From: Anaeroplasma bactoclasticum
GTDB lineage: Bacteria > Bacillota_I > Bacilli_A > ML615J-28 > CAG-313
DNA: 32,835 bases
Assembly (NCBI GenBank): GCA_023667245.1
Contig: JAMPAL010000013.1
Location: 1 to 32,835 of the forward strand
Reading direction: 5' to 3'
Of this stretch, positions 1 to 32,835 are shown piece after piece. Within the stretch, counting starts at the first letter, position 1. Each line of letters opens with the position of its first letter. The position numbers and the translations under genes are program-made. The notes below the pieces were generated by a model. It was not told the DNA's origin, did not search any database, and worked only from the letters and a program-made list of their open reading frames with translations.

Positions 1-734
1 CGCACCGTATCTGTTGTAGATAAATAACTTTCTTTGTACGATATACTTCCTCTAGCAACCGCCGTATCCAGTTCTTTTTTGAACCCCATATAAATTTCAA
101 AAAAACTCACATAACGGAAGGATAAAATATCTAATCGCAACAGCATATAGTATAGCGCCAATATTCCTGCTAGCTCATTATTTTTCGAAAAAGCTTTGAT
201 GTTGATGACTTCCATATAAGCAATAACAGATAAAAAAATAGGCTCAAACCATTTTTCTTGATGGTATTCATGATATTCCTCAAACATTTTTTCAAGTGCA
301 AGCCGTACACTCATCCGCTTTTCTAGTTCTTCTTTCTCATATAATGCATTTGAAAATCGATGTGAATTTTTTCCATAAATAAGATTCAAATATTCTAGCA
401 GTTCACTTCCATTAAATGGATATTTTTCAATCGATCGATCTTGGATCAACCGAATCACCTTTTTAATACCTAGTACAATTTGCTCTTCTTTGCTCTTAGG
501 TACCGCATTTTTGGTAATCAGCAAACGTAATCTATGGTCACTAATATCAACCGCCAGCAGGCTAGCCACATAAAAGGTATCTTTTTCTATTACTGCTTGT
601 CGCAGATATATGGATTGTGCATCTAGTTTCTTTTGATATTCAGCATTCATTCCCAAAATACGGTATATGTCTAACATATCCATTAAGACATCAGATGGCA
701 TAATATAATGTTTTAATGCGTCAAAATTACTCAT
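1..734 (-). CDS. Fic-fold-like protein with degenerate active site (C-terminus outside window)
   Basis: The open frame runs from an ATG at 732-734 off the left edge, giving about 244 residues with no stop. A GTGAGG ribosome binding site lies 8 bases upstream of the ATG. The N-terminal ~100 residues are unrecognised. From about residue 105 the pattern of helices resembles Fic-family proteins, with a hydrophobic helix reading EPIFLSVIAYMEVINI. Where Fic enzymes carry HPFxxGNGRxxR, this protein reads KAFSKNNELAGIL. The catalytic His and the phosphate-binding Arg are therefore both missing. It then continues ALYYMLLRLDIL and SFFEIY, as Fic proteins do after the motif. If the fold is right, it would not be an AMP transferase and might be a scaffold or regulator. 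The family call is inference from pattern and it could be an unrelated helical protein. It has its own promoter. Confidence 0.5.
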   Translation of the reverse strand, partial: MSNFDALKHYIMPSDVLMDMLDIYRILGMNAEYQKKLDAQSIYLRQAVIEKDTFYVASLLAVDISDHRLRLLITKNAVPKSKEEQIVLGIKKVIRLIQDRSIEKYPFNGSELLEYLNLIYGKNSHRFSNALYEKEELEKRMSVRLALEKMFEEYHEYHQEKWFEPIFLSVIAYMEVINIKAFSKNNELAGILALYYMLLRLDILSFRYVSFFEIYMGFKKELDTAVARGSISYKESYLSTTDTV

Positions 735-752
735 TTTCTTTACCTCACTTTT

Positions 753-781
753 ATTATAAAACATTTATTCGTTTTTTTCAA
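753..781 (-). promoter_or_regulatory. Sigma-A type promoter of the Fic-like gene
   Basis: On the minus strand TTGAAA (776-781) is followed after 17 bases by a perfect TATAAT (753-758), about 20 bases before the ATG at 734. Confidence 0.7.
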
Positions 782-790
782 ATAGAAAGT

Positions 791-828
791 AAAAAAAGGT
801 AAAACATCAAAGCTGTTTACCTTTTTTT
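791..828 (-). terminator. Rho-independent terminator of the rluB-PAP2 unit
   Basis: A perfect 13-bp inverted repeat (791-803 with 816-828) has A-rich and T-rich arms, so it may work on either strand. Its loop and left arm begin at the stop codon of the PAP2 gene (807-809). It separates that gene from the promoter of the next minus-strand gene. Confidence 0.7.
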
Positions 829-1736
829 GATAGTCTTCCTATACTTAATTTCCTTTTTTCCCAATGCGTAAAAATCAAGGGCACTACATAAATACCGACA
901 AATGTAATCAAAACATGCATCAAAAAGGTAAATGCTAGATGATGATGAACCGTCTCAGGCGCAATACAATAAGTCAAATAAATACCACCGACTAACAATA
1001 TACCAATAAAAAGACGAAGTGCTTTTTGCCCCTTGGTTACTGAACAATGAAAATCTATTGTCTTTTCTTCTAAAATGGTCGCTACACAAAAGCCCAATAA
1101 TAACCCATAACATTTCACAAAGTCACGACCAAAGTTTTGAAAAAATAAACATGGTAAAAATAAAATAGTGAACCCAATATATAAATAGAGTTTCCTATCT
1201 CCTAGTGCCTCTTGTAGCATAATCATGACAACACTAATGAAACAACCGATAAAAATACCTGATATAACATCCGTTGGAAAATGAACCCCTAAATACAAAC
1301 GGCTAACTCCTACCAAACAAATGCAAAAAATCAAACCTATGCGCAAGAACCGGAACCGTTTTCCTTTGGTTTGCATATAAGTTGCTGAATAAAATCCTGC
1401 ACTATTTTGACTATGACCGCTAGGAAAAGATGTACCTGTTGCAGAATCAGATATAATACCTGAATCACTCAATTTACGTAAGTATGCTCTTCCATCATGT
1501 TCAAAAGGACGTTTACGTAAAAATAGACCTTTCAAAAAATTATTTACAACAAGATTAGACAAAAGGGCAAAACCAATCTTGAGTCCTTTGTCTTTATCTA
1601 TTACCCAATAAATCACAAGCAGAAAAAAAAGCAAACCAGCACTACCTAGTGCTGCAGAAATAAACCAATTACATACATCTAGGGCATCAGACTTAAATTG
1701 ATCAAAAAAGTCTAGTATCTTCCATTCCCAATTCAC
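807..1736 (-). CDS. PAP2-family membrane phosphatase
   Basis: This 309-residue polytopic membrane protein carries the three phosphatase motifs of the PAP2 family in order: KGLFLRKRP (KX6RP), FPSGHSQN (PSGH), and SRLYLGVHFPTD (SRX5HX3D). The His residues of motifs 2 and 3 and the Asp of motif 3 are intact, so it should be active. The family dephosphorylates lipid phosphates such as undecaprenyl pyrophosphate or phosphatidylglycerophosphate at the membrane surface. The substrate cannot be told from the sequence. About four further hydrophobic segments follow the catalytic core, making it longer than the minimal family. It lies 15 bases downstream of rluB and is probably cotranscribed with it. 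Confidence 0.88.
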   Translation of the reverse strand: MNWEWKILDFFDQFKSDALDVCNWFISAALGSAGLLFFLLVIYWVIDKDKGLKIGFALLSNLVVNNFLKGLFLRKRPFEHDGRAYLRKLSDSGIISDSATGTSFPSGHSQNSAGFYSATYMQTKGKRFRFLRIGLIFCICLVGVSRLYLGVHFPTDVISGIFIGCFISVVMIMLQEALGDRKLYLYIGFTILFLPCLFFQNFGRDFVKCYGLLLGFCVATILEEKTIDFHCSVTKGQKALRLFIGILLVGGIYLTYCIAPETVHHHLAFTFLMHVLITFVGIYVVPLIFTHWEKRKLSIGRLSKKGKQL

Positions 1737-1751
1737 TTCTTCTTTCCTCCA

Positions 1752-2522
1752 TTAGTATCTGCGATATTTACTCATATTTTCTCTTCTTAAAATTTTAGAC
1801 TGTTTCGATGCTTCACGTAAGGTCTTAACTTCATGAATCGTTAACCTTCTTGTTTCACCTTCAGACAAATCATCTATTTCAATGCACCCAAACCGAACCC
1901 TTGTTAAACGTTTCACTTCATAACCAATGGCCTTAAACATTTCTTTAACTTGATGATTCATCCCTTGTGTGATTACCATTCGAACAAGTGTAGTAGCATT
2001 TGCACGATCAATCGACTCAATCGATACAATAGCTGGAAGCGTAATCTTTCCATTTACCATAACACCATTTTCTAATTTCACTAAATCACCATTATTTAAA
2101 ATTCCTTTGACACGAACCAAATATTCCTTTTGAATCCCGCTTTTCGGTCCAACCATCATATTCATAAAATCGCCATCATTGGTCATCAATATAATGCCCT
2201 TTGTATCGTAATCTAGCCTTCCTACCGGAAACAAACGAAATTCATGCCACTCTTTAGGCAACAAATCCATAACAGTCTTTCTGCCCAAATCATCAGAAAC
2301 AGTGGATAAAAACCCTCTAGGCTTATTCAGCGCCAAATAAACAAAGGAGGATTTGGTAATAACTATATCATCAACGGTAACTTCATCTTTAGGACCAACT
2401 TTAACACCAAGCGAGTCGACAAGCTCCCCGTTCACTCTCACACGGCCTTCTAAAATTAGCTCTTCAGCTTTTCGTCTTGAGGCAACGCCACTTGCCGCAA
2501 TTCTTTTTTGAATTCTTTCCAT
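1752..2522 (-). CDS. rluB: RsuA/RluB-family pseudouridine synthase
   Basis: This 256-residue protein has an S4 RNA-binding domain at residues 1-60 (QKRIAASGVASRRKAEELI, VRVNGELV). The catalytic domain follows, with the signature GRLDYDTKGIILMTNDGD containing the catalytic Asp. The family isomerises uridine in rRNA; by length and domain order this is most like the 23S rRNA enzyme RluB, but RsuA or RluE specificity is not excluded. A GGAGG site lies just before the ATG. It heads a two-gene unit with the PAP2 phosphatase. Its usual neighbours scpA/scpB are not seen here. Confidence 0.88.
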   Translation of the reverse strand: MERIQKRIAASGVASRRKAEELILEGRVRVNGELVDSLGVKVGPKDEVTVDDIVITKSSFVYLALNKPRGFLSTVSDDLGRKTVMDLLPKEWHEFRLFPVGRLDYDTKGIILMTNDGDFMNMMVGPKSGIQKEYLVRVKGILNNGDLVKLENGVMVNGKITLPAIVSIESIDRANATTLVRMVITQGMNHQVKEMFKAIGYEVKRLTRVRFGCIEIDDLSEGETRRLTIHEVKTLREASKQSKILRRENMSKYRRY

Positions 2523-2558
2523 TTTTTCCTCCTTCTAATTTCCATTTTTTATAAGTAT

Positions 2559-2587
2559 ATTATACCAAAAAAACATTTTTTTATCAA
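2559..2587 (-). promoter_or_regulatory. Sigma-A type promoter of rluB
   Basis: On the minus strand TTGATA (2582-2587), a 17-base spacer and TATAAT (2559-2564) lie about 37 bases upstream of the rluB ATG. Confidence 0.75.
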
Positions 2588-2614
2588 GTAATTGCACAAT
2601 ATATTTTTTAACGT

Positions 2615-2650
2615 CAAAAAAGCCCCTTTTTCTACATTTTTAAAAGGAGC
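2615..2650 (-). terminator. Terminator of the dacB-spmA-spmB operon
   Basis: On the minus strand GCTCCTTTT (2642-2650) pairs with AAAAGGGGC (2622-2630), with one G-U pair, and is followed by six T. The spmB stop codon (2632-2634) falls in the loop. Confidence 0.8.
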
Positions 2651-3129
2651 ATGGCAAAAATTACAGTAAAGACAAATGTGGCAAAATCCGTCAATAATCC
2701 CGCTAATAGCGAGTGGCCATATTTGTTCATTTTTATGCTTGAAAAATACATCGCCACAATATAAATGGTCGTATCCGAACTACCTTGTAATAGACTAGAA
2801 AGCTGCCCTACAAATGAATCTACTCCATATTTTCCAAAAATATCTGTCATTACCAATAAGGAACTAGACCAAGAAATAGGCTTAAAAAAACATTGAATAA
2901 AGATTTCAGGTACAAGTATCTGCGTAGGTAACCATTTTTGCAACAATTCTAAGATACCCGAATTCGCAAATATTTGAATAGCTAAAATAATAGCTAGAAC
3001 ATTAGGAAAAACAGACTTTACTGTTTGAAAACTATTTTCGACACCATTCAAAAAAGATTGGTACGCATTAATTCGTTTAAAAAAAGCAAACCCCAATATA
3101 ACAAGCAAATATATGACAACTACTTGCAT
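2632..3129 (-). CDS. spmB: Spore maturation protein B
   Basis: This 165-residue integral membrane protein has the nucleoside-recognition/gate domain, with the conserved stretch QGSSDTTIYIVAMYFSSI. SpmB acts with SpmA in the dehydration of the spore core in Bacillus; the mechanism is not established. The ATG lies 10 bases inside the end of spmA, so translation is probably coupled. The order dacB-spmA-spmB is the same as in Bacillus subtilis. The gene ends in the terminator hairpin. Its presence implies sporulation ancestry, though SpmA/SpmB homologues also occur in non-sporulating lineages. Confidence 0.9.
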   Translation of the reverse strand: MQVVVIYLLVILGFAFFKRINAYQSFLNGVENSFQTVKSVFPNVLAIILAIQIFANSGILELLQKWLPTQILVPEIFIQCFFKPISWSSSLLVMTDIFGKYGVDSFVGQLSSLLQGSSDTTIYIVAMYFSSIKMNKYGHSLLAGLLTDFATFVFTVIFAMLLLKM

Positions 3130-3707
3130 TTTCTTTTTCCTATTCTATAAAAAATGCGATCCAATACAATAGCAACAAATGTTGAGAACGTGCTCACTAA
3201 AATCATCATCGCTATGAGCGACAAATCGCTTTTACCACCATACAAAGTCCTAAGTCCAATAATGGTTGTCGGAAATAATGTAATTGTACTGACATTGACT
3301 AAAATCAATGTCACCATTGAACGGCTAGGTCTGTCAGGATGAGGATTTTGACGTTGCAATTCTTCAAACGCTTTTAATCCTAGTGGTGTTGCAGCAGATC
3401 CTAAACCAAGCATATTGGCTACTATGTTGCTGCAAATATATTCCATAACAAGAGAGTCTGGTTCTACTTCAGGGAAAATTTTCGAAAGGGGCTTTTTTAA
3501 AAATCGTGTGATGTGTTTGATTAAACCCGAATCAATTGCGATTTGAAAAACACCATTCCAAAATAATATGAGTAAAGCAAGTTTTAAAAAAATATCAAAA
3601 GCAACACTACACGACCCCAAAATAATTTCGCCCATTTGGTCAAAATGTCCCGTAAAAACACTTACAATTATACCTAACACTATTAAAACATACCAAATTT
3701 TACTCAT
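3120..3707 (-). CDS. spmA: Spore maturation protein A
   Basis: This 195-residue membrane protein is the partner of SpmB and also has the gate/nucleoside-recognition domain (NIVANMLGLGSAATPLGLKA, then ILVNVSTITLFPTT). It overlaps dacB by four bases (ATGA) and spmB by ten, so the three genes form a tightly coupled operon. The length agrees with the family. The role in spore core dehydration is taken from Bacillus genetics; nothing here shows the substrate. Confidence 0.9.
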   Translation of the reverse strand: MSKIWYVLIVLGIIVSVFTGHFDQMGEIILGSCSVAFDIFLKLALLILFWNGVFQIAIDSGLIKHITRFLKKPLSKIFPEVEPDSLVMEYICSNIVANMLGLGSAATPLGLKAFEELQRQNPHPDRPSRSMVTLILVNVSTITLFPTTIIGLRTLYGGKSDLSLIAMMILVSTFSTFVAIVLDRIFYRIGKRKCK

Positions 3708-4759
3708 GTTTTTACCTTCTTTAAAAAAGTATGACCAATAACTTGGTCTTCAACCAAATAAACGATATCTAATCCATCCTGTAATAATATCAACTGATAA
3801 AATACATTTTCATTGACTTGAACCGGAACTATTAGATGCGAATTCGTAACATCATATTTACCATAATTGATTGTCGCTTTGTAAAATTCAAATAGCGAAA
3901 GTGCCTGGTAGGATTGATATTTGGAAAAAGCATAGGCGGCAAGTTGTTCATGAAAATACCAGTCATTTGAACAATTAAGAGTAACCACCACGATTTCAAA
4001 CTCTGATTGGGCAAAAGTAGAAACAAGCGTTCTTCTTGCCTGTTTTGTATAACCAGTTTTTCCACCAGTAGCAAGTCCCGATTGAATTAAACGATGTTTG
4101 TTGCGAAAGTACATTTTTGTACCTGTCGCAATATTACATTGATAATTTTTAGTACTGACAATGGTTCTAAACATTTCATTCTTCATGGCATAACTCATCA
4201 ATAAAGCCATATCATAAGCAGTTGTGTAATTTTGCGTTTTTGAATCTAGCCCACTCGGATTCGAAAATGTAGAATCTTTCATCCCAATTTTTCGAGCCAA
4301 CTTATTCATCAAATACACAAAGTCAGATTCATTTTGATTCAAGTGATGAGCAAGGACAATTGCTGCATCATTTCCACTACATAACATCAATCCATAAAGT
4401 AGATCTCTAATCGATATCACATCACCTATTTTGAGGTAGATTGCAGATCCTTCTGATTGTAGTACTTCATTTCCTACTACAACCAAATCATCTAATTGGT
4501 AATATTCCAAACATGTAATACAAGTGAGTATTTTTGTAATAGATGCTGGAAGCATTTTCTTTTTTTCCTGATGTGCATACAATACCCGCGTTGTTCTCAT
4601 ATCCATTACAATAGCGCTTTCTGCAAGCGGTGTAATTTGTGTAACAACTTCTTCTTGTGAATGGTCTTTTTTTTCAATAGATATACAAGAAAAAGTGCCC
4701 CATATCAACGCACTACTTATACATATAATAGCAAATAATAACGGCAGTCTTTGTTTCAT
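3704..4759 (-). CDS. dacB: D-alanyl-D-alanine carboxypeptidase, sporulation type
   Basis: This 351-residue penicillin-binding protein begins with an N-terminal signal or anchor segment (residues 1-27). The three S11-peptidase motifs are present: SITK (catalytic Ser and Lys), SGN and KTG. The enzyme trims the terminal D-Ala from peptidoglycan stem peptides. Its place directly ahead of spmA and spmB matches B. subtilis dacB (PBP5*), which lowers spore cortex cross-linking, so that name is preferred over dacA or dacF. It starts at an ATG with an AAGGGGTG site upstream. A TATAAT on the minus strand at 4775-4780 could be its -10 box, but the -35 is poor, which leaves room for a sporulation sigma factor. 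The C-terminal PBP5-like domain is short. Confidence 0.85.
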   Translation of the reverse strand: MKQRLPLLFAIICISSALIWGTFSCISIEKKDHSQEEVVTQITPLAESAIVMDMRTTRVLYAHQEKKKMLPASITKILTCITCLEYYQLDDLVVVGNEVLQSEGSAIYLKIGDVISIRDLLYGLMLCSGNDAAIVLAHHLNQNESDFVYLMNKLARKIGMKDSTFSNPSGLDSKTQNYTTAYDMALLMSYAMKNEMFRTIVSTKNYQCNIATGTKMYFRNKHRLIQSGLATGGKTGYTKQARRTLVSTFAQSEFEIVVVTLNCSNDWYFHEQLAAYAFSKYQSYQALSLFEFYKATINYGKYDVTNSHLIVPVQVNENVFYQLILLQDGLDIVYLVEDQVIGHTFLKKVKT

Positions 4760-4804
4760 TTTCTCACCCCTTTCATTATATAGAATAAAGTACTATTTTA
4801 GAAT

Positions 4805-4835
4805 AAAAAAGAATCTACAATATCATTGTAGATTC
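4805..4835 (-). terminator. Terminator of mutS-mutL-miaA
   Basis: A perfect 11-bp stem (4811-4821 with 4825-4835) has a 3-base loop and is followed on the minus strand by six T (4805-4810). It begins at the miaA stop codon. Confidence 0.85.
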
Positions 4836-5740
4836 TATTCTTCAATAAAATGAGAGACCAAATTTTGGACGCCCTCAATCGTTTTTCCAAAATCTGTCGG
4901 ATCAATATCAACAATTTTTGCACTTGTTTTATTTTTAAACCAAGTAAACTGACGTTTTGCATAATGTCTTGAATTTTTTTGAATTTGCTCAATCATTTCC
5001 AATCGAGAAATCTCTCCTCTCAGATAAGAAAGACATTCTTTATAGCCAATAGCAACCCGTGAAGTCTGTGAAAAATTGTCTTCGCCAATTGATGATACTT
5101 CTTCAATTAGTCCATCATCTATCATCTTTATAACACGCTGATCAATTCGGCGATACAAATCTTCCCTTTTATCATTTAAAAAGATGACTAGCGTTTCATA
5201 GTAAAATTGCTCTCTATGAGCGCGCGAATCTTTAGAAACAGATGAAGAGGCGAGTTCAATCGCGCGAAGCACCCGTTTTCGATTATGAGGATGAATATGG
5301 CTCGCGGCATCTTTATCTAATTTAGTTAAATACTGATGCAATTCTTCATCACTTAAATGCTGATAGACTTCTTCTTGATTGTCTTTGCGTTTTTCTGCTT
5401 CAAATCGATAATCTTTAATAACTGCATCAATATACAGTCCACTTCCCCCTACAAGTAATGGCAATTTCCCAACCGCCACCAGTTCATCAATACATTTTCT
5501 CACATCACGTTGATAATCAGCAATCGAATACACTTTAGAAGGAGAAAGAATATCCATCATATGATGGGGAACTCCTTGTCGTTCTGCCATGCTCGGTTTG
5601 GCCGTTCCAATATCCATATTTTTGTATATTTGGTAAGCATCTCCATTGATAATATCAGTACAAAATCTTTGAGCAATTGCAATAGAGAGTTTGGTTTTTC
5701 CCACTGCAGTAGGTCCCGTTATCACAACAACCTTATGCAT
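4835..5740 (-). CDS. miaA: tRNA dimethylallyltransferase
   Basis: This 301-residue enzyme transfers a dimethylallyl group to N6 of A37 in tRNAs reading codons that start with U. Visible signatures are the P-loop GPTAVGKTKLS, the catalytic segment NGDAYQIYKNMDIGTAKP with the conserved Asp, GGSGLYIDAVI, and AIGYKE. The length is normal. It starts one base after mutL and ends in a terminator, making it the last gene of the mutS-mutL-miaA operon, an arrangement common in bacteria. Confidence 0.96.
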   Translation of the reverse strand: MHKVVVITGPTAVGKTKLSIAIAQRFCTDIINGDAYQIYKNMDIGTAKPSMAERQGVPHHMMDILSPSKVYSIADYQRDVRKCIDELVAVGKLPLLVGGSGLYIDAVIKDYRFEAEKRKDNQEEVYQHLSDEELHQYLTKLDKDAASHIHPHNRKRVLRAIELASSSVSKDSRAHREQFYYETLVIFLNDKREDLYRRIDQRVIKMIDDGLIEEVSSIGEDNFSQTSRVAIGYKECLSYLRGEISRLEMIEQIQKNSRHYAKRQFTWFKNKTSAKIVDIDPTDFGKTIEGVQNLVSHFIEE

Positions 5741-5741
5741 T

Positions 5742-7670
5742 TTAAATTATCCTCTTGAACATTTTTTCAATTTCATATTGCGTAAACTGGACAATAGTTG
5801 GTCTACCATGTGGGCAAGTAAACGGCTGTTTACACTGATCTAAATGGGCCAGTAAGGTTTGTACTTCTGCAGTAGATATTTCCATTCCTGCTTTAATAGA
5901 CTGTTTACAACTGAGCTGTTTAGCCAAATTATCTAACATATTGGCACGAGTAACTTGTTGGTTTGTAACTACATATTGAAAGATATCTTCTAAAAATTCG
6001 ATTTCAGATTGCTTAGGAATCCATGTAGGAATTTGTAGTACTTCAACAGTCTGCGGTTTTCCAAATTGAATATCAATGCCTATATTCATCAAAGTATCTT
6101 TCTTATCTTTTAAGCTATCTAATTCATATATAGGAACATTAATTTCTATAGGTACAAGTAATCGATACATTGTTTTATCGGTCATCTCCAAACTGCACAT
6201 TATCTTTTCATACATGTAACGCTCCATCGCAGCATGCTGATCAAGCAAGTACAAATCATTATTTTTTTCAAGCAATAAATACGTCTGATGATATTGTCCT
6301 AAATAAATCATGTCTGAAAAAAACGAATTTTGACGTTCCTCTACAAAATTGAAACAATTTTCTTCAACCTGTTCTTCTTTTAAAACAGAGATTCTACCAT
6401 GCTCGTTTTTTTCTGAATCCAATGTATAAAAAAAGTTATCCTCTTCTATATCAGACATAGATGAACCTAAGTCTAATGAAGCAGTTTCATTTAACACTTC
6501 TGCTTTGGCTGCATTTACAACTACTTTTTCGTCTTCTTTAGGCGCATCTAAATGGTGCATCAGTGGCGTACTAGATTCAAAATCATCCCACTCATATGCT
6601 TCAACTGTATTTTTTTCTTTAGACTTAGGTGGAGTATAGGCAGGAATATGTGGCATAACTACTTGTTGATATGGCATTTCAACGCGATTCAATGCATCTT
6701 GAATAGTTTTTGTAATCAATTGCTTTAACTTATATTCATCCGTAAATCGTACTTCCTGCTTTGTAGGATGCACATTTACATCAACTAACGATGCATCTGC
6801 TTGAATCACAAGAAAAACAACTGGATATTTCCCAACTGGCAATAACGTCTTATATGCATCTGTTATCGCAAAGCTCAAACCTTGGTTTTTAATTACCCGT
6901 TGATTGATGACAAAAGTCATTGCATTTTTATTTGATCGATAAACATAATTTGTTGAGGCATACCCTTCAATTTGATACAATCCATCACTTCCTGAAAAAA
7001 ACACCATATGCTTAGCCACATCATGCCCGTAGATAGCACTTAAAATCATTGCATAATCCATTTCACCTGAGGTGGAAAATAAAACCTTACCATTGTTTGA
7101 TAATATGAAAGCAATATGTGGTTGTGCAAGAGATGTGCGATTGACATAACTTGCAATATGGGAAAGTTCTACTGATGGTTGGCTCAAATGTTTCAACCGT
7201 GCTGGTGTATTAAAAAACAAATCCTCTACTTCAATTTTGGTTCCTTTTGGAAACGAAACAATTTTTTCCCCCTTTTTTTGACCAGCTTCATAGTCTAACC
7301 GATAACCTTGGTAACCATCTATAGACGAGGTAAGGCTCATCCTTGAAATACTACTGATGGACGGCAAAGCTTCACCTCGAAATCCTAATGTTGAAATACA
7401 AAACAAATCTCGTGCTGATTTAATTTTACTTGTTGCGTGTGGTAAAACAGCCAATTCCATTTCTTCTTTGGACATTCCTATACCATTATCCATTACTGTT
7501 ATTTTTTTTAACCCAGATTCAATCAAGTCAATTCGAACAACAGTTGCATTCGCATCAATCGCATTTTCTATTAACTCTTTTATAACGCTTGCAGGTCGTT
7601 CAACTACCTCTCCCGCCGCAATCAAATTTGCCAATTCAACTGGTAATTGTTCTATAACCGGTCTACTCAT
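5742..7670 (-). CDS. mutL: DNA mismatch repair protein MutL
   Basis: This 642-residue protein couples mismatch recognition by MutS to strand removal. The N-terminal GHKL ATPase motifs are ELIENAIDA, DNGIGMSKEE and TLGFRGEALPSI. A variable linker rich in acidic residues spans about 340-440. The C-terminal domain holds the endonuclease motif DQHAAMERYMYE (DQHAX2EX4E), CKQSIKAG and CPHGRPT, so this is the nicking type found in bacteria without MutH. The ATG overlaps the end of mutS by eight bases. Confidence 0.96.
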   Translation of the reverse strand: MSRPVIEQLPVELANLIAAGEVVERPASVIKELIENAIDANATVVRIDLIESGLKKITVMDNGIGMSKEEMELAVLPHATSKIKSARDLFCISTLGFRGEALPSISSISRMSLTSSIDGYQGYRLDYEAGQKKGEKIVSFPKGTKIEVEDLFFNTPARLKHLSQPSVELSHIASYVNRTSLAQPHIAFILSNNGKVLFSTSGEMDYAMILSAIYGHDVAKHMVFFSGSDGLYQIEGYASTNYVYRSNKNAMTFVINQRVIKNQGLSFAITDAYKTLLPVGKYPVVFLVIQADASLVDVNVHPTKQEVRFTDEYKLKQLITKTIQDALNRVEMPYQQVVMPHIPAYTPPKSKEKNTVEAYEWDDFESSTPLMHHLDAPKEDEKVVVNAAKAEVLNETASLDLGSSMSDIEEDNFFYTLDSEKNEHGRISVLKEEQVEENCFNFVEERQNSFFSDMIYLGQYHQTYLLLEKNNDLYLLDQHAAMERYMYEKIMCSLEMTDKTMYRLLVPIEINVPIYELDSLKDKKDTLMNIGIDIQFGKPQTVEVLQIPTWIPKQSEIEFLEDIFQYVVTNQQVTRANMLDNLAKQLSCKQSIKAGMEISTAEVQTLLAHLDQCKQPFTCPHGRPTIVQFTQYEIEKMFKRII

Positions 7671-10254
7671 CTTTTTCCACCATCGCTTTCAATTCTGATA
7701 AGGCCACTAACGCCTCAACAGGTCTCATTTGATTCAAATCCAATTGTTCAATTTTTTCTTTTAATTCGATTAGTCTAGGGTTCTCTTTTTCCACAATCTG
7801 TATAACAGGTTCAATATATTGATCAATGGACAATCTTTTTTCATCGTAAGCTGACTTTGTTTCTAATTTTTGTAAAATATCTCGTGCACGAAGCGTAATC
7901 GAACTTGGCATTTTCGCAAGACTAGCTACATGGATACCATAACTTTGATCTGATGGTCCTTCTAAGACTTTATGCAAGAACACCAATTCGCCTTCTCCAT
8001 TATAACCTGTAGTTTTTGCCTCAACATGTACATTTCGCAAAAATGGCAAACTAGACTCTAAACTAGTTAGTTCATGATAATGGGTTGAAAACAACGTCTT
8101 TGCCCCTGTAACAAAATGCAAATGTTCAATAATAGCTTGTGCCAATGCCATACCATCAAATGTCGCGGTACCACGACCTACTTCATCTAATATGATTAAA
8201 CTACGTTCTGTCGCATTCGAAATGGCATAATTGACTTCAAGCATTTCAGTCATAAAAGTAGATTCACCACTAGAAATATCATCACTAGAACCAATTCTCG
8301 TAAAAATTTGGTCAAAAATGGGTAATTTAGCAGATGTTGCCGGAACAAAGGAACCCATTTGAGCCATAATTGCAATGATAGCATTTTGACGCATATAAGT
8401 CGATTTACCACTCATATTTGGTCCTGTAATCAATAAAATTTTATCATTATTATAAAGATGCAAATGATTAGGAATAAAGGGTTTTTCTGATACTGCTTCT
8501 ATTACTGGATGTCTTCCATCTTCAATCTCAAATTCATCATACCTTGAAAACTGTGGTCTTGTATAATGTTGTGCTCTTGCCACCATACCTAATGCTATCA
8601 GCATATCTATCTCTGAAATCAATTTTGCGGTTTCTTGTAAACTTGCTGCATACGTCTTGCACTGATTGCGAATCTCAGAAAAAATTTCTTGTTCTAATTC
8701 TAAACTTCGTTCTTCACTTCGTAAAATCAGCGTTTCTCGTTCTTTTAATTCTTCGGTAATATAACGCTCTGCATTACTGGTTGTCTGCTTACGAATATAA
8801 CCATATTCAGGTTTTACTAAACCTAAATAGGACTTGGTAACCTCAATATAATAACCAAATACTTTATTATAACTGACTTTTAAGTTTTTAATGCCAGTTT
8901 TGTCACGCTCTCTTTTTTCCAAATTCACTAAAAAATCCTTATTGGTTACATTGATATTCTTAATTTCATCCAATTCTTGATGAAAGCCAGGACGAATCAC
9001 TCCTCCGTCTTTTAAACTATATCCAGCCGTTTCATCAATTGATTGATCAAGTAATGTAAATAAAGCATCATATGTAATCATCTGCTTTGCCTTTTCTAAA
9101 GCTACTTTACTATTCATCTGTTGTAAAGTTTCTTTAATATGAGGCAATACGCCTATTGACTTTTTTAGTTGAATTAAATCCTTTGGATTCAAGTTGCCAT
9201 AACTGATTCGGCCTACAATACGCTCTAGGTCATAAATTTCAATTAGGTCATTTTTGACCTCTTCAGTAAGAATCGATTGTTTCATGGTTTCTTCAATAAA
9301 ATCCAAACGCTCATTGATTTTTTTTACATCTACAAGAGGAAATAAGATACTTTTTTTAAGAAATCTAGAGCCCATTGCGGTAGAACATTTATCCAAAATA
9401 CTCAGTAGATTGTTTTTAAAGCGATTGCCTTTAAGTGATTCAACTAACTCAAGATTGTGTGTTGCAGTACTATCTAAACGCATATAATCCTTGCTATCAT
9501 AATATACAAAAGGTTGTAAATGAACCAATACTCTTTTTTGTGTTTTCATAATATAGGATAAAAGACGCTTTGTTCCTATATGCAAAGATGTATCCAAATC
9601 AACATACAAATGTTCCAAATAACTTTCGATTTCAATTTCATCTGAAATAGAGACCAATATGCCATGAATTTTAAACAGTTGATCACAAACAACTGGGTCA
9701 AAATGCTTATTTACCACTACTTCTTTGATTCCAAGTTTTACTAATTCGCTATAAATTAAGTCAAAATGATTAGGAAACGTGGTTACTTTGGCCTCACCAG
9801 TTGATAAATCAATGTAACTAAAAGCATATCCAGATATGATTTTTTCAATTCCAGCAATATAATTATTACTCTTATCACTTAGATACCTTTCATCAATATT
9901 TGTACCTGGTGTAACAACTTTCACAACATCTCGATGAACAATTTTTTTGCCACCTGGTTCTTCTAATTGTTCGACAATGGCTACCTTATATCCTTTATTG
10001 GAAAGTCGTTCAATATAACTATCTACCGCATGATGGGGAACACCGCACATCGGCACTCGCTCATTTTCGACACCTGCATCTCTACCTGTCAGTACTATCT
10101 CTAACTCACGACTAGCTACGATGGCATCATTGAAAAACATTTCATAAAAATCGCCCAACCGAAAAAATACTAGTGTATCTGGATAGTTTTCTTTAATCTC
10201 TAAATATTGCCTCATCATCGGTGTATATAAACTTTTATCTATTTTTTCGTACAT
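7663..10254 (-). CDS. mutS: DNA mismatch repair protein MutS
   Basis: This is the mismatch-recognition ATPase. The mismatch-binding Phe-X-Glu is in GDFYEMF, Walker A is GPNMSGKSTYMRQ, and Walker B is LIILDEVGRGT. The frame is open seven codons further upstream to an ATG at 10275. I place the start at the ATG at 10252-10254 because AAAGGTG lies six bases before it, while the upstream ATG has no ribosome binding site and sits only about 11 bases from the expected transcription start. That gives 863 residues. It is the first gene of mutS-mutL-miaA, with its own promoter. Confidence 0.95.
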   Translation of the reverse strand: MYEKIDKSLYTPMMRQYLEIKENYPDTLVFFRLGDFYEMFFNDAIVASRELEIVLTGRDAGVENERVPMCGVPHHAVDSYIERLSNKGYKVAIVEQLEEPGGKKIVHRDVVKVVTPGTNIDERYLSDKSNNYIAGIEKIISGYAFSYIDLSTGEAKVTTFPNHFDLIYSELVKLGIKEVVVNKHFDPVVCDQLFKIHGILVSISDEIEIESYLEHLYVDLDTSLHIGTKRLLSYIMKTQKRVLVHLQPFVYYDSKDYMRLDSTATHNLELVESLKGNRFKNNLLSILDKCSTAMGSRFLKKSILFPLVDVKKINERLDFIEETMKQSILTEEVKNDLIEIYDLERIVGRISYGNLNPKDLIQLKKSIGVLPHIKETLQQMNSKVALEKAKQMITYDALFTLLDQSIDETAGYSLKDGGVIRPGFHQELDEIKNINVTNKDFLVNLEKRERDKTGIKNLKVSYNKVFGYYIEVTKSYLGLVKPEYGYIRKQTTSNAERYITEELKERETLILRSEERSLELEQEIFSEIRNQCKTYAASLQETAKLISEIDMLIALGMVARAQHYTRPQFSRYDEFEIEDGRHPVIEAVSEKPFIPNHLHLYNNDKILLITGPNMSGKSTYMRQNAIIAIMAQMGSFVPATSAKLPIFDQIFTRIGSSDDISSGESTFMTEMLEVNYAISNATERSLIILDEVGRGTATFDGMALAQAIIEHLHFVTGAKTLFSTHYHELTSLESSLPFLRNVHVEAKTTGYNGEGELVFLHKVLEGPSDQSYGIHVASLAKMPSSITLRARDILQKLETKSAYDEKRLSIDQYIEPVIQIVEKENPRLIELKEKIEQLDLNQMRPVEALVALSELKAMVEKDE

Positions 10255-10293
10255 TAATTTCACCTTTTGCCCCATTTGATTCTTTTTTTCTTT

Positions 10294-10322
10294 ATTATAC
10301 CATAATTTGTTTTTTTTGTCAT
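10294..10322 (-). promoter_or_regulatory. Promoter of mutS-mutL-miaA
   Basis: On the minus strand ATGACA (10317-10322), a 17-base spacer and TATAAT (10294-10299). The short leader supports the downstream mutS start. Confidence 0.75.
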
Positions 10323-10340
10323 TTTTTTAGTTGAAACAGC

Positions 10341-10387
10341 ATATAAAAAGGCAATACTAGCGAAAAGCCAATATTGCCTTTTTATAT
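10341..10387 (-). terminator. Terminator after the ECF S-component gene
   Basis: A perfect 15-bp inverted repeat (10341-10355 with 10373-10387) with a 17-base loop and a T-rich 3' arm on the minus strand ends the rplU-to-ECF unit. Confidence 0.8.
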
Positions 10388-10389
10388 GA

Positions 10390-10974
10390 TTATTTTAATG
10401 CCATGTGCAATGCTTTAACAATAGGGAACGTAATCACTGCGCATACACCAAGTTCTACTAATCCATTTACCAAAAACATAGCAGACATAAATGGAATAGG
10501 ACTAACCCCTTCTAAGCCAACTGCACTTTGTACCTCTGGCAAGCGATAAAAACCAATCATAAATAGTGCTACAAAAAATACAGTGTTCAATAGTGGAACC
10601 AATATGCAAGTCAATGCATCGCAAAGATGATGATTCATCTTATTTAGTAATGCGTCATGGAATAATGCCGGAAACCCTCCCGCTAAAACCCTAGTTGGGA
10701 CACATACTAAAAAAGTTACCCATGGATTAATAGAAAAAAGAAAAGTTCCAAAAGGACTATATCCAAAGCATTGGAAAAAACTAACCATTCCAAAGACAAA
10801 TCCTAAAAGAAATCCTTGTTTTTTACCACCGATTATCGCTCCCACTCCGATTGGAATAACGGTGAGCGTAATCTCAAAAGCAACCGTTCGTATTGGAATA
10901 AATGCAAGCACAATAATGCATGCGGATAAAACTCCCATAAGGGTCAATTGTTTGATTTTTTCATGTCTAGTCAT
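10390..10974 (-). CDS. ECF transporter substrate-binding (S) component, vitamin type
   Basis: This 194-residue membrane protein has about six hydrophobic segments. It has the features of ECF S components: an N-terminal LTLMGVLSACIIVLAFIPI helix, then IPIGVGAIIGGKKQGFLLG, FGYSPFGTFLFSINPW and TRVLAGGFPALF. These proteins capture a vitamin and pair with a shared EcfA/EcfA'/EcfT module, which must be encoded elsewhere. The pattern resembles the pantothenate-type (PanT) group, but the substrate cannot be assigned safely and folate or another vitamin is possible. No riboswitch precedes it. It lies 42 bases after obgE with a strong AGGAGG site and is probably read through from the ribosomal operon. 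Confidence 0.82.
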   Translation of the reverse strand: MTRHEKIKQLTLMGVLSACIIVLAFIPIRTVAFEITLTVIPIGVGAIIGGKKQGFLLGFVFGMVSFFQCFGYSPFGTFLFSINPWVTFLVCVPTRVLAGGFPALFHDALLNKMNHHLCDALTCILVPLLNTVFFVALFMIGFYRLPEVQSAVGLEGVSPIPFMSAMFLVNGLVELGVCAVITFPIVKALHMALK

Positions 10975-11016
10975 ATCTTTTTTACCTCCTTAAGTATATG
11001 CTTTTTCAAAAATCAA

Positions 11017-12294
11017 CTAATTTATAAATTCAAAGACATAATCAAAGATGCAAACTGTATCTCCATCTTCAACGCCTAGGCGTCTCAACTCACTATCTAC
11101 ACCCATATCTCTCAATTTCTTCGCAAATAATCGAACATTGGCTTCATTATCAAAATTTGTTCGATCAAATAAACGACGAATGGCAGGACCTTCAACATGG
11201 AAAACGCCTTCTTGATCCTGATAAATTGTAAATTCAGGTCCTTTAGGTACAAAATTATACTCAACGACTTCTTCCGTCATTTCTTCCAATGAAACTGTCT
11301 TCTTTGCCTCATCTAATGTATCAGCAATTCGGTAAAGCAACTGCTGAATATTCTCCTTTGTAAATGCAGAAATCGCAATCACATCAGTTAAACCTGTCTC
11401 TTTTTTAAACGTTTCTAAGTATTGTGCCGCTTCTGGAACATCCATTTTATTTGCCACAACAATTTCGGGACGCTTTAATAAGTCTGGATTGAATGCGCCT
11501 AATTCGTTGCGAATACTTCGATAATCCTCAGCAGGTATCCTTCCATCTGTTCTAGACATATCAATCATATGTACAATAACACGCGTTCTTTCAATATGTT
11601 TCAAAAATTGGATTCCTAGTCCGGCTCCACTTGATGCGCCCTCAATCAAGCCTGGTAAGTCAGCCATAATAAAACTTCTACCATCACCAACACCCACAAC
11701 ACCTAAATGAGGATGTAATGTAGTAAAATGATATGCGGCTATTTTAGGTTTAGCTTTTGAAACTACAGAGATGAGTGTGCTTTTGCCAACGCTAGGAAAA
11801 CCAACTAATCCCACATCAGCTAAAACTTTTAATTCCAATTGCAAATTTCTTTCAACGCCAGGTTGTCCTTTTTCACTAATTTCTGGAGCAGGATTACGCG
11901 AATTGGCAAATGCAGCATTTCCTTTTCCACCTTTCCCACCTGCAGCAACAACAACCTCTTGACCATGCTTGGTGATATCACCTATCACTATATGTGCATC
12001 ACTATCTATAATGGTTGTACCAATTGGAACTTTTACATACGTATTTGTTCCAGCTTTACCAAACATATTCTTATTCATACCATCTTGGCCACGTTCTGCC
12101 TTAATCTTTTTCGTAAAGCGAAAATCAAGTAAAGTCGTAAGTCCCTCTTCACCTACAAAAATGACGCTACCGCCTTTCCCACCATTTCCACCAGCTGGTC
12201 CGCCCATAGCCATATATTTTTCATGTAAAAAGGCAACAGCCCCGTTTCCGCCATCTCCAGCTTTTACATATATTTTTACGCTATCTACAAACAC
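11017..12294 (-). CDS. obgE: GTPase Obg/CgtA
   Basis: This 425-residue GTPase has all three expected parts. The glycine-rich Obg fold covers residues 1-158 (GDGGNGAVAF, GGKGGKGNAAFANS). The G domain has GFPSVGKSTL, DLPGLIEGASSGAGLG and NKMD. A C-terminal OCT domain starts near residue 350 (GPAIRRLFDRTNF). Obg takes part in assembly of the 50S subunit and stress control. It follows rplU-prp-rpmA in the usual Firmicutes order. A GGAGGT site precedes the ATG, and a hairpin separates it from rpmA. Confidence 0.96.
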   Translation of the reverse strand: MFVDSVKIYVKAGDGGNGAVAFLHEKYMAMGGPAGGNGGKGGSVIFVGEEGLTTLLDFRFTKKIKAERGQDGMNKNMFGKAGTNTYVKVPIGTTIIDSDAHIVIGDITKHGQEVVVAAGGKGGKGNAAFANSRNPAPEISEKGQPGVERNLQLELKVLADVGLVGFPSVGKSTLISVVSKAKPKIAAYHFTTLHPHLGVVGVGDGRSFIMADLPGLIEGASSGAGLGIQFLKHIERTRVIVHMIDMSRTDGRIPAEDYRSIRNELGAFNPDLLKRPEIVVANKMDVPEAAQYLETFKKETGLTDVIAISAFTKENIQQLLYRIADTLDEAKKTVSLEEMTEEVVEYNFVPKGPEFTIYQDQEGVFHVEGPAIRRLFDRTNFDNEANVRLFAKKLRDMGVDSELRRLGVEDGDTVCIFDYVFEFIN

Positions 12295-12319
12295 GTCAAT
12301 ACCTCCGTTTTCAAAATAA

Positions 12320-12343
12320 AGGCACTTGTCTAAACAAGTGCCT
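12320..12343 (-). terminator. Hairpin between rpmA and obgE, probable partial terminator
   Basis: A perfect 10-bp stem (12320-12329 with 12334-12343) with a 4-base loop is followed on the minus strand by TTATTTT. The T tract is weak, so it more likely lowers expression of obgE than stops it. Confidence 0.6.
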
Positions 12344-12362
12344 CATATTTGTAGTAAAACAT

Positions 12363-12386
12363 ACAAAGTCAACTACAAAGTCAACT
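12363..12386. repeat. Tandem 12-bp direct repeat at the rpmA stop codon
   Basis: Two exact copies of ACAAAGTCAACT (12363-12374 and 12375-12386) abut. On the minus strand each copy contains TAG and TTGACT. The right copy touches the rpmA stop codon (12385-12387). It may be a local duplication; TTGACT resembles a -35 box. Confidence 0.85.
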
Positions 12387-12666
12387 ATGCCACATGGTAT
12401 ACAGATACTTGTTTTTTATCCTTACCTTTGCGTTCATATTTAACAATTCCATCAATCATACAGAACAAAGTATCATCTTTTCCAATACCAACATTGTTTC
12501 CAGGATGAACCTTAGTCCCTCTTTGACGATAGATAATAGAACCTGCAGTGGCAAATTGACCATCAGATAATTTCGCACCTAAACGCTTTGATTCTGAGTC
12601 ACGTCCATTTTTAGTAGAACTAACACCTTTTTTAGATGCAAAGAATTGCAAATTTAGTCTTATCAT
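12385..12666 (-). CDS. rpmA: 50S ribosomal protein L27 with cleavable N-terminal extension
   Basis: This 93-residue protein has the Firmicutes-type extension [14 protein letters not shown]. In Staphylococcus aureus the same kind of extension is removed after the FF pair by the protease Prp, whose gene lies directly upstream here. The mature N-terminus (ASKKG) reaches the peptidyl transferase centre. The core [17 protein letters not shown] is conserved. An AGGAGGTGA site precedes the ATG. Confidence 0.97.
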
Positions 12667-12680
12667 GATGTCACCTCCTA

Positions 12681-13022
12681 TTATTTATTTTCAATTTTGA
12701 CTTTCAAATGATTCTGATAATTTGCTTCGATATCTCGTAGTGTTTCCAACAAAGTATTAAAAATTTGTGTAACTATTTCTACTTGAATATCAGTTAATGA
12801 AGAATAATCCAAATTCTTCAAACAAATATACCCAACCGCTTCATTTTGAATTAATTCAAAATGACCATGAATAAACTTATCTAATAAATTTACACTCATG
12901 CATACAGCAGTTGAAATGCCTGCACACACGATATCGCTACCTTTATTCGCATATCCTGAATGCCCTTTCACTTCAAGACCAATAAAATGTGATTCTTTTT
13001 CGAAAAGAATTGCTTTTGTCAT
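12681..13022 (-). CDS. prp: Ribosomal-processing cysteine protease Prp
   Basis: This 113-residue protein (formerly YsxB/DUF464) is the cysteine protease that trims L27. The catalytic His is in GHSGYA (about residue 21) and the catalytic Cys is in DIVCAGIS (about residue 33). It lies between rplU (3 bases upstream) and rpmA (14 bases downstream), the standard order. The matching L27 extension in the next gene confirms the functional pair. Confidence 0.95.
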
Positions 13023-13025
13023 ATC

Positions 13026-13325
13026 CTATGCAACAATAGTATTGATTACTACTTTTGTGTAAGCTTGACGATGGCCTTGTTTTTTGTGATAATTTTTCTT
13101 TGCTTTATACTTGAAAACAATAATTTTTTTGCCACGTCCTTGTTTTTCGATTGTACCAGTTACCTTAGCACCCTCAACAAGTGGTGTTCCTACTTTGTCT
13201 CCAGCAAGCAATACTTGATCAAAAACAACTTCTTGACCTGCTTCACCTTCTAGTTTTTCAACATAGATAGTATCGCCTTCTGCTGCGCGATATTGTTTAC
13301 CGCCTGTAACAAAAATTGCGTACAT
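13026..13325 (-). CDS. rplU: 50S ribosomal protein L21
   Basis: This 99-residue protein has the typical start [18 protein letters not shown] and the C-terminal [17 protein letters not shown] that binds 23S rRNA. It heads the rplU-prp-rpmA-obgE operon. The leader upstream is likely an autoregulatory L21 site. Confidence 0.97.
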
Positions 13326-13414
13326 TTTTGCACCTCCTCATAAAATTTTAAGACACGCCATTAGGGTGATTCAACATACTTAAAACCCTTTTTGTGCGGT
13401 TGCCACGATGTAGC
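13326..13414 (-). ncRNA. Probable L21 leader (ribosomal protein autoregulation)
   Basis: Between the promoter and rplU there is a leader of about 90 bases. It contains GGCAACCGCAC, and a hairpin closed by GGGT and ACCC around a loop of about 17 bases. A Firmicutes L21 leader (Rfam) is known in exactly this position. I recognise the position and general form, but I could not run a covariance model. Confidence 0.55.
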
Positions 13415-13420
13415 GAATAT

Positions 13421-13449
13421 ATTATACCTTAAAATCGAAAATAATGCAA
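13421..13449 (-). promoter_or_regulatory. Promoter of the rplU operon
   Basis: On the minus strand TTGCAT (13444-13449), a 17-base spacer and a perfect TATAAT (13421-13426). The 150 bases between here and 13599 hold no gene; they contain three scattered copies of TAACTATT and no convincing terminator. Confidence 0.8.
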
Positions 13450-13598
13450 CTAAAAGAGACATTTTTTTGAAAACGCAAATATAAATGAGACAATGACCTA
13501 TTCTCTACGTCTTTAACTATTTGCATATGAAAAACCTATGCATTTCGTAATTCTTTTTCATTTAACTATTCATCTTAGTCTTTTTTAGCTAACTATTC

Positions 13599-14180
13599 TT
13601 AATTTTCGCGATTGATTCGTCTCCTATTTCTTTCAAATAGAACCTCCAATTTAGGACGATTATACCTTAATATCATCAAAGACAAGCTATGAATAATGGC
13701 ATTGGCAATACCTACTGGTATCGCAAACATCAAACAATATTTTGGATACATAAAAACAATTAAAAAACCCAATATCATAGAAGAAAAATGCACAACTTCC
13801 CCATAACAACACTCAAGAATAAATCTTTCCACATAAGCATTGTTGGTTGGATCTTCTACTTTGTTTTTTCTAAAGTGGGCAAATTTCCCTAACTCTGGTA
13901 TTTTATCTTTCCACTGTTTGATTTGCAATTTTTCATATATTTTACGTTCTCGCTTTGAAATATGAAATCGTTTAAATCGAAAATTAAACCATTTTGCAGG
14001 CAACATATGTCGAATAACTGTCGCCAAAATAGCGTCAATGATAAATACGACCAACACATGCAAACCAATCATTTGTATCACAAATAAGAAATCATAACCA
14101 TATGCCGTCATACCGTAGCACAGGTTTAACCCCATAATGCACAAAACTGTAATTCCTATAATTAGGCTATAAATTATCAT
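13599..14180 (-). CDS. CrtO-like membrane acyltransferase
   Basis: This protein of about 193 residues has three to four hydrophobic segments. Its middle reads YEKLQIKQWKDKIPELG, then YVERFILECCYGEVVHFSS. This is the pattern of the glycosyl-4,4'-diaponeurosporenoate acyltransferase (CrtO) family, which in S. aureus puts a fatty acid on the sugar of a glycosylated carotenoid. No carotenoid genes are in the window. With the GT8 and PlsC-like genes just upstream, acylation of a sugar on some other lipid is the likely role (inference). I choose the ATG at 14178-14180: GGGAG lies nine bases before it, whereas the GTG two codons earlier is too close to that site. It overlaps the previous gene by 14 bases. 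Confidence 0.7.
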   Translation of the reverse strand: MIIYSLIIGITVLCIMGLNLCYGMTAYGYDFLFVIQMIGLHVLVVFIIDAILATVIRHMLPAKWFNFRFKRFHISKRERKIYEKLQIKQWKDKIPELGKFAHFRKNKVEDPTNNAYVERFILECCYGEVVHFSSMILGFLIVFMYPKYCLMFAIPVGIANAIIHSLSLMILRYNRPKLEVLFERNRRRINREN

Positions 14181-15021
14181 TTTCACTCACTCCCTTATTG
14201 TAACATAATGGCATTTGATAAAAGGATTCGTAAGTTTCCTTCCACATTTGATAATTTTTTTTGGCCATTTTCTCAATTGCATCTTTCATTGAAAGAGACA
14301 AATCTGGATAAATTGGCGATAAAAAATGCAACGTATACCCTTGGATAGGAAAGCCATCTGTTCCCACTTGTTCAGTATCTTTCATTGTAATAAAACAAGG
14401 TACAACAGGAACATTAGCCTTCACAGCATAACGATATGCGCCAGGTTTTAATGGTCTTGGTTTGCGGTAATTCCACCACATAGCTTGTTCTGGATATACC
14501 AAAACAATATCTCCACGTTTCAATATAGTATCCACCGCATAAGTAAAAGACTTCATGGTCTGGAAATTTGAACTGAGAGGAAGTGTATCGCAATTTCTAA
14601 AAAAATATCCGTATAATCCAGGAAAAGTAAAGTTTCCTTCGCGAATAACTTTGTAAAATCTTTTCTTTGTAGACTTCAGATGTTTTAATAACACCTCATG
14701 TAAAGCAAAGTTATCAAAAGGATGAAAATGATTACACGTCAAAATAAAACCACCTGATATATCAGTGAGATGCTCATATCCAATTACATCCTGAATTACT
14801 AGCTGTTTTTTTCGAATCAAATGGTGAATAAATTGCCTAGCAATTTCATTTGCAATACGCGTTTGTATACGGTGAATCCACTTTTCATTCAAGTAATCAA
14901 CATCCTCTGGATTTAAAGGAGTAGTAGGCGGATCATTCTCAACATCCTCATTAAATTTTCCCATTTCTTCAAATTCATCTATCTTTCTTAATACCGCTAA
15001 GCGTTCTTCAGACTGTGGCAT
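14167..15021 (-). CDS. PlsC-like lysophospholipid/glycerolipid acyltransferase
   Basis: This 284-residue protein has a PlsC-type acyltransferase domain: NHFHPFD (the HX4D catalytic motif), then a donor/acceptor region YPEQAMWWNYRKPRPLKPGA in place of the usual EGTR block, and VPVVPCFIT. About 75 polar residues precede the catalytic motif, more than in the minimal 1-acylglycerol-phosphate enzymes. It lacks obvious membrane spans, so it probably sits on the cytoplasmic face. It starts 7 bases after the GT8 gene and overlaps the CrtO-like gene, so the three are one operon. It need not be the housekeeping PlsC. Confidence 0.82.
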   Translation of the reverse strand: MPQSEERLAVLRKIDEFEEMGKFNEDVENDPPTTPLNPEDVDYLNEKWIHRIQTRIANEIARQFIHHLIRKKQLVIQDVIGYEHLTDISGGFILTCNHFHPFDNFALHEVLLKHLKSTKKRFYKVIREGNFTFPGLYGYFFRNCDTLPLSSNFQTMKSFTYAVDTILKRGDIVLVYPEQAMWWNYRKPRPLKPGAYRYAVKANVPVVPCFITMKDTEQVGTDGFPIQGYTLHFLSPIYPDLSLSMKDAIEKMAKKNYQMWKETYESFYQMPLCYNKGVSENDNL

Positions 15022-15028
15022 ATCTCAC

Positions 15029-15967
15029 CTACTTTAAAGTCAGATGCATTTCTTGCAACAATCTCTTTGTCTCTTTTACAGCATTCTTTCTAAGCAATAT
15101 TTCAGTTTCAAAATCTTTTTCAGCATCAAGTGGAGTAAATTGATCTCTCATTTTCACAAGTAACTCATAAAAAAAGGTTTGCTTTGCATAATGCCAAAAA
15201 TATTCACCAAATTGCATATTAGGATAATGCCAAGGTTTTTGTGTCAATTTATAATGAATCAATTGAATTTGGCGTTCTTCTTCTTTTTTACTAAACTGTG
15301 GTGTCTTATTCCAATTAGAATCTACATATACCACTTGATTTCTGCACAAGACATTCAAATAATCCTGATCTGGAGCAATGATAAATTTCACTTTCGTAAA
15401 TAGAGATTTAAATTGACCAAATAAGTCTTCTTCGCGCATTTTCTTCAAATTCATTACAAGTATTCCTGAGTTAAAATAATATGGGACAGGTGAACCAACA
15501 CCATCTTTTACATATTCCCTAAATTCATCACAAGATGCAACAACATCATCAGAAATGACACCCAAATATTTATCATCAATTGGAGTTTGATACAACTGTG
15601 CTATGTCACCTAATACAACAATATCGGCATCAAGATATAATGCCTTATCATATTCTTGGAACAAATCGGCAATAAACAAACGATAATAAATAGCCCCTGA
15701 ATAATAATCTCTTGTATGCAATTTATCACCTACAGCCTGTATTCTTTCATTTACATCGACATAGTGTAATTGACATTTCTCGCTATTCAATGTGTTTAAC
15801 CCCTCTTGATATTCTTTGTCCATATTATCCGTTAAAACATATACCTCATAAAAATAATCAGTTGATGCATGGTCTAACATTGATTGCAATGATACCGCTA
15901 AAAATGGGGCATAATTATTGTCCACCGCAAAAAAGATGGGGATAATGTTTTTTTGATTTTTCTGCAT
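15029..15967 (-). CDS. Family 8 glycosyltransferase
   Basis: This 312-residue protein fits the GT8 family. The N-terminal nucleotide-binding part is IPIFFAVDNNYAPFLAVSLQS. The metal-binding DXD is in ALYLDADIVVLGD. FNSGILVMNLKKM, PDQDYLNVL and the C-terminal HYKLTQKPWHY follow. Such enzymes transfer glucose or galactose from UDP-sugars with retention. The acceptor is not known. Because two lipid acyltransferase genes follow at once, a lipid acceptor is likely (inference). The ATG is the only plausible start, yet its ribosome binding site lies about 30 bases away across a small hairpin. Confidence 0.88.
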   Translation of the reverse strand: MQKNQKNIIPIFFAVDNNYAPFLAVSLQSMLDHASTDYFYEVYVLTDNMDKEYQEGLNTLNSEKCQLHYVDVNERIQAVGDKLHTRDYYSGAIYYRLFIADLFQEYDKALYLDADIVVLGDIAQLYQTPIDDKYLGVISDDVVASCDEFREYVKDGVGSPVPYYFNSGILVMNLKKMREEDLFGQFKSLFTKVKFIIAPDQDYLNVLCRNQVVYVDSNWNKTPQFSKKEEERQIQLIHYKLTQKPWHYPNMQFGEYFWHYAKQTFFYELLVKMRDQFTPLDAEKDFETEILLRKNAVKETKRLLQEMHLTLK

Positions 15968-15977
15968 AATACGATAA

Positions 15978-16002
15978 GATTAGTGAACTAATCTATTCCT
16001 CC
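15978..16002 (-). promoter_or_regulatory. Distant ribosome binding site with intervening hairpin, GT8 gene
   Basis: On the minus strand GGAGG (15998-16002) is followed by a 6-bp stem (15988-15993 with 15978-15983, 4-base loop) and then ten bases to the ATG at 15967. No start codon in the same frame lies closer to the GGAGG. Folding of the hairpin would bring the site near the ATG. Confidence 0.5.
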
Positions 16003-16024
16003 TTTTCTTTTTTTCATCCTAAGC

Positions 16025-16053
16025 ATTTTAACACATTTCGACTCATTCTGCAA
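16025..16053 (-). promoter_or_regulatory. Promoter of the GT8-PlsC-CrtO-like operon
   Basis: On the minus strand TTGCAG (16048-16053), a 17-base spacer and TAAAAT (16025-16030). Confidence 0.65.
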
Positions 16054-16095
16054 TCTATTCTCTATTTTTTGACTATAAAGTCACATTTCAAAAAG

Positions 16096-16131
16096 GAGAA
16101 TTTCTCTCTTTGGTTCTCTACTCCAAGTAGA
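16096..16131. promoter_or_regulatory. Two small inverted repeats between divergent promoters, possible operators
   Basis: GAGAATTTCTC (16096-16106) is an 11-base palindrome, and TCTACT-cca-AGTAGA (16117-16131) is a perfect 6-bp inverted repeat. They lie between the GT8 promoter and the -35 box of the HTH gene, where an XRE regulator could bind. Binding is inference only. Confidence 0.3.
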
Positions 16132-16156
16132 ATCCATATTTTTTATGCCAGTTTAC

Positions 16157-16185
16157 TTGAACAAATAAAGAATTTATGATAAAAT
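16157..16185 (+). promoter_or_regulatory. Promoter of the HTH regulator gene
   Basis: TTGAAC (16157-16162), a 17-base spacer and TAAAAT (16180-16185) lie so that transcription should begin close to the ATG at 16192. This predicts a leaderless transcript. Confidence 0.65.
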
Positions 16186-16191
16186 AAAAGT

Positions 16192-16827
16192 ATGAATGAA
16201 TTAATTGAAATCAATAGTGATATCAAAAGTATTATTGCAACGAATATCACAAAATATCGTAAACAAATGGGATTAACCCAACTTGAACTTGCGGAAAAAC
16301 TAAACTATTCCGATAAAACGTTATCCAAATGGGAACGTGCTGAATCTGTTCCCGATGTTATCACATTAAAACAACTGGCCGATTTATTTGGCGTCAGTGT
16401 AGATATTTTAATCAGTGAAGAAGGTACTAGTACTGCCTTTACAATGCCAAAAAGAGAAAAGAAAGGAATTACAAAATCAAGCATTGTATGTATCAATTTG
16501 TTATCACTTGGAATTGTTTGGTTAGTCGCAACGTTTGTTTTTGTTGTTGGACGATTAATCACAAAAGATCATTTTGATTACTGGTGGTTATCTTTTATCT
16601 ATGCTATTCCTGTTTCCGCAATTGTTCTACTTGTTTTTTCTTGCATTTGGGGCAACCATATTCTTAATTTTATTTACACATCTATTCTCATATGGACGTT
16701 CACACTTGCCCTTCATTTGAGTATTCCGCTAGAAGGTAGTTCTATGCTATATCTCATACCAATTCCTTTGGAAATTATGGCTTTTATCTTCTTTATCATA
16801 CTAAAGCGGAAAAAGAAATCAAATTAA
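16192..16827 (+). CDS. Membrane-anchored XRE-family HTH regulator
   Basis: This 211-residue protein has a classical XRE helix-turn-helix at about residues 15-70 (ITKYRKQMGLTQLELAEKLNYSDKTLSKWERAESVPDV). A short charged linker follows, then four hydrophobic segments between about residues 100 and 205, ending in KRKKKSN. It is probably a transcription regulator held in the membrane that senses an envelope or small-molecule signal. It is the only plus-strand gene and is divergent from the GT8-PlsC-CrtO-like operon, an obvious candidate target. There is no ribosome binding site before the ATG, and the -10 box ends six bases upstream. No other in-frame start precedes the HTH, so the mRNA is likely leaderless. 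Confidence 0.85.
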   Translation: MNELIEINSDIKSIIATNITKYRKQMGLTQLELAEKLNYSDKTLSKWERAESVPDVITLKQLADLFGVSVDILISEEGTSTAFTMPKREKKGITKSSIVCINLLSLGIVWLVATFVFVVGRLITKDHFDYWWLSFIYAIPVSAIVLLVFSCIWGNHILNFIYTSILIWTFTLALHLSIPLEGSSMLYLIPIPLEIMAFIFFIILKRKKKSN

Positions 16828-16960
16828 AGTTAATGAAAGAGATATTTTTTGTCTTTTCTAAAAAAACAATAAAATCATCAAAAAGGCATTAAATATATTC
16901 TGTCATCTTTTTTCCAACTTGATTCTATATTAAACACTAAAAAGTATACAATGCTTATAA

Positions 16961-16996
16961 AAACAGTCATTCTCAAAAAGAGAATGACTGTTTTTT
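16961..16996. terminator. Bidirectional terminator between the HTH gene and ppdK
   Basis: A perfect 14-bp stem (16961-16974 with 16980-16993) has a 5-base A loop. T runs follow on the plus strand (16991-16996) and, in weaker form, on the minus strand. The two flanking genes converge here. Confidence 0.85.
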
Positions 16997-17020
16997 ACAT
17001 TATTTTTTAGACATTTAACT

Positions 17021-19657
17021 TTATTTTTTTATCCTTGGATTACGTATATTAGCCTGTGCAGCAGCTAATCTTGCTACTGGTACACGATATGGTGAGCAAG
17101 ACACATAATCTAGTCCAACTTTATGATAGAATTCAATTGATTTAGGATCTCCACCAGTTTCTCCACATACACCAACATGTAAATCACTTCGTGTTCCGCG
17201 GCCCAATTGAACAGCCATATTTACAAGTTTGCCTACACCATTTTGATCTAATGTCTTAAATGGATCTTCTTCAAAAATCTTGTTTTCATAATAAGATGGT
17301 AGGAATTTACCTGCATCATCACGTGAAAAACCAAACGTCATTTGTGTTAAATCATTAGTACCAAATGAGAAGAATTCAGCATCTTCAGCAATTTCATCTG
17401 CCAATAATGCCGCACGTGGAATTTCAATCATTGTACCTACATGATAATGTAAATCAAGACCTGAAGCAGCAATGAGTTTATCTGCTGTATTGGTGATAAT
17501 TTGTTTTACATATTTTAATTCTTTAGACTCTAATACTAGTGGAACCATAATTTCTGGTGAAACCATCTTTCCAGTCTTCTTAGACACATTGATTGCAGCT
17601 TGAATGATTGCTGTTGTTTGCATTTCACAAATTTCAGGATAAGTTACAGCAAGACGACATCCACGATGTCCCATCATTGGATTGGCCTCATGCAATTCAG
17701 CAATACGATCTTTAACCTCAGCAACAGTCTTTCCAGTAGCTGTAGCCAATTCTTCAATTAAAGATTCTTCTTGAGGTAAGAATTCATGTAGTGGGGGATC
17801 AAGTAAACGAACATTTACATTCATACCATCCATAATTTCATATAATTCCTCAAAGTCTTTTTGTTGCATTGGTTCAATTTCCGCTAAAGCAGCACGACGT
17901 CCTTCTGCCGTTTCTGCAAGAATCATTTTTCTCATTGAGAAAATACGATCTTTTTCAAAGAACATATGTTCAGTACGACATAAACCAATTCCTTCAGCAC
18001 CAAAAATAGCTGCTTGTTTTGCATCTCTTGGTGTATCAGCATTTGTACGTACATGCAATGCACGATTTTCGTCAACCCATCCCATTAATCTGCCAAAATA
18101 TCCAGAAGTTAAATCAGGGCTTACTGTTTTGATTTCACCAAGATATACTTTACCAGTTGATCCATCAATAGAGAATGTATCTTCAGAAGTATATACTTTA
18201 CCATTAATGGTAACTGTTTTCTTTTCTTCATCAATAATTGCGGCAGCACAACCACAAACGCAGCATTTTCCCATACCACGTGCAACTACTGCAGCATGTG
18301 AAGTCATACCACCACGCATTGTTAAAATGGCTTCTGAGGCAACCATACCCACAATATCTTCTGGTGATGTTTCAGCACGTACTAAAACAACCTTTTCACC
18401 TTTTGCATGTCTTTCTTCCGCTTCTTCTGCTGTAAAAGCAAGTTTACCTGTTCCTGCACCAGGACCAGCAGCAAGACCTGAAACAATTGGTGTAGCATTC
18501 TTTAATTCGTTTTTATCAAATTCTGGCAATAACAATTTGTCAAATGACATAGCATCAATTCTAAGAACTGCTTCTTCCTTGGTGATTAGACCTTCGTCTA
18601 CTAAATCACAAGCAATCTTTAGTGCAGCAGCAGGAGTTCTTTTACCATTACGTGTTTGAAGGAAATATAATTTTCCATCTTCAACAGTAAACTCCATATC
18701 TTGCATATCACGATAGTGCTTTTCCATCAATTGAATCGTGTCAATAAATTGTTGATATACATCTGGCATACGTCTTTTCAATTCATCAATATGAAGTGGT
18801 GTACGAATACCCGCAACAACATCTTCACCTTGGGCATTTGGCAAATATTCAGCAGAAATGACTTTTTCACCAGTACCAGGATCACGTGAGAAAGCAACAC
18901 CTGTACCTGAAGTTTCACCCTTATTACCAAAAGCCATAGATTGAACATTAACGGCTGTACCCCAAGAATATGGTATATTATTCATCATACGATATACATT
19001 TGCACGTGGATTATCCCATGATCTAAATACAGCAGTAACAGCTTCGATCAATTGTGCATATGGATCCGTAGGGAAATCTTCACCAAATGTCTTTTTATAA
19101 TATGCTTTATATTTTACTACCAGTTCCTTTAATTCATCTGCTGTAATTTCAGTATCCAATTGATATCCTTTAGATTGCTTCAACTCTTCTAACATCTTGT
19201 CCATCTCTGTACGAGGATGGCCTTTTGCAATGTTGGTGAACATTAAGATGAAACGACGATAGCTGTCGTATGCAAAACGCTCATTATTGGTTTCCTTAGA
19301 AAGTACTTCAACAGTTTGATCATTCAAACCTAAATTTAAAATTGTATCCATCATACCAGGCATCGAAACTCTAGCCCCAGAACGAACAGATACCAATAAT
19401 GGTTTGTGATCACCACCAAAGTTCTTTCCAGTTTCTTGTTCAATGTTTTTTACTGCAGCATAAATTTCTTCAATTAAGTAATCAGGAAGTTTTTTACCTG
19501 ATTCATAATAAAGAGTACATGCTTCTGTAGTAATGGTAAAACCTTGTGGAATAGGCACACCAATATGCGTCATTTCAGCAAGTCCAGCACCTTTACCACC
19601 CAAAAGGTTACGCATATCTGCCTTACCTTCTTTGAATAAATAAACAAATTTACTCAT
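17021..19657 (-). CDS. ppdK: Pyruvate, phosphate dikinase
   Basis: This 878-residue enzyme interconverts pyruvate, ATP and phosphate with PEP, AMP and pyrophosphate. The N-terminal ATP-grasp domain begins GKGAGLAEM. The swivelling domain has the phospho-His motif GGMTSHAAVVARGMGKCCVC. The C-terminal PEP/pyruvate barrel carries GTNDLTQMTFGFSRDD and the catalytic Cys in GVCGETGGDP. All key residues are present and the length matches the bacterial family. In anaerobic Firmicutes it often works in glycolysis in the pyruvate-forming direction. It stands alone with its own promoter and a leader of about 45 bases. A regulatory kinase/phosphatase partner is not in the window. Confidence 0.98.
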   Translation of the reverse strand: MSKFVYLFKEGKADMRNLLGGKGAGLAEMTHIGVPIPQGFTITTEACTLYYESGKKLPDYLIEEIYAAVKNIEQETGKNFGGDHKPLLVSVRSGARVSMPGMMDTILNLGLNDQTVEVLSKETNNERFAYDSYRRFILMFTNIAKGHPRTEMDKMLEELKQSKGYQLDTEITADELKELVVKYKAYYKKTFGEDFPTDPYAQLIEAVTAVFRSWDNPRANVYRMMNNIPYSWGTAVNVQSMAFGNKGETSGTGVAFSRDPGTGEKVISAEYLPNAQGEDVVAGIRTPLHIDELKRRMPDVYQQFIDTIQLMEKHYRDMQDMEFTVEDGKLYFLQTRNGKRTPAAALKIACDLVDEGLITKEEAVLRIDAMSFDKLLLPEFDKNELKNATPIVSGLAAGPGAGTGKLAFTAEEAEERHAKGEKVVLVRAETSPEDIVGMVASEAILTMRGGMTSHAAVVARGMGKCCVCGCAAAIIDEEKKTVTINGKVYTSEDTFSIDGSTGKVYLGEIKTVSPDLTSGYFGRLMGWVDENRALHVRTNADTPRDAKQAAIFGAEGIGLCRTEHMFFEKDRIFSMRKMILAETAEGRRAALAEIEPMQQKDFEELYEIMDGMNVNVRLLDPPLHEFLPQEESLIEELATATGKTVAEVKDRIAELHEANPMMGHRGCRLAVTYPEICEMQTTAIIQAAINVSKKTGKMVSPEIMVPLVLESKELKYVKQIITNTADKLIAASGLDLHYHVGTMIEIPRAALLADEIAEDAEFFSFGTNDLTQMTFGFSRDDAGKFLPSYYENKIFEEDPFKTLDQNGVGKLVNMAVQLGRGTRSDLHVGVCGETGGDPKSIEFYHKVGLDYVSCSPYRVPVARLAAAQANIRNPRIKK

Positions 19658-19709
19658 TTTATAACTCCTTTTCGAAAAATAATTAGTTTATCTTAAAACC
19701 TACCTCATT

Positions 19710-19738
19710 ATTATAACATAATTCCCTAATTTTGGCAA
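19710..19738 (-). promoter_or_regulatory. Promoter of ppdK
   Basis: On the minus strand TTGCCA (19733-19738), a 17-base spacer and TATAAT (19710-19715). The -35 box abuts the T tract of the upstream gene's terminator. Confidence 0.75.
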
Positions 19739-19743
19739 ATAAA

Positions 19744-19787
19744 ACATCATAAAAGCAAAATATCCCTCCTATTTTGTTTTATGATGT
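19744..19787 (-). terminator. Terminator of the LRR gene
   Basis: An imperfect stem of about 17 bp (one bulged base; arms 19744-19762 and 19770-19787) is followed on the minus strand by GTTTTATTT. Confidence 0.75.
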
Positions 19788-19793
19788 CTTTTA

Positions 19794-20786
19794 CTATGAT
19801 TGAATCAAAATCATATTTTCAATGATTTCTTCATCCTGAAATGTACTACTTGATAATAATTTTTCTATTAGAGTTTTCTTAAAGTCTATTGTAGTGTATA
19901 TTTTCAAAGACTCATTTTTAGGCAGCATAGCATATCCAAAATCAGTTAAACTATTGGGAATCACAATTCGTACAAGCTTTATGCAGTGTGAAAAAGCCAA
20001 GCTACCTACTGAAATAATACCCATAGGTAAATCTACACTAGATAGTGCAGTGCAATTTTCAAACCCCTTACTATCAATTTTTTTTACATTTAATCCTAAA
20101 TCTAGCTGATTCAATTTTGCACAATTTGCAAAAGCCTCAGCACCAATTTCATTCACATTTTCTAACTGTATTCCTTCTAATGTAGGGTGTTGATAAAAAG
20201 CTTTTTGATAAATATGTTTCACAGAAGTTGCCACTTTAATAGTATGACTAGATTGATTTTGCATTTCTGTTTTCCCCATAGGATATTTAATTAGAACTGT
20301 TTGATCTTTATTGTATAGTATACCATCTACTGCACTAAATACTTGGTTTTCTGGATTAACCTCAATTGATACAAGTGCAATGGCTGCAGAAAAAATATTT
20401 TTTCCATAAGGATAATGTTCCAAATCTTGAGGTGTAGCAGATGTTCCAATATAGCGGATATTTTTTCCAATGACAATTTGTTGAATTCGATTAAATTTTG
20501 AAAAATTTTGATTGGCATTATCTATTAACTGAGTTACAGGAATTCCATCTATACTATCTGGTATGATAATGGTTGTACCAGATTTATTAGCAACACTTTT
20601 TAATCCATAAATGATATATTCTTTTTTATCTGTAGAAAGCTCTATATGAAATGTAGCTTGTGCTTCTGCCAATTCTTTACTGATTTTATTGCTGGTATGA
20701 GTCCAATTCAACACAACAACTATTGTTAAAGCCACAATAATACATAACAATGTAACTGTGCATATAATAATTTGTTTTTTCTTCAT
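19794..20786 (-). CDS. Membrane-anchored leucine-rich-repeat (BspA-type) surface protein
   Basis: This 330-residue protein starts with a lysine-rich N-terminus and one hydrophobic segment (about residues 5-27), either an uncleaved anchor or a signal. The rest lies outside the cell and contains LRR_5/BspA-like repeats, seen in phrases such as IPDSIDGIPVTQL, NVNEIGAEAFANCAKLNQLDLG, VKKIDSKGFENCTALSSVDLP and VGSLAFSHCIKLVRIVIPNS. Such proteins are common surface adhesins or binding proteins in gut Firmicutes. No LPXTG or other cell-wall signal is seen. It has its own promoter and terminator. The function is not known. Confidence 0.82.
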   Translation of the reverse strand: MKKKQIIICTVTLLCIIVALTIVVVLNWTHTSNKISKELAEAQATFHIELSTDKKEYIIYGLKSVANKSGTTIIIPDSIDGIPVTQLIDNANQNFSKFNRIQQIVIGKNIRYIGTSATPQDLEHYPYGKNIFSAAIALVSIEVNPENQVFSAVDGILYNKDQTVLIKYPMGKTEMQNQSSHTIKVATSVKHIYQKAFYQHPTLEGIQLENVNEIGAEAFANCAKLNQLDLGLNVKKIDSKGFENCTALSSVDLPMGIISVGSLAFSHCIKLVRIVIPNSLTDFGYAMLPKNESLKIYTTIDFKKTLIEKLLSSSTFQDEEIIENMILIQS

Positions 20787-20806
20787 ATTTGTATCCTCTT
20801 TGCCTC

Positions 20807-20835
20807 ATTATACAAAAAATTGGAAAGTTTTTCAA
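20807..20835 (-). promoter_or_regulatory. Promoter of the LRR gene
   Basis: On the minus strand TTGAAA (20830-20835), a 17-base spacer and TATAAT (20807-20812), right after the stop of the spoIVFB-like gene. Confidence 0.75.
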
Positions 20836-20837
20836 AA

Positions 20838-21489
20838 CTATGGCTCTTTTTTTATATGATGCCCAAAAGATGAAAGTTCATACATCATCACATATTGTTC
20901 AATCATTTGCTGTTTTTGAAGCGACTTAATTTTTCGATAATTCATCATCCCGAGTGTGGCAGCAATTACACACCAACCATAATATCGAAAAAAGAAACCC
21001 ATTAGAAAGAATGGAATCAATAATAAAATGCCTATATAAATACATACCAATTGAATATGCGTATTTTTCCCCACTAAGTCAAATACGATACGATATCCAT
21101 CTAATGGAAATATCGGCAAAATATTAAAGCAAATCATAAGTTGATTATATTGAATGATACGTGCAATCGTTTCATAACTTTGAAATGGCAAAAAGAGTAT
21201 GAGCAGTAACATATTGATAGTCAGGCCTACCCATATTGATTAGTGCCTTCTTCCATTTTTCATTGATGGTATTTGTAGTTGCCTTTACTACTCCACCGAT
21301 TAGAGATAATGAAATACTTTCTACATGCCCTCCAAATATGAGGATCCAAAAAATATGGCCCAATTCATGGAGGATAATGATAATTCCTATGCCTAATGCC
21401 TCAAAGAAAAAACCACAGCATCCAGCAAGCACACAAAATAAAATAAATCCTATATGTATTTTAATTTTCTGACATATCGTAAAAGTCAT
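20838..21489 (-). pseudogene. spoIVFB: SpoIVFB-like M50 intramembrane metalloprotease, interrupted by a +1 frameshift
   Basis: Two overlapping frames together make one site-2 protease of about 216 residues. The first frame holds the zinc motif HELGH inside a hydrophobic helix and reads through ...KKALINMG. The second resumes with GLTINMLLLILF and holds the second zinc motif NILPIFPLDGYR. The change of frame falls at GGT-AGG-C (minus strand, 21225-21231); dropping the single A at 21228 restores a continuous M50 sequence. Without it the first frame stops at 21172. In Bacillus SpoIVFB cleaves pro-sigma K. The usual C-terminal CBS domain is absent. The start at 21489 is preferred over 21501 because of ribosome binding site spacing. 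Whether this is a true mutation, a sequence error or recoding cannot be decided here. Confidence 0.75.
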
Positions 21490-22090
21490 ATGCTTTTCCA
21501 TCCTTTTGAATTTTTACCACAAAGGTATATTTCCCATTTTCTTCTTCCGCTAATCCTAAAATACTTTCGCCCGAAACATAACTGTAGATAGAAACATCTG
21601 ATGTCTTTAATCCTATATATGTATATTCAAAGTCATCTATCGACTGAATGGTAATCGAAAAAGTACCATCTTTCCCTTTTTTAATACAAGATACTACACC
21701 GCTTGTTAAATTTTTCACACCATTAAAAGTAGTATTTTCAACATAATTTAGGCCTTGATGAAATACAACCTGTTCATATATATCGGTTTGATAAACGACT
21801 TGATCTATATCTTTAGGCAAAAAATTACCAAATAGTGCATTAAATGTTCCCGCTAGTTTCATAAAATTCCAATTTCGCTCTACAGTTTTTTCTTTCAGTG
21901 TGGCACCATCTTTAAAGGTAAATACACGATTGCTAACAACTAATCCTAGTAAAATAACTGAACTCAAAAAAATACGAAAAAATAGTTTTGTTACATAATT
22001 ATAGTGTATCTTTCGCTTAGTTTCATTAGATGTATGTGCTTTTTCTTTCATCGCTTTTTGGTATCGATATACCAAACTGTCTTTTTTCAT
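21461..22090 (-). CDS. spoIVFA: SpoIVFA-like protein (degenerate M23 domain)
   Basis: This 209-residue protein has a basic N-terminus, one transmembrane segment (about residues 32-50), and an outer C-terminal domain. The strand pattern of that domain (SGVVSCIKKGKDGTFSITIQS, FEYTYIGLKTSDVSIYSYV, ESILGLAEEENGKYTFVVKI) is that of an inactive LytM/M23 fold. The M23 zinc ligands are missing, as in SpoIVFA. In Bacillus SpoIVFA holds SpoIVFB inactive until a forespore signal arrives. Its place directly upstream of, and overlapping, the M50 gene supports the name. It has a good GGGGTGA site. No clear promoter lies in the 38 bases after radC. Confidence 0.7.
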   Translation of the reverse strand: MKKDSLVYRYQKAMKEKAHTSNETKRKIHYNYVTKLFFRIFLSSVILLGLVVSNRVFTFKDGATLKEKTVERNWNFMKLAGTFNALFGNFLPKDIDQVVYQTDIYEQVVFHQGLNYVENTTFNGVKNLTSGVVSCIKKGKDGTFSITIQSIDDFEYTYIGLKTSDVSIYSYVSGESILGLAEEENGKYTFVVKIQKDGKAYDFYDMSEN

Positions 22091-22128
22091 ACCATCACCC
22101 CAATTATTTTATGAATTACTAGGCATAT

Positions 22129-22806
22129 TTAGAACAACTTAAAAATTTTTGAACTCCTTTTCATACTATAAAAACTGTGTCCTATGATAATATGATCTAA
22201 AATTTGAATGCCCATTACACCTGATAATTTAAGCAATTTTTCAGTTGCTTTCAAATCGGCTATGCTAGGTGTAGCATCACCACTAGGATGATTATGGACA
22301 AGAATTATCGCAGATGCAGAAAATTTAACTGCCCATTTAAAAACATCCCTACCATCAATTAGTGATGCATTGATGGTGCCTTGTGTAATCAACTGTTCTT
22401 GGATTAATACCCCTTTTGTATTTAAATATAACGCATACAAGCATTCTATTGTCAACATACTCATTTTGGGATGAAAATGCTCAAATACTTGTTCTGGTGT
22501 TGTATAGACTTGAAATTCTTTATCTGCTTGAATAATTCTTTTCCCAAACTCAATTGAAGCAAGTAATCCTACTGCCTTAGTTGAGCCTATTCCTTTGATA
22601 TGAAGCAATTCTTGAAAAGATACATCCTTAAACTTAGCTATGGATTGAAACGAATAGATAACATTTTTTGAAAGCTCCATCACATTTTCATCTTTCGTCC
22701 CTGTTCTCAAGAGAATGGCCAAAAGTTCAATATTGGATAAGGCAGATACACCATATTTGATAGCTTTTTCGCGAGGTCTTTCAAAGAGTGGGACTTCTTT
22801 TAACAT
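22129..22806 (-). CDS. radC: RadC-family JAMM-domain protein
   Basis: This 225-residue protein has a helix-hairpin-helix part (about residues 65-85, LHIKGIGSTKAVGLLASIEFG). A C-terminal JAMM metal-binding motif follows, HNHPSGDATPSIADLKATE, with the H-X-H and Asp ligands present. Despite its old name, a role in DNA repair is not established. The N-terminal start fits the family (PLFERPREKAIKYG). It lies between folC and the spoIVFA-like gene. Its ribosome binding site lies inside the arm of the hairpin at 22812-22855. Confidence 0.92.
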   Translation of the reverse strand: MLKEVPLFERPREKAIKYGVSALSNIELLAILLRTGTKDENVMELSKNVIYSFQSIAKFKDVSFQELLHIKGIGSTKAVGLLASIEFGKRIIQADKEFQVYTTPEQVFEHFHPKMSMLTIECLYALYLNTKGVLIQEQLITQGTINASLIDGRDVFKWAVKFSASAIILVHNHPSGDATPSIADLKATEKLLKLSGVMGIQILDHIIIGHSFYSMKRSSKIFKLF

Positions 22807-22811
22807 ACATC

Positions 22812-22855
22812 AAAACACACACCTTTCACTCTATAATACGAAAGGTGTGTGTGTT
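22812..22855 (-). terminator. Hairpin between folC and radC
   Basis: A 13-bp stem (22815-22827 with 22840-22852) with a 12-base loop is followed on the minus strand by only four T. It may terminate valS-folC. Its second arm contains GAAAGGTG, the likely radC ribosome binding site, so it could also limit radC translation in read-through mRNA. Confidence 0.5.
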
Positions 22856-22860
22856 TTTCG

Positions 22861-24144
22861 TTATTTATTTTCTTGATCTTTTAACATCTTTCTGACTTCA
22901 CTAACCAAGTATAAACTCCCCATAAATATGGTTATACTTACTGGTTGTTGTTGCACTAAATGCACTACTTCTTCTAGCGATGCAACTACCTTTTTGTTCG
23001 GATGGTGTGACAGTACAAATAAATCTTCAGGAGTAGCACTTCTAGAATATGTATAAGCAGTAAAAATGACCTCATCAAATGTTTGATCAATCAAATGAAT
23101 CATGTCTGCTAATTCTTTATCGTGTGAAATAGCAACAACCGCCCTTGTATATGGTAAATGAAGAGATTGAATAAATTCAGTAACCCTAGCCACACCATTG
23201 ATGTTGTGACCACCATCAATATAAACTCTAGGATTATCCAAAATTTTTTCTAAACGACCAAATTCAAAGTGTTTTTTAAGACCATTTCGAATCATCTCTT
23301 CAGTAATCCCAAGTGAGTCTCGCAGTATATCCATAACTTCTAAAACGACTATAGCATTTTCAATTTGATGAAAACCAATCAAACCTAGTTCAATTTGTCT
23401 ATAAGATTTATAGCTAAACAAACTTCCTTCTAAATCACACTTGTGAATTTGCACTGCCGCATAATCTGGAAAAATACATTGACTTTGACAATCCTTTGCT
23501 CGCTTGACTGCAATTTCTTGTAAAAGTGTATCGCTTACACCGCAAACAAAAGGAACTTGCTCTTTGACAATTCCTAATTTATTCTCTAAAATTGCGGCGG
23601 TTGTACTACCCAAAATTTGCATATGATCTAATGCAACATTGGTAATCACGCTAACCAAAGGGGCAATTACATTTGTCGCATCAAGTTTCCCCCCCATCCC
23701 TACTTCAATAATAGCATAATCCATATCTAGACGATTTGCAAAATAAACAAAAGCACAAAGGGTTAAAAACTCAAAAAAACTAGGATATTCAAAGCCATCC
23801 TTTTCGATTGTAGGATAGCATATCATAATTTGATTGGCCACATAAAGAAGTTCATCGTCAGAAATAGGTACACCATCAAAAGAGATACGTTCATTGAAAC
23901 ATTTCACATAAGGCGACGTAAAAGTACCCACATGAAACCCTCTTTCCATCAGTATACTTGCTAACATCGTCACTGTACTTCCTTTTCCATTTGTGCCAGT
24001 TACATGAATTGTTTTTATTTTTTTTTCAGGATGTCCCAATAAGCCACAATAATATCGCATTTTATCTAAATTTACTTTTTTAGAAAAGCGTTTTTGAATC
24101 TGAACCCATGCAATAAAATCAGATACACATCCAAATGGTTCCAT
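22861..24144 (-). CDS. folC: Folylpolyglutamate synthase / dihydrofolate synthase
   Basis: This 427-residue Mur-ligase-family enzyme adds glutamate to folates (and in many bacteria to dihydropteroate). Visible are the P-loop HVTGTNGKGSTVTML, TSPYVKCFNERI, the metal-binding segment EVGMGGKLDATNVI, and DGGHNINGVARV. The length is standard. It begins one base after the valS stop, so it shares the valS T-box leader; valS-folC is a common Firmicutes pair. Whether the dihydrofolate synthase activity is kept cannot be told, and no other folate genes are here. Confidence 0.95.
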   Translation of the reverse strand: MEPFGCVSDFIAWVQIQKRFSKKVNLDKMRYYCGLLGHPEKKIKTIHVTGTNGKGSTVTMLASILMERGFHVGTFTSPYVKCFNERISFDGVPISDDELLYVANQIMICYPTIEKDGFEYPSFFEFLTLCAFVYFANRLDMDYAIIEVGMGGKLDATNVIAPLVSVITNVALDHMQILGSTTAAILENKLGIVKEQVPFVCGVSDTLLQEIAVKRAKDCQSQCIFPDYAAVQIHKCDLEGSLFSYKSYRQIELGLIGFHQIENAIVVLEVMDILRDSLGITEEMIRNGLKKHFEFGRLEKILDNPRVYIDGGHNINGVARVTEFIQSLHLPYTRAVVAISHDKELADMIHLIDQTFDEVIFTAYTYSRSATPEDLFVLSHHPNKKVVASLEEVVHLVQQQPVSITIFMGSLYLVSEVRKMLKDQENK

Positions 24145-24145
24145 A

Positions 24146-26776
24146 TTATTCCCCTAATCCTTTAAGCAAATCCTGTACTTCTTTTAATTGTTCTTGATAA
24201 CTTTCCAGTTTGCTCTGCTCGGCCTCAATTTTTTGGCGTGGTGCCTTGGCTACAAATTGAGGATTATTCAGCATTTGTGAAGAACGTTCTACTTCTTTTT
24301 CCAACTTTGTAATTTGTAATTTTAATTTGGCTCTTTCTTCCTCAAAGTTGATCAATTCTTTCAATGGAATGATCAAATTTACATCATCCAAAACTACTAC
24401 TATTGCATCTTTCTTGTCTTTTTGCGTACCAATTTCTAGCGTTTCATAATTGGTAAACTTAGCCAAATATTGACGATGTATATCTAAATACTGAGTGAAA
24501 CCAATATGATCTGTTTCTAGGAATAAATTAATTTTTTTACTCATTGCTACATTTTTTTCACTACGAATATTTCTTACCGCACTAATAATTGCAAATAATT
24601 TGTCGGTATAACCAAGTGTATTGGCATCGAAAATCATTCCTGTTGATGTAGGCCACTTGCTAATTACAATTGAATCTGTATAAAAATGTTGATAAATTTC
24701 TTCGGTTACAAAAGGCATAAAAGGATGTAGTAACTGGATAATCGTGGTTAATACTTTCGTTAATATGGCACCTGTATTGACTTTTCTTTCAAAACTGCCA
24801 GAAGAAAAGTCTACCTTTGTCATTTCCAAATATTTGGAAGCAAAATCATCCCATGTAAAATTATATATTGATCTAGCTACTTCACCTAATTCAAAGTGAT
24901 CATATTTGGTATTCACGTCTTCAATCAAAACATCTAGTTTATTTAAAATCCACATATCTAGTGCACTCAAATGTTGCTCATCTATAGGTTCACCTTGATA
25001 TCCAATTTGAATTAAATTCATCTTGACAAAGCGTGAAATATTCCAAATTTTATTGATATAATTCCAAGATGAGGCCATTTTTTCATCTGAAAAACGCAAA
25101 TCTTGCCCTGGCGTAGCATTGGTCGTTAAGAAATAACGCATAGCATCACATCCATATTGATCAATCAAGTCAAATGGATCTACACCATTTCCTAATGACT
25201 TAGACATTTTTCGACCCTGTTCATCCCGAATCAAGCCATGGATAAAGCAAGTTTTAAAAGGACGTTTTCCCATAAAGTGACGAGATTGGATAGCCATTCT
25301 AGCAACCCAGAAGAAAATAATATCATATCCAGTAACTAAACAGTCCGTTGGGAAATAGCGCTCTAAATCTGCTGAGGATTTAGGCCAACCTAGCGTGGAA
25401 AAGGGCCAAAGGGCGCTAGAAAACCATGTGTCTAATACATCCTCATCTTGATGCCATCCCTCGCCCATTGGTTTTTCCTTTCCTACATAAACTTCTTCTC
25501 CTCTATACCAAGCGGGAATGCGATGGCCCCACCACAATTGACGAGAAATACACCAATCTTGAATATTATTCAAATCTAGCCAAGTCGTAAGCGTTTTATT
25601 AAAGCGGCTTGGAATAAATTCTATCGGTTCATCACTTGCTTGCATTTCAAGAACATCTTTTGCGAGAGGTTCCATTTTTACAAACCACTGTTTTGATAAT
25701 CTTGGTTCGACAATAACTCCTGTTCTTTCTGAATGCCCCACTGAGTGAACCATTTTTTCAATCGAAGGGCAAAGACCAAGTTCAGTCAAATCTGCTACAA
25801 GCGCTTTTCGACAAGTAAAACGATCCATTCCTTCATATTTTCCAGCCAAATGATTCATAGTACCATCTTCATGCATACAAATGATACGCTCTAATTGGTG
25901 CCGATTCCCGACTTCGAAATCATTAGGATCATGAGCAGGCGTTACTTTTACGACACCAGTTCCAAAATCACGATCGACATAACTATCCGCAATAACTGGT
26001 ATTGTACGATTGGTACCAGGAATATAAACTTGTTTTCCAATATAAGACTGATATCGCTCATCTTCAGGATGAACCATAATCGCTACATCACCAAACATCG
26101 TTTCTGGTCTTGTTGTAGCAATTTCCAATCCACCATCCCCATCTACAAATGGATAAATAAAATGATAGAATGCGCCTTCGATATCTTTATACTCTACTTC
26201 AATGTTAGAAAGCGCTGTTTTGGCTTCTACATCCCAGTTGATAATGCGCTCACCCCGATAAATTAAACCTTCTTGATACAATTTGGTAAATACTTCCATA
26301 ACTGCATCTTGTAATCCTTCGTCCAATGTAAAACGCTCCTTGGTATAATCTAACGATAATCCAAGTGCAGCCCATTGTTTACGAATAAAGTGGGCATATT
26401 CGTGTTTCCACTCCCATGCCACCTCTAAGAATTTTTCTCTTCCAATGTCATAGCGGCTAATGCCTTGCGCTTTGAGCTTAGCATCTACTTTGGCTTGAGT
26501 AGCAATACCTGCATGATCCATTCCAGGAAGCCATAGTGCATCATATCCTTGCATCCTTTTTCTTCTAATCAAAATATCTTGAAGGGTTGTATCACAAGCG
26601 TGCCCAATATGTAATTTACCTGTAACATTAGGTGGGGGAATAACAATGGTATATGGAATTTTACTCTTATCTCCACTTGTAAAAAATCCCTCTTTTAGCC
26701 AATACTCATACTTTCCTTCTTCAACGCGCTTGAAGTCATATTTTGTGTCCATCTCTACTTGCTTTAATCGAAACAT
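24146..26776 (-). CDS. valS: Valyl-tRNA synthetase
   Basis: This class I synthetase of 876 residues charges tRNA-Val. It has the HIGH motif in PPPNVTGKLHIGHACD, the editing domain (ATTRPETMFGD), KMSKS in GRKMSKSLGNG, an anticodon-binding domain, and the C-terminal coiled coil typical of ValS (about residues 810-876). I start it at the ATG at 26774-26776, which has AAAGGAG eight bases upstream. A longer frame from 26809 is open, but that ATG lies in the T-box terminator stem. Control is by the T-box leader upstream, which carries a valine specifier. Confidence 0.98.
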   Translation of the reverse strand: MFRLKQVEMDTKYDFKRVEEGKYEYWLKEGFFTSGDKSKIPYTIVIPPPNVTGKLHIGHACDTTLQDILIRRKRMQGYDALWLPGMDHAGIATQAKVDAKLKAQGISRYDIGREKFLEVAWEWKHEYAHFIRKQWAALGLSLDYTKERFTLDEGLQDAVMEVFTKLYQEGLIYRGERIINWDVEAKTALSNIEVEYKDIEGAFYHFIYPFVDGDGGLEIATTRPETMFGDVAIMVHPEDERYQSYIGKQVYIPGTNRTIPVIADSYVDRDFGTGVVKVTPAHDPNDFEVGNRHQLERIICMHEDGTMNHLAGKYEGMDRFTCRKALVADLTELGLCPSIEKMVHSVGHSERTGVIVEPRLSKQWFVKMEPLAKDVLEMQASDEPIEFIPSRFNKTLTTWLDLNNIQDWCISRQLWWGHRIPAWYRGEEVYVGKEKPMGEGWHQDEDVLDTWFSSALWPFSTLGWPKSSADLERYFPTDCLVTGYDIIFFWVARMAIQSRHFMGKRPFKTCFIHGLIRDEQGRKMSKSLGNGVDPFDLIDQYGCDAMRYFLTTNATPGQDLRFSDEKMASSWNYINKIWNISRFVKMNLIQIGYQGEPIDEQHLSALDMWILNKLDVLIEDVNTKYDHFELGEVARSIYNFTWDDFASKYLEMTKVDFSSGSFERKVNTGAILTKVLTTIIQLLHPFMPFVTEEIYQHFYTDSIVISKWPTSTGMIFDANTLGYTDKLFAIISAVRNIRSEKNVAMSKKINLFLETDHIGFTQYLDIHRQYLAKFTNYETLEIGTQKDKKDAIVVVLDDVNLIIPLKELINFEEERAKLKLQITKLEKEVERSSQMLNNPQFVAKAPRQKIEAEQSKLESYQEQLKEVQDLLKGLGE

Positions 26777-26794
26777 ACTTTTTTCTCCTTTCAT

Positions 26795-27057
26795 AAAAAA
26801 AAGTTTCATCCTCTCAAAAAAGGACGAAACTAAAAATCCGCGGTACCACCTTTATTAGAAAACTATTGTTTTCTCTACTCTATGTTTTAACGCAAACCTA
26901 CGGCTTGAACTAATGATTCTTTCTCATTCAAGCATCTCTAGAGGCTACCTTCAAATACCATACTCAAGTTTTTCACTACCCAACTTGTCCCTCATCAATA
27001 TGCATATTTTACTCTTCCCCGTCAACGATTTTATCATTTTCGTATTCAATTATATAC
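26795..27057 (-). promoter_or_regulatory. T-box riboswitch, valine-specific, upstream of valS
   Basis: The T-box core AAAGGTGGTACCGCGG lies on the minus strand at 26838-26853. The TGGT bulge would pair with an ACCA tRNA end, as expected for tRNA-Val. Stem I carries GGGGAAGAGTA, and on its 3' side GAAGGTAGC, where GTA (26946-26948) is a Val codon in the specifier position. The leader ends in a terminator: GTTTCGTCC/GGATGAAAC (stem 26803-26830) followed by eight T (26795-26802). Uncharged tRNA-Val should favour read-through into valS-folC. This accounts for the 356-base stretch without a gene. Confidence 0.93.
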
Positions 27058-27063
27058 CTTAAT

Positions 27064-27093
27064 ATTATATCACACTCTAAAGACAGAAGTCAA
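27064..27093 (-). promoter_or_regulatory. Promoter of the valS T-box leader
   Basis: On the minus strand TTGACT (27088-27093), an 18-base spacer and TATAAT (27064-27069). Confidence 0.75.
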
Positions 27094-27132
27094 AGATTAT
27101 GACAAACATTTCCAATCCTATCCTCTTTTGCA

Positions 27133-29541
27133 TTATTTCATATCACCAGGAAAGCGACATTCTCCCCTAGGATTAAATGTGAAACTAAACACTTTTATGC
27201 CTTCAGCCATTGTCAAACGCTTAAATTGATTGTGTTTGAAGCGATCCATCAATCGTTTATAATACACCAAAGCTTCTTCTTGGTTTAAACCAAAAGTCTG
27301 ATACAATAAATATAAAATCCTTGATTGTGAGGCACCACGCGTAAAAATGTGATACATCATAAAATCATTTATTTCATATTTTCCTATTCGTTCTTCAGTA
27401 GCCTGATCCGCTCCTGTCAATTCAGGTGAAATCACTGCTTGACATACTTTTCGTAATTCTAATTTTAACTGAGGATAAACACTACTAAAATAGCGGACCA
27501 ACGCCCTGACAGTAGTTTTCGGCAAATTGCTATTTAAACCATACATCGACATTTGATCGCCATTGAAGGTTGACCACCCCAAGGCGATTTCACTCATATC
27601 ACCTGTGCCTAAAACAATTCCTTTTTCTTGATTAGCCAAATTCATCAAATACATCGTTCTAAGTCTAGCTTGCACATTTTCATATGTAATATCCTTTTCG
27701 ATTTCACTATGTTGTAATAGTTTCAAATGGGCAAGGGCTTCTTTTTTGATAGACACCTCTCTAGCATCTACACCTAGCTTGTCCATCAAATGATTGGCAA
27801 TATTCTTTGATTTGCTCCCCGTGCCTAGTCCTGGCATTGTAACTGCGATAATATCTTTGGGATTCAAATGATATTTTTGGTAACATGTATAAGCAAATAG
27901 CAATGCCAGCGTCGAATCTAATCCCCCACTCACACCAATAATGACTTTGTAAGAACCAATATAGTCTAATCGATGTTTCAACGATACACAAACAATATCA
28001 ATGATTTCTGCTAATTCTCTTTCGGATTGTGGCACAAAGGGTAAGGAATCTGGCTTTTGTTCTAATACATAAGATGCTGATGGCAACAATTCAAATGAAA
28101 CTAAACTTGCTGTCTTATCCATTGCTGTACGGGCATAATTATCACTAGAACGAGCATATCGTATATATTCAAGGTCAATATCTACCATATGATACACACT
28201 TTCTAGTGATAATGTCTCTTGATTCAATAAAGTTTCTCCGCATACACAAGCGATTTGGTGACCTGAATAAGTTATGTCACTTGTCGAATCACTTGGACCA
28301 TTTGATACATAAATATATGCACCTTTATACTGATGACTAGCATGTGAAACAAGTTCATGTCGAACCGCTTTTTTTCCCAAATAGTAAGTTGATGCACTTA
28401 AATTGAACACAATGTCAGCACCTTTTTGATATAGCAAATGATGTGGCTTATCAATTCCCCATAAATCACCACAAATTTCAACACCAAAACAAAGGGAATC
28501 TGCTTGGTTTTGAAATAATACATTGCCAAATGCAACTGGATTATCGGGTTCTAAATGATGGAGCCAAACTGGATGCATCAAAAAAGATGAACCACTTGCA
28601 AAATAACGGCTTTCATAAAATTCACCACTTGTTGGTAAATTGGATTTCGGAATAATCCCTAAAATATGCTGATTTTGAATCACTGCAGCACAATTATAAA
28701 TGGCACCTGCATATTCAAAAGGCAATCCAACCAACCAAATTTGTTTGCCGCTCGCTTTTCGAACCATATGCAACGCCTCTATAGTTTGGCACAACAACTC
28801 CCGGTTCATTATCCAATCCCCCAAAGTGTATCCTGTTAATGACAGTTCAGGAAAAACAACAAAACTAGCCTGCTTAACTTGCGAAGCTAACGTGATAATT
28901 TCTTTTGCATTTTCAATGGGATGACCCAAAAATACTTTAGGTGTAACTAGTGCTATTTTTACGTAATTTTCTTTATACATGCTTTCCTCTACTTTCTGAT
29001 ACAATGCGTGTGTTTCAATATAATGATATAATTTAGAATTTACCCATTCTTTTTGATGGGTACGTCGAAAAGTCGATGAAGAAACATCAGGAAAATCAAT
29101 TTTGATTACCTCAAAATGACTTGCATAGGGCTTTAGCCAACTACTATTTATCCACTGATAGACCTGTTCTACACTAAGATGCCGTGTAAAAATCAAAAAT
29201 TCATTTTCTGAAACCAAAACTTGTGGTTTAATCCATTGATCGAGTTGCATCAAGCAATCATCTCCACAAACAAATAAAGGATGATCTAAATCACGGAGAC
29301 TTTGATAAGTCCCCTTAAATGATCTTTTCAATTCAATAGGCGAAATGACTACATTATCATATGATTCCGCAATGATATTTAGCATGTCTAGACGCATCTT
29401 TTGATCAATTAAACCCTGCTTGTGATATTTGTTCCCATTGGGTAGCAAAATAACTTCATCATAATGATGCGATAAATAATCTATCACTGCCTCATGGGCA
29501 ATCGTTGGCGGATTAAAACTACCACCAAAAACTACTTTCAT
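27133..29541 (-). CDS. nadE: NadD-NadE fusion: NaMN adenylyltransferase joined to glutamine-dependent NAD synthetase
   Basis: This 802-residue protein joins the last two steps of NAD synthesis. Residues 1-180 are a NadD domain: GGSFNPPTIAHE nucleotide-binding motif and SSSTFRR (155-160). Residues 192-480 are a nitrilase-type glutaminase with the triad Glu (FPELS, ~232), Lys (IPKSN, ~299) and Cys (GVEICGDLWG, ~357). Residues 505-802 are the synthetase with the PP-loop GVSGGLDSTLAL (~536-547). NadD makes deamido-NAD from NaMN and ATP; NadE amidates it with ammonia channelled from glutamine. No stop interrupts the junction. An ATG at residue 188 has AGAGGAAAGC just before it, so a separate NadE could also be made. 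It overlaps the GltD-like gene by four bases (ATGA). No terminator is visible after it. Confidence 0.93.
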   Translation of the reverse strand: MKVVFGGSFNPPTIAHEAVIDYLSHHYDEVILLPNGNKYHKQGLIDQKMRLDMLNIIAESYDNVVISPIELKRSFKGTYQSLRDLDHPLFVCGDDCLMQLDQWIKPQVLVSENEFLIFTRHLSVEQVYQWINSSWLKPYASHFEVIKIDFPDVSSSTFRRTHQKEWVNSKLYHYIETHALYQKVEESMYKENYVKIALVTPKVFLGHPIENAKEIITLASQVKQASFVVFPELSLTGYTLGDWIMNRELLCQTIEALHMVRKASGKQIWLVGLPFEYAGAIYNCAAVIQNQHILGIIPKSNLPTSGEFYESRYFASGSSFLMHPVWLHHLEPDNPVAFGNVLFQNQADSLCFGVEICGDLWGIDKPHHLLYQKGADIVFNLSASTYYLGKKAVRHELVSHASHQYKGAYIYVSNGPSDSTSDITYSGHQIACVCGETLLNQETLSLESVYHMVDIDLEYIRYARSSDNYARTAMDKTASLVSFELLPSASYVLEQKPDSLPFVPQSERELAEIIDIVCVSLKHRLDYIGSYKVIIGVSGGLDSTLALLFAYTCYQKYHLNPKDIIAVTMPGLGTGSKSKNIANHLMDKLGVDAREVSIKKEALAHLKLLQHSEIEKDITYENVQARLRTMYLMNLANQEKGIVLGTGDMSEIALGWSTFNGDQMSMYGLNSNLPKTTVRALVRYFSSVYPQLKLELRKVCQAVISPELTGADQATEERIGKYEINDFMMYHIFTRGASQSRILYLLYQTFGLNQEEALVYYKRLMDRFKHNQFKRLTMAEGIKVFSFTFNPRGECRFPGDMK
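28978..28990 (-). promoter_or_regulatory. Internal ribosome binding site and ATG at the NadD/NadE junction
   Basis: On the minus strand AGAGGAAAGC (28981-28990) immediately precedes an in-frame ATG (28978-28980, codon 188), just ahead of the glutaminase domain. It is either a relic of two former genes or an active internal start. Confidence 0.5.
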
Positions 29542-30773
29542 CCCTCCACCACCTTTTTCACTGCTTGCTTTGCTGAGGCAACTGCTCTCGCAAAACTAGA
29601 TGCCCCAAGCAAATAATCTCCTATAACCAAAATGGTTTGGCCTTGATAAGTTGCCATGGCTTCTGTTTTGATCCACCCGTGCTCATCGAACAATTCTGGG
29701 ACAAGTTGTTTTAACGCTGTATATTCAGGTTCTAGTCCAATGGCCTCTACGATAGCATCGGCAGGAATAATCGAAATTAAACCTGTTTTTTGAAAATTTT
29801 TTCGTCCCATTGTCTTTTCTTCTACCAGTCTAGTTCGTTCTACGAGAAGTCCAGTAAGCAACTGATTTTGATAAATGGGTTCTACTGGAGAAGCACATTC
29901 TTCTATTGAGATTCCCTCATTTTGCACATGAGCTATCTCCATTTGGCTTGCAGGCGCCTGATCTATTGTACGACGATAAACAATCTTTACTTCATTGTTC
30001 ATGCGTTTTAAGGCCCTTGCCACATCCATAGCTACATTCCCTCCACCAATTACAAGTACTTGTTTATGTTCTAACAAAGCATGGTTTCGTTTAAAAGCAC
30101 GTAAAACTTCCATTCCATCATAAACATAGGGTGAAGTAGGAAAACTGCGTTTAGATACACCTGCACCAAGTGCAAACAAAATATACTCAAAAGAATCCAA
30201 TTCCGCCATAATAAGATTTTTGCCCCACTCTTTTCGGTAATGTATTAGAACACCCAAAGAATCTAATACTGCTCTATATTTTTCTACTACTGATTCTGTA
30301 AAACGAAAATCAGGGAGGGTATCCGTAATGACTCCACCTATTTTTTCTCTTTTTTCAAATACTTCAACATGATATCCTTTTTGAGCCAAATCAATTGCTG
30401 CACTTATCCCCGCAAGACCAGCACCAATAATCGCTACTCGTTTACCATGATAATCCGTGCAAACATAATCATTTGCTTGAATCAACTCTGCTAAATAAGC
30501 TTCTACTTTATAAAAGGCGACACTACCTTTATCAGTATTGCCCAATACGCAATGGCCATAGCACTGGTGTTTGACATCACATAGTGTTGCGCAAATAGAA
30601 CTGGCATTTGTTGTTTCTAATAACATTTTTTTAGCACATTCAATGTTATCTTGTTCAATAGCAGACAAAATTTGGGGAATTGAATTACCTAAGGGACAGT
30701 GTTTTACACAAGCAGGATGTTTACATTTTAAGCATTTTTGAGCTATTTTTTTAATTTCTACAAAATCATCCAT
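29538..30773 (-). CDS. GltD-like NAD(P)H-dependent flavoprotein oxidoreductase
   Basis: This 411-residue protein is related to the glutamate synthase small subunit (GltD) and the N-terminal part of dihydropyrimidine dehydrogenase. Two four-Cys groups (C14, C17, C22, C26; C61, C65, C71, C75) should hold 4Fe-4S clusters. VAIIGAGLAGISAA starts the FAD domain, and VLVIGGGNVAMDVARAL marks the NAD(P)H site. No gltB lies nearby, and the protein is somewhat shorter than GltD, so a stand-alone or other-partner reductase is more likely than true glutamate synthase. Its stop overlaps the NadD-NadE start. It has its own promoter and an AAGGAAG site. The electron acceptor is unknown. Confidence 0.85.
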   Translation of the reverse strand: MDDFVEIKKIAQKCLKCKHPACVKHCPLGNSIPQILSAIEQDNIECAKKMLLETTNASSICATLCDVKHQCYGHCVLGNTDKGSVAFYKVEAYLAELIQANDYVCTDYHGKRVAIIGAGLAGISAAIDLAQKGYHVEVFEKREKIGGVITDTLPDFRFTESVVEKYRAVLDSLGVLIHYRKEWGKNLIMAELDSFEYILFALGAGVSKRSFPTSPYVYDGMEVLRAFKRNHALLEHKQVLVIGGGNVAMDVARALKRMNNEVKIVYRRTIDQAPASQMEIAHVQNEGISIEECASPVEPIYQNQLLTGLLVERTRLVEEKTMGRKNFQKTGLISIIPADAIVEAIGLEPEYTALKQLVPELFDEHGWIKTEAMATYQGQTILVIGDYLLGASSFARAVASAKQAVKKVVEG

Positions 30774-30817
30774 TGTTTTAGCTTCCTTTTTGAATATTTT
30801 TAAATTACCTACTTAAA

Positions 30818-30847
30818 ATTATACACTTTTTTTGCGTTTTTTCTTAA
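30818..30847 (-). promoter_or_regulatory. Promoter of the GltD-like / NadD-NadE pair
   Basis: On the minus strand TTAAGA (30842-30847), an 18-base spacer and TATAAT (30818-30823). The -35 is weak and overlaps the murD stop. No terminator separates it from murD, so read-through is possible. Confidence 0.55.
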
Positions 30848-32178
30848 TTATTTGCAATTTTATTTATCTTTTGATGTTTTTTTAAATAAACATGTTGAAT
30901 GAGTGAATTGAATTGGGCACCACGCTCCTCAAAAGATGTATACTGATCATAACTGACACAACTTGGAGAATACAAAATGACCATTTGATTCAAATAAGGG
31001 AGTGACTCAATTACTTCTTCTAATGTATCGTATACTTGTATTCTTTGCGCCTTTAATTGCATTGCAAGTTGATAACGATCTTTTCCATACAAATAGATCC
31101 AATCGCACGAATGAATGACTTGATTTACCCTCTGATAATCCTCAGGTGGTATCTTTCCTCCTAAAATGACTATTTTAGGATACGCTTGATACTGTTTGAT
31201 TATTGTTTCAATCGCAAGACGAGTGGCTTCTGGAGTAGTCGATTTGGCATCATTGATGATGATTAAATCATTGGTTTGATAAATGGTTTCAAAACGATAG
31301 CGCACCCCTTGAAATGAACTTAATACAGACGACATCCATTCTTTCTTTATGCCATACACTTGTCCTACTAAAATAGCTACCATTGCATTTTTAATATTAT
31401 GCATTTCACGCCTTGAAAGTCGCTCTACTTCAATAATTTTGGTTTGACGATAGTAAATGGCATTATTCAATAGATAACAATCTGCATTCGTATTATTTAG
31501 TGAAAAGGTCAATAATTGAGCAGATACAGATTGAGGATAATAGGTATTCCAATAATGAGAGATGATTTCATCGTCTAATGGATAAATACAAACGTCTGCT
31601 TCTCTCATATTTTGAATCAATTTGAGTTTATCTTTGGCATATTCATCTAGTGTACGATGATAATCGAGATGATGTGCAAATAGATTGGTCAAGACATAAA
31701 TATGAGGAATTACATTCATCGTATTGTGTAACATAAAGCTAGAAGCCTCTACAACTAGACCTATTGGCCTATCCTCTTGAATTTGAAAAATAGGGGTGCC
31801 AATATTACCAACCAAATGATTTTGAAATTGAGGAATTGTAGAAAGCATTTGACTAATCCATGTTGATACGGTTGTCTTCCCTAGTGAACCTGTTATAATT
31901 ACATATTCGTGCTCTGGATAACACTGATAATACAGTTCCAAATCACTCCAAATAGGAATTCCTTGTGCTTGTGCCATTTGAAGCAATATCCCATCAAACG
32001 GAATTCCTGGACTTTTAATAATTGCTTTTGCATATTTTAGTAAAATATTAGATAAAAAAGTATCCTGTTCATGCTGGTCATCATAAATCCAATATGACTC
32101 ATGATGATACTCTAAATATGATTTTACTGCCCGGTTAGACTTACCATATCCATATAATATATAGTTCTTTTCTAAAAT
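30844..32178 (-). CDS. murD: UDP-N-acetylmuramoyl-alanine--D-glutamate ligase
   Basis: This ligase adds D-Glu to UDP-MurNAc-L-Ala in the cytoplasm. It has the ATP loop VIITGSLGKTTVSTW, EASSFML, HLDYHRTLDEYAKDK and NDAKSTTPEAT, in MurD order. The start is odd. The frame reaches a TTG at 32232, but that lies 61 bases inside mraY and has no ribosome binding site. The family's N-terminus (KNYILYGYGKSNRA) begins much later. AGGGGTGA (32183-32190) sits four bases before an in-frame ATT at 32176-32178, giving 444 residues, near the usual length. No ATG occurs in frame for about 80 codons. I therefore propose an ATT start. A sequence error or the TTG start remain possible. Confidence 0.88.
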   Translation of the reverse strand: MLEKNYILYGYGKSNRAVKSYLEYHHESYWIYDDQHEQDTFLSNILLKYAKAIIKSPGIPFDGILLQMAQAQGIPIWSDLELYYQCYPEHEYVIITGSLGKTTVSTWISQMLSTIPQFQNHLVGNIGTPIFQIQEDRPIGLVVEASSFMLHNTMNVIPHIYVLTNLFAHHLDYHRTLDEYAKDKLKLIQNMREADVCIYPLDDEIISHYWNTYYPQSVSAQLLTFSLNNTNADCYLLNNAIYYRQTKIIEVERLSRREMHNIKNAMVAILVGQVYGIKKEWMSSVLSSFQGVRYRFETIYQTNDLIIINDAKSTTPEATRLAIETIIKQYQAYPKIVILGGKIPPEDYQRVNQVIHSCDWIYLYGKDRYQLAMQLKAQRIQVYDTLEEVIESLPYLNQMVILYSPSCVSYDQYTSFEERGAQFNSLIQHVYLKKHQKINKIANN

Positions 32179-32835
32179 AATTTCACCCCTAACCAAATTC
32201 CTAAAATTGTCATTCCTGTTTGTATCAACCAAAAAAATAAATCAATATTTGACTCCTTCCATCCCATCAATTCAAAGTGATGATGAAGAGGGGTCATTTT
32301 AAATATTCGATTGCCTTTTGTTCGTTTAAAAAACCATACTTGTAACATTACTGATATCGTCTCTACAAAATAGACAAAGCCAAAAAGGAAAATCAATACT
32401 TCTTGATTGAGAGCTATCAGCATAGCAAACAGAATACCACCAATTGCTAACGAACCTGTATCTCCCATAAAAATACGTGCTTTGGGTAAATTGAATAGCA
32501 AAAAAGAAAAAAGAGCTATCACTATACTTAGAGCCAAAAAGAAAACAAGACTATTTTGTTGATACAAAGCAAGTACCATTACGCCTGTAAGACTAATGAT
32601 GCCCGTTCCTCCCAATAAACCATCAATTCCATCAGTTAAATTGGTCGCATTTGAACAACCCGTAAAACCAATCACAATAAATAACCCATAGGCGAACGAT
32701 AAGTTTAAGGGTGTGCCGAAAAAATTAATCCAACTACCACCCCTTGATTCAATGACAACAATATATGCTAAAGCACTGATTACCAATTGTAATATGAATT
32801 TAAGTTTTGCAGAAAGGCCATGATTATTTTTTCTA
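32172..32835 (-). CDS. mraY: Phospho-N-acetylmuramoyl-pentapeptide transferase (N-terminus outside window)
   Basis: This is the C-terminal two thirds of MraY, which moves phospho-MurNAc-pentapeptide onto undecaprenyl phosphate to make lipid I. The frame is open to the right edge: the residues before 32786 read KNNHGLSAKLKFILQLVI, which matches the family, so the gene continues beyond the window. Catalytic motifs are NLTDGIDGL, FMGDTGSLAIGG and TPLHHHFELMGW. Several membrane spans are clear. It is followed directly by murD, as in the division/cell-wall cluster, but the next gene after murD is not a cell-wall gene, so the cluster ends or is broken here. Confidence 0.96.
   Translation of the reverse strand, partial: RKNNHGLSAKLKFILQLVISALAYIVVIESRGGSWINFFGTPLNLSFAYGLFIVIGFTGCSNATNLTDGIDGLLGGTGIISLTGVMVLALYQQNSLVFFLALSIVIALFSFLLFNLPKARIFMGDTGSLAIGGILFAMLIALNQEVLIFLFGFVYFVETISVMLQVWFFKRTKGNRIFKMTPLHHHFELMGWKESNIDLFFWLIQTGMTILGIWLGVKLF

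Follow-up and report, generated by a model that had tools for sequence, protein, structure and literature searches.

Most bacterial NAD passes through NadD and NadE. In the window, by which we mean the whole 32,835 nt stretch of DNA that was analysed, a sequence-only reading had placed both enzymes in a single frame, with a ribosome binding site kept at their junction. The locus raises the question of whether the two genes are truly joined, how the joining came about, and what the joined gene would produce. The gene, its parts and its upstream neighbour are as follows.

27133..29541, minus strand: nadD-nadE fusion gene, 802 aa, open frame, with homologous fusions in genomes G001 and G004
28996..29541, minus strand: NadD domain (NaMN adenylyltransferase), aa 1-182, from CTP_transf_like, TIGR00482 and NadD relatives in the PDB
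27136..28980, minus strand: NadE domain, aa 188-802, glutamine-dependent NAD synthetase of the tuberculosis type, from PRK02628, 3dla and Foldseek
28315..28917, minus strand: glutaminase (CN_hydrolase) part of NadE, aa 209-409, from Pfam
27217..27996, minus strand: synthetase (NAD_synthase) part of NadE, aa 516-775, from Pfam
29538..30773, minus strand: GltD-like FeS/flavin NAD(P)-binding oxidoreductase, sharing 4 nt with the fusion gene

The 802-codon frame was open from its ATG to its stop codon, and the ATG overlapped the stop of the upstream gene (ATGA). Translation would begin at ATG 29541, which is preceded by a strong Shine-Dalgarno match (-12.1 kcal/mol). All three Pfam domains (CTP_transf_like at aa 4-142, CN_hydrolase and NAD_synthase) scored above their cut-offs, and the NCBIfam model PRK02628 (NAD synthase) matched aa 186-801 with 546 bits against a cut-off of 473. 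The NadD model TIGR00482 was covered over its full length (1-194 of 194) by aa 4-181, with a score of 88.5 bits that did not reach its cut-off of 112.45; a related GltD-NadD protein also fell under this cut-off (99.1 bits). The best PDB match of the first 187 residues was the NadD structure 8aih (6e-8). Frame, Pfam and NCBIfam therefore agree with the earlier reading of a complete NadD followed by NadE. The motifs on which that reading was based were likewise all present in the frame: GGSFNPPTIAH and SSSTFRR, which carry the (H/T)xxH and SSxxxR signatures of NadD and were kept in an alignment of relatives, the glutaminase residues E232/K299/C357, and the PP-loop SGGLDST. All but one or two of the motif positions were invariant across the three fused proteins.

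A nitrilase-like glutaminase domain followed by an NAD synthase domain is the architecture of type 1 NadE, and this order was found in the second part of the fusion. Against the PDB, the NadE part matched 3dla (tbNadE) at 1.6e-83, 5kha at 2.5e-35 and 4f4h at 9.7e-26, and Foldseek gave the predicted NadE part a TM-score of 0.81-0.83 to tbNadE versus about 0.41 to dimeric type 2 forms. By sequence and predicted fold, the NadE part thus resembles tbNadE more closely than it does the dimeric type 2 enzymes, consistent with the earlier claim of a long glutamine-dependent synthetase of the octameric kind. In the single-chain structure model, residues 152-185 (the NadD C-terminus and the junction) had a pLDDT below 50 and the two domains were not placed.

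The same open fusion was found in two further members of the genus from separate assemblies, G001 (90% identity) and G004 (59% identity), which rules out a sequencing error. That an assembly or sequencing error masks a stop or frameshift between two ordinary genes is a negligible prospect even for drafts that are split into many contigs and include at least one metagenome bin, since the junction is free of stops and frameshifts in three separate assemblies and that of G004 carries a two-codon indel that keeps the frame. A scan of genome contigs gave one record, CATLBQ010000001.1 (G001, an uncultured Bacilli MAG). For the two remaining congeners, the G002 contig that holds valS, the next gene downstream of the fusion, breaks off no more than a few bases from where valS starts, and no valS was found in G003, indicating that the nadD-nadE locus is unassembled in both; a loss of the genes was rejected, as the locus falls in assembly gaps. 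The fusion was thus present in all three congeners in which the locus is assembled.

The window genome contains a single nadD and a single nadE. Apart from the fusion, PF01467 matched one 164-aa frame of CoaD size, so that a second, stand-alone nadD was rejected, and the other PF02540 match was weak (24.5 bits, a 393-aa frame), as expected of another PP-loop enzyme rather than a second nadE. In the comparison of G000 with G001, purifying selection acts on both domains, with pS values of 0.46 and 0.56, pN of about 0.05, and pN/pS of about 0.1 in the NadD and in the NadE domain. The NadD-NadE fusion is real; it holds the sole copies of both genes in the genome and is common to its congeners.

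The view that NadD and NadE are normally separate understates how close the two genes lie in relatives. In members of the order in which both were found, nadD is immediately followed by nadE, the two being a few nt apart or overlapping, and in most of them the nadE Shine-Dalgarno sequence lies within the last nadD codons, for example TTA TAT AAG GAG (Leu-Tyr-Lys-Glu). Across a class-wide sample of 395 genomes the two genes usually touch or overlap, and among the matches listed about twenty NadD/NadE pairs share a frame that is interrupted by only one or two stops. No NadD-NadE fusion outside the three congeners was among the matches listed for the class sample, which reach about E=5e-109, so that a very diverged fusion could be missed, and none was among those listed for a phylum sample of 392 genomes that overlaps with the class sample. 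In a maximum-likelihood NadE tree the three fused proteins formed one clade (100/100) within their family.

Given that the two genes lie side by side in relatives, often with an overlap, fusion would be a small step. The usual contact between the genes and the lack of further fusions among the matches listed point to a single origin in the ancestor of the genus, probably by a tiny indel or by stop loss. In G009, a member of the same family, nadD and nadE overlap by about 22 nt in a different frame, with TTATACGAGGTGAA before the nadE ATG; the fused G004 has the same TTATACGAGGTGAA letters followed by a slightly different spacer. Since G009 overlaps in the other frame and shares this sequence with G004, the simplest route would be a net one-base indel within the overlap, the alternative being stop loss in an in-frame pair; we infer the exact mutation, indel or stop loss, from present-day relatives. 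The tandem nadD-nadE genes of other Bacilli share the gene order and the NadE subfamily and would represent the ancestral state, whereas a stop codon or a change of frame lies between them. Close unfused relatives thereby display the state before fusion.

On this basis, the locus very probably encodes a working bifunctional NadD-NadE enzyme that originated once, in the ancestor of the genus, when an overlapping or nearly touching nadD-nadE pair became one frame through an indel or stop loss. A stretch of about ten residues would connect NadD to NadE, a glutamine-dependent synthetase of the tuberculosis type, and the fusion would carry NaMN to deamido-NAD and on to NAD. The NaMN would most likely come from the de novo pathway, as NadC was found in the genus, NAPRTase was not found in the genus and was rejected as the source, and the gene beside nadC in L103 looks nadB-like when its sequence is read by eye. 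NadE types, including the octameric type of M. tuberculosis, have been described (PMC7196632, PMC6946656), and in the octamer a glutaminase core of two tetramer layers is surrounded by eight decorating domains (PMC6946656). Joining would set the ratio of NadD to NadE at 1:1, and would put NadD on the surface of what is probably a NadE octamer.

Why the genes were joined is a separate matter. The fusion may be a neutral by-product of a packed operon, in which overlapping genes fuse by a small indel and NadE tolerates N-terminal extensions, an explanation that we consider an even call. The near contact of the genes in most relatives and the in-frame pairs one or two stops short of fusion favour it, as do the joining of NadD to its upstream neighbour in three other genera (g2, g3 and g4) and the expression of human NadE with an N-terminal SUMO tag (PMC6946656). 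However, the single-stop state is common and yet no second fusion was among the matches listed from the 395 class genomes, which suggests that fusion is usually not favoured; in addition, the fusion has been kept over deep divergence within its genus.

A second explanation turns on the start codon that lies within the joined gene.

28978..28980, minus strand: internal ATG at codon 188, the homologue of the nadE start codon where this gene stands alone
28981..28990, minus strand: weak Shine-Dalgarno-like AGAGGAAAGC ahead of the internal ATG, -5.8 kcal/mol, not above chance
28933..29028, minus strand: codons 172-203, where synonymous divergence is lowest within the gene, 1 change among 30 eligible codons against 9.1 expected

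By homology with the nadE start of relatives, initiation at codon 188 would yield exactly the usual NadE. Were this start used, the gene would give both the fusion and free NadE, and mixed octamers would be less crowded by eight NadD domains; we regard this as possible but short of probable. The ribosome binding site reported earlier at the junction is present as described, AGAGGAAAGC-ATG at codon 188, but in the window its strength is no better than chance, because 16 of the 222 ATGs inside window genes, and 19% of synonymous recodings, have a match as strong or stronger. The value in G001 is equally ordinary (-5.8 kcal/mol), and codons 98 and 245 of the fusion gene have stronger matches than codon 188. 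In G004, the basal fused species, the site before the internal ATG instead reaches -11.8 kcal/mol, a strength attained by 0 of the 222 internal ATGs and by 0.17% of recodings; judged from this match, G004 keeps the strong ancestral nadE Shine-Dalgarno site. In the window lineage the ancestral site directly after Leu-Tyr has been lost (CAGAAAG) and the weak site lies further downstream.

Synonymous changes add to the case for the internal start. Between G000 and G001 they affected 35% of eligible codons gene-wide. Within codons 188-203, however, none of the 15 eligible codons had changed, against 5.3 expected (P about 0.0006), and within codons 172-203 one of 30 had (P about 0.0002); these P values come from permutation within amino acids for this one genome pair. 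The longest identical run in the gene (48 nt) starts at the first base of the internal ATG, and a gene-wide scan with no place named beforehand gave P 0.01-0.03 for the synonymous dip. MurD, GltD and ValS showed no signal in the same scan, although FolC reached P 0.04 at an arbitrary place, and the nadE starts of unfused pairs show a weak, non-significant dip. The ATG of codon 188 also had the lowest predicted RNA structure of 20 internal ATGs (-1.3 kcal/mol, the next being -4.8), which is partly due to A-rich codons. Internal initiation at codon 188 is plausible, because the most synonymously conserved stretch starts at the internal ATG and this ATG is the least structured, and some free NadE could plausibly come from the ancestral start. 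That a conserved internal start makes one gene produce both the fusion and free NadE, assembled into mixed octamers in which NadE subunits outnumber NadD domains, nevertheless seems to us unlikely. If true, a single gene would encode, through its two products, a set stoichiometry of the two final steps of NAD synthesis.

A third explanation holds that the fusion evolved since deamido-NAD passes straight from the NadD site to the NadE site. The enzymes joined are consecutive, the domain order is the reaction order, and the fusion has persisted in proteins as far apart as 59% identity. Deamido-NAD might be handed over directly, but neither structure nor kinetics supports this, the short junction being modelled without confidence. 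Furthermore, the sister genera g2 (G005, G012, G013), g3 (G006) and g4 (G007) fuse NadD to the GltD-like protein in frames of 586-614 aa, with NadE separate in G007 and, in G005, G006 and G012, encoded at another genomic place as a short form of about 250 aa, indicating that NadD does not depend on NadE as a partner. We consider channelling as the reason for the fusion quite improbable.

The GltD-like–NadD fusion (comparison loci of the oxidoreductase, L064-L068) resembles the NadD-NadE fusion in that the partner of NadD is again encoded next to it in the same cluster, but there NadD is C-terminal and its partner is the upstream oxidoreductase and not NadE. Judged from these frames, NadD acquired different partners in neighbouring genera. 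The GltD-like protein scored below the cut-off of every GltD-related NCBIfam model among those listed. Its fusion to NadD in three sister genera suggests that the oxidoreductase is linked to NAD synthesis, and offers a fresh lead on its role in NAD metabolism. The short NAD synthase, of the ammonia type by length, was found in G005, G006 and G012 (L041-L043), where it replaces the long glutamine-dependent NadE, and in G011 (L040).

Elsewhere in the window, two observations concern genes related to sporulation.

20838-21501, minus strand: SpoIVFB-like M50 protease gene with a +1 shift, site 21234-21225 (ATG GGT AGG C)

The +1 break has the same position in each of the four congeners with the gene (L105, L106, L107, L109), with N-terminal halves down to 36% identity and a conserved core, ATGG(G/C)TAGGC, at the shift site. 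Elsewhere in the family, several genera have the gene as a single open frame. Between G000 and G001, purifying selection acts on each half of the broken gene (pN/pS 0.14 and 0.19); the frame-0 tail shows no conservation. A reassigned AGG codon was rejected as the cause of the break, as window genes use AGG at 36 positions of the usual arginine-like kind. The gene is a candidate for programmed +1 frameshifting, and its site resembles the NNU-AGG-C pattern of yeast Ty1. At 2632-4759, two small membrane proteins that look SpmA/SpmB-like by eye are encoded beside a D-alanyl-D-alanine carboxypeptidase (Peptidase_S11); one of this pair was searched against Pfam, without a match. Together, the SpmA/SpmB-like and SpoIVFB-like genes hint that this uncultured lineage keeps sporulation genes.

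Compared with known systems, nearly the whole NadE part of the fusion aligns with M. tuberculosis NadE (type 1, octamer; 3dla, 6ofc), with the triad and the PP-loop kept; the tuberculosis enzyme has no NadD in front, and the fusion's NadE is known here from a single-chain prediction. With stand-alone NadD (8aih, 2qtr, 1kam) the fusion shares the nucleotidyltransferase motifs GGSFNPPTxAH and SSxxxR and the full-length TIGR00482 match, and it has TxAH and not HxGH, as do its relatives. Stand-alone NadD ends at LYKE or similar, whereas the C-terminus of the fusion's NadD continues into NadE. PRK07152-type NadD-HD proteins and NadR are, like the fusion, multi-domain proteins with a nucleotidyltransferase for NAD, but neither is known to couple the adenylyltransferase to an NAD synthetase. 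NadR has been described (PMC7221760). No report of a NadD-NadE fusion was found in the open-access full-text literature, and no NCBIfam model of the joined proteins was among the matches to the fusion protein, so that this is apparently the first described joining of NadD and NadE, as far as these searches reach. It makes the fusion of overlapping genes, the tolerance of the NadE octamer for attached domains, and the internal starts left by fusion directly testable. Within a single genus of uncultured Bacilli, two well-known enzymes are here newly arranged, in a form that departs only modestly from a gene organisation that is common.
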